Under the pieces are notes generated by a model that was given only the letters and a program-made list of their open reading frames with translations, was not told where the DNA came from and did no database searches. DNA of 64,000 nucleotides from Burkholderia sp. WP9. GTDB lineage: Bacteria; Pseudomonadota; Gammaproteobacteria; Burkholderiales; Burkholderiaceae. The stretch spans positions 372,001 through 436,000 of the forward strand of contig NZ_FNTG01000001.1 in assembly GCF_900104795.1 (NCBI RefSeq), given 5' to 3'. This document shows positions 1 through 64,000 of this stretch, piece by piece (the stretch's first letter is position 1; the number at the start of each line of letters is the position of its first letter). A program made the translations under genes and the position numbers.

Positions 1-1
1 C

Positions 2-904
2 TTCACCGCGGACCAGGTGGTGGTGGCCTCGGGCGGCTATCACACGCCGATCGTGCCGCGCCTCGCGGAGCGCTTGCCTGCAGGGATCATGCAACTGCAG
101 TCGTCAGCGTATCGCAACCCGCAGGCTTTGCCTGAGGGCGCGGTGATGGTGGTCGGCACGGGGCAATCCGGCGCGCAGATCGCGGAGGATCTGCATCTGG
201 CCGGCCGCAAGGTGGTGCTCGCGGTCGGCGAGGCGCCGCGTTGCGCGCGCTTTTATCGGGGGCGTGACGTGGTCGATTGGCTCGCCGACATGCAGTACTA
301 CGATATGCCGGTCGAAAAACATCCGTTACGTGAAGGGGTGCGCGACAACACCAATCACTATGTGACGGGCCGCGATGGTGGCCGCGATATCGACCTGCGC
401 AAGTTCGCCGCTGAAGGCATGGAATTGTATGGGCGGCTCGACGATCTGCGCGACGGGCAGCTCCACTTTTCGCCTACGCTGGCCGCCAATCTCGATGCCG
501 CCGACGATACGTATAACCGGATCAACGCGAGCATTGACGGCTTCATCGCGAAGCACGGCATTGATGCGCCGGCGGGTGGCGCGTACGAACCGGTCTGGCG
601 TCCCGCGCAGGAGCGCGCTACGCTCGATCTGGAGGGCAGCGGTATTGCGGCGATCATCTGGTGCATCGGTTTTACGCCGGACTTCAGTTGGCTGGATGCC
701 CCCGTGTTCAACGGTCGCGGGTATCCGGCGCACACGCGTGGCGTAACGCCGATCGACGGTCTGTATTTCGTCGGCCTGCCGTGGCTGCATACATGGGGTT
801 CCGGGCGTTTCTCCGGCGTCGCGCGCGATGCGGAGTTCATCGTGCATGCGATTCGCGAGAAGGCACGCGAGCGTGCGTCGTTGTCGGCTGCCGTTGCCGC
901 ATGA
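2..904 (+). CDS. MSMEG_0569-family flavin-dependent oxidoreductase, C-terminal part
   Basis: The frame is open from the window edge, so the N-terminus with the first FAD-binding fold is missing. About 300 residues remain. A second Rossmann motif, [13 protein letters not shown], is visible, followed by [12 protein letters not shown] and a block [13 protein letters not shown]. The C-terminal [18 protein letters not shown] is typical of flavin monooxygenase-like proteins that return to FAD. The overall pattern fits the MSMEG_0569 family, which in other genomes belongs to a conserved nitrilase-linked (Nit1C) cluster; that assignment is from memory of the family and the other cluster genes would lie left of the window. 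The substrate is unknown. The gene ends just before a strong hairpin shared with the convergent phospholipase gene. Confidence 0.7.
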
Positions 905-941
905 CGTGATGTTGCCCATGCGCTCGGGAGGCAGCATGGAA

Positions 942-975
942 AACGGCCGCTGCGGTTTCTATCGCAGCGGCCGTT
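942..975. terminator. Bidirectional hairpin between convergent genes
   Basis: A perfect 13-bp inverted repeat (942-954 and 963-975) with an 8-nt loop sits between the stop of the flavoprotein and the stop of the phospholipase gene. There are short T-rich stretches but no long T-run, so it could end transcription from both sides. Confidence 0.65.
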
Positions 976-1015
976 GTATTTCACCGAGACGTTCGGCTCG
1001 GGCTCAGGCTTAAGC

Positions 1016-3127
1016 TTAAGCGCCCAGCGCCGGATCGCTCATGCTGCTCTTGCCGGTTTCCACGTGTCCGGCAAAGCGCCGCGCGAACAGCGGGTCCGTA
1101 TCGACCGTAATGGCCAGGTCGTACCAGCCATGCGCGTTGCGCAGATCGAGGTAGAGCTGCTCGGTATCGCCGCCGCGTACTGAATGCTTGATGACATTGC
1201 CCGGATCGTACGCGTTGACGATCGTGAACTGGCAACGTGCGCTGCCCACGTTCTCCAGCCGCAGTTGCAGGTTGCCGTTCGAGACGTCGTAGCCTTCCGC
1301 CACTTCGGGCCGCGCGATATCGGAACCATGCCACCAGCTGCGCGCAACCGGCTTGCCCGCGAAGCGGCGCAGAAAGCCGTTCGGGCCGTGCACGGTGAAG
1401 TCGTAGCTGCCGTCGGCATTGCACGGCAACTGATCCTGCAAGCGCTTGCCGGCTTCCACCGTATAGGTGCGCGGCGCATCGAGACTGTGGGCGGCGTAGA
1501 CCAGAAACACCGCGCCGGTGCGGCCCGTGTTGACGAAGCGCATGGTGAGTTGATTGGCCGCGCCTTCGCCATGCACGCGCACGAACAGCTCGTAAGGCAG
1601 CGCGCGAGCCGGGCGCACGCCGGCTTCCTGCTTCGGCAGTGCCTGCAGGGCAGGCGGCAGCGGTACGTAATCCGGATGGCGGTTCTGGTCCGGCGGTACG
1701 TAGCCGCTCGTGCTCGGCAGCGTCGGGAAGGCGTCGTTCGGATTGCTGAAGTTGAATGCGGACATCAGATCGCCGCATACCGCGCGGCGCCACGGCGTGA
1801 TGTTCGATTCGCCGAGATTGTGATCGTGGCCGAAGCGCTTTTCAATAAAGCGGATCACCGACGTATGGTCGAACAGTTCCGAGCACACGTAGCCGCCTTT
1901 CGACCACGGTGAAACCACCAGCATCGGCACGCGCGGTCCGAGGCCGTACGGTGCGGCGGGAGTCTTCGCGTCGCCCGGATAGATTTCGTTGCTGGTGTCC
2001 ACGGTCGACAAGCCGTTCGCGCTCGACGAAGGTGCGAAGGGCGGCACCATGTGATCGAAGAAACCGTCGTTCTCGTCGTAGTTGATGAGCAGCACCGTCT
2101 TGCTCCACACCTCGGGATTGGACGTGAGAATCTGCAACACCTGGTCGATGTACCACGCGCCATAGTTCGACGGCCAGTTCGGGTGTTCGGAATAGGCTTC
2201 GGGCGCGACGATCCACGACACTTGCGGCAACGCGTTGTTCTGCACGTCGCGCTTGAGAATATCGAAGTAGCCGTCGCCCTTTGCCGCATTCGTGCCGGTG
2301 CGCGCGTTATCGTAGAGCGGGTTGCCGGGCTGCGCGTTGCGGTACTGGTTGAAGTAGAGCAGCGAGTTGTCGCCGTAGTTGCCGATATACGGGTTCTGCG
2401 TCCAGCCCCACGAGCCGTTGGCGTCGAGACCGGTGCCGATGTCCTGATAGATCTTCCACGAAATGCCCGCATTCTGCAGGACTTCGGGGTAGGTGGACCA
2501 GCCGTAGCCGAGTTCGGAATTGTCGATCACCGGACCGCCACCGCTGCCGTCATTGCCCACCCAGCCGCTCCACATGTAATAGCGGTTCGGGTCCGTCGGT
2601 CCCATCAGCGAGCAGTGGTACGCGTCGCAGATCGTGAAGGCGTCGGCGAGCTGATAGTGAAACGGAATGTCCTCGCGGGTGAGGTAGGCCATCGTCGTGG
2701 TGCCTTTCGCGGGCACCCATTGATCGTAGCGGCCGCCGTTCCACGCCGCGTGCGTGCTGGTCCAGTCGTGCGCGAGATCCTGGAGGAATTGCAGGCCCAG
2801 ATTGGGCGCGGTGGGGCGGAACGGCAGCACGTAGCCGAGATCCGCCGCGAGCGGCTGATACCACACCGGCTTGCCGTTCGGCAGATTGGTCGCGCGCGTG
2901 TCGCCAAAACCGCGCACGCCTTTGAGCGTGCCGAAGTAGTGGTCGAACGAGCGGTTTTCCTGCATCAGCACGACAATGTGCTCGACGTCGCGAATCGTGC
3001 CGGTCTTGTTGTTGGCAGGAATGGCGAGCGCGTTGCGAATGCCCAGAGGCAGCATGCTCAATGCGGTGGCGGAACCGGCAGCATGCGCGGCGGAGCGCAG
3101 AAAATCACGGCGATTTTTTGAGGTCAT
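1016..3127 (-). CDS. plcN: Phosphocholine-specific phospholipase C, Tat-exported
   Basis: This 703-residue protein starts with a twin-arginine signal (RRDFLRSAAHAAG, residues 6-18, then a hydrophobic stretch ending near 35). The catalytic phosphoesterase region begins with EHIVVLMQENRSFDHYFG (49-66) and contains DENDGFFDHM further on. Two C-terminal domains after about residue 500 resemble the DUF756 repeats of bacterial PLCs. These features match the non-haemolytic/haemolytic PLC family, which hydrolyses phosphatidylcholine or sphingomyelin to phosphocholine and diglyceride outside the cytoplasm. Length agrees with the family. The gene ends near the shared terminator and is preceded, 81 bp upstream, by a small lipoprotein gene. 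The symbol plcN is by similarity; haemolytic specificity cannot be read from sequence. Confidence 0.88.
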   Translation of the reverse strand: MTSKNRRDFLRSAAHAAGSATALSMLPLGIRNALAIPANNKTGTIRDVEHIVVLMQENRSFDHYFGTLKGVRGFGDTRATNLPNGKPVWYQPLAADLGYVLPFRPTAPNLGLQFLQDLAHDWTSTHAAWNGGRYDQWVPAKGTTTMAYLTREDIPFHYQLADAFTICDAYHCSLMGPTDPNRYYMWSGWVGNDGSGGGPVIDNSELGYGWSTYPEVLQNAGISWKIYQDIGTGLDANGSWGWTQNPYIGNYGDNSLLYFNQYRNAQPGNPLYDNARTGTNAAKGDGYFDILKRDVQNNALPQVSWIVAPEAYSEHPNWPSNYGAWYIDQVLQILTSNPEVWSKTVLLINYDENDGFFDHMVPPFAPSSSANGLSTVDTSNEIYPGDAKTPAAPYGLGPRVPMLVVSPWSKGGYVCSELFDHTSVIRFIEKRFGHDHNLGESNITPWRRAVCGDLMSAFNFSNPNDAFPTLPSTSGYVPPDQNRHPDYVPLPPALQALPKQEAGVRPARALPYELFVRVHGEGAANQLTMRFVNTGRTGAVFLVYAAHSLDAPRTYTVEAGKRLQDQLPCNADGSYDFTVHGPNGFLRRFAGKPVARSWWHGSDIARPEVAEGYDVSNGNLQLRLENVGSARCQFTIVNAYDPGNVIKHSVRGGDTEQLYLDLRNAHGWYDLAITVDTDPLFARRFAGHVETGKSSMSDPALGA

Positions 3128-3208
3128 GGTATTGGCTTTCGATCTTCGGTGGAGGAACGATCCACGAGGCGCGCGAGCCCCACCCGCGCGTCGCGTGAGG
3201 CGCGAAAC

Positions 3209-3535
3209 TCAGTCCACGGTGTGGATGACGGGCGTGGCGAGCGGCGCCGGCGCGGCAGCAGACAGTGCCGGGTCGGCGCTTGATGCGGGTAGTGCTGGGG
3301 TTTGAATCGTCAGCGCGGCGGGCGCCGGTGAAGCGGAGGACGGATTCGCCGGGAGAAGCGCGGCGGCAGTGCTCTCGCTGGCGGGAATTTCGGTAGGACT
3401 AACCGTGCTCGTGCCGGCTGTTTTGTCGTCGTCGTTGCCACAAGCACCGACCAGCGCACAAAGCGACAGGGCAGCCAGCGCGGCCGCCAGACGTTTGCAA
3501 TGCAAGGCTTTAGACGGCTTCGACACAACGGACAT
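3209..3535 (-). CDS. Small Ala/Pro-rich lipoprotein
   Basis: A 108-residue protein with a basic N-terminus, a hydrophobic segment and the lipobox LVGAC, with the cysteine near residue 32. The mature part is rich in Ala, Pro, Ser and Thr and has no recognisable domain. A GGAGA ribosome site lies 7 nt before the ATG. It is on the same strand as the phospholipase and 81 bp upstream, so it may be co-transcribed. I do not recognise the family and infer only an envelope location. Confidence 0.6.
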   Translation of the reverse strand: MSVVSKPSKALHCKRLAAALAALSLCALVGACGNDDDKTAGTSTVSPTEIPASESTAAALLPANPSSASPAPAALTIQTPALPASSADPALSAAAPAPLATPVIHTVD

Positions 3536-3722
3536 GGCAATGTCTCCGGCACGGGGAAGATGCGCGAGGGCATCGACGTGCCCAGGTCAGCGATACGCAA
3601 GAATAGTCGCTGACCTGTGTAACTTTTGTGAAGATGTGGAAATTTGAGTATTTGGTGAGAGTTGGGCGCCGACCAATCGCACACTGCGTTAGCATGCCGA
3701 AAGGTTTGGCCTCGCTCGATGA

Positions 3723-4574
3723 TCAGGAAGACGCGCTTCCAGCAACGAATGCCGCAATGGCTTCGTTCAAAGCCTCGGGCGCGTCGCGATGCGGCGAATG
3801 CCCGCAAGCCTCGAGCTTGACCAGTTGCGCATGTGGAACGTGTGCGGCGATCGTATCGATCTGGGCCATCGTGCCGTAGTTGTCGTCATGGCCTTGCACC
3901 GCGAGCAGCGGCTTGCGAATGGACGCCAGTTCCCCGGCAATTGTCCACATCCGGAACGCCGGATTCAGCCAGATGTCGTTCCAGCCATAAAACGCCGAAT
4001 CGACGTCCGCGTGATAGCGGCTGAGTTTGCTGCGCAGGTCGCTGGTTTCGTAGAGCTGTTTGGTCTGCGCGATGCTTTCCACCGAAATATCTTCGACGAA
4101 CACATGCGGCGCAATCGCCACCGCACCGGCCAATTCCTCGGCATGGAGCGCAGCGTACAGCAGGGTGATCGAGCCGCCGTCGCTATGACCGATCAGCCAC
4201 ATGCGGCGGCGTTCGCGTGAATCGATACCGAGTGCGTCGAGCAATGCGGGCAGAATGTCGCGCGCCTGCGCCGTCATGAAATCGGTGGGCCACTTCACCT
4301 CATGCGCACGCGGTGTGGAAAGCCCGTAGCCGGGCCGCGAATAGACGAGCCCTCGCATGCCGAGCCGTTCGCACAGTGTTTGCGGCCAGTCGCGCCACAT
4401 CGCGATCGAACCGAGGCCTTCATGCAGGAAGACGGCGATCGGCGCGCCGGTCGCACGCGCATTCACCCAGCGATACTCGATGCGCAGCGGTCCATGCGAC
4501 GCGGTAGCGGGCAGTTCAGCGAAGTCGCTAACGGTCGTTGCGGCGGTAACGTTGGCGCTGGCGGGGTTCTGCAT
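3723..4574 (-). CDS. Alpha/beta hydrolase of the box cluster
   Basis: A 283-residue alpha/beta hydrolase with an oxyanion motif HEGLGS (51-56), the nucleophile elbow GHSDGGS (129-135, Ser131), an acidic residue in VQGHDDNYG and the catalytic histidine in ACGHSPHRD. There is no signal peptide, so it should be cytoplasmic. It follows the benzoate-CoA ligase gene by 8 bp, with AGGTGA serving as its ribosome site, which implies co-translation. Similar hydrolases accompany box genes in other Burkholderiales; the reaction (thioesterase, lactonase or ester hydrolase) is not established from sequence. Confidence 0.8.
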   Translation of the reverse strand: MQNPASANVTAATTVSDFAELPATASHGPLRIEYRWVNARATGAPIAVFLHEGLGSIAMWRDWPQTLCERLGMRGLVYSRPGYGLSTPRAHEVKWPTDFMTAQARDILPALLDALGIDSRERRRMWLIGHSDGGSITLLYAALHAEELAGAVAIAPHVFVEDISVESIAQTKQLYETSDLRSKLSRYHADVDSAFYGWNDIWLNPAFRMWTIAGELASIRKPLLAVQGHDDNYGTMAQIDTIAAHVPHAQLVKLEACGHSPHRDAPEALNEAIAAFVAGSASS

Positions 4575-4582
4575 AAATCACC

Positions 4583-6175
4583 TTATGACTGCTCGCGCAG
4601 TTTGAAACGTTGAATTTTTCCGGTGGCGGTTTTCGGCAGATCGTCGGCGAACACGATATCGCGCGGATATTTGTGCGGCGCGAGCCGGTCCTTCACGAAA
4701 GCTTTCAACTCGTCCGCGAGTATCTCAGATGGCGTGAATTCACGCTTCAGTACGACGAACGCGCGCGTCTTGACGAGACCGCCGTGATCGACGCCGACCA
4801 CCGCGGCTTCGAGCACCGCGTCGTGCTGCACCAGCACCATTTCCACTTCGACGGGCGAGACATACTGGCCGCTGACTTTCAGCATGTCGTCGCTGCGGCC
4901 CGCATAGACATAGCAGCCATTCGGCAGCCGGCAGTACTTGTCGCCGCTGCGAATCCATTCGCCGAGAAAGGTGGCGCGCGATTTCTCGCGGTTGTTCCAG
5001 TACATCACCGCCGCGCTCGGCCCTTTGATAAACAGATCGCCGACTTCGCCGTCGGGTACAGCGTGGCCCGCATCGTCGCGCAATTCGACTTCGTATCCGG
5101 GCACCGGTCGGCCCGTGGTGCCGTATTCGACTGCGCCCGCGCGATTGGACAAAAAGATGTGCAGCATTTCGGTAGAGCCGATGCCGTCGAGAATTTCGCA
5201 GCCGAAGTGTGCGGTAAAGCGCTCGCCGATTTCGCGCGGCAACGCTTCGCCCGCCGACGTGCAAATGCGTATCGCGACATCGGCGCGCGCGGGCAGGTTC
5301 GGCGACACCAGCATGTTCGCGTAGAGCGTGGGCACGCCGTAAAACACCGTCGGGCGATGTTTGACGAGGCGCGCGAAGATCGCGTCGGCGGTGGGGCGCT
5401 CGGCCATCAGGATCGCGGTCGCGCCGACCGAGAGCGGGAATGTCAGTCCATTGCCGAGCCCGTATGCAAAGAACAGTTTGGCCGCGGAAAACACCACGTC
5501 GCTTTCGGCAATGCCGAGAATTGGCTTGGCATACAGCTCGGCGGTCCAGTACAGGTTCGCATGCGTGTGGACGGTGCCCTTCGGTTTCCCGGTCGAGCCC
5601 GACGAATACAGCCAGAAGGCGATGTCGTCGCAACCGGTCGCGGCGGCTTTGGCGGCAGGCGTGGCGGCGTCGATCAGGTCGTCGAACAGAGGCGCGAGGA
5701 GCGGCTCGCCTTCACGCGGTTGCGAGACGATCAACTGACAGCCGTCATGTTCGGCGGACTCCAGCGCCTGCGTCACGTTCTGCACGAGCGCACCCGAGGC
5801 GATCACGGCGCGCGCGTGGCTATGCGTCAGCATGTACACGTAGTCGGCGGGCGTGAGCAGCGTGTTCGCCACGACCGGCACGACGCCCGCGTAGAGCGCG
5901 CCGAGAAAGGCAACCGGTAGCGCGATGGTGTCGAGCATCACCAGCAGTATTCGCTCTTCAGGATGTACGCCGAGCGTACGCAGCGCGCTGGCGAAGCGCC
6001 GCGCGCGGTCTTCGAGTTCACCGTAGGTCGTGCTGCCGGTGTCGTCGATATAGGCGGTCTTGCCGGCGCGCGTTTCGTTCAGTCGAAACAGGTAGGACGC
6101 GAAATTGAACAGCGCGGGCGGCGCTTCGACCGTCGCGGCGGGCTGGTTAGCCGCCTTTTCCAGCAGGGCTTCCAT
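4583..6175 (-). CDS. bclA: Benzoate-CoA ligase
   Basis: A 530-residue member of the adenylate-forming (ANL) superfamily. It shows the ATP-binding loop YSSGSTGKPKGT (190-201), the IGSTEMLHIF block, GRSDDMLKVSGQYVSP and the C-terminal PKTATGKIQRFKL with the catalytic Lys520. The length and these blocks fit benzoate/4-hydroxybenzoate-CoA ligases, which activate benzoate with ATP and CoA to benzoyl-CoA, the first step of the box pathway. GGAGGAG precedes the ATG. It lies between boxD and the hydrolase on the minus arm of the cluster. Specificity for benzoate is inferred from context as well as sequence. Confidence 0.92.
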   Translation of the reverse strand: MEALLEKAANQPAATVEAPPALFNFASYLFRLNETRAGKTAYIDDTGSTTYGELEDRARRFASALRTLGVHPEERILLVMLDTIALPVAFLGALYAGVVPVVANTLLTPADYVYMLTHSHARAVIASGALVQNVTQALESAEHDGCQLIVSQPREGEPLLAPLFDDLIDAATPAAKAAATGCDDIAFWLYSSGSTGKPKGTVHTHANLYWTAELYAKPILGIAESDVVFSAAKLFFAYGLGNGLTFPLSVGATAILMAERPTADAIFARLVKHRPTVFYGVPTLYANMLVSPNLPARADVAIRICTSAGEALPREIGERFTAHFGCEILDGIGSTEMLHIFLSNRAGAVEYGTTGRPVPGYEVELRDDAGHAVPDGEVGDLFIKGPSAAVMYWNNREKSRATFLGEWIRSGDKYCRLPNGCYVYAGRSDDMLKVSGQYVSPVEVEMVLVQHDAVLEAAVVGVDHGGLVKTRAFVVLKREFTPSEILADELKAFVKDRLAPHKYPRDIVFADDLPKTATGKIQRFKLREQS

Positions 6176-6295
6176 GTGTCTCCTCCATCGGGTGGGCGCG
6201 GTCCGGCTGTTCTGTGCTCATGATCCGCTCGATGCTTGCGGGCTGATTCGCGTGCCCGGTCCTGATTGCTACGTTTTTGCTGCGGTCGTGCGCCG

Positions 6296-7891
6296 TCAGG
6301 CCGAGGGTAAATGCGTCGTCTGCGTGAGCGCCTCGATTGCCGCGCTCGCGGCCTGGATGGCCGAGCGCCGGTGATAGAAAGCGAGTGCGCGCAAGCCGCC
6401 GAGTTCTTCGCCGCCGCCCGCGCGGCCCGGGCCGCCGTGCAGCGACATCGGCATCACGTTGCCGTGACTGGTTTGACTCTGCTGCACCGAGGGCGAAATG
6501 GCATGCACGCGGCCGTGCGAATCCGCGAGTTCCAGCGCGAGGCGGCCGAGATGCGCTTCGTCGTTCGAATAGATCGATGCGACGAGCGATCCCAGGCCGC
6601 GTCGCGCGAGGGCGACTGCGTGCGCTTCCGGCAGCGCATTTCCAGCGGCGGCGACGCGATAAGGCGCCACGCTCGCTACCGGTCCGAATACTTCGAGGTC
6701 GTGCAGGAGCGTCGCGTTATCAGGATCGTTGACGACGAACAGATGCGGCGCGACGCAAGCCGCGATGGTTGCGTCCGCATCGATGAGCGGCACTGCGGAG
6801 CCGTCGAAAGCGAGCACCGCTTCTTCCCGAAGCGCCGCGATACCGGCCAGTACGTTCTCGTATTGCTCGCGGCTCACGAGCGAACCCACACGCACGGCGT
6901 CGTTGCGCGGATTGCCGACGGTGATCTTCGCGAGCTTCGCCTTTAGTGCCTCGAGCACGGCTTCAAGTACAGCCTCCGGCACGAAAGCGCGGCGGATGGC
7001 CGTGCATTTTTGCCCGGATTTCACCGTCATTTCCCGCACGACTTCCTTGATGAACAGATCGAAGGCGGGCGTCTCGGGTGTGGCGTCGGCGCACAGAATC
7101 GCGCTGTTCAGACTGTCGGCTTCGACGTTCAGGCGTGCGCCGCCCTGTACGAAGGCCGGATGTGCGCGCAACGCGGCGGCCGTGTCCGCGGAGCCTGTGA
7201 ACGACACCACGTCGAAAGGCTGGATCTGATCGAGCAGGCCCGCCGAGCCGCCGCAGATCACGGAGAGCGCGCCGGGCGGCAGAATGCCCGAGTCGACCAC
7301 GTCGGCGACCATGCGTTGGGTGAGCCAGGCGGTGGCCGTGGCGGGCTTGACGATGACGGGTACGCCCGAGAGGAGGGCCGGCGCGGCTTTTTCCCACAAG
7401 CCCCACGACGGAAAATTGAAGGCGTTGATAAAGAGCGCGACGCCGCGTGTCGGCGTCAGCACATGCTGCACGCTGAACGATCGATCCTTGCTCAGCGAGT
7501 CGGCGTTGCCGTCCCGTAGTGCATGCGCCTCGCCAAGCGTTGCGCCGAGTTTCGCGTAATACGACAGCGTGAAAATACCGCCGTCGATATCGACCGCGGA
7601 GTCGTTGCGTGTGGTGCCCGAATTCGCGGTGGCGATCGCGTAATAGTCGTCGCGTTTCGCTTGCAGCAGCTTGACGATATCGGCGAGGCGGGCCGCGCGC
7701 TGCGCATAGGTCAGCGCTCGCAACGCCGCGCCGCCTTCATCGCGGGCAAAGCGGAAGGCGTGGGCGAGATCGAGGCCCTCGCTCGAGACGCGCACGAGCG
7801 CTTCGCCCGTCACGGGATCGGTGAGCGTCACGCCCGTGCCGCTGCCCGCGATCCACTGGCCGCCCACGTGGTTCTTCAATAGTTCGGTCAT
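6296..7891 (-). CDS. boxD: 3,4-dehydroadipyl-CoA semialdehyde dehydrogenase
   Basis: A 531-residue aldehyde dehydrogenase. The conserved NAFNFPSWG (Asn157 region), FTGS (231-234), the general base Glu257 and the nucleophile Cys296 in SGQKCTAIRR are all in place. This is the NADP-dependent enzyme that oxidises the semialdehyde released by BoxC to 3,4-dehydroadipyl-CoA. I start it at the ATG at 7891 (MTELLKNHVGG); the open frame extends about 100 codons upstream but that stretch lies over the DUF4863 gene in another frame. It follows the DUF4863 gene by 8 bp and precedes the ligase by 120 bp. Confidence 0.92.
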   Translation of the reverse strand: MTELLKNHVGGQWIAGSGTGVTLTDPVTGEALVRVSSEGLDLAHAFRFARDEGGAALRALTYAQRAARLADIVKLLQAKRDDYYAIATANSGTTRNDSAVDIDGGIFTLSYYAKLGATLGEAHALRDGNADSLSKDRSFSVQHVLTPTRGVALFINAFNFPSWGLWEKAAPALLSGVPVIVKPATATAWLTQRMVADVVDSGILPPGALSVICGGSAGLLDQIQPFDVVSFTGSADTAAALRAHPAFVQGGARLNVEADSLNSAILCADATPETPAFDLFIKEVVREMTVKSGQKCTAIRRAFVPEAVLEAVLEALKAKLAKITVGNPRNDAVRVGSLVSREQYENVLAGIAALREEAVLAFDGSAVPLIDADATIAACVAPHLFVVNDPDNATLLHDLEVFGPVASVAPYRVAAAGNALPEAHAVALARRGLGSLVASIYSNDEAHLGRLALELADSHGRVHAISPSVQQSQTSHGNVMPMSLHGGPGRAGGGEELGGLRALAFYHRRSAIQAASAAIEALTQTTHLPSA

Positions 7892-7899
7892 GGCGGCGC

Positions 7900-8367
7900 T
7901 CAAGCGGGAGTGAATTCGATTGCGCCTTGCGGCAACAGATACAGCACCAGCGCCTCGCCGTTCGCCACCGTCGGTCGATGCGCGGAGCCGGGGCCGTACA
8001 CGCACCAGCCGGCCGGGTGGCCGTCGAACGTGGCGCCTGCGGTCAGCGGCATAATCAGATCGATCTCGCCATTGGGGTGAACATGGTGCGGGCCGGCGAT
8101 ATCCTTCATATCGACCACGTCGACGGAAAAGCCGTGAGTTTCGGGCAGCGCCTTGAAGATGCGGCCGTAGCGAATGCCGCCGCCTTCGCGGTTGCACAGC
8201 CAGCCTTCGGCGACGCCGCTGCGGCAGGCTTCGGCAAGCTCGCGGAACGTGCCGCCTTCAGCGGGATAGGTGTCGTTCAGCCACGCCGCCAGACTGCCGT
8301 CGAGCGGCCGGCCGGCGAGTTGTTCCGTGACGCCCGCAATCAGGCGCTGGAATTCATGTGGGGACAT
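7900..8367 (-). CDS. DUF4863 cupin-like protein (hydroxylaminobenzoate lyase family)
   Basis: A 155-residue protein. GGAGG lies 5 nt before the ATG at 8367, so I use MSPHEFQRL rather than the longer frame starting at 8406. The centre carries GPHHVHPNGEIDLIMP, a histidine/glutamate metal-binding pattern of the cupin type, followed by GWCVYGPGSAHRPTV. The DUF4863 family includes p-hydroxylaminobenzoate lyase, but in box clusters its job is unknown; a role with benzoate-derived intermediates is only inference. It is the first gene of the minus arm, so its expression should be set by the BoxR control region at 8.4-8.56 kb. Confidence 0.75.
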   Translation of the reverse strand: MSPHEFQRLIAGVTEQLAGRPLDGSLAAWLNDTYPAEGGTFRELAEACRSGVAEGWLCNREGGGIRYGRIFKALPETHGFSVDVVDMKDIAGPHHVHPNGEIDLIMPLTAGATFDGHPAGWCVYGPGSAHRPTVANGEALVLYLLPQGAIEFTPA

Positions 8368-8520
8368 GCGAGCCTCCAGGTCGGCGCGTTCGACCGCCAC
8401 ACGCACGTTAATGCATGCGAATCGTCGCGCACTCTCCGTGACGCCGCCGGAAATTCTCGGCAGCGTTTGTTATTGAATCAATATTTGGCGAAAATTAACC
8501 GTTCACCACCTGCATGTCAA

Positions 8521-8532
8521 GCACTATAGTAC
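8521..8532. promoter_or_regulatory. Candidate BoxR operator 1 (boxR / minus-arm control region)
   Basis: The sequence GCACTATAGTAC matches a dyad GCACTATAGTGC with one change. It sits 29 bp before the boxR ATG, in the 193-bp region that separates the two divergent arms of the box cluster. Two further matches occur before boxC, which is why it is called an operator. Confidence 0.5.
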
Positions 8533-8560
8533 ATGTGTCGAAGTTAAGGGGCAGCAAAAC

Positions 8561-9544
8561 ATGAATCAAAATTACTCTCCTGCGCCGTTGGACGACTCCC
8601 CAGACGAGGATGCGGGCCGCGCGGGCGCGCCGGCGGAGCGCGGCGTCGAGCGCGAAGAGCGCGATCCCTTTCTCACGGCAATGGGCGAGCGCGTGCGCCT
8701 CCTGCGCGCGCGCCGCGGCATGACACGCAAGACGCTGGCAACGGAAACGGGCCTGTCGGAGCGGCACCTGGCGAATCTGGAATCAGGTGTGGGCAATGCG
8801 TCGGTGCTCGTGCTGCGGCAGATCGCGACCACCTTGAACTGCTCGCTGGCCGAGGTGATCGGCGACGAAACCACCGCCTCCGCCGAGTGGCTGCTGATCC
8901 GCGAATTGCTGCACGGGCGCGATCAGGCGGCGTTGCAGCGCGCCCGCGTGGCGCTGGCCGAGATATTCGCGCAGGCGCCGCGCGACCCGCATCGCAAGGA
9001 CCGGATTGCGCTGATCGGCCTGCGTGGCGCGGGCAAATCGACGCTCGGACGGATGCTGGCGCAGGAGCGCAAGGTGCCGTTCATCGAGCTCACGCGGGTG
9101 ATCGAGCAACTGGCGGGCTGCCCGCCTTCGGAGATTCATTCGCTGTACGGAGCGGCCGCTTACCGGCGCTATGAGCACCGTGCGCTCGAGGCCGTGATTC
9201 AGGAGCACGAGCATGCGGTGATTGCGTCGCCGGGCGGGCTGGTGTCGGAATCGGGCACCTTCAATACCTTGCTATCCCACTGCTACACGGTGTGGCTGCA
9301 GGCCGCGCCGGAGGAACACATGCGCCGGGTCGTCGCGCAAGGCGACCTGCGGCCGATGTCGGGTAACAAGGAGGCGATGGACGACCTGAAGCGCATCCTG
9401 GCGGGGCGCAGCGAACTGTATGGCCGCGCCGATATGACCTTCGACACCAGCGAAAAAACCCTGGCCGACGCCTATCTGCAACTGCGCGACCGCCTAGCCG
9501 CGAGGCTTGCCGCCGAATCGCCGGATGACGTGCGGGTGGGTTGA
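8561..9544 (+). CDS. boxR: BoxR: XRE-type regulator fused to shikimate-kinase-like domain
   Basis: A 327-residue protein with an XRE/Cro helix-turn-helix at about residues 41-102 (MGERVRLLRARRGMTRKTLA onwards) and a shikimate-kinase-like domain from about 146, including the P-loop GLRGAGKST (153-161). This fusion is the signature of BoxR/BzdR, repressors that release DNA when benzoyl-CoA binds the kinase-like domain. AGGGG lies ahead of the ATG. The first 40 residues are acidic and probably disordered. The gene is divergent from the ligase arm and is followed after 116 bp by boxC. Confidence 0.93.
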   Translation: MNQNYSPAPLDDSPDEDAGRAGAPAERGVEREERDPFLTAMGERVRLLRARRGMTRKTLATETGLSERHLANLESGVGNASVLVLRQIATTLNCSLAEVIGDETTASAEWLLIRELLHGRDQAALQRARVALAEIFAQAPRDPHRKDRIALIGLRGAGKSTLGRMLAQERKVPFIELTRVIEQLAGCPPSEIHSLYGAAAYRRYEHRALEAVIQEHEHAVIASPGGLVSESGTFNTLLSHCYTVWLQAAPEEHMRRVVAQGDLRPMSGNKEAMDDLKRILAGRSELYGRADMTFDTSEKTLADAYLQLRDRLAARLAAESPDDVRVG

Positions 9545-9579
9545 TCTGCGCTCCGGCGTCAGGGTTTACTAGCAAACAT

Positions 9580-9591
9580 GCACTAAAGTGC
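9580..9591. promoter_or_regulatory. Candidate BoxR operator 2 (boxC promoter)
   Basis: GCACTAAAGTGC is an almost perfect dyad located 70 bp upstream of the boxC start. It is 31 bp, about three helical turns, from operator 3. Confidence 0.55.
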
Positions 9592-9610
9592 TTTACATGG
9601 GTTTGTAGGT

Positions 9611-9622
9611 GCACTATTGTTC
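9611..9622. promoter_or_regulatory. Candidate BoxR operator 3 (boxC promoter)
   Basis: GCACTATTGTTC keeps the left half GCACTA and part of the right half of the dyad seen in operators 1 and 2. It lies 39 bp before the boxC ATG, a position where bound protein would block promoter clearance. Confidence 0.45.
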
Positions 9623-9660
9623 AAAAAACAAATTTGCATCGTCCAGTCAGGAGACGCCCC

Positions 9661-11331
9661 ATGTCCACAGCAGAAACCGCCGTTGCGCCGGTCGATTACC
9701 GCACCGATCCCTCGCAGTACAAGCATTGGAAGCTGAGCTTCAATGGTCCGGTCGCGACGCTCGGCATCGACATCGCCGAGGACGGCGGTATCCGTGACGG
9801 CTACAAGCTCAAGCTGAATTCATACGACCTCGGCGTCGACATCGAACTGCACGACGCAATACAGCGCATCCGTTTCGAGCATCCGGAAGTGAAAACCGTG
9901 GTGCTGACGAGTCTGAAGGATCGCGTGTTCTGCTCGGGCGCCAACATCTTCATGCTGGGTCTTTCCACTCATGCGTGGAAGGTGAACTTCTGCAAGTTCA
10001 CCAACGAAACGCGCAATGGTCTGGAAGATTCCTCGCGCTATTCCGGTCTCAAGTTTCTCGCGGCGGTGAACGGCGCCTGCGCGGGTGGCGGCTACGAACT
10101 CGCGCTTGCCTGCGACGAGATCTATCTGGTGGATGACCGCTCGTCTTCAGTGTCGTTGCCGGAAGTGCCGCTGCTCGGCGTTTTGCCGGGCACCGGCGGC
10201 CTCACGCGGGTGACGGACAAGCGCCGCGTGCGCCACGATCGCGCCGACATTTTCTGCACGGTGGTCGAAGGTGTGCGCGGCGAACGCGCGAAAGCGTGGC
10301 GACTCGTGGATGAAGTCGTGAAGCCGAACCAGTTCGATCAGGCGATCCAGGCGCGTGCGCTCGAACTTGCCGCGCAGAGCGATCGTCCCGCGGACGCACA
10401 AGGCGTGATGCTCACGCGTATAGAGCGCACGGATCGCGAAGACGGCCTTACGTATAAAACGCTCGATGTGACGATCGATCGCGCGAAACGTATTGCAACG
10501 TTCACGGCCAGGGCTCCGCAAACCGAACCGCCGTCGGATATCGACGCCATTGTCGCAGCCGGCGCGAACTGGTGGCCGCTGCAATTCGCCCGTGAACTCG
10601 ACGACGCGATCCTGTCCATGCGCACCAACGAGCTTGCGGTCGGCACGTGGGTATTCAGGACCGAAGGCGACGCGCGCAATCTGCTCGCCGCGGACGCTTC
10701 GCTCATGCAGCACAAGGACCACTGGTTCGTTCGCGAGACGATCGGCCTGTTGCGCCGCACGTTGGCTCGCATCGACGTCTCGTCGCGTTCGCTGTTCACG
10801 CTGATCGAGCCGGGTTCGTGCTTTGCCGGCACTTTCGCGGAACTCGCCTTCGCCGCCGACCGCACTTATATGGCGGCGTTGCCGGCCAATGAGGACGAAG
10901 AGCCGGCCATCACACTTTCGGAAGTCAACTTTGGCCTCTATCCGATGGTTACGCATCAATCGCGTCTCGCCCGGCGTTTCTATGAAGAAGCCGCGCCGCT
11001 CGACGCCGTGCGCTCCTTGATCGGTCAACCGATCAAGCCGGTCGAAGCCGAACGGCTCGGTCTCGTGACGGCGTCGCCCGACGACATCGATTGGGCCGAC
11101 GAAATCCGCATCGCGCTCGAAGAACGCGCGGCCATGTCACCAGATGCATTGACCGGGCTCGAAGCGAATCTGCGCTTTAACGGTCCGGAAACGATGGAGA
11201 CGCGCATCTTCGGCCGTCTCACCGCGTGGCAGAACTGGATTTTCAACCGGCCGAACGCGGTGGGCGAGAAGGGCGCGCTCAAGGTGTACGGCAAGGGCAG
11301 CAAAGCGCAATTCGACGTCTCGCGTGTTTGA
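9661..11331 (+). CDS. boxC: 2,3-epoxybenzoyl-CoA dihydrolase (ring-opening)
   Basis: A 556-residue protein of the enoyl-CoA hydratase/isomerase superfamily. The first half holds the CoA-binding crotonase core, with VVLTSLKDRVFCSGANIFML and NGACAGGGYELALACDE. The second half is a second crotonase-like domain specific to BoxC. It hydrolyses 2,3-epoxybenzoyl-CoA, opens the ring and releases formate and 3,4-dehydroadipyl-CoA semialdehyde. I use the ATG at 9661 (MSTAETAVAPVDY) with GGAG upstream; the frame is open 40 codons further but that part overlaps the promoter and operators. It is the first structural gene of the plus arm. Confidence 0.94.
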   Translation: MSTAETAVAPVDYRTDPSQYKHWKLSFNGPVATLGIDIAEDGGIRDGYKLKLNSYDLGVDIELHDAIQRIRFEHPEVKTVVLTSLKDRVFCSGANIFMLGLSTHAWKVNFCKFTNETRNGLEDSSRYSGLKFLAAVNGACAGGGYELALACDEIYLVDDRSSSVSLPEVPLLGVLPGTGGLTRVTDKRRVRHDRADIFCTVVEGVRGERAKAWRLVDEVVKPNQFDQAIQARALELAAQSDRPADAQGVMLTRIERTDREDGLTYKTLDVTIDRAKRIATFTARAPQTEPPSDIDAIVAAGANWWPLQFARELDDAILSMRTNELAVGTWVFRTEGDARNLLAADASLMQHKDHWFVRETIGLLRRTLARIDVSSRSLFTLIEPGSCFAGTFAELAFAADRTYMAALPANEDEEPAITLSEVNFGLYPMVTHQSRLARRFYEEAAPLDAVRSLIGQPIKPVEAERLGLVTASPDDIDWADEIRIALEERAAMSPDALTGLEANLRFNGPETMETRIFGRLTAWQNWIFNRPNAVGEKGALKVYGKGSKAQFDVSRV

Positions 11332-11496
11332 TGCACGCTTGATTCAGCTTGGTGCGCGTTGATACGCGTTGATGCGCCCTTGTCAGGTGCTTGATGCGCG
11401 ATCGAACGCCATCAACGCGGCGAGCGCAATCGAAGCCGGCAACTTTCCCATACGCGCCTCTCATCGTCACTGAAGTTTCCGAACCAGGAACCGACC

Positions 11497-12924
11497 ATGT
11501 CAACGATCAACTACAGCGAAAAGATTCCGAACAACGTCAACCTCGCCGACGACCGGGCGCTGCAGCGCGCGCTCGAACAATGGCAGCCGAATTTTCTGGC
11601 GTGGTGGGGCGACATGGGTCCGGAAGGCTCGCACGGCTACGACGTCTATCTGCGCACCGCAGTGAGCGTGGATGCGGGTGGCTGGGCGCATTTCGATCAT
11701 GTGAAGATGCCCGACTACCGCTGGGGCATTTTCCTGACGCCCGGCGAGCAGGACCGCAAGATTCACTTCGGCGAACACAAGGGCGAAGCAGCGTGGCAGG
11801 ACGTGCCGGGCGAACATCGCGCGAATCTGCGGCGCATTATCGTGACGCAAGGCGATACGGAACCCGCGTCGGTCGAGCAGCAGCGCCACCTCGGCTTGAC
11901 CGCGCCTTCCATGTACGACTTGCGCAACCTCTTCCAGGTCAACGTGGAAGAAGGGCGCCACCTGTGGGCGATGGTGTACCTGCTGCACCGTTACTTCGGC
12001 CGCGACGGACGTGAGGAAGCCGAAGCATTGCTCGGCCGCCGCTCCGGCGACGAAGACAACCCGCGCATTCTCGGCGCGTTCAATGAGAAAACGCCGGACT
12101 GGCTCGCGTTTTTCATGTTCACGTACTTCACCGATCGCGACGGCAAATTCCAGTTGTCGGCTCTCGCCGAGTCGGGCTTCGATCCGCTCGCGCGCACCAC
12201 GAAGTTCATGCTGACCGAAGAAGCGCATCACATGTTTGTGGGCGAATCGGGTGTCTCGCGGGTGATCCAGCGCACCGCCAAGGTCATGAACGAACTGGGC
12301 ACGGACGACGTCGCGAAGATTCGCGCGGCCGGTGTGATCGATCTGCCGACCATTCAGCGCTATCTGAACTTCCACTACTCGGTCACGATCGATCTGTTCG
12401 GCGCCGATCACTCGTCCAACGCGGCCACGTTCTATAGCTCAGGCCTGAAAGGCCGCTACGAAGAAAACAAGCGCGACGACGATCATCAATTGAACGGCCA
12501 GAGCTACAAGCTGCTCGACGTGCAGGACGGCAAACTGGTCGAGCGTGAAGTGCCGATGCTCAACGCCATGAACGAAGTGCTGCGCGACGACTACATCAAG
12601 GATTCAGTGGCGGGCGTGGCGCGCTGGAATAAGGTGCTCGAGAAAGCCGGCATCGATTTCCGCATGACAGTGCCGCATAAAGCGTTTAATCGTCAGATCG
12701 GCACGTTCGCGGGCACGCGTGTGTCGCCCGATGGCCGCGTGGTCAGCGAAGCCGAATGGGCCGCCAACGAGGCGAAATGGCTCGCCACGCCGGAAGATCG
12801 CGCCTACGTCGCGTCGTTGATGGGGCGCGTCACGGAAGCCGGCAAGTTCGCCAACTGGATTGCGCCGCCTGCAATGGGTGTGAACCGTCAGCCGGTCGAT
12901 TTCGAATACGTGCGCTTTAACTGA
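11497..12924 (+). CDS. boxB: Benzoyl-CoA 2,3-epoxidase, diiron oxygenase subunit
   Basis: A 475-residue protein with the ferritin-like diiron ligand motifs EEGRH (151-155) and EEAHH (241-245). BoxB, with electrons from BoxA, adds one oxygen atom to benzoyl-CoA to form the 2,3-epoxide. Length and motif spacing agree with characterised BoxB proteins. It starts 165 bp after boxC and ends 41 bp before boxA, so the three genes are probably one operon. No signal peptide is present and the protein should be cytoplasmic. Confidence 0.95.
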
Positions 12925-12965
12925 ACGCGCGAGCGGCGCGTAGCACGCTTGCGCCGCACATCCTG

Positions 12966-14219
12966 GTGGAGGAAGTCATGAACGGCCCAGTATCGATCGA
13001 AGTTCTCAGGCAGCATCTGATCGATCCGGAAATCTGCATTCGCTGCAATACGTGCGAAGAGACTTGCCCGGTCGATGCGATCACGCACGACGACAACAAC
13101 TACGTGGTCAAGGCGGAGATCTGCAACGGCTGCATGGCCTGCGTGCCGCCGTGTCCGACCGGCGCAATCGACAACTGGCGCACGGTGCTCAAGGCCGACG
13201 CCTATCCGATCGACGAGCAGTTCACATGGGACGTCCTGCCGGAACAGAACACAATGGCCGTGCCCGCTGCGGACGAATCGCCGGGCGCGGGCGCATACGG
13301 CGATACGCCTGCGGACGCGAGCGGCATCGAAGTGGACACCGTGCGCGGTTCGGTCGTGCCGCCGTGGTCGGCCGCGAAGCCGTATGTGAATCTCTACACG
13401 CACAAAGCGCCGACTACCGCGACGGTGGTCGGCAATTACCGGCTCACCGATGGTTCGACCGACAGCGACATTCATCACATCGTGCTCGATTTCGGCTCGA
13501 TGCCGTTTCCGGTGCTGGAAGGCCAGTCGATCGGCATTCTGCCGCCCGGCGCGAGCGCCGATGGCCGCACGCATCACGCGCGCCAGTATTCGATTGCGAG
13601 CCCGCGTGATGGCGAGCGGCCCGGTTATAACAACATTTCGCTGACGGTCAAACGCGTTTCGCAGCAGCACGGCGATTCGACCGACGGCGTGTGTTCGAAC
13701 TACCTGTGCGATCTGAAGAAGGGTGACGTGGTCAGCGTGATCGGCCCGTTCGGCGGCACCTTCCTGATGCCGAACCATCCGAACTCGCATCTGCTGATGA
13801 TCTGCACGGGTACGGGTTCAGCGCCGATGCGCGCGATGACCGAGTATCGCCGCCGGCGCCGCTTGAAGGGCGCGACCGGCAAGCTGATGCTGTTCTTCGG
13901 CGCGCGGACTAAAGAAGAGTTGCCGTACTTCGGGCCGCTCACGAATCTGCCGAAGGATTTCATCGATACCAATCTGGCGTTTTCGCGCACGCCGGGCCAG
14001 CCGAAGCGGTACGTTCAGGACGCCATGCGCGAGCGCGCGGTGGATGTGGCGCAGATGCTCAAGGACGACAACACGCATATCTACGTGTGCGGATTGAAGG
14101 GCATGGAAGATGGTGTGTTGCAGGCGCTCAAGGAGATCGGCGAGCAGCATCAGCTGGATTGGGAGGCGCTGTGGGGGAAGCTCAAGCGTGAGGGACGGTT
14201 GCATCTGGAGACTTACTGA
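12966..14219 (+). CDS. boxA: Benzoyl-CoA epoxidase reductase subunit
   Basis: A 417-residue iron-sulfur flavoprotein. Two 4Fe-4S motifs stand at the N-terminus (Cys20-23-26-30 and Cys49-52-55-59). After a linker of about 80 residues comes a ferredoxin-NADP reductase module, with RQYSIASPR for FAD binding and [12 protein letters not shown] for the nicotinamide. It passes electrons from NADPH to BoxB. GGAGG precedes the ATG. It is the last gene of the plus arm; the next genes, in the opposite direction, form a toxin-antitoxin pair. Confidence 0.95.
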
Positions 14220-14271
14220 CCGGACTTTGTCCGGTCGCTAAGCGGCACTGACTTTCTGGTCTTGCGATAGG

Positions 14272-14667
14272 TCACCAGATAGTCTTGACATGAGGGTAGG
14301 CGCGGATTTTCTCGTCTTTCGTGATAAGGGGGACCGCAAACTTGCGCGCCGTGGCGACAATCATCCGGTCGGCGGGATCCTTGTGAAACTCGCCGGGGAG
14401 ATCGACCGACTTCGTTGCAATTTCAACATCGACCGGCACAAAGCGTACCGCTTCGATCGCGGAAACCGTGGCGAGCCAACTGCTTACATCCATGGAGAGC
14501 ACGAGCCTATCCGTCTCTACCAGCATGGCAATCTCCCATGCGGAGATCGCCGAGACTGCGATTTCTCCGTCAGCCAGTTCGTGCGTGATTGCCGTTCTTG
14601 CCTTCTTGCTTAAAGTCGAATCGCCGGTGGCCCACCAGATCAGAGTATGGGTGTCCAGAACGATCAC
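14272..14667 (-). CDS. PIN-domain toxin (VapC-like)
   Basis: A 131-residue PIN-domain protein. The expected acidic residues appear in IVLDTHTLIWW (Asp5), the ISAWEIAML block, KDPADRMIVATA and LITKDEKI. Such proteins are Mg-dependent RNases and the toxin half of type II modules. I start it at the GTG at 14667, which overlaps the antitoxin stop as GTGA; this coupling is typical of toxin-antitoxin operons. The frame could start five codons earlier, inside the antitoxin gene, but the overlap makes that less likely. Confidence 0.85.
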   Translation of the reverse strand: MIVLDTHTLIWWATGDSTLSKKARTAITHELADGEIAVSAISAWEIAMLVETDRLVLSMDVSSWLATVSAIEAVRFVPVDVEIATKSVDLPGEFHKDPADRMIVATARKFAVPLITKDEKIRAYPHVKTIW

Positions 14668-14900
14668 TGCGCGGCCTCCCAATCGTCCTCTCCAATAGGT
14701 GCCGTGGGGTTGTCGTAATGCAAAACCGTGCCGCGCAGTACCTCGAGGGGGCTGCGTTCGACCCCTCGGTAGGGACGAACTTCGACTGCGGGTTTGCCAT
14801 GGTCCGTCACTATCACGCTTTCTCCCGTTGTTTCCACCTGCCTGAAAAATTCGAGTGCTTTAGCCTTGAACTCGGATTTCGACACCAGATTTCCCGCCAT
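14664..14900 (-). CDS. Phd/YefM-type antitoxin
   Basis: A 78-residue protein beginning MAGNLVSKSEFKAKALEFF, with the N-terminal DNA-binding Phd fold and ESVIVTDHGKPAVEVRPY in the centre. It is expected to neutralise the downstream PIN toxin and repress the operon. An in-frame GTG at 14918 would add six residues, but would cover the operator-like repeats; the ATG is preferred. The last base pairs overlap the toxin start codon. Confidence 0.85.
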   Translation of the reverse strand: MAGNLVSKSEFKAKALEFFRQVETTGESVIVTDHGKPAVEVRPYRGVERSPLEVLRGTVLHYDNPTAPIGEDDWEAAQ

Positions 14901-14908
14901 AATTGTAC

Positions 14909-14931
14909 CTATAGTCACATGTCTATAGTCA
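14909..14931. promoter_or_regulatory. Direct repeat, likely autoregulatory operator of the toxin-antitoxin pair
   Basis: The 9-mer CTATAGTCA occurs twice (14909-14917 and 14923-14931), 14 bp apart, directly upstream of the antitoxin ATG at 14900 in an AT-rich patch. Antitoxins of this class commonly bind such repeats to repress their own operon. Confidence 0.5.
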
Positions 14932-14983
14932 TAATTATAAGATGGAAAGCGACATAGCTATAGCGACGGAAATAGAAGTTTCT

Positions 14984-15733
14984 TTATGCGCGCCCCTCGG
15001 ACGAGTCCGACGTCTCCGGCGACACCGCCCCGCATGCCCGAATCACCAACTGCACGACTTCCTCCGTCGTCGCCTCGAACGCTTTCTGCGTCAACGCGCG
15101 TTTACCTTTGAGCGCCCGAATCTGGGCATCGAAGTCGGCGTAGTGCTGGGTCGTCGCCCAGATCATGTACATCAACGTCTGCGCATTGACCGGCGCAAGC
15201 AACCCGCGCGCGATCCAGTTGTCGATCACCTTCACACGGCTGTCGAGCCACGGCTTCACACGCTCCGTGAGAATGTCCTCCATGTGTTCCGCGCCATGAA
15301 TGATCTCGCTCGCCCACACCTTGGAACCGAGCGGGCGGCGGCGCGACAATTCCATTTTCGCGCGAACATAGCCGCCAATCGCCTCGACCGGGTCGTCGCT
15401 GCATTCGAACGTGTCGGCCGCGCGATACCAGTCTTCGAACAGATCTTCCAGCACGCGCCGGTAGAGCGCGAGCTTGGTCGGGAAGTAGTAGTGCAAGTTG
15501 GCTTTCGGTAAGCCGGCACGTTCAGCGATCATCGCAGTGCTCGTGCCGTCGAGTCCGCGCTCCGCAAAAACCGCCTCTGCGCACGCGAGAAGATGCGCTT
15601 CATTCGATTCGCGAATGTGTGCCTTGCGCCGCCGCAAAGGCGCGCGTGTTTCTTCATTTTCCGTGATGTCGGCCGCCACGTCGTCGTCTCTCATGTTCGC
15701 CTTCGGCGGCATCTTTGCCGCGTCGCGCTTCAT
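14984..15733 (-). CDS. TetR-family regulator, RutR-like
   Basis: A 249-residue protein with a TetR helix-turn-helix at about residues 45-95 (GLDGTSTAMIAERAGLPKAN, then LHYYFPTK). The C-terminal domain with GSKVWASEIIHGAEHM resembles the RutR ligand domain, which senses uracil or thymine. It is divergent from the pyrimidine degradation operon, and a CCA-N2-TGG dyad lies between them, so it is very likely its regulator. The start is uncertain: ATG codons at 15733 and 14 codons in are both possible, and the first 40 residues are not part of the TetR fold. Confidence 0.82.
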   Translation of the reverse strand: MKRDAAKMPPKANMRDDDVAADITENEETRAPLRRRKAHIRESNEAHLLACAEAVFAERGLDGTSTAMIAERAGLPKANLHYYFPTKLALYRRVLEDLFEDWYRAADTFECSDDPVEAIGGYVRAKMELSRRRPLGSKVWASEIIHGAEHMEDILTERVKPWLDSRVKVIDNWIARGLLAPVNAQTLMYMIWATTQHYADFDAQIRALKGKRALTQKAFEATTEEVVQLVIRACGAVSPETSDSSEGRA

Positions 15734-15868
15734 TCTAGTCGTTTGGCGCGGCGCTCACACGCGCATTCGCTACCCGCCCCAAACCCATGCTGCAATGCAA
15801 TGGCACGCTTCTCGCTATGTTTCTCACCGCACGAAAGGTGTTGATTTGGCGAGTTTAATCGTCTACAA

Positions 15869-15886
15869 CCTGTCCAACTGGACAGG
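15869..15886. promoter_or_regulatory. RutR-type operator palindrome before the pyrimidine operon
   Basis: CCTGTCCA-AC-TGGACAGG is a perfect 8-bp inverted repeat with a 2-bp spacer, placed in the 302-bp gap between the TetR gene and the amidohydrolase gene. Its CCA-N2-TGG core equals that of the E. coli RutR site. It probably controls both the operon and the regulator. Nothing else recognisable was seen in this gap. Confidence 0.6.
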
Positions 15887-16035
15887 ATTGGAAGAGCGGG
15901 CGATACCCCAGGGTTTGCCCTCTCTATAAGAGGCGATCGAACCCATCGCGTATGCACCGCCCGCGTGCGGCAGCGCCCCAAAATCCGCCGCCGATGCACC
16001 AGTTTTACGTCGGTTCACCGAAAGGAGCGAGACGA

Positions 16036-17316
16036 ATGAACGCGGTATCCGAAGCGCTGAAGGGCGCAGAGCCCACCACCTCGATCAAGGTCGATGGCAA
16101 GCGGTTGTGGGACAGTCTGATGACGATGGCGAAGATCGGCGCGACACCCAAAGGCGGCGTCTGTCGCCTCGCGCTCACCGACCTCGACAAGGAAGGGCGT
16201 GACCTGATAGTGAGTTGGGCGAAGCAAGCCGGCTGCACAGTCAGTGTCGATCAGATGGGCAATGTGTTCATGCGTCGAGCCGGGCGCAATCCCGCCGCGC
16301 TGCCGGTCATGACCGGCTCGCACGCCGACTCGCAGCCGACGGGCGGGCGCTTCGACGGCATCTATGGCGTGCTGGGCGGTCTCGAAGTGATTCGGAGTCT
16401 GAACGATCATGGTATCGAGACGGAGCATCCGGTCGAAGTGGTGATCTGGACCAACGAGGAAGGCTCGCGCTTCGCGCCGGCCATGGTGGCATCGGGCGTG
16501 TTCGCCGGCGTGTTCACGCTCGACTACGGTCTGTCGCGCAAGGACGTGGATGGCAAAACCATTGGCGAGGAACTCGAACGCATCGGCTATGCGGGCGATG
16601 TACCGTGCGGTGGGCGGCCACTGCACGCCGCCTTTGAGCTGCATATCGAACAAGGGCCGATTCTCGAAGCTGAACAGAAAACCATCGGCGTGGTGACCGA
16701 TGCGCAAGGTCAGCGCTGGTACGAAATCACGCTGACGGGGCAGGAGGCGCACGCGGGTCCGACGCCCATGCCGCGCCGTCGCGACGCCTTGCTCGGCGCC
16801 GCTCGCGTGGTCGATCTGGTCAATCGCATCGGTCTGGACAACGCGCCGTTCGGTTGCGCGACGGTCGGCATGCTGCAGGTCTATCCGAACTCGCGCAACG
16901 TGATTCCAGGCCGCGTGTTCTTCACCGTCGATTTCCGTCATCCGGACGATGCAGTGCTCGCGAAAATGGACGCCGCGTTGCGCAAGGGCGTGGCGGACAT
17001 CGCGAACGGCATCGGGCTCGAAACCGAACTCGAGCAGATCTTTTATTACGCGCCCGTCGCTTTCGACGAAGCCTGCGTGAAGTCCGTGCGCGCCGCGGCG
17101 GAACGTTTCGGTTATCCGCATCGCAATATGGTGTCCGGTGCGGGACACGATGCCTGTTATCTGTCGCAAGTCGCGCCGACCTCGATGGTGTTCGTGCCGT
17201 GCGTGGACGGGATCAGTCACAACGAGATCGAGGACGCCACCTTCGAATGGATCGAAGCCGGCGCCAACGTGTTGCTGCACGCCATGCTGGAGCGCGCATG
17301 CGAGCCGGTTTCATGA
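16036..17316 (+). CDS. pydC: N-carbamoyl-beta-alanine amidohydrolase (M20 family)
   Basis: A 426-residue zinc amidohydrolase of the M20 family. It carries GSHADSQPTGGRFDG with the first metal histidine, WTNEEGSRFAPAM and EQGPILE, typical of beta-ureidopropionase/allantoate deiminase-like proteins. In this context it should cleave N-carbamoyl-beta-alanine to beta-alanine, CO2 and ammonia, the last step of reductive pyrimidine degradation. AAAGGAG stands before the ATG at 16036, so the 28 extra codons of open frame upstream are not used. It is followed by preT after 146 bp. Confidence 0.85.
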   Translation: MNAVSEALKGAEPTTSIKVDGKRLWDSLMTMAKIGATPKGGVCRLALTDLDKEGRDLIVSWAKQAGCTVSVDQMGNVFMRRAGRNPAALPVMTGSHADSQPTGGRFDGIYGVLGGLEVIRSLNDHGIETEHPVEVVIWTNEEGSRFAPAMVASGVFAGVFTLDYGLSRKDVDGKTIGEELERIGYAGDVPCGGRPLHAAFELHIEQGPILEAEQKTIGVVTDAQGQRWYEITLTGQEAHAGPTPMPRRRDALLGAARVVDLVNRIGLDNAPFGCATVGMLQVYPNSRNVIPGRVFFTVDFRHPDDAVLAKMDAALRKGVADIANGIGLETELEQIFYYAPVAFDEACVKSVRAAAERFGYPHRNMVSGAGHDACYLSQVAPTSMVFVPCVDGISHNEIEDATFEWIEAGANVLLHAMLERACEPVS

Positions 17317-17462
17317 CGATGTCATAACGCTTTAACGGTTGCGGTCCTTACCACCCGTTCGACCCGCTTCACCGTAGTGCCCATTAAAACATGCCGTCCC
17401 GGTTGCGCCTGACGCGCGGCCGGCGGGACCGGCTACGTCCTCACATCGAAGAAGGAACGCGT

Positions 17463-18812
17463 ATGGCCATCAAGCAAACCGGCGACATTGCCGCTCAGCG
17501 CCTGTCGCCCGAGCAGCTCTCGTGCGAGTTCTCCGACATCGCACCGTTGCTCGACGCGAGCGCCGCGGCCGCGGCGGCGAGCCGCTGCCACTACTGTTAC
17601 GACGCGCCGTGCGTGAACGCCTGCCCGACGCAGATCGACATTCCCAGTTTCATCCGCAAGATCAGCAACGGCAATCTGAAGGGCGCGGCCGTGGACATTC
17701 TGTCCGCCAACCCGCTGGGCGGCATGTGCTCACGTGTCTGCCCGACAGAGATTCTTTGCGAAGGCGCCTGCGTGCGGAACCATCAGGATGCGAAGCCGGT
17801 GGCGATCGGCGCACTGCAACGTCATGCCACCGATTGGGCAATGGCGCGCGGTGAAGCGCTCTTCAAGCGCGCAGCCGAAACCGGCCGACACATTGCGGTG
17901 GTCGGCGCGGGTCCGGCGGGACTCGCCTGTGCGCACCGTCTTGCACTGGCCGGCCATAACGTGACGATCTTCGACGCTCACGAGAAAGCCGGTGGTCTGA
18001 ACGAGTACGGCATTGCCGCCTACAAGACCGTCGACGATTTTGCGCAGCGTGAGGTGGAGTGGCTGTGCTCGGTTGGCGGCATCGAGATCAGACACGGCGT
18101 CGCGCTTGGGCGCGATGTCGACCTCGACACACTGCGCAAGCAGCATGATGCTGTGTTCCTCGCGATCGGTCTCACCGGCGTGCGGGCACTTGCGATGGAA
18201 GGCGAGGACCTTGGTGGCGTGATGAATGCGGTGGACTTCATCGAACAGGTGCGCAGCGCGAGCGACCTTGGCACGGTGCCGGTGGGCCGCCGGGTCGTCG
18301 TGATCGGCGGCGGCAATACGGCGGTGGATGCGGCCGTGCAAAGCCGCAAGCTCGGCGCAACCTCGGTGACGATGGTGTACCGGCGCGGCGTCGAATCGAT
18401 GAGCGCGACGTGGGCCGAGCGCGATTTCGCGCGGACCAGCGGCGTCACGCTCGTCACGCACGCCACGCCGTTGCGTTTGATCGGCGAAGGCGGCGTGGTC
18501 ACGGGTGTCGAATTCGCACGCACGTTGAATGATGGTGGCGAGGAGCGCTTTGTCGTCGAAGCGGACATGGTGCTCAAGGCGATCGGTCAAACGCTGGTGC
18601 CGGTCGGCATCGAACGGGAATTGCTGACGTTGGACGGCAGCCGCATCGCGGTCGATGCGAATGGCCAGACCTCGCTCGTGGGCGTGTGGGCCGGCGGCGA
18701 TTGCGCGGCTACCGGCGGCATCGACCTCACGGTGCAGGCGGTGCAGGACGGCAAAATCGCCGCTGCCGCGATCGACGCACAGTTCGCTCGTACAGCGGTT
18801 AAGGCCGCCTGA
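17463..18812 (+). CDS. preT: Dihydropyrimidine dehydrogenase, NAD(P)H-oxidising subunit
   Basis: A 449-residue flavoprotein of the glutamate-synthase small-subunit type. The N-terminus contains cysteine clusters CHYCYDAPCVNACPTQID and CSRVCPTEILCEGAC, which hold Fe-S centres. These are followed by two dinucleotide folds, [16 protein letters not shown] and VVIGGGNTAVDAA. PreT oxidises NAD(P)H and passes electrons to PreA. I use the ATG at 17463 (MAIKQTGD) with AAGGA upstream; 24 upstream codons of open frame are probably not translated. preA starts 67 bp downstream. Confidence 0.92.
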   Translation: MAIKQTGDIAAQRLSPEQLSCEFSDIAPLLDASAAAAAASRCHYCYDAPCVNACPTQIDIPSFIRKISNGNLKGAAVDILSANPLGGMCSRVCPTEILCEGACVRNHQDAKPVAIGALQRHATDWAMARGEALFKRAAETGRHIAVVGAGPAGLACAHRLALAGHNVTIFDAHEKAGGLNEYGIAAYKTVDDFAQREVEWLCSVGGIEIRHGVALGRDVDLDTLRKQHDAVFLAIGLTGVRALAMEGEDLGGVMNAVDFIEQVRSASDLGTVPVGRRVVVIGGGNTAVDAAVQSRKLGATSVTMVYRRGVESMSATWAERDFARTSGVTLVTHATPLRLIGEGGVVTGVEFARTLNDGGEERFVVEADMVLKAIGQTLVPVGIERELLTLDGSRIAVDANGQTSLVGVWAGGDCAATGGIDLTVQAVQDGKIAAAAIDAQFARTAVKAA

Positions 18813-18879
18813 ACGAACCATGCCAAATTGAACGAAGCGTCATACCAGACAAAAAACAGCAGTCCCCAAGGAGCCGAAC

Positions 18880-20217
18880 ATGGCCGATCTGCGCTGTACG
18901 ATTGCCGGCATCACCTCGCCGAATCCCTTCTGGCTCGCCTCCGCGCCGCCGACCGACAAAGCCTACAACGTGAACCGCGCCTTCGAGGCGGGCTGGGGCG
19001 GCGTGGTGTGGAAAACGCTCGGCCTCGACCCGCACGTGGTGAACGTGAGCTCGCGTTACGGCGCGGTGCAATGGAACGGCCAGCGTATTGCGGGTTTGAA
19101 CAATATCGAACTGATTACCGACCGTCCGCTCGAGGTCAATCTGAAGGAAATCGCGCAAGTCAAACGCGACTGGCCCGATCGCGCGATGATCGTCTCGCTG
19201 ATGGTGCCGTGCAACGAGCGCGACTGGAAGTGGATCCTGCCGCTCGTCGAGGACACCGGCGCCGATGCGGTCGAATTGAATTTCGGCTGCCCGCATGGCA
19301 TGAGCGAGCGCGGCATGGGCGCGGCGGTCGGCCAGGTGCCCGAATATGTCGAGATGGTCACGCGTTGGGTCAAGGAGGGCACGAAGCTGCCGTGCCTCGT
19401 CAAGCTCACGCCGAATATCAGCGACATTCGTCTGGGTTCGCGCGCGGCTTATAAAGGCGGCGCGGACGGCGTGTCGCTGATCAACACGATCAACTCGATT
19501 GTCGCCGTCGATCTCGACGCGATGTCGCCGCTGCCGATGGTCGACGGCAAGGGCACCCACGGCGGCTACTGCGGCCCGGCAGTGAAACCGATCGCGCTGA
19601 ACATGGTCGCGGAAATCGCACGCGACGTGGAAACGCCGAACCTGCCGATTTCCGGCATTGGCGGAATCTCCTCATGGCGCGACGCTGCCGAATTCATGGT
19701 GCTCGGCGCGGGCAGCGTGCAGGTCTGCACGGCGGCGATGCACTACGGATTCCGTATCGTTTCCGATCTCGCCGACGGCCTCTCCAACTGGATGGACGAA
19801 AAAGGCTACGCGACGCTCGACGACATTCGCGGCCGCGCCGTGCCGAACGTGACCGACTGGAAATACCTGAACCTCAGATACGACATCAAGGCGCGCATCG
19901 ATCAGGACAAGTGCATTCAGTGCGGCCTGTGCCATATCGCCTGCGAAGACACGGCTCACCAGGCGATCATGAAAGAAAAAGATGGCGTCCGGCATTTTGA
20001 AGTGATGGACTCCGAATGTGTCGGCTGCAATCTGTGCATGCATGTGTGTCCGGTCGAACAGTGCATCACGATGGAGCGCGTGGACAACGGCGAGTACGCG
20101 AACTGGACCACGCATCCGAATAACCCGGCGCGCGTGGGCGCACAAGAGGCGGCAACAGCGGACGCGGCCGAAACCGCCGGGCACGCCCATGCCCACGCAG
20201 CGGCAAAAGCCGCCTGA
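18880..20217 (+). CDS. preA: Dihydropyrimidine dehydrogenase, catalytic subunit
   Basis: A 445-residue protein with an FMN-binding dihydroorotate-dehydrogenase-like barrel followed by two C-terminal 4Fe-4S motifs, CIQCGLCHIAC and CVGCNLCMHVC. NFGCPHGMSERGMGA is the substrate loop region. With PreT it reduces uracil and thymine to the dihydro forms. The last 35 residues are Ala/His-rich and may be a tail without fold. The gene is the third of the operon. Confidence 0.94.
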   Translation: MADLRCTIAGITSPNPFWLASAPPTDKAYNVNRAFEAGWGGVVWKTLGLDPHVVNVSSRYGAVQWNGQRIAGLNNIELITDRPLEVNLKEIAQVKRDWPDRAMIVSLMVPCNERDWKWILPLVEDTGADAVELNFGCPHGMSERGMGAAVGQVPEYVEMVTRWVKEGTKLPCLVKLTPNISDIRLGSRAAYKGGADGVSLINTINSIVAVDLDAMSPLPMVDGKGTHGGYCGPAVKPIALNMVAEIARDVETPNLPISGIGGISSWRDAAEFMVLGAGSVQVCTAAMHYGFRIVSDLADGLSNWMDEKGYATLDDIRGRAVPNVTDWKYLNLRYDIKARIDQDKCIQCGLCHIACEDTAHQAIMKEKDGVRHFEVMDSECVGCNLCMHVCPVEQCITMERVDNGEYANWTTHPNNPARVGAQEAATADAAETAGHAHAHAAAKAA

Positions 20218-20328
20218 AACAGCATGGGGTTGAAAAAAACGCAGCGCTAGTACTGAACCTGTCATTCCCATGGCCCGACGCGCCGCAAGAAGCCGCGCGG
20301 GCCTCAACGATCGAGTGGAGATCTTTAG

Positions 20329-21840
20329 ATGAAGCAGACAGCGCAACCCGCCGACCCGCAGTTCGCGGCCGGCGTGCAGGGCAGCAGTCTATACAACGAC
20401 GATCTGGCGCCGACCGGCGTCGCACAGCGCACATGGAAGTGGTATCACTTCGCCGCGCTGTGGGTGGGGATGGTGATGAACATCGCGTCCTACATGCTCG
20501 CGGCCGGCCTGACGGAAGAAGGCATGTCGCCGTGGCAGGCCGTGGTGACCGTGTTGCTCGGCAACCTGATCGTGCTGGTGCCGATGCTGCTGATCGGCCA
20601 CGCGGGCGCGAAGCACGGCATTCCGTATGCGGTGCTGGTGCGCTCCTCGTTCGGAACCCAGGGCGCCAAATTGCCGGCAATGCTGCGCGCGATCGTCGCG
20701 TGCGGCTGGTACGGCATTCAGACCTGGCTCGGCGGCAGCGCGATCTACACGCTGCTCAATATTCTCACGGGCAACGCGCTGCACGGCGCGGCTTTGCCGT
20801 TTCTCGACATCTCGCTCGCGCAACTCGCGTGTTTCCTCGTGTTCTGGGCGCTGCAGATCTACTTCATCGTGCATGGCACCGACTCGATCCGCTGGCTCGA
20901 AAGCTGGTCCGCACCGATCAAGATCGTCATGTGCATTGCGCTCGTGTGGTGGGCGACCTCGAAGGCCGGCGGTCTCGGCTCGATGCTGTCGGCGCCGTCG
21001 CAATTCGTGCCGGGCGGCAAGAAGGAAGGCATGTTCTGGGCCACCTTCTGGCCAGGCCTTACGGCAATGGTGGGGTTCTGGGCCACGCTCGCACTGAATA
21101 TCCCCGACTTCACGCGCTTTGCCAGAACGCAGCGTGATCAGATCATCGGTCAGTCAGTCGGCTTGCCGGTGCCGATGGCGTTGCTCTCCGTGATCTCGGT
21201 AGTGGTCACGTCGGCCACCGTGGTGATCTACGGCAAGGCGATCTGGGATCCGATCGACCTGACGAGCCGCATGACCGGCATCGGCGTGGGTGTCGCCCTG
21301 ATCATCCTCACGCTCGACACCATGTGTTGCAATCTCGCGGCGAATCTGGTCGGCCCGGCCTATGATTTTTCGAGCCTGTGGCCCAAGGGCATTTCGTATC
21401 GCGTGGGCGGCATGATTACCGCGACCATCGCGATCGTGATGATGCCGTGGAAGATTCTCGCCACCACGCAGGGTTATATCTTTACGTGGCTAGTCGGCTA
21501 CTCGGCGCTGCTCGGTCCGGTGGCGGGTATTCTGATGGTCGACTATTTCCTGATTCGCGGCACGCGGCTCGACACGCGTGAACTGTTCGACGAACACGGC
21601 GAGTACAGCTATACCGGCGGCTGGAATATCGGCGCGGTGGTCGCACTCGTGATCGGCGTGCTGCCGAATCTGCCGGGCTTTTTGCACACCGCGTTTCCGG
21701 CGTCGTTCCCGAACGTGCCGGCGATCTTCAACACGCTCTATACGTATGCGTGGTTTGTCGGACTGGCGTTGGCGTCGATCGTATATAGCGCGTGGATGAA
21801 GCTGAGCAAAGGACCGAGTGCGCGTGTGGCGAGTGCCTGA
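20329..21840 (+). CDS. NCS1-family nucleobase transporter
   Basis: A 503-residue membrane protein with about 12 predicted hydrophobic segments. The N-terminal region, including MNIASYMLAAGLTEEGMS and GIPYAVLVRSSFGTQGAK, is characteristic of nucleobase:cation symporter-1 proteins (uracil, allantoin, hydantoin). Its place between preA and dihydropyrimidinase suggests uptake of uracil, thymine or dihydropyrimidines. Substrate specificity is inferred from neighbours only. Confidence 0.88.
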   Translation: MKQTAQPADPQFAAGVQGSSLYNDDLAPTGVAQRTWKWYHFAALWVGMVMNIASYMLAAGLTEEGMSPWQAVVTVLLGNLIVLVPMLLIGHAGAKHGIPYAVLVRSSFGTQGAKLPAMLRAIVACGWYGIQTWLGGSAIYTLLNILTGNALHGAALPFLDISLAQLACFLVFWALQIYFIVHGTDSIRWLESWSAPIKIVMCIALVWWATSKAGGLGSMLSAPSQFVPGGKKEGMFWATFWPGLTAMVGFWATLALNIPDFTRFARTQRDQIIGQSVGLPVPMALLSVISVVVTSATVVIYGKAIWDPIDLTSRMTGIGVGVALIILTLDTMCCNLAANLVGPAYDFSSLWPKGISYRVGGMITATIAIVMMPWKILATTQGYIFTWLVGYSALLGPVAGILMVDYFLIRGTRLDTRELFDEHGEYSYTGGWNIGAVVALVIGVLPNLPGFLHTAFPASFPNVPAIFNTLYTYAWFVGLALASIVYSAWMKLSKGPSARVASA

Positions 21841-21899
21841 GACGCGCGCACCGGTATCGATGAAACGAAGTACGTAGCACCGAAACCAGCAGTTCATAA

Positions 21900-23363
<1,464 letters not shown>

Positions 23364-23379
23364 GCGGTTCGCAGTCCCA

Positions 23380-23419
23380 CGGGCGGCGCCGGCATCGAAT
23401 GCGGCGCCGCCCGTTTTTT
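23380..23419 (+). terminator. Rho-independent terminator of the pyrimidine operon
   Basis: A perfect 12-bp GC-rich stem (23380-23391 with 23402-23413) is followed by six T residues, 16 bp after the hydA stop codon. Confidence 0.9.
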
Positions 23420-23604
23420 CATGCCGCGCGTTCGCCGCGGCCGTGCCCCCTCTCGCGTTTTCCCCGATGGCGCGCGACATGGGTTCCATGTTGCGATGCA
23501 TGCCGCGTCTGTTCTATCTGCTGTAGAGTGGGAATCCACGTCTTAGTGGAGGTCATGGCTGCTCGCTTAGCACGCAAGCGCATATGGATCGAAAACCTGA
23601 TCCT

Positions 23605-23633
23605 TTGTAAAAACCCAGGCCATTTGCTACAGT
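23605..23633 (+). promoter_or_regulatory. Candidate sigma-70 promoter of the amino-acid ABC operon
   Basis: TTGTAA and TACAGT are separated by 17 bp and lie 89 bp before the substrate-binding protein gene. The rest of the 358-bp gap holds the hydA terminator and a small inverted repeat ACATGG-GTT-CCATGT at 23477-23491, which could bind a regulator. Confidence 0.45.
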
Positions 23634-23721
23634 CCGCCCACTCAGCCGGGCGCAAGCGCCGGTGAGGATTGTCCAACACAAGACCAAGCCACCGACGTGG
23701 CATATTTGACGGAGCCGCCTG

Positions 23722-24504
23722 ATGAAATCGATTCGTTCCATTCTGCTGATCGCGTTGTTCCAGGCTGTGGCCGTGAGCTCCGCATTCGCCGCCGATGAAC
23801 TCGCGCAGATCAAATCGGCCGGCGTGTTCCGGATCGGCACTGAAGGCACCTATGCGCCGTTCACCTATCACGACGAGTCGGGCAAGCTGACCGGCTTCGA
23901 CGTTGAAATCGGCACCGCGATCGCGCAGCGTCTCGGCGTCAAGCCGCAATTCGTGGAAGGCAAATGGGACGGTCTGATCGCGGGTCTCGACGTGAACCGC
24001 TACGATGCGGTGATCAATGAAGTGGCCGTCACCGACGCGCGCAAGGTCAAATACGATTTCTCCGACCCGTACATCACATCGCACGCAGCCTTGATCGTGC
24101 AGTCGAACAACACCACGATCAAGAATTTCGACGACCTGAAAGGCAAGAAGTCGGCGAACACGCTGACCAGCAACTTCGGCAAGATCGCGGCCGCGCACGG
24201 CGCGGAAGTGATTCCCGTGCAAGGCTTCAATGAGTCGATCGATCTGCTGACCTCGGGCCGTGTGGATGCCACTGTCAACGACTCGCTGTCGTTCCTCGAC
24301 TTCAAGAAGCACAAGCCGGACGCGAAGGTGAAGATCGCCGCGCTCGATACGTCGAGCGACAGCAGCGACAAGTCCGCTGTATTGATCCGCAAGGGCAGCC
24401 CCGAATTGCAGGCCGCGATCAACAAGGCGCTCGCCGACATCAAGAAAGACGGCACCTACGCGAAAATCTCGCAGAAGTATTTCGGCAAAGACGTCTCCCA
24501 GTAA
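23722..24504 (+). CDS. Polar amino-acid ABC transporter, periplasmic binding protein
   Basis: A 260-residue protein with a Sec signal peptide (cleavage near residue 23, SAFAAD) and the family 3 solute-binding fold: GTEGTYAPFTYHDESGKLTG, DVEIGTAIAQRLG and DGLIAGLDVNRYD are classic blocks. The closest pattern is the cystine/glutamine type (FliY-like). It is followed by a permease and an ATPase gene, forming a complete uptake system. The amino acid bound cannot be told from sequence. Confidence 0.9.
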   Translation: MKSIRSILLIALFQAVAVSSAFAADELAQIKSAGVFRIGTEGTYAPFTYHDESGKLTGFDVEIGTAIAQRLGVKPQFVEGKWDGLIAGLDVNRYDAVINEVAVTDARKVKYDFSDPYITSHAALIVQSNNTTIKNFDDLKGKKSANTLTSNFGKIAAAHGAEVIPVQGFNESIDLLTSGRVDATVNDSLSFLDFKKHKPDAKVKIAALDTSSDSSDKSAVLIRKGSPELQAAINKALADIKKDGTYAKISQKYFGKDVSQ

Positions 24505-24526
24505 ACGCCTTCCGCGAGTCTGAATC

Positions 24527-25204
24527 ATGCCGGCATGGTTGCATCTGATGGCGCAGTCGCTGTGGCCCCTGCTGTATGCGGGGCTCGTGTTTACCGTGCC
24601 GCTCACGCTGGTCTCGTTCGCCATCGGGCTGGCGCTCGCGTTCATCGTCGCGCTGGTCCGCCTGTTCGGACCGAAGTGGGCCGTGGCGATCGTGCGTTTC
24701 TACGTGTGGCTGTTTCGCGGCTCACCGTTGCTCGTGCAACTTTTCGTGATCTTCTATGGATTGCCGAACGTAGGCATCGTGCTCGATCCCTTGACGGCGG
24801 CGATCATCGGGTTTTCGCTGAATGTCGGCGCGTATAACTCCGAAGTGATACGCGGCGTGATCGAGTCGATTCCGAAAGGGCAGTGGGAAGCGGCGTATTC
24901 GATGGGTATGACGCGCGAACAGGCCTTGCGTCGCGCGATCCTGCCGCAGGCGGCGCGCGTTGCGCTGCCGCCGCTGTCCAATTCGTTCATCGCGTTGGTG
25001 AAGGACACGTCGCTCGCCGCGGTGCTGACCGTGCCCGAGGTGTTTCAGGCGGCACAGCGGATCGCGTCGGTCACTTACGAGCCGCTGATTCTTTATACCG
25101 AGGCGGCATTGGTTTATCTGGTCTTCAGTTCGGTGTTGTCGTCGGCGCAAGTCAGGCTCGAGCGCAAATTCGGCCGCCACGCACTTTTCCATGCAGGCAA
25201 CTGA
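24527..25204 (+). CDS. Polar amino-acid ABC transporter, permease
   Basis: A 225-residue inner-membrane protein of the HisM/GlnP type, with about five hydrophobic segments and the EAA-like loop EAAYSMGMTREQALRRAILP that docks on the ATPase. It starts 22 bp after the binding protein gene and its stop overlaps the next start as TGATG. Confidence 0.92.
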   Translation: MPAWLHLMAQSLWPLLYAGLVFTVPLTLVSFAIGLALAFIVALVRLFGPKWAVAIVRFYVWLFRGSPLLVQLFVIFYGLPNVGIVLDPLTAAIIGFSLNVGAYNSEVIRGVIESIPKGQWEAAYSMGMTREQALRRAILPQAARVALPPLSNSFIALVKDTSLAAVLTVPEVFQAAQRIASVTYEPLILYTEAALVYLVFSSVLSSAQVRLERKFGRHALFHAGN

Positions 25205-25986
25205 TGATCCGACTGGAAAAAATCGACAAGTACTTCGGCGGGCAACGAGTGCTGAACTCGGTCGATCTGCAACTCGCTTCGGGTAATGTCACCGCATTGA
25301 TCGGTCCTTCAGGCAGCGGCAAAAGCACGCTGCTGCGTTGCGTGAATCTGCTCGAGATTCCCGAGTCCGGTTCGCTCGAACTCGGCGACCAGCGGCTGGA
25401 ATTCAGTCGCGACCACAAACCCTCGCGTGAAGCGGTGCTGACGATTCGCCGCCGCACCGGCATGGTCTTTCAGAACTTCCAGTTGTTTCCGCATCTGACG
25501 GTGCGTCAGAACGTGATGGAAGGTTTGCTCACCGTGCAGAAGTGGGATAAAGAAAGGGCCCGGATTCGCGCCGACGAATTGCTGGAGAAGGTCGGCATCG
25601 CGCACAAGGCGGATGCGTGGCCTTCGACGCTTTCGGGCGGTCAGCAGCAGCGTGTGGCGATTGCGCGGGCATTGGCGCCTTCGCCGGAAGTATTGCTGTG
25701 CGACGAGCCGACCTCGGCGCTCGACCCCGGTCTTGCCGCGGAAGTCGTGGAGGTGCTCAAGCAACTCGCCACCGAAGGCATGACGATGCTGATGGCCACG
25801 CACGACTTGCGGCTCGCCGCAACGATCGCGCGCGACGTGGTGTTTCTGAACAACGGCGTGGTGGTGGAGGCCGGTCCGTCGCGTGAAATCTTCATGCAAC
25901 CGCGTGCGCCGGAGACCGAGCGTTTCGTGTCGACGCTGACCCATAGTCTGCCGGACGAGTGGACTGCATCGAGCGGGTCCACCTGA
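25204..25986 (+). CDS. Polar amino-acid ABC transporter, ATPase
   Basis: A 260-residue ABC ATPase with Walker A GPSGSGKST, signature LSGGQQQRVAIARAL, Walker B VLLCDEPTSALD and an H-loop in MATHDL. I start it at the ATG at 25204, which overlaps the permease stop; the longer open frame from 24883 runs antiparallel to nothing but overlaps the permease and lacks ABC features. Polar amino-acid (GlnQ) type by length and order of genes. Confidence 0.93.
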   Translation: MIRLEKIDKYFGGQRVLNSVDLQLASGNVTALIGPSGSGKSTLLRCVNLLEIPESGSLELGDQRLEFSRDHKPSREAVLTIRRRTGMVFQNFQLFPHLTVRQNVMEGLLTVQKWDKERARIRADELLEKVGIAHKADAWPSTLSGGQQQRVAIARALAPSPEVLLCDEPTSALDPGLAAEVVEVLKQLATEGMTMLMATHDLRLAATIARDVVFLNNGVVVEAGPSREIFMQPRAPETERFVSTLTHSLPDEWTASSGST

Positions 25987-26089
25987 GGGTAGTGGAAGGC
26001 GTCAGTAGCAGGTGAGCGGTGTTGTTCAGCGGCGCAGCGCCATGCCTCACGCGCCAACGCACCAACGCGTCATTCCAACAACCCAAAAG

Positions 26090-26117
26090 AAAAGGGGGCG
26101 TCGAAACGCCCCCTTTT
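26090..26117. terminator. Bidirectional terminator between the ABC operon and leuA
   Basis: An 11-bp stem AAAAGGGGGCG/CGCCCCCTTTT (26090-26100 and 26107-26117) with a 6-nt loop lies between convergent genes. A-rich and T-rich flanks allow it to act in both directions. Confidence 0.85.
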
Positions 26118-26157
26118 AACATCACGGCTACAACCGCTTAGCCACGCACATCAAACC

Positions 26158-27882
26158 TTAAACGCCCACGCTTTCCGTGGCATCGCTCATCGCGGCGTCG
26201 AAGAAACGTTCCTTCGCCTGCGCATTGACACGGGCATAAGCGCGATTCACGCCGCTGATCACCGCGCGAATGGACGCCGTCACCAGATTCGCATCGATGC
26301 CGACGCCGAACGCGCTGCCGGTCACATCGGCGCCGGCCATTTCGGCCACCGCCACCGCGCGTGCATCGGCGCCTTGAGTCAACGCGCGCTCTTCGTAATG
26401 TTGAATGCGCACCGGCACGCCGATCGCGTGCATCAAGGCGTCGAGCGGGCCATTGCCTGCGCCGGTCAGCACCCGTCGCGTACCGTTGATGTCGACCGTG
26501 AGTTTGATGTGCTCACGTCCCTCGCGCTCGGACAGGCTATGGCCGACGTAATGAATCGGCGCGGTGTTCTGCACGTACTCCTGCTGGAACAATTCCCAGA
26601 TCTGCGCGGACGTGACTTCCTGGCCGCTGTCGTCGGTGAAGCGCTGCACGGCCGAGCTGAAGTCCACTTGCAGACGGCGCGGCAACACCACGCCATAGCC
26701 CTGTTCGAGCAGATAGGCAATGCCGCCTTTGCCCGACTGGCTGTTCACGCGAATCACCGAATCGTACGTGCGGCCGAGGTCGGCCGGATCGATTGGCATA
26801 TAGGGCACTTCCCAGACCGCGTCCGGTTTCTGCACCGCGAAGCCCTTCTTGATCGCATCCTGATGCGAACCCGAGAAGGCCGTAAACACCAGATCGCCGA
26901 CATACGGGTGACGCGGATGGATTGGCAATTGCGTGCATTCTTCCGCGGTACGCGCGACTTCGTTGATGTTCGAGAAGTCGAGGCCGGGATCGACGCCCTG
27001 CGTGTACAGATTCAACGCGAGCGTGACGAGATCGACGTTGCCGGTGCGCTCGCCATTGCCGAACAAACAGCCTTCAATACGATCCGCGCCGGCCATCACA
27101 GCGAGTTCGGCTGCGGCCACGGCAGTGCCGCGATCGTTATGCGGATGCACGGAGATGAAGAGCGAATCGCGGCGCTTGAGATTGCGGTGCATCCACTCGA
27201 TCTGGTCCGCGTAGATGTTCGGCGTGGACATTTCAACGGTGGCCGGCAAGTTGACGATCGCCTTGTGTTCCGGCGTCGGTTCCCAGATGTCGAACACGGC
27301 GTCGCAGACTTCCTTGGCGAATTCGATCTCGGTGCCGCTGAACACTTCCGGGCTGTACTGGAACGTGAACTGTGTTTCCGGCATGGTGGCGGCAATGCGC
27401 TTCATCGTGCGGGCCGCGTTTTGCGCCAGTTCTTTCACGCCGCTCTTTTCCAGATTGAAGACGATCTTGCGGAATTCCGGCGCGGTCGCGTTGTACAGGT
27501 GGACGATGGCGCGCGGCACGCCACGCAAGGACTCGAAAGTGCGTTCGATCAGGTCGTCGCGGGCTTGGGTCAACACTTCGATCGTGACGTCGTCGGGGAT
27601 ATGGCCGCCTTCGATCAACTCGCGCACGAAATTGAAGTCGGTCTGCGACGCGGACGGAAACGCGACTTCGATTTCCTTGAAGCCGATCTGCACCAGCGTC
27701 TTGAACATGCGCATCTTGCGCTGTGCATCCATCGGCTCGAACAGCGACTGGTTGCCGTCGCGCAGGTCGGTGCTCATCCAGATCGGCGGATGCGTGATCG
27801 TGCGCGACGGCCACTGGCGATCCGTCAAGTTGATGGGCTTGAACGCGCGGTATTTGGTAGCAGGGTTCTTCAACATTTTCAT
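26158..27882 (-). CDS. leuA: 2-isopropylmalate synthase
   Basis: A 574-residue enzyme of the DRE-TIM metallolyase family. [14 protein letters not shown] gives the metal and catalytic residues and [11 protein letters not shown] the HxH metal ligands. The C-terminal 130 residues form the leucine-sensing regulatory domain. It condenses acetyl-CoA with 2-oxoisovalerate in the first leucine-specific step. Length fits the LeuA subfamily of about 570 residues. It is monocistronic here, with a leader peptide and attenuator-like hairpins upstream. Confidence 0.94.
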
Positions 27883-27935
27883 CGTCCGTGGGTGAGACCA
27901 GATAGCTGGGAGTCGACCGGACGACGAAAAGACAT

Positions 27936-28038
27936 AACTGGGCGCCGGTCGGAAACCGGGGCTGGGTCAGTTACTGGGGAATTGAGCGGTGCTTCGGGTA
28001 TATCAGATGGAAGCGCGCAGCAGCAGACCTAGCCCGGT
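27936..28038 (-). promoter_or_regulatory. leuA attenuator: competing RNA hairpins
   Basis: On the minus strand the segment 27936-27972 can fold into a hairpin (arms 27936-27940/27968-27972 and 27945-27949/27955-27959) followed by the U-rich UCUUUUC. Its 5' half (27955-27968) is also nearly perfectly complementary to 28026-28038 inside the leader peptide, at the codons before the CTG run. The two pairings are mutually exclusive, as expected of an attenuator governed by ribosome stalling on leucine codons. Folding was done by eye. Confidence 0.6.
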
Positions 28039-28101
28039 AGAGGGGGCTAGTAGTAGCGATAGGATGGTCTGGGCGCGGTACATAGGGCGCAATAGGAACA
28101 T
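28003..28101 (-). CDS. leuL: leu leader peptide
   Basis: A 32-residue frame ends 120 bp before leuA. Ten of 32 codons are leucine, six of them the rare CTA, including three in a row (LSLLLA) and later three CTG in a row (GLGLLLR). Such codon use is out of line with the GC-rich surroundings and is the hallmark of a leucine attenuation leader. The ATG at 28101 has no clear ribosome site; an in-frame ATG at 28083 would give 26 residues. The leader overlaps the putative attenuator hairpins. Confidence 0.75.
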   Translation of the reverse strand: MFLLRPMYRAQTILSLLLAPSTGLGLLLRASI

Positions 28102-28107
28102 ATTATT

Positions 28108-28130
28108 GGGACGGCGTCAAGCGCCGTCCC
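28108..28130 (-). terminator. Hairpin after the methyltransferase gene / leuA promoter zone
   Basis: GGGACGGCG and CGCCGTCCC form a 9-bp stem with a 5-nt loop, 14 bp beyond the methyltransferase stop. The T-run is weak (AATAAT follows on the minus strand). A TTGACG hexamer in the loop and right arm of the minus strand could be the -35 of the leuA leader promoter. Confidence 0.5.
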
Positions 28131-28143
28131 GGGCGGCGCGAGG

Positions 28144-29028
28144 TTAGTGGGCCGGTTTCACGAAGCGCAAGGTCATGCGATCCGATTCGCCGATGGCCGC
28201 GTATTTCGCCCGGTCGACGTCGCCGCCTTCGAAGGTCGGCGGCAGCGACCAGACGCCGTTGGGGTAATTCCTGGTGTCGCGCGGGTTGCTGTTCACCTCG
28301 CTCTTGCCGGCCAGCTCGAAGCCGGCCGCGCGCGCGTGTTCGATCACGTAGTCTTCGGTCACGTAGCCGGTTTCGATGGTCTGCTGCAGCGAAGTGCCCG
28401 GCGCCGCGCGGTGTTCCTCGACGCCGAGCACGCCGCCCGGCTTGAGCGCGGCATAAAAGGCGCGCAGGTTCGCGTCGATCTGGCCGTCCTTGATCCAGTT
28501 GTGGATATTGCGGAAGGTCAGCACCTCGTCGACGCTGGCATCGGCCGGAAAACCGTTGAACTGGCCGGCGTGCAACGTGCCGACCACGACCTTCCCGTAG
28601 ACGTTGGGCGTGGCCGCCAGCTTGCGCGCGAACGCAGCCCGGCTCGCCTGTGCCTCCGCCGACGGCGTGTTCAGCGGGCCGTCGTACTGCGCTTCGTAGA
28701 GCTTGCCGTGGTCGTGCAGGTAGGGCGCGAGGATATCCGTGTACCAGCCGCCGCCCGGCTCGATCTCCAGCACGCTTTGCGACGGCGCGAGTTCGAAGAA
28801 TTGCAGCGTCTCTTTCGGATGGCGGTAAATATCGCGCGCACGGGCCTTGTCGCCGCGCTGTGGTCCGGCAATGGCCGCGTCGAGCAGCGCGGGACTGGCC
28901 GACGCGGAGGGGGAAGTCGAGGCTGACGGATTGGCGCAGGCGGCAACGAGAAGCGCCGCACTGAACGCCGCGAGCGTGGTGCGCAACGCGCGGGCTGGGA
29001 GATCGGGGCGAGGGTTCATGGCATCCAT
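28144..29028 (-). CDS. SAM-dependent methyltransferase with lipoprotein signal
   Basis: About 294 residues. After a short basic start, the segment LRTTLAAFSAALLVAACA is a clear lipoprotein signal with lipobox LVAAC, so the product should be exported and anchored. The body has a class I methyltransferase glycine motif (VLEIEPGGGWYTDILAPYL) and resembles predicted methyltransferases of COG4798. ATG codons at 29028 and 29019 are both reasonable; a TTG at 29064 is less likely. An exported SAM-dependent enzyme is puzzling because SAM is cytoplasmic. It is followed by a hairpin and then by the leuA leader on the same strand. Confidence 0.75.
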   Translation of the reverse strand: MDAMNPRPDLPARALRTTLAAFSAALLVAACANPSASTSPSASASPALLDAAIAGPQRGDKARARDIYRHPKETLQFFELAPSQSVLEIEPGGGWYTDILAPYLHDHGKLYEAQYDGPLNTPSAEAQASRAAFARKLAATPNVYGKVVVGTLHAGQFNGFPADASVDEVLTFRNIHNWIKDGQIDANLRAFYAALKPGGVLGVEEHRAAPGTSLQQTIETGYVTEDYVIEHARAAGFELAGKSEVNSNPRDTRNYPNGVWSLPPTFEGGDVDRAKYAAIGESDRMTLRFVKPAH

Positions 29029-29064
29029 TATCGGGTTCGATCGGCCTTCGAGGGAAATCGGCAA

Positions 29065-29364
29065 TCGTCATAAGGATAGGCGCTTGCTGGATTTGCGTGG
29101 CCGGCGCTGCGGCGGGAGAAAAAAGACAGGGGCCGCGGCGGCGGGAAAAAGAGACGGTGGCCGCCGCCGCGGAGCGGAATAAAAGACCGTGGCCGCCGGT
29201 TTCCCTGTTTGCCGTCGCTCGCGCCACGATTGCCGAATCCGAAGCGCGGGGTGGCGCGTATAAATAGCGTGATGAACGGGTAATCAGCGTTTGCCGTCGC
29301 GCGCAGGCCTGGTGTATATCGAGCGCGACTTGATTCACTTCATTTTCATTGGCCGGAGGCAGGT
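29065..29364. other. Intergenic region with a long GC-rich hairpin
   Basis: No gene is seen between the divergent methyltransferase and the small secreted protein. An 11-bp stem (29133-29143 with 29162-29172) with an A-rich 18-nt loop stands in a purine-rich stretch. There is no T-run. It may be an RNA structure or a remnant of repeated GGCCGC motifs. Confidence 0.4.
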
Positions 29365-29694
29365 ATGAAACAAGCATCGACGATGTTGCGGGTAGGTCGG
29401 GCTTTACTGTGCACAGCCGCCTGCGCGATCGCCGCGCAGGCGGGGGCGCAGGGACTGAGCCCGCAGGACGACATGAACGCACCGCAAAACAGCACGCGTT
29501 TGATGCCGAATGCCGCGCGAGGCAGCGAATATCCAACGCACGGCAATCAGCAGGCTGGGGAAATGAACCTGAATCCGACCGACCCGCGCGCGCAACTGGT
29601 CAACGGCTTACCGAATCACACGAATTCCGGCGGCTATGGTTCACCGCTGGCCGGCGTGCGCACGTATGTGCAACCGCAAGCGCCGTCGAATTGA
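29365..29694 (+). CDS. Small secreted protein of unknown function
   Basis: A 109-residue protein with a signal peptide (cleavage near AQAGAQG, residues 24-30) and a mature part rich in Asn, Pro, Gly and Gln. GGAGG lies ahead of the ATG. I do not recognise a family. It is flanked by genes on the opposite strand and is probably monocistronic. The composition suggests an unstructured periplasmic or secreted peptide. Confidence 0.6.
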   Translation: MKQASTMLRVGRALLCTAACAIAAQAGAQGLSPQDDMNAPQNSTRLMPNAARGSEYPTHGNQQAGEMNLNPTDPRAQLVNGLPNHTNSGGYGSPLAGVRTYVQPQAPSN

Positions 29695-29819
29695 GCGGTC
29701 GCGAGAACGAAGGCCGTGCCGTATCGTGCGCTGGATAGAACGCGCGCATCCCTGCACGGACCATGCCGTTTTATTCGGCGATTTGCTTTCCTGCTTGCCT
29801 GCGGGCAGATTGCCATTAG

Positions 29820-30449
29820 TCAATGAAGCTTTGCCCAGACTCCGAACATGATCCGCAGCGTATCGTTTTGCGCGATCACCGAGCCGCCGATGATCACCAG
29901 GATCAGCGGTAAGAGCGCGGTGCCGTAGCGACGGATTGGCGCACCGAGCAATGGATGTTTCACGAGCCACACCGCGCCGGCGCACCAGAGTCCGATCATC
30001 ACGATAAAGACCAGCGAGATGAACGCGCCCTCGTTGTGTGAGTGACTGGCATACAACGGCACATAGACGGCGAGGTTGTCGGAACCGTTGGCGATGGCTA
30101 CGCAGGCTACCACCCACCAGGATGAGCCGCGCGATGCGGTCGACTGGCCGTCGGCACGTACCGCCTCATCCTCCTGCGCGTTACCGGGGCCAAAGCGCTC
30201 CCACGCTTTGGCGAACCCCACGCCAATCGGCAGAATGCCGAGCAAACCGACATATCCAGCCGGCAAGTGCTTTAGCAATCCGGCGAGCAGTATCGACCCC
30301 ACGATCAAGACCAGCGAACCGGCATACTGCCCGGCGATCACGCGCCGCCGCTCGCTGCCGGCTTCCGCCAGGAACGCGAGCAGCACGAATAGGTTGTCGA
30401 TGTTGGTGGCGGTGTAACCCGCGACGGCGAGCAGGGCAAGGCTGAACAT
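29820..30449 (-). CDS. CadD-like cation transporter
   Basis: A 209-residue membrane protein with five or six hydrophobic segments. TNIDNLFVLLAFLAEAG near the start and ANGSDNLAVYVPLYA in the second half are a repeated pair of motifs with Asn-Asp in the membrane, typical of the CadD/cadmium resistance transporter family. A role in efflux of cadmium or other cations is family inference. It is transcribed away from the lipoprotein gene at 30.8 kb. Confidence 0.75.
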   Translation of the reverse strand: MFSLALLAVAGYTATNIDNLFVLLAFLAEAGSERRRVIAGQYAGSLVLIVGSILLAGLLKHLPAGYVGLLGILPIGVGFAKAWERFGPGNAQEDEAVRADGQSTASRGSSWWVVACVAIANGSDNLAVYVPLYASHSHNEGAFISLVFIVMIGLWCAGAVWLVKHPLLGAPIRRYGTALLPLILVIIGGSVIAQNDTLRIMFGVWAKLH

Positions 30450-30783
30450 GCAGGAAAGCGGGTCGGTACTCAGTGATAAAGGCTGTAATAAAGGCTGTAA
30501 GGCGAAGCGAGGTTCGTCGCGAGGCCCGGTCGGGAAGTTGGCGGCGCGTCGATGAGTTGCGGCCGGTTGACACGATGCCGGTGCGAACTGTTGCGGTCAA
30601 GTGGTCATGCGGTCGAGCGGTCACTGCGGCATACCCGTGCCGGGTAGGCGGTGAAAGGGTCCATCGTCAGAAGCGGCCGGCACGCAACGAGCGTTCAATG
30701 AGATCGCATACGGCGCGTAGAGCGGGTGCAGGTCAAGTGAGTCGTAAGCTACAATTGCCGACGGCTTGAAAAACGGAACATCA
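30450..30783. other. Intergenic region upstream of a lipoprotein gene
   Basis: This 334-bp gap separates divergent genes. It starts with a duplicated AAAGGCTGTAA motif around 30478-30501. No coding frame or clear terminator is evident; it should contain both promoters. Confidence 0.4.
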
Positions 30784-31251
30784 ATGAAGATTCGGATTCT
30801 CTCTATCGCCTGCGTCACGACCGCTGCTGCGCTGCTGGCGGCCTGTACGACCGTCTACAAGAACACGGACGCATGCGAGCAGTTGATGCGAAGCAAGCTG
30901 GCGGACACCTCGACGGATACGCTGAAAATCGGCCATGCGGGCGCAGGCATTTACGGCTCGCGGGTGGTGGTCGAGGGATCGATCGAGCATGTGGTGGCTT
31001 CGGCTTCGGCGGCAACAGCAACGGCGCCGTTGAGCGCGTCGGGCGCGCACGCGGCGTCGGCGGTGTCTGTTGGTGCATCAGGTGCATCAACTGCTTCGGC
31101 GACCGAAGCAGTCTCGCTCAAACCTGCCAAACCGCAGAAGATCGTCACGCCAGCCGCCGCCGAATGCACGTTCCACGGGCCAACGCTGAACGCATTCAAC
31201 TGGCTCGCACCGGCCAATCTCGTGACCCCGCCCGCAAACGCGACCGAATAG
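30784..31251 (+). CDS. Ala/Ser-rich lipoprotein, unknown function
   Basis: A 155-residue protein. The signal ends with lipobox LLAAC (Cys near residue 21). A conserved-looking first part is followed by an Ala/Ser/Thr-rich stretch, then SLKPAKPQKI and a short C-terminal part with a cysteine. I use the ATG at 30784 (MKIRILS). The SLKPAKPQK stretch resembles the KPKAGL peptide that the downstream tandem repeat would encode in another frame, hinting at a shared origin. No family recognised. Confidence 0.6.
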   Translation: MKIRILSIACVTTAAALLAACTTVYKNTDACEQLMRSKLADTSTDTLKIGHAGAGIYGSRVVVEGSIEHVVASASAATATAPLSASGAHAASAVSVGASGASTASATEAVSLKPAKPQKIVTPAAAECTFHGPTLNAFNWLAPANLVTPPANATE

Positions 31252-31256
31252 CGCGT

Positions 31257-31484
31257 CAAGCTGCAACGCTCCGCGAGTTTCGACAAACATCTAGCTACGG
31301 CGAGCCTCAAGCTCCGGCGAGCTTCAAGCCAAAGGCAGGTCTCAAGCCAAAGGCAGGTCTCAAGCCAAAGGCAGGTCTCAAGCCAAAGGCAGGTCTCAAG
31401 CCAAAAGCAGGCATCAAACCAAAGGCAGGCCTCAAGCCGAAGGCAACCCTCAAACTACAACGCGCCGCAAGTCACGACAAACCT
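31257..31484 (+). repeat. 18-bp tandem repeat array with flanking 34-bp direct repeats
   Basis: Seven copies of an 18-bp unit, TCAAGCCAAAGGCAGGTC, run head to tail at 31324-31449. The first four copies are identical and the last three have diverged. Imperfect 34-bp direct repeats (31257-31290 and 31451-31484, 27 of 34 identical) flank the array. The array begins just after the lipoprotein stop codon and ends at the stop of the convergent glycosyltransferase gene. In one plus-strand frame it reads KPKAGL repeatedly, but no start is seen. Confidence 0.85.
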
Positions 31485-33358
31485 CAAGCCATCGCCTCCT
31501 CGCGGTGGCGCTGCTTATCCCGCACCAGCCGCAGCACGCTTTCAGCGAACGCCTGCGGCCGCCCGTCAAAGCATCGATCTACCGCCCGTGTGTCGATCAG
31601 CCGCTGCCGCAAGGCGGCGCGCTCGCCATGCGCGTCGATCAGCCGCACGGCGGCGGCAATGTAATCCTCCACGCTCTCTGCCGTAGTCCACGACGGCATA
31701 CCCACGCGTTCGAACAGCGCGCCGTCGATCCGCTCGAACACTTCCGGCCCGCGTTTGCAGACGCCGGGCAAACCCAGCGTGAGCGCGTCGACAATACCGT
31801 TGGTATTGCCGAACGGAAACGGGCTGAGAAAAAGGTCGGAGCGATTGACGCGGGCCAGGTAGTCCGCGTAATCGTGAAAGCCGTGGACGACCGCGCGCGG
31901 CAGCGCCTCGCGGATCACTTCGCGCATACGCTCGAGCGGCAAACCGGCGGGCACGCCGCTCATGAAGTGAAACTCGACTGGCGTCGCGGCGCGCGCGCCG
32001 ATCTCGCGGCACGCTTCGAGAAAGCCGGGATTGAGCTTCATGGCGCTGGCCGTAATGACGACCTCCAGCGTTTCGCGCGAGGGCGGCATCTCGGCGACGA
32101 TGTCCGGCAGCGCTACCGACGGCCGGTACGGCTGCCCGTCTTTCGGCAGTTTCAGCAGACGCTCACTGAAGCAGGCGGGATCGCCGACATAATCTTCCTC
32201 GACGCTGACATAGTCGATCTTGTCGGAGTGAGTCGTGGCCGGGTGGCCGAGCCCGGCGATCTGCAGCGGCGCGATGCGCAGGTTCGACATGAACACGGTC
32301 AGCGCGAACATGCCGACACTCGGCATATAGAGCACGTCGGGCTGTTGCGCCTCGGCAAAGTCGCGAATCGTTTTCAGACATTCGCCAAGATATTCGGGCT
32401 CTTCCAGTTCGATGAAACGGTCGAACACCGCGCGCCCAATGTCGTCGATGGCATAGCCGAAGCTGAAGGCCACCACCTCGAAATGCTCGCGCGCGGCTTC
32501 GAGCGTGCGCGAGTGCGTGCGATAGATCGAATGGGCGCCGCCGAACCACTCGAGTACGACGACCATGAGCGGCTTTTTGCCGCGTTGTTTGCGGTTTTTC
32601 GCTCGGGCCAGCTGCGACGCGGGAAGGTCGGTCAGTCCCAATTGAGCCAACTTGCGGCGCACCAGTGCGTTGATGTCGCGTTTGATCTCATGGCGCCGTG
32701 GCGTGTCCGCGTAGCTGCAGAACATATACGCGTTATGCAGCAGGGCGGTGGGCAGGTCGTCGAGGTCGTCGATCTGCTGCAGTTTGCCGGGCAGCCATTC
32801 CATCAGCGCCTCGCGTTTGATATGCGCGCTCGCCGAGCCCTTGAAGACCGGCGCAAGCAACACGAGGGCGAGACAGGCGGCGAGGGATTTGTTGTACGCC
32901 CACAGCGCGGCGAAGTCGAGTTCGAATTCGGATTCCGTTGAATAGAGCACGCAAAGTTTCTCGGCGAAGCTGTCGCCGGGCAGAAACTGGGCGTTATCCG
33001 GACCACGCGGATTCAGGTTGCGGGCCACGTGGTCCGCGTTGCCGAATGGGGTGGAGGAGAAGACCAGTCCGACCCATTCGTGCAATGTCAGCAGCAGCCT
33101 GAAGCACTCGTGCGGAAGCTTGAGCGCCGGGTCGGCGAACAGGGTTGAAGCCGCGCTCGCGAGGCGTGTGCAGAAGCGCTGGCGTTGCTCGTCAGGCGGC
33201 AGATCGGCGATGCCCGAGGCAAGAAAGCTGCCGTCCAGCTTGCCGCGCTTCTGCTGAAGTAGCGCTAGCGCGGCAATGAACTGGATCGCAGCCTTGACGT
33301 GCTGTTGCGTATAAACAAGCTGCTCGAAGTGATCGAGCGAAAAAGTGGGTTCTTCCAT
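31484..33358 (-). CDS. HMW1C-like GT41 glycosyltransferase
   Basis: A protein of about 624 residues, the usual length of HMW1C proteins. The N-terminal 240 residues are helical; the rest forms a GT-B fold. The C-terminal block SPFPFGNTNGIVDALTLG and the HSDKIDYVSVEEDYVG segment are characteristic of HMW1C/ApNGT enzymes, cytoplasmic transferases that put glucose on asparagine of adhesins. I start at the ATG at 33358 (MEEPTFSLDHF); the frame is open five codons further from a TTG. No HMW1A/HMW1B adhesin genes lie nearby, so the acceptor is unknown. Confidence 0.8.
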   Translation of the reverse strand: MEEPTFSLDHFEQLVYTQQHVKAAIQFIAALALLQQKRGKLDGSFLASGIADLPPDEQRQRFCTRLASAASTLFADPALKLPHECFRLLLTLHEWVGLVFSSTPFGNADHVARNLNPRGPDNAQFLPGDSFAEKLCVLYSTESEFELDFAALWAYNKSLAACLALVLLAPVFKGSASAHIKREALMEWLPGKLQQIDDLDDLPTALLHNAYMFCSYADTPRRHEIKRDINALVRRKLAQLGLTDLPASQLARAKNRKQRGKKPLMVVVLEWFGGAHSIYRTHSRTLEAAREHFEVVAFSFGYAIDDIGRAVFDRFIELEEPEYLGECLKTIRDFAEAQQPDVLYMPSVGMFALTVFMSNLRIAPLQIAGLGHPATTHSDKIDYVSVEEDYVGDPACFSERLLKLPKDGQPYRPSVALPDIVAEMPPSRETLEVVITASAMKLNPGFLEACREIGARAATPVEFHFMSGVPAGLPLERMREVIREALPRAVVHGFHDYADYLARVNRSDLFLSPFPFGNTNGIVDALTLGLPGVCKRGPEVFERIDGALFERVGMPSWTTAESVEDYIAAAVRLIDAHGERAALRQRLIDTRAVDRCFDGRPQAFAESVLRLVRDKQRHREEAMA

Positions 33359-33505
33359 CTGCCGACAATTCAAGAATTTGCATGACTAACTAATTGGAAG
33401 CGAGTTAGCCGGATGCGAGAATTATCGCAGCCAATGGATATCAAATCTGTCCGGTCGACGAATTTGGGAATTTTCTGCGCCGAAAGAAGCCGCCTGTTCG
33501 GAAGC

Positions 33506-34807
33506 TCAGAACGCATAATAAGGACCCGGGCCCGCTGACGTCTCGCGCGAGGCGATCGCCGTAAAGACGCGTCGCCCGAAGAAGAACGGCAGGCCCCAGC
33601 CGAAGCCGCTGCTGGCCACGCCGGCGAGGTTATTGAACGCGTTATTCGCCGACGCGAACAGCGCGCTCGCATTGCCGATCGCAAACGACACCGTGCTCGA
33701 CGCGCCATCCGTACCCGTGATCGCGGCGCTCGCGGCCTGTACCGAAGACGGGCAGTACCAGAAACCGCACTGCGGCAACTGCGTATTGCGGAAGAAGAGC
33801 CCATTCGAGCCGCTATCGAGATAGCTTTGCGAAAAAGTCTGCCCGCCGCTCGTGGTGACGACGTAGCCCGTCACGCTGTTCGCCTTGAGGACGCTGGCGC
33901 CGCCGAGCGCGTTATTCGCCTGCGTGCCGATGCCGAAGATCATCGAACCCGATACGCTGGCCGCGCCGGCGTCGGCGATAGCCGGCAGGTCGATCACCAC
34001 GCCGTTGTTGTCGAGCGCGAAGCGGCTGACCGGATTGGTCACCTGCTGCGCGAGCGCCTGAGTACTCGGCTGGCACGCTTCGCCCGCATTGCCCGTACCG
34101 CCAGTATTGCAGCTGTAGTACCAGCGCGGCAGCGCTGCATTCACACAGCCGCTGCCGCAGTCGGCCGCGAACAGGCCCACGCCGAGAATGCCGTTCGAGC
34201 GCAGGCCCGCCACCGTCTGCATGGCCCGGCCGGAGCCGGCGCAGTCGGCGGGGACGGCGGGCAGCGCCGGGTCGGCGATCGTTTGGATCGGGATCGACGC
34301 GGCCAGCTGGCCGGCCATGCGCACGTCCGCGCTGCGCACCGCGCCCCACGTGTAACCGCCGCCGAACACCGCGCACTCGCCTGCGATCCCGGCGCCCGAT
34401 GCGATTGCCGCGAGCGGCAGGCTCGCCGGCAGCGCCGACGCGAGAATCCGCAAGCCGTGCGAACCGGTGTCGACCTGAACATCGTCGATCGTCGCGCAGT
34501 TGCTGGTGCCCGGCTGGCAGACGGTGACGCTCGTCGTCAGCATGTTGCGGGTCAGACCTGGCGCGCTCGTGACCATGATCGGCTGGACGTTCGGCGTATT
34601 CGACTGTGGCACGGAGCCGCTCGTGCCGGAACTCGACGTGGCGGGCGGCGCGGCGGCCGACGGCGCGCTGGCGGCACTCGGGCCGCTGGCCGGAGCGGCG
34701 GCGCCGGTCGGGGAAGTCGTGGCCGGCGTGCTGCCGCCACCGCCGCCGCACCCCGAGAAGGCGGCGCAGACGAGGAGCAGGGCGTATAGGCGAAGGGCGG
34801 GTTGCAT
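33506..34807 (-). CDS. DUF3443 lipoprotein
   Basis: A 433-residue protein with a lipobox (AFSGC, Cys20) followed by a Gly stretch and a Pro/Ala/Ser-rich linker to about residue 75. The body shows NVQPIMVTSAPG, VQVDTGSHGLRIL, SNGILGVGLF and YLDSGSNGLFF, the pattern of DUF3443 proteins; VDTGSHGLR and LDSGSNGLF recall the two Asp-Thr/Ser-Gly motifs of pepsin-like proteases, but activity is unproven. It is paired with a DUF2844 gene 43 bp upstream, a common arrangement in Burkholderia. Confidence 0.85.
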   Translation of the reverse strand: MQPALRLYALLLVCAAFSGCGGGGGSTPATTSPTGAAAPASGPSAASAPSAAAPPATSSSGTSGSVPQSNTPNVQPIMVTSAPGLTRNMLTTSVTVCQPGTSNCATIDDVQVDTGSHGLRILASALPASLPLAAIASGAGIAGECAVFGGGYTWGAVRSADVRMAGQLAASIPIQTIADPALPAVPADCAGSGRAMQTVAGLRSNGILGVGLFAADCGSGCVNAALPRWYYSCNTGGTGNAGEACQPSTQALAQQVTNPVSRFALDNNGVVIDLPAIADAGAASVSGSMIFGIGTQANNALGGASVLKANSVTGYVVTTSGGQTFSQSYLDSGSNGLFFRNTQLPQCGFWYCPSSVQAASAAITGTDGASSTVSFAIGNASALFASANNAFNNLAGVASSGFGWGLPFFFGRRVFTAIASRETSAGPGPYYAF

Positions 34808-34850
34808 GGCGTCGGGAGCATGGGTGGAAGCGGAGTCCTGATGCGTTGCG

Positions 34851-35315
34851 TCACTGGAAATCGTCGGCGGTGACGCCTGGCGGCAGCGCGGCGGGCAGCC
34901 ATGCCCGTCCCACGTAGCCGCGCATCGGTCCGCCGGATTCCACGACCACGTCCGGCCGTGCCACGCGCGAGACGTGCAGATTGGCGTCTGCGGGCGCCGC
35001 TTGCGCGCCCGCGCGATACGAGTCGGCGTACTTTCCGAGCAGTGCGCGCAGGTCGGGCATGGTTGGGCCCTGCCACGCGTAGGCGATGATCTGGCCGGTG
35101 TTCGTGGCGTATTCGTTGATGGTCGTGTTGCCCGCGTCGGTCAGCGTGCGCATGCGCAGTGCGCCATTCAACAAGGGGCGCGGCGCGCTCGCGTTCGAAT
35201 CCGCTTGAGCCGGCATGGCGCCGCCCAATTGGGCGCGTGCGTCGGCGCTGAGGTACGACATGACAGCCGCCAGTGCGCAAACGGCGAGGCTGGGTGTGAA
35301 AGTGGGCAATGGCAT
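34851..35315 (-). CDS. DUF2844 exported protein
   Basis: A 154-residue protein with a signal peptide (cleavage near ADARA, residue 28) and a mature part with RMRTLTDAGNTTINEYATN and IAYAWQGPTMPDLRALLG, which mark the DUF2844 family. Its function is unknown. It directly precedes the DUF3443 gene on the same strand, and the two are probably exported together as a system. Confidence 0.85.
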   Translation of the reverse strand: MPLPTFTPSLAVCALAAVMSYLSADARAQLGGAMPAQADSNASAPRPLLNGALRMRTLTDAGNTTINEYATNTGQIIAYAWQGPTMPDLRALLGKYADSYRAGAQAAPADANLHVSRVARPDVVVESGGPMRGYVGRAWLPAALPPGVTADDFQ

Positions 35316-35775
35316 GACGATCGGTCTCCTGGTCGGCGCTCTCGAAGGCTTTTTGAGATGTCCATTTCAAGATATCACCGGGGTTTTGTGACCGTTACCA
35401 GAAGCGCTACTCGACGATTTTTGAGGTCTCAAAATTGATCGTGCGACGGTCTCGGAAAAGGCCGTCGAATCAATGTTCTGACGAGTAAGTAGGGTGTATC
35501 TGACAGGCGCTTGGGAAATGTGGGCGATTGTTAAATCCGCCGCGTTGCGAGCCGCTTTCCTGTGCGAAAACCACGCTCTCGCAAGCAGTGAAAACTCACC
35601 AGGCGAGCAGGTGGCGTATTCTCTACGCGCGTCGATCCAGGGCGGTTTCACGCGCGGCGCGCGCTGCTCAATTCACAGGCAAACCCGGCTTTTTGCACAC
35701 AGTCCGCCGGGATCGGTAAAATGTCGGGTTGATCCACGGAAACTTGCCGTGGCGTAGCGGAAGGATTCCCCGAAC
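35316..35775. other. Intergenic region between DUF2844 and bamC
   Basis: The 460-bp gap separates divergent genes. Apart from the bamC promoter candidate at 35693-35722, no gene, repeat or terminator was recognised. Confidence 0.4.
35693..35722 (+). promoter_or_regulatory. Candidate sigma-70 promoter of bamC
   Basis: TTGCAC and TAAAAT are separated by 18 bp and end 53 bp before the bamC ATG. It is the best -35/-10 pair in the gap. Confidence 0.55.
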
Positions 35776-37011
35776 ATGACTGATCTTCGTCTTACCAAGC
35801 GGTTTGCAGTAATGCTGATGGCAGGCGGTCTGGTCGCCGGCTGCAGTACTTCGTCGCCGACCAAAATCGACTACAAGAGCGACTCGAAATCGAAGCAGGT
35901 GTCACTTGCCGTACCGCCGAACATGATTGATGAGACGGCCGATCAGCGTTCGTTGCCCCCGCAGGGCGGCGAAACCTCGTTGTCCACGCTCAAGCAGGTC
36001 CAGGCCCAGGCGCCGTCGGCCAATTCCGTCGTGGTGGTGCCGCCCGTCGCCGGCATGCATATCCAGCGCGACGGCACGGAAAGCTGGCTCGTCATCGACA
36101 ACAAGGCGCCCGAGCAGGCATGGGCGCAAATCCGCCGCTTCTGGCAGGAGCAGGGTTTCCTGCTGGTGGTCGACCAGCGCGACAAGGGCGTGATGGAAAC
36201 CGACTGGAACGAAACCCACGCGCAGATCAACGACGGCCTGATTCGCAACACGCTGTCCAAGGCCATGGGCAACAGCTATGTGACTTCGGAGCGCAACAAG
36301 TACCGCACGCGTCTCGAAGCGGCGCCCAACGGCGGCACTTACGTGTTCATCAGCCAGAAGGGCATGCGTGAGGCGCTCACCGGCACGAATAACGATTCGA
36401 GCACCTGGGTGCCGAAGCCGAACGATCCGGGCCTCGAACAGGAGTACCTGAAGCGCCTTCAGGCAGCGCTCGCGCTGGCCGATTCGCGCACGAAGTCGGG
36501 CGGCACGCAAAGCGCCGACCTGTCGCCGGCCGGTGCGCAAACCGCGCCTAACGCGGCCACGGCGGGTGCGAAGTCGGCGGCTGCGGCCACGGCGGCGCAA
36601 AACGTCGCGCTGTCCGCGCAGCAGCCTTTGCCGGATGCGGATTCGGCGAACAATACCTCGGCGCAGTTGTCCTCCACGGAACTCACGCTCGGCGAGCCGT
36701 ATGACCGTGCCTGGTTGCGCGTGGGCCTCGCGCTCGACCGCAGCAACTTCACGGTCGACGACCGCGATCTGACTCGTGGCCTGTACTTCGTGCGCTACGT
36801 CGATCCGAAGGATATGACGTCGGCCGAGCAGGGCTTCTGGAGCCAGGTGTTCCACGGCAAGAAGGAAAAAGTCGCCAAGCAGTATCTGGTGAACGTGCGC
36901 GCGGTGACGCCTAACCAGACGCGCGTGGCCGTCGTCGACGACAAGGGCTCGATCGATGAAAGCCCGCAAGCCAAACAGATCATGAGTCTGATGGTCGACC
37001 AGTTGCACTAA
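35776..37011 (+). CDS. bamC: Outer membrane assembly lipoprotein BamC
   Basis: A 411-residue lipoprotein (lipobox LVAGC, Cys23). The stretch after it, with KIDYKS and LAVPPNM, matches the unstructured N-terminus of BamC that lies on BamD. Two helix-grip domains follow (about 95-225 and 295-411), separated by an Ala-rich linker longer than in E. coli. The protein belongs to the beta-barrel assembly machinery. It appears to be a single-gene unit, with its own promoter and a strong terminator; the common dapA neighbour is not next to it here. Confidence 0.9.
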   Translation: MTDLRLTKRFAVMLMAGGLVAGCSTSSPTKIDYKSDSKSKQVSLAVPPNMIDETADQRSLPPQGGETSLSTLKQVQAQAPSANSVVVVPPVAGMHIQRDGTESWLVIDNKAPEQAWAQIRRFWQEQGFLLVVDQRDKGVMETDWNETHAQINDGLIRNTLSKAMGNSYVTSERNKYRTRLEAAPNGGTYVFISQKGMREALTGTNNDSSTWVPKPNDPGLEQEYLKRLQAALALADSRTKSGGTQSADLSPAGAQTAPNAATAGAKSAAAATAAQNVALSAQQPLPDADSANNTSAQLSSTELTLGEPYDRAWLRVGLALDRSNFTVDDRDLTRGLYFVRYVDPKDMTSAEQGFWSQVFHGKKEKVAKQYLVNVRAVTPNQTRVAVVDDKGSIDESPQAKQIMSLMVDQLH

Positions 37012-37038
37012 GACTCAGCAAGTTGGAATGCTGTATGA

Positions 37039-37072
37039 AACCCGCCCGGGGTCGACCCGGGCGGGTTTTTTT
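37039..37072 (+). terminator. Rho-independent terminator after bamC
   Basis: A 12-bp perfect stem (37039-37050 with 37056-37067), 5-nt loop and a run of seven T, 27 bp after the bamC stop. Confidence 0.95.
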
Positions 37073-37194
37073 ACGGCCGGATATTAGGCATCCCGCGCGC
37101 AACCCGCGGCTCGACAGCGATCGCCCAACGCGCGCATGTGTTTTGCTTTGCTTCCAGGATACCGGTACGAACCGGAACTCAATGGGAGTTGGCC

Positions 37195-37350
37195 ATGTTC
37201 GACGTGATGCCTTACTGGATGTGGGCGGCGAGCTTGCTCGTCCTGGCGCTCGTGTGCGGCGCAGCCTTGGGCCCGAGGGAGTCGCAGCGGCCAACCGGCC
37301 TGCGGGTCCGCCAGACGGCGGCGCGGCGTTCAAAGTGGCGGATCCTTTGA
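37195..37350 (+). CDS. Possible small membrane protein
   Basis: A 51-residue frame preceded by GGGAG. It has one hydrophobic segment, WMWAASLLVLALVCGAALG, then a basic tail rich in Arg. That layout resembles single-pass small membrane proteins, but no family is recognised and the frame is short. It lies between the bamC terminator and the structured RNA candidate. Confidence 0.35.
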   Translation: MFDVMPYWMWAASLLVLALVCGAALGPRESQRPTGLRVRQTAARRSKWRIL

Positions 37351-37547
37351 ACCGCTCTGAAGCGCGTCCCGCTGTCCACGGCGGGGATCATGCGGCGGCA
37401 CCTCGTGCGGCCGCATGTAACGTGACGTTACGCCGGTGACGTAACTTTCCAAACCTTCTTTCCGTCGCGCCCTGTCAACTCTCCGCCGCGAATAAATTCG
37501 ATAAGAATCAACCGTTTGCGGTGACTGGCTGCAGTCGCTTGGCAAGC

Positions 37548-37564
37548 TGGCACACAAGCTGCTT
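37548..37564 (+). promoter_or_regulatory. Sigma-54 (RpoN) promoter candidate
   Basis: TGGCACACAAGCTGCTT carries GG and GC exactly 10 nt apart (37549-37550 and 37561-37562), as required for -24/-12 recognition by RpoN. The TGGCAC half is an exact consensus match and TGCTT is a good -12 element. Transcription would start near 37574 and enter the stem-loop region ending at 37789. No protein-coding gene follows in that direction. Confidence 0.55.
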
Positions 37565-37573
37565 TTAACAGGG

Positions 37574-37789
37574 CGTGAAACCGGATTGGCTTGCCCCACA
37601 TGGGTTTGCGGCGAGTCGTCCAGCGAACGAATCAATCAAGGAATTCTGACCATTCCAGCATCGGCCGACGAACCGATGCCTAGCCCGATGATGGCCTGCG
37701 CGATGACGCGCGGCCTCGGTGGCCCCGTCGCCTATCCTCGTAGGGCGACGGTTTCGCCCGCACTCCCGTGGAGTGCGGGCTATTTTTTT
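37574..37789 (+). ncRNA. Candidate structured small RNA, about 215 nt
   Basis: Downstream of the sigma-54 site are five successive stem-loops on the plus strand: 37640-37656, 37658-37679 (7 bp), 37693-37715 (9 bp with one bulge), 37725-37751 (8-10 bp) and a terminator stem 37756-37780 of 11 bp followed by a T-rich tract to 37789. There is no convincing reading frame, and the neighbouring exporter gene is convergent, so the terminator must serve a transcript of this region. I do not recognise the RNA family. The 5' end and expression are inferred. Confidence 0.5.
37756..37789 (+). terminator. Terminator of the candidate small RNA
   Basis: An 11-bp perfect stem with a 3-nt loop is followed by TATTTTTTT. 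Orientation is plus strand. On the minus strand it lacks a T-run, so it is not the terminator of the EamA gene, which ends at 37886. Confidence 0.9.
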
Positions 37790-37885
37790 GCGCTTGGGAG
37801 TCGTCGCGGCGGCGGGATGGCGGGGCTGCGGGAAGAATGCGCGGGTCGGCGACGCCGGAGAGCGTCGCGCGCAACGAAGCGGATG

Positions 37886-38812
37886 TCAGGTGTCGGCGCG
37901 GCGCGTTCCGATCCACGGCAGACGCTTGATAACGCCCGTGGCCAGCGCGGTGCCGACCAGGATCACGCCGCAACCTTCGAGCATGCCGGGCGACACGCTT
38001 TCGCCGAGAAACAGCGCGCCCCACAGAATGCCGAAGATCGGAATCACGAAGGTCACCGTAATCGCGCGCGCCGGTCCGACCACCGCGATCAGATGGAAGA
38101 ACAACATATACGCCACGCCCGTACACGCGACGCCGAGCGCGATCACCGCACCCCACGCGTGGAGCGAGACCGGCGCCGCCGGCCAGTAGATCACGGCGAG
38201 CGGCAGCAGCACGATCGTGGCGCCGGTCATGGTGCCGGTCGCGACGGTGAGCGCGTCGACGCCGGTCAGGTGGCGCTTCGTGTAGTTGGCGGCGACGCCA
38301 TACAGCAGCGTGGCGCCGAGTGCCGCGGCGGCCGCGAGCGCGGTGCTGAGCGGGGTCGCGGCCGTACCGTTCGGCGCGGCGATCTGATCCCATACCAGCA
38401 TCAATACGCCGAGAAAGCCGATCACCAACCCGAGCGTGCGCAGCGCGCTCAGCCGGTCACGCAGCCAGAGAAAGCCGACCAGCGCGCCCCAGAGCGGCGT
38501 GCTCGCATTGATCACGGAGGTGACTCCCGCCGACAGCGTCAACTCGGCGTAGGCGAACAGGCAGAAGGGCGCCGCCGAATTCAGGATGCCGACCACCAGC
38601 AGCGGGAAGGCGCGCGTGCGCAGGATGGTCGCGGATTGGCGTAGCGGGCGTCGCGCGATCAGCACGACGGCGAGAAACGCCGCGCCGATGCCGACGCGCA
38701 GCGCCATCAACGGTGCGACGCCGAAGTCGGTGACGCCGACGCGGATAAACAGGAACGACGCGCCCCACAGGGCGGCGAGGATCAGTAGTTGCAGCAGGTT
38801 TTTGGCATTCAT
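37886..38812 (-). CDS. EamA/DMT-family transporter
   Basis: A 308-residue inner-membrane protein with about ten hydrophobic segments arranged as two EamA repeats. ILAALWGASFLFIRVGV opens the first repeat. It starts at the ATG at 38812 (MNAKNLLQLL), with GAGG upstream; 14 more codons are open. Such proteins export amino acids or drugs; the substrate is unknown. It is convergent to the small RNA region. Confidence 0.85.
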   Translation of the reverse strand: MNAKNLLQLLILAALWGASFLFIRVGVTDFGVAPLMALRVGIGAAFLAVVLIARRPLRQSATILRTRAFPLLVVGILNSAAPFCLFAYAELTLSAGVTSVINASTPLWGALVGFLWLRDRLSALRTLGLVIGFLGVLMLVWDQIAAPNGTAATPLSTALAAAAALGATLLYGVAANYTKRHLTGVDALTVATGTMTGATIVLLPLAVIYWPAAPVSLHAWGAVIALGVACTGVAYMLFFHLIAVVGPARAITVTFVIPIFGILWGALFLGESVSPGMLEGCGVILVGTALATGVIKRLPWIGTRRADT

Positions 38813-39237
38813 CGGGATGGCGCCTCGCGCGGTTGAGTCGAGACGCCCGCGCATCGTAGCAGCGCAATCGTGCGAAACGTTTCAGGCTGGAATGAAACGG
38901 CAAGATCCGGGAGATAAAAGGCGTCTGATAGTCGTGATCGTAAGTGTAGCGGCGGTGTGCGCAAAACGAGCAATTCTCACGCTGATGTGAGAAAAATTGC
39001 GATCACGACGGTGTGATGGAGGGGTGGGGCTGAGGCAGGATATGGTGTCTGCTTGAGCGTCGTGAATTATTTTGCGGTCGATGGCTCGCTGGCGGGACGG
39101 TGTGAATGAGGCGCAAGCGCGGATCGGTTGTGCCGGGCCAGCTGCTTGACCCGACCAGACGCGACCCGGCGCGACTTGGCGAAACCCGTCTCAGTGCGTA
39201 GTCTTCCGAGCGCGTCGTGCCCACCGTAAGCAACGCC
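38813..39237. other. Intergenic region between EamA gene and repeat array
   Basis: No gene is recognised in these 425 bp. It should hold the EamA promoter on the minus strand and the end of the lldP transcript. Confidence 0.4.
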
Positions 39238-39437
39238 CTCAGTACAGAATTCCCTCGGTACGAGCGCCACGCTCTCGGTACGGAATCCCGCCGGTACGAG
39301 CGCCACGCTCTCGGTACGGAATCCCGCCGGTACGAGCGCCAGGCTCTCGGTACGGAATTTCGCCGGTACGAGAGCGCCACGCCCTCGGTACGCAATCCCG
39401 CCGGAACGAGCGCCACCCCCTCAGTGCGGAATCATCC
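39238..39437 (-). repeat. 36-bp tandem repeat array touching the lldP 3' end
   Basis: Five copies of a unit of 36 bp (one of 38 bp) lie at 39238-39419. A sixth partial copy (39420-39437) is the last codons and stop of lldP itself. Copies 2 and 3 differ at one base only. The unit contains GGTACGAGCGCCACGCT. It seems to have grown by duplication of the 3' end of lldP. There are no unique spacers. Confidence 0.85.
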
Positions 39438-41019
39438 ACTGCAGGAAATTCTGCTGCAGCCAGACCAGCACGCCGAGCAGCACCGTCAACAGAATCGAAT
39501 GCTTGAACGTCTTGGCGAACACCACGCCTTCCTTGCCTTTAAGCTCGGTGGTGGCCACGCCGGTCGAGATGTTTTGCGGCGAGATCATCTTGCCCATCAC
39601 GCCGCCCGACGAATTCGTCGCTGCCATCAGGATCGGGTTGAGATTCAACTGGTTGGCCGCCACCACCTGCAGATTACCGAACAGGGCGTTGCCCGACGTA
39701 TCGCTGCCGGACAGGAACACGGCGACCCAGCCAAGGAACGCCGACACCAGCGGAAAGAACGGTCCGACCGAGGCGACGCCCAGCCCGAGCGTGTAAGTGA
39801 GCCCCGAGTAGTTCATCAGATACGCGAGACCGACGATGGTCGCTACTGTCAGGATGGCGATGCGCGTCTGCCCCCACGTGTCGGCGATGGCCGCGCCAAA
39901 CTCGCGCGCGCTCAGGCCGACCACGAAAGTGGTGATGAGCGCGGCAACGAGAATCGCGGTGCCGGTCGCGAGCGGCTGGAAGTCCCATACCGCGCCGTAC
40001 GGCGTGTTGTACAGCGTGATGAAGACGGCCTTGTCGAGCCCCGGCCACGGCACCTTGACGTCGCCGATCAGGAAGATTTTCGCCACCGTCCAGACGATCA
40101 CCACGACCGACACGATGATCCACGGATACCAGCCCTGGCCGCCGCCGATCTTGCCGCGCACCTCGCCGACACGGTCGATGTTGACCGCGAATTTCGGGTC
40201 AACCGCGGGCCGCCAGACGCGCAGGAAGGCGATCGTCAGAATGAGCGAAACCATCGACGACAACACGTCGGTCAGGCTGTAGTTCACGTAGTTCGAGGCG
40301 ACGAACTGCGTCAGCGCGAAGCTCGCGCCCGATACCAGCAGCACCGGCCACACTTTCAGCATATTGCGAAAGCCCGCATAGACGCTGATCACATAGAAGG
40401 GCAGCAGAAAGGCGAAGAACGGCAACTGGCGGCCGACCATCTTGGCGAGCGAATCGGCCGGCAGGTGCGTGACCGCGCCGAGCACGGTGATCGGCACGCC
40501 GAGCGCGCCGAAGGCGACCGGTGCGGTATTGAAGATCAGCGTGAAGGTGAGCGCTTCCAGCGTGGGAAAGCCGAGCAGAATCAGCAACGAACTGGTGATG
40601 GCGACCGGCGTGCCGAAGCCGGAGATCCCTTCGAGCAGCGCGCCGAACGAAAACCCGATCACCACCAGCACCACGCGCCGGTCGTTCGGCAGATTGTCGA
40701 TCATCCACATGCGAAAGGCCGCGAAGCGCCCTGAGCGCTGCGAGATGTTGTACAGCAGGATCGCCGCGAACACGATCCACATGACCGGCCAGCATGCGAA
40801 TACGGCGCCGGCCACGACCGAATCGACCGCGAGTCCCACCGGAAACTGCCAGACAAGGATCGCCACGATCAAGCCGACAATCAGGCCCGCGAGCGACGCC
40901 TGCCACGCCGGCCGCCGCGCCCAGCCGAGCAGGAGCAGCACGACGATGATCGGTAAGGCCGCGACCAGAAACGATGGCAATAGCGAATTGCCGACAGGGG
41001 TGAGTAGTTGATGGAACAT
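39421..41019 (-). CDS. lldP: L-lactate permease
   Basis: A 532-residue membrane protein with about 13 hydrophobic segments and the LctP family blocks LEGISGFGTPVAITSSLL and FLSGSDTSGNALFGNLQ. It imports lactate (or glycolate) with protons. I use the ATG at 41019 (MFHQLLTP) with AAGGAG upstream, not the 30 codons of extra frame. No lactate dehydrogenase gene lies next to it. The 3' end carries the 36-bp repeat array. Confidence 0.92.
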   Translation of the reverse strand: MFHQLLTPVGNSLLPSFLVAALPIIVVLLLLGWARRPAWQASLAGLIVGLIVAILVWQFPVGLAVDSVVAGAVFACWPVMWIVFAAILLYNISQRSGRFAAFRMWMIDNLPNDRRVVLVVIGFSFGALLEGISGFGTPVAITSSLLILLGFPTLEALTFTLIFNTAPVAFGALGVPITVLGAVTHLPADSLAKMVGRQLPFFAFLLPFYVISVYAGFRNMLKVWPVLLVSGASFALTQFVASNYVNYSLTDVLSSMVSLILTIAFLRVWRPAVDPKFAVNIDRVGEVRGKIGGGQGWYPWIIVSVVVIVWTVAKIFLIGDVKVPWPGLDKAVFITLYNTPYGAVWDFQPLATGTAILVAALITTFVVGLSAREFGAAIADTWGQTRIAILTVATIVGLAYLMNYSGLTYTLGLGVASVGPFFPLVSAFLGWVAVFLSGSDTSGNALFGNLQVVAANQLNLNPILMAATNSSGGVMGKMISPQNISTGVATTELKGKEGVVFAKTFKHSILLTVLLGVLVWLQQNFLQWMIPH

Positions 41020-41343
41020 CGCGTCTCCTTCGTTGTTGTTCGAAATCGACGCGGCACTTATTTTTATCGGACGCGTCGCTCTGGCAGGACGGATGGGCGT
41101 CGGCGGCACGTGCGGGCCGGGCCGGATCGCTTTTTTAAACAGGTACTGTGTGGGGCTTTCCCAAGCATAGAACCCAGTCGGGCGGCGTCAAGAAGAAACT
41201 GCGGGCGAAGCGGACGAGGACTGGGAACCCGCGTTGCGCTTGCGTGAGGCAGCACGCGCGAAGCGCGGCGGGGCGGCGTGCTGCAGGGTCTGCCGTGCAG
41301 TTCACGGCAAGACCATCAATGAGTCGAAACGCGCCGGCACGCG
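41020..41343. other. Intergenic region between lldP and a lipoprotein gene
   Basis: A 324-bp gap upstream of lldP and downstream of the His-tailed lipoprotein, both on the minus strand. No gene or clear hairpin with T-run was recognised. It should contain the lldP promoter. Confidence 0.35.
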
Positions 41344-41835
41344 TCAGTGCCCGTGGCCATGGCCGTGTCCGCCGCCTCCACCGTGGCCACCCCAGTAGCC
41401 ACCGAAGCCGAAGCCGATCGAAACCGAGGGACCATACCAGCCTGGATAGCCGTAATAAGCCGGATAGACCGGCGGCGGATAGTAGACCGGATAGGCAGGC
41501 GCGGGCGCCACATACACGGGCGGGGCAGCAACCGCGTAAGTGGGAGGCGGGCTCTGCTGACCACCCTGAGCCTGTTGCTGCTGCGCGGGGTATGAAGCGT
41601 CCTGGCCCATCGGCACGGCCTGCTGCGTACCCGCCGCGGGCACGGCGCCGTAATACGGGTAATAGCCGGCCGGATAATAACCGTATGGGTAGTAGCAACC
41701 GGACAGGGTGAGGGCGCAGGCCATGCCGCCAAGCGCCATGCCGGTGTATGAGAGTCGAGGAAAGGAGGAACGGGAAAAGCGCAGCGGCAACCGCTGGCCG
41801 ATCGCACACACCGTATTGATGAGGCGGGACTTCAT
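41344..41835 (-). CDS. Tyr/Pro/Gly-rich lipoprotein with His-Gly tail
   Basis: A 163-residue protein with a long signal region ending in the lipobox LTLSGC (about residue 47). The mature part is rich in Tyr, Pro and Gln and ends in alternating Gly and His (GGHGGGGGHGHGHGH). AGGAG lies before the ATG at 41835. Such a tail could bind metals such as nickel or zinc, but that is inference. No family recognised. Confidence 0.65.
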   Translation of the reverse strand: MKSRLINTVCAIGQRLPLRFSRSSFPRLSYTGMALGGMACALTLSGCYYPYGYYPAGYYPYYGAVPAAGTQQAVPMGQDASYPAQQQQAQGGQQSPPPTYAVAAPPVYVAPAPAYPVYYPPPVYPAYYGYPGWYGPSVSIGFGFGGYWGGHGGGGGHGHGHGH

Positions 41836-42096
41836 GACGCGCTCCTGGTTGAATCGAACGCCGCCATTGGGGGCGTCACGGTACCAGCTTACGCTGCTGC
41901 GACGCCGACCGGATTGCAAAACAGTAACGGCTTATTTCACCCCATTGCAGCGCCATTCACGACCCGCATGAACCCGAGCATAAAACGCATGTCGCGCGTT
42001 GCGCTTATGAGCGATGTGTCCAACTCGCCGAGGGTCGAGCTTCGCTCGCCCCTCGTGCGTGTCATGTGATGGATCGCGCTACGACCTGCCGTCCGC

Positions 42097-42309
42097 TTAC
42101 TTCCCGACCTGATTGCCGATAATGCCACCCGCCGCTGCGCCACCGATCGTAGACAGCGCATTGCCGCCGATCGCCGCGCCCGCGGCGCCGCCCAAGCCCG
42201 CGCCGATAGCCGTATCGCGGCCTTGCCGGCTCATGCCTTCACACGCGGAAAGACTCACCACGACTGCCACGATGGCCGCGAGCGTGCCGATTTGACGAAT
42301 CGATTTCAT
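42097..42309 (-). CDS. Glycine-zipper lipoprotein (OsmB-like)
   Basis: A 70-residue lipoprotein (lipobox SLSAC, Cys23). The mature part has two glycine-zipper segments, GAGLGGAAGAAIGGNALS and IGGAAAGGIIGNQVG, as in OsmB/SlyB-type outer-membrane proteins. Function in these small proteins is linked to envelope stress but unproven. It is a single gene between thiC and the previous lipoprotein. Confidence 0.8.
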   Translation of the reverse strand: MKSIRQIGTLAAIVAVVVSLSACEGMSRQGRDTAIGAGLGGAAGAAIGGNALSTIGGAAAGGIIGNQVGK

Positions 42310-42573
42310 GATGCTGACTCCGGTAGTTGTAGTTGGAACGTCACCTTCCTTGCATTTGATGTTATCGCCGCAGCCCGTATCCAGATGTTTGCGCTTGTCA
42401 ACGAACTGTCGGTTTCGTAATCAAATGTTTCCCTCCCTGCAGCACGTGGCGTGCCCGGAAGCCGTAAACGGAAAAGCCCGCCAGTGGCGGGATTCGGTGC
42501 TGCAATGCAGAGATTGGCGGATCGAGTGGCGGCTTGGACTGCACCGCGAAAACACGCGACCCGCGTGCGAACC

Positions 42574-44538
<1,965 letters not shown>

Positions 44539-44616
44539 CTAAGCAGGAGACGAGACGGAAGTTGTCGGAAATCGCGAGAGATGAGGCCATGGAGCTGGAG
44601 TGCGAATTCCGCACGC

Positions 44617-44710
44617 TTCCCTGCGCTGGCATTATCCAGATCAGGTTCAAAGGGTATTTCTCACCCGCGCAGCACGGACCTCCAACCTCCGTGCGACGCA
44701 GGACCCCCGC
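44617..44710 (-). promoter_or_regulatory. TPP riboswitch (THI box)
   Basis: The minus strand shows the conserved blocks GGTGAGAAATACCC, TGAACCTGATCTGGATAATG and CCAGCGCAGGGAA. The variable P3 arm is a stem GCACGGA/TCCGTGC with a 9-nt loop. It should switch thiC off when thiamine pyrophosphate is abundant. Confidence 0.95.
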
Positions 44711-44868
44711 GTTAGCAGCGCACACGATACACCGGCCACACGCTGCTTGGCAACCCGTCTTCGAACATCGGATGGCGGATATCACAGCGGCAAGCCATGC
44801 GGCATTGCCGTATTCAGGGGGCTGTCATGAAGCGGCGCAACACGGGTTGCTACGCCATTGCGCTGTGC

Positions 44869-45279
44869 TTACAGCGTGAAATTGTCGGCGGCTTCGGGTT
44901 GAAAGAGGATCTTTTCGAGCTTCAGCACTTTCTCCGTGCCGCTCGGCGGCGTGAAGCGGATGCGCTCGCCGCGTTTGGCGCCGAGCAAGGCGAGGCCGGC
45001 GGGGGAGAACACGTTCAGGCGGCCATGCGCGAAGTCCGCGTTCGGCGGATAGACTACGGTCCAGGTCATGTGCTCGCCGCTGGTTTCATCGACCAGCGTG
45101 GCTTGCGAATTCATCGTAACGATATTGGCCGGAATCTCGTGCGAGTCGACGATCACGGCGCGCTCCAGGACGTCGTCGAGCATGTCTTGCAAACGCGCGT
45201 CGGCACCGGGCGCGGCTGCGTGCTTCTCGAGACGGGTGACGTCGAGTTCGGTGAGGTAACAGGTTTTCGTCTTTTTCAC
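44869..45279 (-). CDS. rnk: Regulator of nucleoside diphosphate kinase
   Basis: A 136-residue protein, the length of E. coli Rnk. The end has LNVFSPAGLALLGAKRGERI and FTPPSG, the GreA/GreB-type C-terminal fold, while the N-terminal coiled coil is short. It binds RNA polymerase in the family. I use the GTG at 45279 (VKKTKTCYLTEL) with GGAGT upstream, because no suitable ATG exists. Confidence 0.88.
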   Translation of the reverse strand: MKKTKTCYLTELDVTRLEKHAAAPGADARLQDMLDDVLERAVIVDSHEIPANIVTMNSQATLVDETSGEHMTWTVVYPPNADFAHGRLNVFSPAGLALLGAKRGERIRFTPPSGTEKVLKLEKILFQPEAADNFTL

Positions 45280-46225
45280 GATGGGTACTCCAATTCGATC
45301 TGCATGTAGGGGAACAGCGTGCGGATGAGATCGGCCCGGAGCCCGACAACGCGGCTCAGGCAATGGAGCGAGCAGCGTTAAATCGGGCGCCGGGCGGCGT
45401 GGAGCGGGAGCGTTCGGGACGGCCCGCCGGCGCGACGCGGCATGAATTCCGCGCGCGCGCAGCCGGTTGCGCGGCGAGGGCGCAAGCGGAAGTGGGCACG
45501 GGAAGTCGGAAAGCGCATCGAGGTGGCCGGTGGGTAGCGAAAGAGGGGGAAGCGGGCGCCACGATACAGTTGCAGGCGGCGCGATCGAAAGCTGAATGTT
45601 AGCACGGGGCTAATCTCTATCGACTGTAGCACAAGGCCGGGGCGTGTCTCCCGACTCGCCGCCAAGGACTGTCGTTCACCATGCGCTATCGGCCGACAGC
45701 CGTTGGCAAAGCGCGCGGGCCGTATTCAAGCCAGTCCGTCGCCTGTCCGAAAGTTACGGAGGCCGAATCATCGCCGACCTTGCTTGAGCGTCCGCTCAAC
45801 CAGGCGGCGTGAGGCTCGACCACTCAGTGATCCGCAGCAACGCACGGCGGCTCATGCCGAAACACAGATCGCTATGCCTTGTGCATTCAACGCGTTCTGT
45901 GGAGTCGACGTGGCAAATACGGGGGGGAACGTCCGCGGCGTTTTTGTTGCAAGTACGCCAAAAAGTTACGATTCTTTCAAGCGACGCGGTGGGCGCTTAC
46001 TGCATAATGCCGTGCGCGCCCACTATTTGGCGCGTGTTCGCCGTAGCCCGATTTCTTCGGCCGCCGCGGCGTTGTGGCTCATTGGCCATCTATCGTCCTT
46101 CCGCTCCACCAACATGTCCGCCAGCCTCGCCCGTCAGACCGTATCGCCGATGCGGTGTCCGCCATCCCGCCTCAGGGTCTCCAGCGGGGGCGCCGCACCT
46201 CGAGCGGCATGGGCGGGTTGAACGC
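45280..46225. other. Long intergenic region between rnk and an EamA gene
   Basis: No gene is supported in 946 bp. Open frames are present because of high GC but show no family signature or good ribosome site. The region should contain divergent promoters for rnk and the exporter. Confidence 0.4.
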
Positions 46226-47149
46226 ATGTCGCTGCAACTCCCAAGCCGTTTTCCGCGTGGTTTTTCGCTCCGTTTGCCGCAGTCCCGCAATGGCCAGCTC
46301 GCGCTCGCCGTCGTCTATGTCGTGTGGGGCTCGACCTATCTTGCCGTGCACGTCGCGCTGGGTTCGTTTCCTCCATTGCTGCTCTCGGGGCTGCGCAATC
46401 TGTTCGCCGGCGTAGGCCTCTTCATTTTTGCGGCGCGCCGCAATCCGGTCTGGCCGGGCGCAGCCGAAATCCGTAATGCCGGCCTCGTGGGCACCATGCT
46501 GGTCGGTTTGTCGAGCGGCATGCTCGCCTACGGGATGCGCACCGTCGGCACCGGCACCGCGGCGGTGATGGTCGCCACCGTGCCGCTGTTCGCGACGGTG
46601 ATCGCGGCCGTGGCGGGGCGCAAGATCGGCCGGGGCGAGTGGTTCGCGGTCGGCCTCGGTCTGGTCGGCATTGCGATTCTCAGTCATGGCGATAGTGCGC
46701 CGGGCTCTGCGGGCGGCAGCCTGGCGATTCTGTGCGGTGCGCTATTCTGGGCGGGCGGCGCGCATCTGGCCGGGCGTCTGAAACTGCCCTCGGACCTGTT
46801 TCTCTCGACGTCGCTGCAAATCGGTCTGGGCGGCGCGATGTCCACCCTGGTCGCGTGGGTCTCCGGCGAGCGGATGCTCGAGGTGCATGTCATGCCGGTG
46901 CTGGCGTTCATCTACCTGATGCTTATCGGCACGATGGCCGCCTACGTCGCGTATGGTTTTCTGATCCGGCATACCAGCCCGATCATCGCCAGCAGTTGCA
47001 TGTACGTGAATCCGGTGGTGGCCGTGGCGCTGGGTGCGCTGCTGCTCGGCGAGCCGGTCACCCGCTCCACGGTGATCGCGACGGTCGTGATTCTGGCGAG
47101 CGTGGGACTGTCGTTCTGGTTCGACTACCGGAAGAAGGGGCTCGCCTGA
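46226..47149 (+). CDS. EamA-family exporter, YedA-like
   Basis: A 307-residue protein with two EamA repeats and about ten hydrophobic segments. LALAVVYVVWGSTYLAVHVA is the typical start of the first repeat. The pattern fits YedA-like drug or metabolite exporters. The ATG at 46226 has only a weak ribosome site; the frame is open for 139 codons upstream, but that part is arginine-rich and not membrane-like. Confidence 0.85.
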   Translation: MSLQLPSRFPRGFSLRLPQSRNGQLALAVVYVVWGSTYLAVHVALGSFPPLLLSGLRNLFAGVGLFIFAARRNPVWPGAAEIRNAGLVGTMLVGLSSGMLAYGMRTVGTGTAAVMVATVPLFATVIAAVAGRKIGRGEWFAVGLGLVGIAILSHGDSAPGSAGGSLAILCGALFWAGGAHLAGRLKLPSDLFLSTSLQIGLGGAMSTLVAWVSGERMLEVHVMPVLAFIYLMLIGTMAAYVAYGFLIRHTSPIIASSCMYVNPVVAVALGALLLGEPVTRSTVIATVVILASVGLSFWFDYRKKGLA

Positions 47150-47216
47150 GCCTGGAGCGGGCTTGCGTTGGGGTTGCCCCTTGTGAGTCTCATTGTGCCG
47201 GGGCGGCGGCCCGCTA

Positions 47217-49621
<2,405 letters not shown>

Positions 49622-50416
49622 ATGAAACTGATCCGAACCATGGTGGCGATGGCTGCGGTTGCATCCATTCTGAGCGCGTGTGGCGGCGGTTCCGACGACG
49701 TAGGCAAGGAACTCGGGCTGACCAATCCGGAGATCCATTTCATCCATGCCATTCCCAGTGGTCCGGCAGTCGACTTTCTCGTGAACGGCACCGCGCCGTC
49801 CGGCCAGACGAACATCAACTATAAAGGCGTGACGAACCTCACTAATATCAACACGGGCGCGACTACTGTCGCTTACTCGGCGACCGGCTCGACGACGGCA
49901 CTTGCAAGCGGCAGCTTTCCGGATGTCGCCAAGGGCCACGAGTACACCGTGCTCGCTTTGCCGGGTCTCGCCGCACCGGACATCGGCCTGATCGACGATC
50001 CGTTCGACAAGGGGCTGCTCTCGAATAGCGCGCGTGTGCGCGGCTTCAACGCTTCGGCGAACGCGACCAATCTCGACCTGTATCTGGTCCAATCCACCGC
50101 CACCAACATCGCCAACGTCTCGCCGACCATGGCCGGCGTGGCATTCAAGAACGCGGTGCCGGCGAGCGGTCAGGACTCGATCTACGTGTCCGGCGGCACG
50201 TACGTGCTGATCGCGACAGCGGCGGGCAGCAAGACGCCGATCTTCCAGTCGCCGGCATTCACGTTGTCGAACAATGCCGACTGGCTGGTGACGTCGGTGC
50301 CGATCGCGGGGGCGCTGAGCCAACTCGTGCCGGGCCAGATCCATCTGCTGGTCGCGCAGAACGGCAATACGCAGACGCCGAGCGTCGAACTGACGAATAC
50401 GCTGACGGGCCAATAA
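49622..50416 (+). CDS. DUF4397 lipoprotein
   Basis: A 264-residue lipoprotein (lipobox ILSAC, Cys20, followed by GGGSDD). The body has two repeats of a beta-rich fold, with PEIHFIHAIPSGPAVDFLVN and ARVRGFNASANATNLDLYLV as their starts, which is the DUF4397 pattern. AGGTG lies before the ATG. Function is unknown; a surface location is inferred. It is followed by a terminator. Confidence 0.82.
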   Translation: MKLIRTMVAMAAVASILSACGGGSDDVGKELGLTNPEIHFIHAIPSGPAVDFLVNGTAPSGQTNINYKGVTNLTNINTGATTVAYSATGSTTALASGSFPDVAKGHEYTVLALPGLAAPDIGLIDDPFDKGLLSNSARVRGFNASANATNLDLYLVQSTATNIANVSPTMAGVAFKNAVPASGQDSIYVSGGTYVLIATAAGSKTPIFQSPAFTLSNNADWLVTSVPIAGALSQLVPGQIHLLVAQNGNTQTPSVELTNTLTGQ

Positions 50417-50515
50417 GTACGCAAAGTACGCGAAGAAGTGCGCTGACAGGAATGCCCGCAAGCGGCGCTTGAATCAGACGCATGCAATAAGCGACACGTC
50501 CTGGGGAGGACGGAG

Positions 50516-50545
50516 CGGCGATCCACGCGAGTGGATCGCCGTTTT
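50516..50545 (+). terminator. Terminator after the DUF4397 gene
   Basis: An 11-bp stem (50516-50526 with 50531-50541), 4-nt loop and TTTTGTTT, about 100 bp after the stop codon. The rest of the 328-bp gap up to the entericidin gene holds only the second terminator at 50651-50686. Confidence 0.8.
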
Positions 50546-50650
50546 GTTTGTGGCGTCGCTGAGCGTCGGTAACGAAGCCGTGACTGTTGCGAGCATCACG
50601 CCGATGCGTGCGCGAAGGCTGCGCAAACAACGAAGCCCGACCATCAGGCG

Positions 50651-50686
50651 AAAAAAAGCCCGCCGAGGTTTCCCGCGGCGGGCTTT
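50651..50686 (-). terminator. Terminator after the entericidin gene
   Basis: An 11-bp stem (50655-50665 with 50676-50686) followed on the minus strand by seven T, 59 bp after the entericidin stop. Confidence 0.85.
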
Positions 50687-50744
50687 CACGAACCCCCGTT
50701 GCCAAGCGCCTCAAAGCGCCGGGCGTCTGCTTCATATGACCTGC

Positions 50745-50879
50745 TTACTTGGCCTTTTCAGCCGAATTCGTGATGGCGTCGCCACCCTTCGAAATGTCCT
50801 GCCCAGCCCCCGCCATGGTGTTGCAACCGGCGAGCGCAGCCGTCCCTGCAATGAGAAGCAAAGCGATCAGTCGATTCAT
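50745..50879 (-). CDS. Entericidin A/B family lipoprotein
   Basis: A 44-residue peptide, starting MNRLIALLLIAGTAALAGC and continuing NTMAGAGQDISKGGDAITNS. The lipobox LAGC and the GxGxDxxxGGxAIxxxA pattern are those of entericidins (EcnA/EcnB), small envelope lipoproteins of unclear toxin or antidote function. AAGGAG stands before the ATG. A strong terminator follows, so it is a single-gene unit. Confidence 0.88.
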   Translation of the reverse strand: MNRLIALLLIAGTAALAGCNTMAGAGQDISKGGDAITNSAEKAK

Positions 50880-51114
50880 GAGAGTTCTCCTTGTCGAGAA
50901 TGCATCGGTTGACGTGCCCGTGTTCTACGGCACGCGCCAGCTAAGCTAGCTGTCGTCCGACCGGGGCTTACGCCAGTCGATCCGGTCTGATTGCATGGTA
51001 AAAAAAGGGCGCGGAAGGCGCTGTCGGCCGGGCTGCGATTTTCTTGTAGGCGTGCTCCGCTGTTTGCGTCGGCGCACTCCTACAAGCCTCACGGTGACGT
51101 TGCGCGAGCCTTTG

Positions 51115-52584
51115 CTAGACGGACGTTCGCGACGGCGTGGCCGGCGGCAGGTCGATCGAAGGCGTCGCGGTGCTCACGCTCGGCATCTCCACATGGATGT
51201 CGGTGCCGTTGGGCACGCCGCGCCGGATATCGAAGCGCCCGCCGTGCGCGGCGACGCGCTGGCGCATGCCTAGGAGCCCATGCGTGTGGGTGCGCTTCAG
51301 ATCGGCCGGCATGATGCCGACGCCGTTATCGGCGATATGCAGCGCCACCTGGCCATCGCCGACCTGCAATGCGATCGACACCTTCGAAGCCCGCGCGTAC
51401 TTGGCGGCGTTGGTGAGCGACTCCTGCGCGACGCGAAACAGCGCGATCTCCGTCTGCTCGTCGAGCTTGATGTCGTCGGCGGGCAGGTGCAGTTCGAGCG
51501 TCCAGTTGTTGCGCTGCGCGGCTTCGTCGGCGAGCGTACGCAACGCGGTAACGAGCCCGAAGTTCGCCAGCACCGTAGGCCGCATGTCTTCAATGATGCG
51601 CCGCTTGAGCGCAATGCCCTGGTCGAGATTCGCGAGCGCCCGCTTGAGTTTCTCGGAGATATCCGGCGCGCTGTCCTTCAGTTTGCGGTTGGCCCACGCC
51701 ACGTCCATTTTGCTCGCGGTCAGAATCGCGCCGAGCTCGTCGTGCAGCTCGCGCGCGAGCTGGGTTTTTTCGTTTTCGCTGACTGCCTGCAAGTGCCAGC
51801 CGAGCGCTTCGAGCTGACGGGTGCGTTCATTCACGAGCTGGTCGAGCCCCTCCTGTTGTGTGATCAATTGACGCTGCACGCGCGCCTGACGATCGATCTG
51901 AATGCCGAGGTTACGAAACAGCAGGATGAACAGCACGATATTCAGCGCCGACAAGCCCGCTGCGCACAGCGTGGAGATGCGCTGATCGCCGCGGCTCGCG
52001 GCAAGCGCGTGTTGCGCGCGGCGCTCCTCGTTGTCGCGAAGCAGCGAGAGCGTGCTGTCCACGAGCGACGCATCGGCCGGACTGGCTTCGCTCGCGCTGC
52101 CGCAGGCGGCGAGATCTAGCGGATGCGGCGCCGCGCGCTGCAGCGCGGACGCGCCCGCGCCAATACGCGCCTCGATCAGCGCCTGGATCTGCGTGAAGCT
52201 GGCGACTTCCGCGCTGTCGGCTTTGCCGCTGCGGTAGAAGCGGTTCAACTGCTGTTCGCTCTGACGGATGCGCGCGGCGGTCGCGCAGAAATCGCGCGCG
52301 GAAGCGTCCTGCTTCGTCAGAAGAAAATCGCTTTGCTGCGCACTCAGGCGCGAGAGCTGGCTCGCAAGAATGCTCAGTTGCACGGTGACGTCGCGTGCTT
52401 CGAGTGCGGTCTCGTATTCGGCGGCAATGCGTTGGCGCGCGGTCTCGAGAATCACGAGACCACCCACGGTAATGACGATCGCCACGGTCATGGCAATCGC
52501 CCAACTGCGATTGCGCATCCAGTCGCTCAGGCGGGTGGCGGGCCCAAGGGCGGCCGCGTTCGGCGCATTCTGCTCATTTGGCAA
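51115..52584 (-). CDS. Sensor histidine kinase, NarX/HisKA_3 type
   Basis: A 489-residue protein with two membrane segments (about 29-46 and 206-223), bracketing a helical periplasmic domain of about 160 residues. The HisKA_3 dimerisation domain contains [13 protein letters not shown] with phosphorylated His281. The ATPase part has [13 protein letters not shown] and IADNGVGI. The start is a TTG at 52584, supported by AGAGGAG 6 nt upstream; the next ATG is at codon 23. Its likely partner is the NarL-type regulator at 54.1 kb, which is interrupted. Confidence 0.88.
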
Positions 52585-52836
52585 TTTCGGCTCCTCTATT
52601 GGGGCTTCAGTGTAACGTCCGCCGCGTCCGGCGACGGTGCGAGTATCGCGCCGACGCGGCCGCCTTCGCGGCGCAACACACCGGTCTCGCGTGGCTTATG
52701 CACTCGCCGTAACGCTGCCGTAATCCAATGTCAGCGGATTCTCACACGAAAACCGGCGTGCGTCGGAATGCGCCCGCCGTCGCTGATGGCTAGGATTGAC
52801 CTGATCGTTCAATCAATGTTTCGGGAGAAAGCCATC

Positions 52837-53013
52837 ATGCTGAAATGGGCGTTGTTCTTCGCCGTCGTGGCGGTGATCGCCGGCCTTCTTGGCTTTACCG
52901 GCGTAGCGGCAGGCGCGGCGGCAATCGCGAAGTTCCTGTTTATCGTGTTCGTGATTCTGTGTGTCGTGTTCCTCGTGCTCGGCTTCGTGGTGACGAAAAA
53001 GATCGTCGATTAG
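52837..53013 (+). CDS. DUF1328 small membrane protein, copy 1
   Basis: A 58-residue protein with two hydrophobic segments and the family motif [20 protein letters not shown]. It is of the UPF0391/YtjA type, found widely in proteobacteria, with no known function. GGGAG precedes the ATG. A second copy lies 108 bp downstream. Confidence 0.85.
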
Positions 53014-53121
53014 CGCGGTTCGACGAGGAGTTCGCAAGCCGTGTCTTCGAAACTGGCAGACGGTTCGCCATGCAATGCGCCGAGCCAGGCCACGCAGATA
53101 CCAACAAGAAGGAGAGTCGCC

Positions 53122-53283
53122 ATGCTTCACTATGCCATTGTTTTTTTCGTGATCGCGATCATCGCCGCCGTGTTCGGTTTTACCGGAATCGCAGCAGGGG
53201 CGGCTGAAATTGCGAAGATCCTGTTCTACATTTTCCTCGTCGTGTTCGTGGTCACGCTGCTGCTCGGCGTATTCCGAACGTAG
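53122..53283 (+). CDS. DUF1328 small membrane protein, copy 2
   Basis: A 53-residue relative of the preceding protein, with [20 protein letters not shown] and a second hydrophobic segment. AAGGAG stands before the ATG. The two genes look like a tandem duplication and precede a ferritin-like gene by 101 bp. Confidence 0.87.
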
Positions 53284-53384
53284 ACGGGCGCTTATTGGCA
53301 GCCCGCATTCCTTGTGCCGGCGCATCAGGCGCGATTCGTGCGTGATGCGCAGTTACCCCCAATACCGGATAAAGGAGAAATTCA

Positions 53385-53957
53385 ATGTCGAAGTCACCTG
53401 GCGCCCAGGGCGCGGCCACTCAATCCAAGGATCCGTTCGTGATGGATCTCAAGAAGATCCGCGAAGACGCACGCAAGCACATGTCGGACGGACCGGTCAC
53501 GCAAAGCTATGGCGCGGATCGCGAAACGGTGCTGAAGCTATGCAATGACGCACTGGCCACTGAAATCGTCTGCGTGCTGCGTTACAAGCGGCATCACTTC
53601 ATGGCAAAGGGCATCAACTCCGAGGCGGTGGCCGCGGAATTCGCCGAACATGCCGCGGAGGAACAGGAACACGCCGACCGCATCGCCGAGCGGATCGTGC
53701 AATTGGGCGGCGAGCCTGATTTCGCACCGGACGGTTTGAAGACGCGCTCGCACTCGGAATACAAGGAGGGCGACAGCCTCACGGAGATGATCAAGGAGAA
53801 TCTGATCGCCGAGCGGATTGCGATCGATACCTACCGCGAGATCATTCGCTATCTCGGCGATAAGGACGTGACGACGCGTCGTATGTTCGAAGAGATTCTC
53901 GCTGTGGAAGAAGAGCACGCGGACGATATGGCGGATCTGCTCGAAGGCCGCGAGTAA
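53385..53957 (+). CDS. Ferritin-like (bacterioferritin type) protein
   Basis: A 190-residue four-helix protein. Putative diiron ligands appear in ATEIVCVLRYKRHHF, AEEQEHADRIAERI, ENLIAERIAIDTYREII and EEEHADDMADLL. This fits a bacterioferritin or related ferritin-like protein, which would handle iron or peroxide. AAAGGAG precedes the ATG. Its place among a histidine kinase, DUF1328 proteins and response regulators suggests a stress role. Confidence 0.8.
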   Translation: MSKSPGAQGAATQSKDPFVMDLKKIREDARKHMSDGPVTQSYGADRETVLKLCNDALATEIVCVLRYKRHHFMAKGINSEAVAAEFAEHAAEEQEHADRIAERIVQLGGEPDFAPDGLKTRSHSEYKEGDSLTEMIKENLIAERIAIDTYREIIRYLGDKDVTTRRMFEEILAVEEEHADDMADLLEGRE

Positions 53958-54107
53958 GCGGGAGGGCGCTGCGGGCACGGGCGGGTCTGGCAGGTTTCCC
54001 GCGCCGGCATGCGCCGCCATGTTCTTCTCCGATTCCGGCAGACGCCGTGCCGGAGATCATTACAATGTCTGCTTTGGAGCGATTCCAATACACGGACACC
54101 CAAACCG

Positions 54108-54740
54108 ATGATTCGAGTGTTGATAGCCGACGACCATGCGATCGTCCGAGGTGGCTTCAGGCAGTTCGTCGCTGACGAGCCGGATATGTGCGTCGCGGCC
54201 GAAGCGGCCACCGGCGACGAAACCATCAGCCTCGTGCGCGAGTAGGCGTTCGACGTGGTGCTCCTCGACATCGCGATGCCGGACAAGAACGGTATCGACA
54301 CCTTGCGTGTGATCAAGCAGGTGCGTCCCGAGCAGGGCGTACTGATTCTGTCGGGCTACCCGGAAAGCCAATACGCGATCAACCTGCTGCGCGCGGGCGC
54401 GAACGGTTATCTGAACAAGGATTGCGAGCCCGACGAGATCGTGCGGGCGATTCGCTCGGTGGCGCGCGGGCATCGCTACCTCTCCGAGGCGGTGGCCGAC
54501 GCGCTCGCCGACAATCTCGACAAGCCGTCCGCCGGGCGGCCGCACGAAGCGCTGTCCGAGCGTGAGTTCCAGATTTTCTGCAAGCTCGCGGCCGGGCAGA
54601 TTCCCACTGAGATTGCGGAGGAATTGCATTTGTCCGTGAAAACGGTGAGTACCTACCGGGCCCGCGTACTGGAGAAAATGCAACTGGCGAACAACGCCGA
54701 TCTGACTTATTACGCGATCAAGAATGGTTTGATCGAATAA
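54108..54740 (+). pseudogene. NarL/FixJ-family response regulator broken by an in-frame amber codon
   Basis: The frame from the ATG at 54108 begins MIRVLIADDHAIVRGGFRQF and carries the acidic Asp9-Asp10. At codon 46 it reads TAG (54243-54245). The same frame continues without further stops: FDVVLLDIAMPDKNG (with the phosphorylated Asp54), the NKD lysine, and a C-terminal LuxR-type HTH, LSEREFQIFCKLAAGQIPTE. Reading the amber as Glu, Gln or Lys restores a normal protein of 210 residues. So either the gene is inactivated, or it is a sequencing error, or the stop is suppressed. A GTG at 54255 could give a truncated protein lacking the acid pocket. Confidence 0.85.
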
Positions 54741-55189
54741 TGGATGATCGAGATATTCCAATGAACAGCGAATCGAACCCTGTTGCCGATCAAGCCAGCC
54801 GCGCACCCTTGCGCGTGCTGCTGATCGAGGATTCGCCGCTGATCCGCCGAAGCCTCGTGGAAGCGATCGACGCCTCCGGCCTGCTCAAGGTAGCCGCCTA
54901 CGCGGATTCCGCGGATCAGGCGATTGCGCTATTGAGCGACGAGGCCTTCGACGCGGTGATCGTCGACCTGCAGTTGAAGCAGGGCTCGGGCGTGCCGGTA
55001 TTGGCGTACTTGCAGCGAGAGGGATTGATCGACCGGGTATTCGCCGCGGTGCTGACCAATCATGCGTTGCCCGCCTATCGGGAGCGCTGCGAGCAATACG
55101 GCGTGCGCCACTTTTACGACAAGTCGTTCGAGTTCGACCGGGTGATCGACGCGCTGCACGACTATGCGTCGGCGCGCAGCGGCCAATGA
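54740..55189 (+). CDS. Stand-alone receiver-domain protein
   Basis: A 149-residue receiver domain (RVLLIEDSPLIRRSLVEAI; phosphorylated Asp in AVIVDLQLKQGSG; Lys in FYDKSFE) with no output domain. Its ATG overlaps the stop of the interrupted regulator as TAATG, so translation is coupled. An alternative ATG lies seven codons in. Such single-domain proteins relay phosphate or bind partners. Whether its expression suffers from the upstream amber codon is a relevant question. Confidence 0.85.
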   Translation: MDDRDIPMNSESNPVADQASRAPLRVLLIEDSPLIRRSLVEAIDASGLLKVAAYADSADQAIALLSDEAFDAVIVDLQLKQGSGVPVLAYLQREGLIDRVFAAVLTNHALPAYRERCEQYGVRHFYDKSFEFDRVIDALHDYASARSGQ

Positions 55190-55214
55190 GCGCTCCGCGC
55201 GAACAAGGCGCCGA

Positions 55215-56423
55215 TTAACCCTTCACATCCTTCACGCCTGCGGGCAGCGCCAGATGATTCCACGCCGCCAGCCCGGCGAACACGAGGCCGGCCGCACTCA
55301 CACCAAGCCATCCAAACGTCGGCCACACTGCCGCGCCAACGCCGGAGCCGATCGCTCCGCCAATGAAATACGCCACCATGTACACCGTATTCACGCGGCT
55401 GCGCGCGTCCGGCTTGAGTGCGTAGATGCGTGACTGATTAGAGATTTGCGCGGCCTGCACGCCGATATCGAGAACGATCACGCCGATCACGAGCCCCGCA
55501 ATGCTTCTCGCCGATGCGCCGAACACCACGAACGAAATCGCCACCAGCACGATCGACACGGTGATGATCGCGCGCGGTCCGCGCCGGTCGGAGAACTTGC
55601 CGGCGAGCGGCGCGGCCATCGCGCCTGCCGCGCCGACAATACCGAATAGCCCCGCCGCTTGCGGCCCGAGATGAAACGGCGCACCGGCCAGCAGCAACGC
55701 CAGCACCGACCAGAAAATGCTGAACGCAGCGAACAGGGCCGCGCCGGTCAGCGACGCTTCACGCAGCGCGCGGTGCTCGACTACCAGATGCCACATCGAC
55801 ACCAATAGCTTGCCGTAGGGCAGCGTGGACGTCGGCTGACTCCTGGGCAGACGCAGAATGATGACGACCGCGAGCACCAGCAACGCGACCACGGACGCGC
55901 CGAATACCGCGCGCCAGCCGAAATATTCGGCGATCACGCCCGACGCCGTTCGCGCCAGCAGGATCCCCAGCAGCAAACCGCTCATCACCGTGCCGACCGC
56001 GTGGCCGCGTTCGGCCGGCGGCGCGAGTTCCGCCGCGAACGGCACCGCTTGCTGCGCGATGGTGGCGAGCACGCCGATCGCCAGACTTGCGAAGATCAGC
56101 ACGGACAGCGTTGGCGCGGCGGCGGCCACTACCAGCGCGACACAGATGCCGGCGATCTGCAGCAGGATCAGAAGGCGGCGATCGAAGCGGTCGCCGAGCG
56201 GCGCCAGCAACAGCATGCCGGCCGCGTAGCCGAGTTGGGTGACGGCCGGCACCGCGCCGACCCACGACGCGCTGTGCGGAAACGACAGCCGGAAGTCGTC
56301 GAGCAGCGGCTGGTTGTAATAGATGTTCGCGACCGCGACGCCCGCGATGGTGGCGAGCAGAAGCAGCAGGCCGCGCAGCGACCGGTCGGCGGAAGCGGGA
56401 GTGGACGCGTTGGAAGTGGACAT
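55215..56423 (-). CDS. MFS exporter
   Basis: A 402-residue protein with about 12 hydrophobic segments. LGYAAGMLLLAPLGDRFDRR is the cytoplasmic loop signature of the major facilitator superfamily. Blocks match the arabinose efflux/YnfM-like group of drug exporters. I use the ATG at 56423 (MSTSNASTPASADRS); an upstream TTG at 56465 would add 14 residues. Substrate unknown. Confidence 0.85.
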   Translation of the reverse strand: MSTSNASTPASADRSLRGLLLLLATIAGVAVANIYYNQPLLDDFRLSFPHSASWVGAVPAVTQLGYAAGMLLLAPLGDRFDRRLLILLQIAGICVALVVAAAAPTLSVLIFASLAIGVLATIAQQAVPFAAELAPPAERGHAVGTVMSGLLLGILLARTASGVIAEYFGWRAVFGASVVALLVLAVVIILRLPRSQPTSTLPYGKLLVSMWHLVVEHRALREASLTGAALFAAFSIFWSVLALLLAGAPFHLGPQAAGLFGIVGAAGAMAAPLAGKFSDRRGPRAIITVSIVLVAISFVVFGASARSIAGLVIGVIVLDIGVQAAQISNQSRIYALKPDARSRVNTVYMVAYFIGGAIGSGVGAAVWPTFGWLGVSAAGLVFAGLAAWNHLALPAGVKDVKG

Positions 56424-56650
56424 GAGAGAGGGCGATTGACGGACCGGCCCATGCACGGTCCTCAAGCGTGCCGATCATACCGGAGCATGGCGGATCGTGC
56501 TGACGGCCGCGAGCGCGCAAACACGCCGGTTCCAAGCCACCTGAAAGGGACGCGTCGACAAAATGAGATGGTCGTTCGTGGTTAGTTCGTAGAATCGGCG
56601 CGCCTCATCCGACCGATTACGACAGAACGAAGCAAACGAAGAACGACTCC

Positions 56651-57136
56651 ATGGCCTCGACCACGAAACATGAACCTCGACACATCGGCGGCTGGCTGCT
56701 CGTCGCGTTGACCTGCGTTGCCACGTGGGTGCTCCATACGGCGATCGCCATGCGCGATCCGCTCAAACTGATGCTCGAATGGGAACTGCTGGCGGTGTTT
56801 ATCCGGCGCGAAACGCATGGCTGGTATCGCGCCGTGCTCGCGATGGTCGGCTGTGATGTCGTCACGGGCGTATTCATCGTGGCCGGCGCGGGCTGGCTGG
56901 CGCTGCTCGCGCTGCGCAGGTCTGCGCGCTTCGCGCCGCAGGTGCAGGCCTGGCTCGTCGCCATTGTCGCGATGCGAGCCGGCGCGTATCTGCTCGGCGA
57001 TTACATGACACACGCCATCGGCATCGACATCGCCGTTCCCTACGGCGATCTTATTCAGGCCGTCGTCGCAGCCGCGCTCGGGATTCCGTATTTCAGGTCG
57101 TCCCGGCGCGTGCATGAGACCTTCATCCGCGCGTGA
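56651..57136 (+). CDS. Four-helix membrane protein, DUF2569-like
   Basis: A 161-residue protein with four hydrophobic segments. The start RHIGGWLLVALTCVATWVLH resembles the IGGWL entry of DUF2569 membrane proteins, but similarity is limited to that region and length. It is convergent with the phosphodiesterase gene, 22 bp apart. Function unknown. Confidence 0.6.
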   Translation: MASTTKHEPRHIGGWLLVALTCVATWVLHTAIAMRDPLKLMLEWELLAVFIRRETHGWYRAVLAMVGCDVVTGVFIVAGAGWLALLALRRSARFAPQVQAWLVAIVAMRAGAYLLGDYMTHAIGIDIAVPYGDLIQAVVAAALGIPYFRSSRRVHETFIRA

Positions 57137-57158
57137 GCGCGCGTGTCAATCGAACAGA

Positions 57159-57986
57159 TCAATCGATCAGATCGCCTTCGGGCTCGTAAAAGGGATACGG
57201 CCCATCCGCCGCGTCCACATACGCGTGATGCGTGACGATGCCGGTTGCCGGGTCATAGTGATGCAGCGCATACGCCGGCGGCTCCATCATGAACGCGGAC
57301 GGCGCATCGTCGCGCAGATCGAGCGCGACCTGATGCGCGGGCGCCGGCACCGCGGAGGCGATCGTGCCGCCAAAGCGCACGAACATGGGCCGGTGCACAT
57401 GCCCGCAGATCACGCGTTCCACGTTCGGGTAACGCGCGATCAACGCCGCGAGTTTGTCGGATGCGGTGGGATCGAGCCGCAATTCATCCATATGCCCGAT
57501 GCCGCACACAAACGGCGGATGATGCAGCGCGACCACCGTCGGTTTGCCTTGGGCCGCGTCGAGTTGCGTGGCGAGCCACGCGAGCCGCGCGTCGCACAGA
57601 TCGCCCGCGCTTTGGCCCGGCACCATCGAATCGAGCGCGATGAGTCGCAGCGCGCCGAGATCGACCGCGTATTGCACGAATTCGCCGCCGCTTTGCAATT
57701 CCGCGCGATCGGGAAATGCGGCACGCAACGCGGCGCGTTCGTCGTGATTGCCGACCAGCAGGAAGTAGGGAATCTCGAGCGGCGCGAGCAGGGTCTTGAG
57801 ATGCGCGTACTGTTCCGGGTCGCCTTGGTCGACGAGGTCGCCCGTCATGATCACCGCGTCGGGACGCGGTTCGAGCGCATTGAGGGCGGCCACGCAGCGT
57901 GCGAGATAGGCGCCGGTGTCGACGCGGCGGTAAGCGAGCGCGCCGGGCCGTTTGATATGCAGGTCGCTAATTTGAGCCAGCAGCAT
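57159..57986 (-). CDS. GpdQ-like metallophosphodiesterase
   Basis: A 275-residue class III cyclic-nucleotide/glycerophosphodiester phosphodiesterase. Metal ligands are complete: ISDLH (Asp8, His10), MTGDLVD (Asp50), VGNHDE (Asn80-His81), ALHHPP and CGHVHRP. AAGGA is placed before the ATG at 57986. It follows the transporter operon by 44 bp on the same strand, so it is probably co-transcribed and acts on the imported phosphodiester. A cAMP phosphodiesterase (CpdA) role is an alternative. Confidence 0.82.
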   Translation of the reverse strand: MLLAQISDLHIKRPGALAYRRVDTGAYLARCVAALNALEPRPDAVIMTGDLVDQGDPEQYAHLKTLLAPLEIPYFLLVGNHDERAALRAAFPDRAELQSGGEFVQYAVDLGALRLIALDSMVPGQSAGDLCDARLAWLATQLDAAQGKPTVVALHHPPFVCGIGHMDELRLDPTASDKLAALIARYPNVERVICGHVHRPMFVRFGGTIASAVPAPAHQVALDLRDDAPSAFMMEPPAYALHHYDPATGIVTHHAYVDAADGPYPFYEPEGDLID

Positions 57987-58030
57987 GGGGTGTCCTTTTT
58001 TATAGCGCGCCAAACAACGGCGTCACTTCA

Positions 58031-59077
58031 TTACGATAGCGCAATCAGCGCGTCGTGCGCGATTGAAATGCCGACCGGTGTGCCACGCGCCAATTCCACG
58101 CGGCCCGCCACGTCGATCAGCAACGCGTCGGGAGCGGCGCCGCCCACCGTCAGCCGTGTTCGCTCGCCGAGAAACGCGGTGCTTTCGATATGGCCACGCA
58201 ATTGCGCATGAGCCGGATCGGCAAGATAAGCGTCTTCAGGGCGGAAGAAAATTTCGTGCGCCGAATTCACGTGCGCGTCGCCCGCGGGCAGCGGCACGGC
58301 GCCGCCGGTGGTCGTCAGCAGGCCGTCGCGCCGCTCGCCCGCGAGTCGGTTGATCGTGCCGACAAACTGCGCGACCGTCCGGTTGGCGGGGCGGTAATAG
58401 ATCTCGCGCGGCGAGCCGATCTGCTCGATGCGCCCCGCGCTCATCACGACGATGCGGTCGCCCAGTTCCATTGCTTCGGCCTGATCGTGCGTGACGTACA
58501 CGGTCGTGATGCCCAACTCACGCAGCAACGTGTTCATCTCGCTGCGCAAGGTGTCGCGCAAGCGGGCGTCGAGGGCGGTGAGCGGTTCGTCGAGCAGCAG
58601 CACGCGCGGCTGCACGGCGAGCGCGCGTGCGAGCGCCACACGCTGGCGCTGCCCGCCGGAAAGCTGATCGATCGGCTTGTCGGCGTGAGCGGTGAGACGC
58701 ATCATGCCGAGCAATTCGTCGACGCGTTGATGGGCAGTCTCGGCCGGCACGCGTTTGATCTTCAGGCCATAGCCGATGTTGCCGCGCACTGTCAGGTTCG
58801 GAAACAGCGCATAGCTCTGGAACACCATGCCGACCTGGCGCTTTTCGATCGGCAAGGCGGTGACGTCGTCGTCGCCGAACGCGATGCGGCCGCCGGCGTC
58901 CGGCGTTTCGAGCCCCGCGATCATGCGCAGCGTCGTGGTCTTGCCGCAGCCGGACGGCCCGAGCAATACCAGCGTTTCACCGGCGTCGATATGCAGATCG
59001 AGCGGCTCGAGCACGCGCGTGCCGCGAAACGTTTTCGCGCATTGCGTCAGCGCGATGGGTACGGAGGCAAGTTTCAT
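58031..59077 (-). CDS. phnT: ABC transporter ATPase (2-aminoethylphosphonate/iron type)
   Basis: A 348-residue ATPase with Walker A GPSGCGKTTTLR, signature LSGGQRQRVALARALA, Walker B LLLDEPLTALD and a C-terminal TOBE-like region. Its start overlaps the stop of the preceding permease as ATGA. It powers import by the phnS-phnU-phnV system. The phosphonate assignment is by gene order and family resemblance; ferric iron or polyamine types cannot be excluded. Confidence 0.82.
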   Translation of the reverse strand: MKLASVPIALTQCAKTFRGTRVLEPLDLHIDAGETLVLLGPSGCGKTTTLRMIAGLETPDAGGRIAFGDDDVTALPIEKRQVGMVFQSYALFPNLTVRGNIGYGLKIKRVPAETAHQRVDELLGMMRLTAHADKPIDQLSGGQRQRVALARALAVQPRVLLLDEPLTALDARLRDTLRSEMNTLLRELGITTVYVTHDQAEAMELGDRIVVMSAGRIEQIGSPREIYYRPANRTVAQFVGTINRLAGERRDGLLTTTGGAVPLPAGDAHVNSAHEIFFRPEDAYLADPAHAQLRGHIESTAFLGERTRLTVGGAAPDALLIDVAGRVELARGTPVGISIAHDALIALS

Positions 59078-60027
59078 GGTTTGAGCGACTTAGAAGGAGA
59101 GACGGCGGCACGTTGTTTCGCCGCGCTGCGCTGGCCGGTCGCATCGACACCGAGCCATTGCATCGCGACGAGCAGGGGCATCGTCATGATGAAAAACAGA
59201 ATCGTGTAGGCGCTGCCGATCTCGATGCGCAACGACGCATACGTGTCCGCGAGACCCACCGGCAGCGTTTTGGTATCGGGCGTGTGCAGCATCCACGTGA
59301 GATTGAATTCGCCGATGGAGAGCGTCAGCACCGCCAGCGCGCCGGCCACGATGCCGGGGCGCGCGTTGGGCAGCACGATCGTCACGAAGCGCTGCAGAAA
59401 GCTCGCGCCGAGACTCGCCGCGCCTTCTTCGAGCGTGCGCAGATCGCTGCTCGCGCACACGGCGGCGACCGCGCGCACCATGAAGGGCAGCGTGAACACC
59501 ACATGGCCGACGACGATAAACGCCACGCTCATGCGGAACATCGTGAAGCCGCCGTAGACCACCAGCAGCGCGAGCGCCGACGCAAGGCCCGGCAGCGCGA
59601 TCGGCAGCACCAGAAACTCTTCGATGATGCGCGACAGGCGCGTCTTGCTGCGCGCGAGCACGTAACCCGCCGGCACGCCGGTGAGCAGCGTGATGAGCAG
59701 GGTCGCCGCCGCCACTTCGAGCGAGAGAAATACCGAGCCGTGATATTGCGTCCACACTTCTTCGAGCCAGCGCAGCGTGAGTCCGCTCGATACGCCCTTG
59801 AAGTAGTTGACCGTCAGCCCCGCCATGATCGACATGACGACTGGCACGATCAGGAACGCGCATAGCAGCAGCGTCACGAGCCATTGGCCGGCTGCGAGCC
59901 ACGTTCTGGCGGCCGGCAGGCGCGCACGCGAGCGCGGCTTCGTTGCCGGCTGTAGAGAAGCGGTGATGGAATTCATTGAGGTCCTGTCTTCCGGTCTGGC
60001 AGCGCCAGGTTTGAACATGCCGTTCAT
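59074..60027 (-). CDS. phnV: ABC transporter permease 2 (2-aminoethylphosphonate/iron type)
   Basis: About 317 residues with six or more hydrophobic segments and the EAA-like loop LEEGAASLGASFLQRFVTIV. It could start at the ATG at 60027, which overlaps the stop of the first permease as ATGA, or at 59976 (MNSITASLQP), which has an AGGA ribosome site. The coupling favours 60027, but both are open. Its stop overlaps the ATPase start. Confidence 0.75.
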   Translation of the reverse strand: MNGMFKPGAARPEDRTSMNSITASLQPATKPRSRARLPAARTWLAAGQWLVTLLLCAFLIVPVVMSIMAGLTVNYFKGVSSGLTLRWLEEVWTQYHGSVFLSLEVAAATLLITLLTGVPAGYVLARSKTRLSRIIEEFLVLPIALPGLASALALLVVYGGFTMFRMSVAFIVVGHVVFTLPFMVRAVAAVCASSDLRTLEEGAASLGASFLQRFVTIVLPNARPGIVAGALAVLTLSIGEFNLTWMLHTPDTKTLPVGLADTYASLRIEIGSAYTILFFIMTMPLLVAMQWLGVDATGQRSAAKQRAAVSPSKSLKP

Positions 60028-60848
60028 GCGCTTGCCGCCACGGCCGAACCGCTCACGCTGCGCGCCAACGCCAGCACGGCCCACGTCACCATGCCGAGCA
60101 CGATCGAGAGGCCCGCGGCGGTCACCATGTTCGCGTTGAGGGTGAACTCGGTGTAAATGGTCATCGGCAGCACGTCGATGTCGGTGGCGAGTGTGAAGGC
60201 GGTGCCGAATGCGCCCATCGCGGTGGCGAAGCACACCGCGCCCGCCGCGATCAGACCAGGCGAGAGCGCGGGCAACACGATGTCGCGCGTGATGCGCCAC
60301 GGCGACGCGCCGAGCGAGCGCGCGGCTTCTTCCAGCGATGCATCGAGCTTGGTCGCCGAGGCCATCACGGTGACGATCACGCGCGGAATCGAGAAGTACA
60401 GGTAGCCGAGAAAGAGGCCGCTCATCGAATAAGCGAATACCCAGCGGTCGCCCGTGAGTTTCAGCGAGAGCGCGCCGACCAGCCCCTGGCGCCCGGCGAG
60501 CATGATGACCATGAAGCCGACCACCACACCCGGAAACGCCAGCGGAAAGGTGAGCAGGGCGAGCAGCGTGCGCTTCAAAGGAAACTCGCGGCGCGCCAGC
60601 AGCAATCCCGCGATCACCGAGAGCACCAGCGTCGCCGCCGTGACCGCCGCGGACAACAGCACGGTCGCGCCGAGACTCGACATGTAGCGCGGATTCGTCA
60701 GCATCGCGCGATAGGTGGCGAACGCGTGGCCGTCGCCGCTCAACTGCGCGAGCGCGCCCATCGGCAACAGCCAGAAGGCGATGAATACCGCCAGCGCCGG
60801 CGCGATCAACGCGATGCGCCAGCGCAGCGGGAACGTGATGTCGTTCAA
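60024..60848 (-). CDS. phnU: ABC transporter permease 1 (2-aminoethylphosphonate/iron type)
   Basis: A 274-residue permease with about six hydrophobic segments and the loop LEEAARSLGASPWRITRDIV. It starts with TTG at 60848, overlapping the binding protein stop as TTGA, so translation is coupled. Together with permease 2 it forms the channel. Substrate as for the operon. Confidence 0.82.
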   Translation of the reverse strand: MNDITFPLRWRIALIAPALAVFIAFWLLPMGALAQLSGDGHAFATYRAMLTNPRYMSSLGATVLLSAAVTAATLVLSVIAGLLLARREFPLKRTLLALLTFPLAFPGVVVGFMVIMLAGRQGLVGALSLKLTGDRWVFAYSMSGLFLGYLYFSIPRVIVTVMASATKLDASLEEAARSLGASPWRITRDIVLPALSPGLIAAGAVCFATAMGAFGTAFTLATDIDVLPMTIYTEFTLNANMVTAAGLSIVLGMVTWAVLALARSVSGSAVAASA

Positions 60849-61894
60849 TGCATCACCTGCAGATAACGCTCGCCGAAGCTCGACTGCTTCTCGGCCATCT
60901 TGCCGAAGTCCACCGGTTTGGCGCGCGCATAGTCGCTAGCCGGCAGGAATTTCGCGGCGGTGTCGGCCGTCATCGCGTTTGCGCGGACCGGGCGCAGATA
61001 GGCGTCGGCCCACAGCTTCTGGCCTTCGTCGGAGAGCACGAAATCGAGCACCTTCTTGCCGTTGGCCTCGTGCGGCGCGCCCTTCACCAGACTCATCACG
61101 TACGGGACCGAAATCGTGCCTTCCTTCGGAATCACGAACTCGACGTTCGCGTGATCCTTGTACTTTGCGCGGTAGGCGTCGAAATCGTAGTCGAGCAGGA
61201 TGGGAATTTCGCCGGACATCACGCGCGCGTAGGCGGTCTGCTTGGGCACGATCGGCGCATTGGCCTTCAGCTTGCGAAACCAGTCGAGGCCCGGCTCGAA
61301 GTTATCGAGCGTGCCGCCGAGCGCCTGATTCACCGCCACCGCGCCCGCATAGCCGACGAACGCGCTCGACGGGTCGAGGTAGCCGATCATGCCTTTGTAC
61401 TCGGGCTTGAGCAGGTCGGCCCACGAGCGCGGCACGGGCTTGCCTTCGAGCGCGTCCTTGTTGACGAAAAAGCCCAGCGTGCCCGAATGAATCGTGAACC
61501 AGTAGCCTTGCGGGTCCTTCATGTTGGCGGGAATGTCATCCCAATGCGCGGGCTTGTACGGCTGGATCACGCCCTTGTCCTTCGCCTGGAAAGCCGATGA
61601 GACGCCGAGGTACACCACGTCGGCGACCGGGCTCTTCTGTTCGGCCATGAGCTGGGCGATCGACTGGCCGGAATTCTTGTTGTCGAACGGCACGCGAATG
61701 CCGGTCTTCTGCTGGATCGCCTTGATCTGGCTCGCCCAGTCGGCCCATTCGGGCGGGCAGTTGTAGCAGATCGCGGTTTCGTCGGCATGCGCGAGCGAGG
61801 GTGCGGCCAGAGTCATGACAAGTGCCGAGGCGGCGAACGCGGCGCGCGCCAATTGACGCACTCGAACAAAAGCGGTGGAGGAACGGCGGGTCAC
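60845..61894 (-). CDS. phnS: ABC transporter periplasmic binding protein (2-aminoethylphosphonate/iron type)
   Basis: A 349-residue protein. It starts at the GTG at 61894 with GGGAG 6 nt upstream; no good ATG exists, and the longer frame is not a signal peptide. Residues 5-37 form the signal (ARAAFAASALVMTLAAPSLA, then HADE). The mature part, with AICYNCPPEWADW and later LDPSSAFVGYAGAVAVNQ, is of the family 1 binding protein group that includes AEP and iron proteins. The first gene of the operon phnS-U-V-T and phosphodiesterase. Confidence 0.8.
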   Translation of the reverse strand: MTRRSSTAFVRVRQLARAAFAASALVMTLAAPSLAHADETAICYNCPPEWADWASQIKAIQQKTGIRVPFDNKNSGQSIAQLMAEQKSPVADVVYLGVSSAFQAKDKGVIQPYKPAHWDDIPANMKDPQGYWFTIHSGTLGFFVNKDALEGKPVPRSWADLLKPEYKGMIGYLDPSSAFVGYAGAVAVNQALGGTLDNFEPGLDWFRKLKANAPIVPKQTAYARVMSGEIPILLDYDFDAYRAKYKDHANVEFVIPKEGTISVPYVMSLVKGAPHEANGKKVLDFVLSDEGQKLWADAYLRPVRANAMTADTAAKFLPASDYARAKPVDFGKMAEKQSSFGERYLQVMH

Positions 61895-62383
61895 AGCAAT
61901 CTCCCAGAGATGGACAAGGTGGCTTAAGCGGTGGTGTCGAGTACGGGTGAACTGACGCAATACAGGTGGCGCGATGCGGGCTGCCGGACATCGCTTGTGT
62001 GCCGTGCTGTCTGGCGATGTAAACGTTTTCGTCGAGCGGATTATCGGGAACGTATGTGACGACGCTATGACGTGTGGCTTGCCGTTCGGGCGGCCGTTCT
62101 CCGGGTTCCTGTTTGACTGGATCAGTTGATTCTTGACCTTATATCTGCGCCGCATTTTCTTGCGCCGGCTAATTCGCAGGGAAATCCCAATTCCGGTTTT
62201 CCGTGATTTTAGGAGTTCTCCGATGGGCGGTGAGCAGGGCGAAATTCACTATGAAATTGCCGCTTGTTACGCGGCATGACGGTAAAGCGGATTTAATTTC
62301 AGAAAACGGAGGCGTTGCGAAGCTGTTGTGTTTTTGTCCCGGTTTGTTCGAAGGTAATCTCAATTTTGATATTAGAGGCTTGT
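61895..62383. other. AT-rich intergenic region
   Basis: 489 bp between divergent genes. The right half, from about 62160, falls well below the GC level of the surroundings and leads into the AT-rich secreted-protein gene. No coding frame of known type is seen. It should contain the promoters of phnS and the secreted protein. Confidence 0.4.
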
Positions 62384-63037
62384 ATGAAAACCAATCTATT
62401 GTTGGCCATGACTGCCGTGCTTTTATCTGTTTGCGCGCCTGCTCACGCAGCCACGGAATGTTATTTCGAGAAAACCCACGACGCTGTGGATTTGAATATC
62501 GACAATCTGGTGTTTCAGAACGTGGTTGCGCCCAAGTCCGGGTACGCCGCGATCAGCCCGGCCGGAGGCATGTCCATCACGCCCACCGACGACAACATCA
62601 CCTCGAACTGCGATCTCGGGCAGGGCGGCCAGGCATTGAGGGCCAAGAATAACCGGCCGGCTTCGACGGACTATAAATATGTGTCCGTTACGGATGCCAG
62701 CGGCAATTCCCATCATGCTGTTTTGTATAGGACAACGGCACAGGGAATATACTACACTGTTAAAATTACCAACGACGCATGCACCGATAATTCCGGATTT
62801 ATTCCCCCTGATAACTCGTACGTTAAACTATATGACGTAGGGGATTCAAAGGAAAAGAAGTGCTTGAACGGGGCTAAGCATTTTACATTTGGGGTTAATT
62901 TTTATGTGAGTCCGGAGTATAAAGGTGCGAAAGGCACGTTCAGGTCCAACGAGACGATACATGGCAGCTTTAATATCTCTGGAGCGGTCGACGAAGTGGC
63001 CGTAAGGTCGGTGATATTCAATGCCACGTTGAAATAG
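62384..63037 (+). CDS. AT-rich secreted protein, possibly fimbrial-like
   Basis: A 217-residue protein with a Sec signal (MKTNLLLAMTAVLLSVCAPAHA, cleavage near 22). The mature part contains a few cysteines and a beta-rich end, SFNISGAVDEVAVRSVIFNA, that reminds of pilin-type subunits, but no fimbrial usher or chaperone lies nearby. Base composition is much lower in GC than the rest, suggesting transfer. Family unknown. Confidence 0.65.
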   Translation: MKTNLLLAMTAVLLSVCAPAHAATECYFEKTHDAVDLNIDNLVFQNVVAPKSGYAAISPAGGMSITPTDDNITSNCDLGQGGQALRAKNNRPASTDYKYVSVTDASGNSHHAVLYRTTAQGIYYTVKITNDACTDNSGFIPPDNSYVKLYDVGDSKEKKCLNGAKHFTFGVNFYVSPEYKGAKGTFRSNETIHGSFNISGAVDEVAVRSVIFNATLK

Positions 63038-63148
63038 TTTTTTCTTTCTGCCCGAGCCCGTGCCCATCTCGGTGTCCGGATGAGGTGCGGCGCCTCGGGC
63101 TTCAGCAGTCGGGCTTCAGCAGTCACCAGCGAGCAATGCGCGGGCGTC

Positions 63149-64000
63149 TCATACAAACGGCCGCTCGGCATTTTCCGACGCACGCACACGCGAGGGCTCG
63201 TTGCGGTTCGAAATCGCCGCGATGGTGGCGCCCTCGCGCAAGCTGTGCGGCAAGGTCAGCGTGAGCGATGTTTCACTCAAGGCTTCGTAACTGCCGGTGA
63301 CGCGCGCCAGCAAACGCTCCCAGGCCGCACAGCCGATTTCCCGATTCGGCGCGCAGATGCTGGCAAGCGGCGGCGACAGCAGTTCGCCCATCGCGAGTCC
63401 GTCGAAGCCGAGAATCGACATGTCGTGAGGAATTTGCAGGCGCGCGCGGCGCAGGCCACGCATGACCACCATCGCCAGCAGATCGTTGCTGCAGAAGAGG
63501 GCACTGGGACGGTTCGCGCCGCTCGTCAGATGGGCGAGCACCGCGGGCGACAACTCCTCCGCGTTGAAATCGACCTCGAGCGCGGGCGCCGGCGTCAAGC
63601 CGGCTTGTTGCATGGCCTGCGAATAGCCGAGATGCCGCTGGCGGGCGCGGTCTGAGGCAGCCAGCGTGCCCGCCAGCATGAGAATACGGCGATGGCCGTG
63701 AGCGATCAGCATGCGCACGCCGTCGTAGGCCGCGAGACGGTTGTCGACGGCGACCGACGGACGGCGTACCGTGTCGTTATGCATCAGCACGTAGAGCAGG
63801 CCCGCGCGGTCGAGTTCGTCGAGCAGCGGGTGCGTGTCGGCATCGGCGACGGTCAGGATCAGTCCTTCCACGCGGTGTTCGCGGAGCGTCTCGATAGCGT
63901 GGCGCTCACGGTCGGCGTCGTACTGCGTGGTCATCAGCATGAGCCGGTAGCCTTGCGCCGAGGCGAGTTCGTCGATACCTTGCAGGCACTCTGCGAATAC
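63149..64000 (-). CDS. LacI-family regulator, C-terminal part (incomplete)
   Basis: The frame runs off the right edge, so the helix-turn-helix N-terminus is missing. About 283 residues of the sugar-binding-like core remain: FAECLQGIDELASAQGYRL, then LREHRVEGLILTV, GHRRILMLAG, PSALFCSNDLLA and the DMSILGFDG block. These are typical of LacI/GalR proteins, GntR (gluconate) type by resemblance. Its target genes lie outside the window or are unknown. Confidence 0.85.
   Translation of the reverse strand, partial: VFAECLQGIDELASAQGYRLMLMTTQYDADRERHAIETLREHRVEGLILTVADADTHPLLDELDRAGLLYVLMHNDTVRRPSVAVDNRLAAYDGVRMLIAHGHRRILMLAGTLAASDRARQRHLGYSQAMQQAGLTPAPALEVDFNAEELSPAVLAHLTSGANRPSALFCSNDLLAMVVMRGLRRARLQIPHDMSILGFDGLAMGELLSPPLASICAPNREIGCAAWERLLARVTGSYEALSETSLTLTLPHSLREGATIAAISNRNEPSRVRASENAERPFV

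Follow-up and report, generated by a model that had tools for sequence, protein, structure and literature searches.

Introduction

GlmY (GlrR) and Qrr (LuxO) are sigma-54-dependent small RNAs with activator sites; their enhancer sites and sequence differ from those of the RNA described here. In Pseudomonas, the carbon-starvation regulator CbrB binds TGTTAC/GTAACA at crcZ and crcY, together with an IHF site and a GG-N10-GC promoter, and CbrAB has been described as exclusive to Pseudomonads (PMC6296734). Among the double-hairpin RNAs, S17 of Bordetella is transcribed from a sigma-A promoter and its loop is reported to pair with ribosome binding sites (PMC11722255), and such pairing has also been proposed for the double-hairpin RNAs (PMC5688073).

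In Burkholderia and its relatives, sigma-54 regulons have so far been described via protein genes, and no small RNA there is tied to sigma-54 in the accessible parts of the literature. NcS25 was examined for a sigma-54 site and none was present (PMC10117139). In the same literature, no entry on sigma-54 small RNAs in Burkholderia was recognised as the RNA considered here, a candidate gene in a 64-kb stretch of Burkholderia DNA. The window below means this whole stretch.

Results

Predicted promoter, upstream sites and RNA

The following features, all on the + strand, were located in the window.

37417..37431, +: palindrome GTAACGTGACGTTAC, two putative enhancer subsites, identical in the 30 best-matching loci of the genus
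37436..37445, +: third putative subsite GTGACGTAAC, with GTAAC at 37441
37506..37518, +: IHF-like site AATCAACCGTTTG, a weak consensus match between enhancer and promoter
37548..37563, +: predicted sigma-54 promoter TGGCACACAAGCTGCT, -24 GG and -12 GC ten bases apart
37574..37788, +: predicted small RNA of about 215 nt, placed by promoter spacing, terminator and fold
37690..37717, +: hairpin A, variable in sequence with pairing kept, compensatory changes in outer pairs
37725..37751, +: hairpin B, with loop AUCCUCGUA at 37734-37742, the likely target-pairing site
37756..37789, +: hairpin C, predicted intrinsic terminator with T-run, from the fold and compensatory changes

An earlier note on this DNA had proposed a near-consensus RpoN promoter (GG-N10-GC) followed by about 215 nt with five successive stem-loops, the last an 11-bp terminator with a T-run. 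The promoter held up well: TGGCACACAAGCTGCT is the sole match to TGGCAYRNNNNNTGCW in the window, where 0.14 matches were expected and 14 of 100 shuffled sequences contained at least one. It sets the predicted +1 at about 37574, so that the GG-N10-GC element stands at the 5' end of the RNA. The palindrome, the third subsite and the IHF-like site were absent from the earlier note. GTAAC-N5-GTTAC occurs once in the window against 0.01 expected, and the exact palindrome GTAACGTGACGTTAC has a single occurrence in its own genome. Near-copies with up to two mismatches show no excess there (11 places versus 23 for a reversed control).

The stretch behind the promoter also folds well beyond shuffled sequences: 37574-37795 reaches -102.3 kcal/mol, whereas shuffles reach -83.2 (sd 4.5), which gives z -4.2, and none of 200 shuffles folded as stably. 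Stem-loops are present in the predicted fold as claimed, although their number is six local hairpins rather than five. The terminator was confirmed as an 11-bp stem (37756-37780) followed by TA and seven T. In the predicted structure, the hairpin with the Shine-Dalgarno-complementary loop lies directly before the terminator hairpin, which is the architecture of double-hairpin RNAs with a CU loop. The 36 nt upstream of the conserved box also tend to fold (mean z -2.55 over 128 distinct sequences).

Distribution and compensatory changes

A 401-bp region containing the locus matches 82 of 144 same-genus genomes, its own included, and its 3' part matches 118 of 299 family genomes in 9 of 25 genera; the remainder reflects absence or divergence in both cases. 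Scanning for the exact 23-base block of hairpin B gave at least 120 named loci in Paraburkholderia, Burkholderia, Caballeronia and Trinickia, and coverage outside Burkholderiaceae came from this exact-block scan, among the matches listed. Upstream on the same strand lies bamC in 106 of 120 listed loci from these four genera; for the remaining 14 the available upstream DNA is short (47 to 642 bases at 13 loci, 1013 at one). A hairpin with a T-run stands directly behind bamC in the window (37040-37072), and bamC transcription therefore probably ends before the small RNA gene. The next gene in the window is convergent, as the earlier note had it, and encodes an EamA transporter (37886-38854). A convergent EamA match downstream was found at loci titled Paraburkholderia and a few titled Burkholderia sp. 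In B. cenocepacia, the ortholog measures about 208-211 nt, counted from its predicted +1 into the T-run, and the ORF that follows has the same orientation.

We examined base pairing in an alignment, A1, of 49 sequences: the window and 48 of 87 dereplicated loci. A1 omits the four most diverged loci (L083, L084, L085 and L088), and the exact-block scan supplied 35 of its 49 rows. The predicted change of paired bases in relatives was found in hairpins A and C. One pair of hairpin A is G-C in 26 rows, A-U in 17 and G-U in five, and the adjoining pair is C-G in 22 and U-A in 18. These are columns 20/52 and 21/51 of A1; the inner columns of the hairpin are misaligned (9.2% paired), and 46 of 49 rows lack pairing at one of the outer pairs (columns 18/54). 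One terminator pair is C-G in 24 rows and U-A in 21. Altogether, double-sided changes occupied 86 cells, compared with 32.4 in shuffled alignments (0 of 500 shuffles reached this value) and at most 28 with slid partners.

Promoter and subsites across loci

Among the 30 best of the 82 genus matches, TGGCA and TGC of the promoter are invariant; GG, GC, the palindrome and the third subsite stay constant against drift in most of the intervening DNA. The promoter test covered 111 of the 120 listed loci, nine being too short upstream. TGGCA-N7-YGC was present in 87 of the 111, in agreement with the expectation that the -24/-12 site would be conserved in other Burkholderiaceae. The GTAAC/GTTAC subsites lie about 100-130 bp upstream of the promoter. 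Of the 87 loci with the promoter, 85 carry at least two subsites within 430 nt upstream and 83 at least three, with none in two loci. Among the 24 without it, 21 have no subsites, two have one, and L206 combines four with a TGGCG-type promoter. A stricter score left 82 listed loci with a promoter, and subsites at -160 to -55 numbered three in 63 of them, four in 13, two in three loci, one in one locus and none in two. Comparison thus shows that the promoter and the subsites occur together, and the enhancer-like sites are kept along with the promoter. The IHF-like site is weak on its own, as 1.03 matches to its consensus are expected in the window; the exact consensus is present in 38 of the 111 loci.

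Loci without the promoter are mostly titled Caballeronia, and several, including L110, L126 and L134, keep the RNA core. In place of promoter and subsites, these loci share a different conserved sequence, which contains TTGCGCAGACAATTCTTTCTATC and GTGCGCAAAAGCTTATAGAAA; both promoter types are found together at C. sordidicola-like loci. As the core is retained under this other upstream sequence, control by sigma-54 does not extend to all loci, and the Caballeronia loci represent a small RNA whose promoter region has been exchanged. The promoterless loci are largely one clade, so the joint loss of promoter and subsites may reflect one or a few events.

Conserved loop of hairpin B

The loop AUCCUCGUA is complementary to Shine-Dalgarno sequences. 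In A1, six of the nine pairs of hairpin B never vary, with 35 of the 49 rows having been selected by an exact match to this hairpin; likewise, its constancy among the at least 120 listed loci is by construction, because they were picked via that match. A fair test uses the BLAST-found loci alone. The 27-base block was identical in 30 of the 30 best of the 82 genus loci and in 29 of 30 family-list loci, the two lists sharing genomes. In 20 further BLAST-found stretches, mostly from other genera, the block was identical in eight, changed but recognisable in nine and not found in three, and UCCUCGU was kept in all 17 with a recognisable block. At L089, a stem pair of hairpin B is preserved by a two-sided change from G-C to A-U. 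Selection appears to act on sequence in the loop and on shape in the flanking hairpins.

Searching for ACGAGGAT ahead of ATG in the window's own genome and four others gave no convincing target. The string was found at 29 places in the own genome, 24 in G142, 28 in G118, 20 in G364 and 33 in G404; 55 of the 105 places in the four other genomes were examined (30 loci, and 25 places on 20 stretches of G404). Protein matches to the window genome comprised two in G142, an aminotransferase-like gene and a proline-rich ORF of 89 aa, and one in G404, a long ORF resembling the reverse frame of a coding gene. The leader string of the aminotransferase-like gene is also present in G118. In the window genome, the 89-aa proline-rich ORF (L265) adjoins two sigma-54 activators and has ACGAGGATAC in its leader; the similar ORF of G142 (L299) likewise has ACGAGGATAC in its leader.

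Candidate activator

Proteins of the NtrC family bind a site other than GTAAC/GTTAC. NtrC is encoded in the own genome (L215, 670.6 bits to TIGR01818), and as the activator it is not supported, the conserved subsites being of the Pseudomonas CbrB type (PMC6296734). The earlier note had suggested a link to nitrogen or carbon limitation. Its nitrogen part is not supported by the GTAAC/GTTAC subsites, which are those of CbrB promoters; the signal may be a carbon or community one.

PF00158 gave 30 matches in the own genome, of which 22 score high, and we compared 21 of these 22 with CbrB, leaving out L230. Only L232 has a CbrB-type recognition helix (GISRKxLWE), reading GISRKVLWEK compared with GISRKCLWER in CbrB, and RKxLWE was found in none of the other 20. 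SRKVLWEK is kept in 119 of 120 listed L232 homologs, and SRKCLWER in 119 of 120 listed CbrB-set proteins. The whole-protein score of L232 is near the bottom and its C-terminal score ties with that of L233, so the case for L232 is one of helix residues.

L232 is a neighbour of hfq2, along with a DUF2968 gene and Tad pilus genes. The order hfq2, DUF2968 gene, activator is kept in J2315 (81.9% identity). We take B. cenocepacia hfq2 to be BCAL1538, which would make the neighbour BCAL1536. The position of L232 in J2315 fits BCAL1536, that is GtrR, the step to the locus tag passing through this hfq2 number. GtrR has been reported downstream of the RpfFR system (PMC9684580, PMC12838280). On the strength of a recognition helix that agrees with the one in CbrB, a binder of TGTTAC/GTAACA, we favour the sigma-54 activator beside hfq2, of GtrR/BCAL1536 type, as a tentative best candidate from these sequence comparisons. 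In C. pedi, the activator persists (P0092) and the promoter and subsites are lost (L152), which counts against the link. A search of the own genome for TGACGTWAC 60-90 bases before a sigma-54 site gave no match; the window's own spacing of about 100 is outside this range, so this negative carries little weight.

The gene hfq2 is the second hfq gene, with a long C-terminal tail, and paired GTAAC/GTTAC subsites lie upstream of it (L243:6194-6208, with hfq2 at L243:6338-6898). The only one-mismatch copy of the palindrome in the own genome is found there. Such a copy alone means little, as about one is expected by chance (an estimate) and near-copies are fewer than in the reversed control. GTAAC-N5-GTTAC stands upstream of hfq2 in the window genome and in seven of nine other same-genus genomes searched; of the remaining two, one has GTAAC-N5-GTAAC and the other nothing. 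Five of six Burkholderia hfq2 loci in the alignment have GTAAC-N5-GTAAC, and no paired subsites were seen upstream of hfq2 in L343-L345, from other genera, or in L346. Judged by sequence, the putative site is conserved in Paraburkholderia and Burkholderia. We saw no good sigma-54 promoter behind these sites, where 4 of the 14 readable loci have a bare GG-N10-GC match, and they may therefore be used by another factor; a TATAGTGG element stands behind the paired subsites. Given the 216-nt hfq2 leader reported in B. cenocepacia (PMC3474761), the subsite pair would lie at or just inside the transcript.

Discussion

Our reading, which we consider fairly probable, is that the locus is a gene for a sigma-54-dependent, trans-acting, base-pairing small RNA. 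Comparison shows the promoter, subsites, hairpins, terminator and loop to be conserved; transcription, Hfq binding and repression by pairing we infer. The earlier picture of a dedicated structured small RNA with a conserved sigma-54 promoter, terminator and hairpins stands, now with conserved subsites; nitrogen control is not supported. Sigma-54 RNA polymerase would wait at 37548-37563 until an enhancer-binding protein on the GTAAC/GTTAC subsites at 37417-37445 triggers transcription from about 37574, assisted by DNA bending, perhaps by IHF at 37506. The RNA would end at the terminator (37756-37789). Its 5' half may be a variable structured leader and its 3' half the working part, in which the exposed loop AUCCUCGUA would pair with Shine-Dalgarno regions of target mRNAs and block translation while Hfq holds the U-rich tail.

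An alternative that we regard as a real possibility, if short of an even chance, is that the RNA belongs to the double-hairpin 'toxic sRNA'/bdhR1/S17 superfamily, has acquired a sigma-54 promoter, and yields its 3' module by processing of a long precursor. The two readings overlap, differing in ancestry and processing. At its cut-offs, Rfam returned nothing in the window except a TPP riboswitch elsewhere (RF00059, 62.2 bits, 44600-44718, - strand) and assigned no family to the small RNA, which the earlier note had also failed to recognise. Below the cut-offs, matches to RF02837 (anti-hemB) and RF02278 (Betaproteobacteria toxic sRNA) sit exactly on the 3' module, and all ten further loci match one or both. 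RF02837 scored 31.9 bits in the window, 33.7 at the B. cenocepacia ortholog and at best 33.8 at the further loci, and RF02278 scored 24.2, 25 and at best 33.7. Moreover, processing yields short forms of this kind from S17 and ncS27 (PMC11722255, PMC5688073). These scores are nevertheless far under the thresholds of 49.5 and 50, the RF02278 score of the ortholog ranks among chance-like matches in the B. cenocepacia genome, and the shared pattern could be convergent.

It is improbable that the RNA sequesters a protein or chaperone, as a CrcZ-like or CsrA sponge, instead of pairing with mRNA. The promoter layout does resemble crcZ/crcY (PMC6296734), but the CA motif AANAANAA, the one for Hfq/Crc, is absent from 37574-37789, as the earlier note had claimed in setting the RNA apart from CrcZ/CrcY, and from the B. 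cenocepacia ortholog. The window RNA has just three GGA, and what is kept is one loop with its flank, not repeats. Still less credible is a leader or 3' end of the bamC mRNA: bamC is the upstream gene at most listed loci and in B. cenocepacia the ORF after the RNA shares its orientation, but the hairpin with a T-run behind bamC, the RNA's own promoter and terminator, and the convergent next gene in the window argue for a separate transcript. A translated small ORF in the conserved block (ATG/GTG-GCC-CCG-TCG-CCT-ATC-CTC) can practically be dismissed, for although 136 of 141 distinct sequences have GTG or ATG at the start of the block, the linker of 3, 4, 5 or 6 nt (in 1, 90, 46 and 4 of the 141) varies by single bases and keeps no frame, the distance to the first stop ranges widely, and neighbouring changes preserve base pairs instead.

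The base-pairing small RNA of our preferred reading might belong to a wider circuit, although we think this unlikely as a whole: a GtrR-type activator would bind the CbrB-like subsites across Burkholderia, switch on the small RNA and also control hfq2. GtrR of B. cenocepacia is the partner of RpfR, the receptor of the BDSF and c-di-GMP signal, so a cell-density signal would, if the circuit is true, set both a small RNA and an RNA chaperone. The regulator, signal and targets are directly testable, as the RNA is kept in several genera and has a clear promoter, one obvious loop and a named candidate activator.

Among described RNAs of B. cenocepacia, ncS11/ncRNA13/RIT55 is similar in its length of about 208 nt, its terminator and its conservation in Burkholderia (PMC5688073, PMC10987360). 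The hemP gene is co-transcribed with ncS63 and so lies about 3 kb from ncS11 (PMC5688073); in B. cenocepacia NCTC13227, hemP is on contig C7 and the ortholog on C1, and we rejected identity with ncS11. NCTC13227 was taken to represent J2315 coordinates because the spacing of the RF02278 genes ncS03 and ncS05 is 258,127 bases, compared with 258,126 in Table 1 of PMC5688073. Some 52 kb separate the ortholog from hfq2; if h2cR is placed at 1.7046 Mb (PMC3474761), the ortholog would lie near 1.65 or 1.76 Mb. The main-text tables (PMC5688073 Table 1, PMC4603805 Tables 3 and 4, PMC10987360 Table 2) have no entry near either position, and earlier detection under another name is possible.

With the RNAs of RF02837 and RF02278 (ncS03/05/27/62 and bdhR1; S17 of Bordetella), the present RNA shares a two-hairpin 3' module, a CU-containing loop and a terminator with a GCCCG stem. 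It differs from them in its loop AUCCUCGUA, its long 5' part and its sigma-54 promoter, and scores 24-34 bits. If its loop pairs with ribosome binding sites, it would work as the double-hairpin RNAs do. With CrcZ/CrcY it shares GG-N10-GC, an IHF-like site between promoter and enhancer, and CbrB-type GTAAC/GTTAC subsites upstream, of which there are typically three (PMC6296734), and it differs from them in having a Shine-Dalgarno-complementary loop and no CA motifs. Should the proposed circuit be true, Burkholderia would have its own equivalent of the CbrB-CrcZ branch, one built on an RNA that pairs and not on a sponge.
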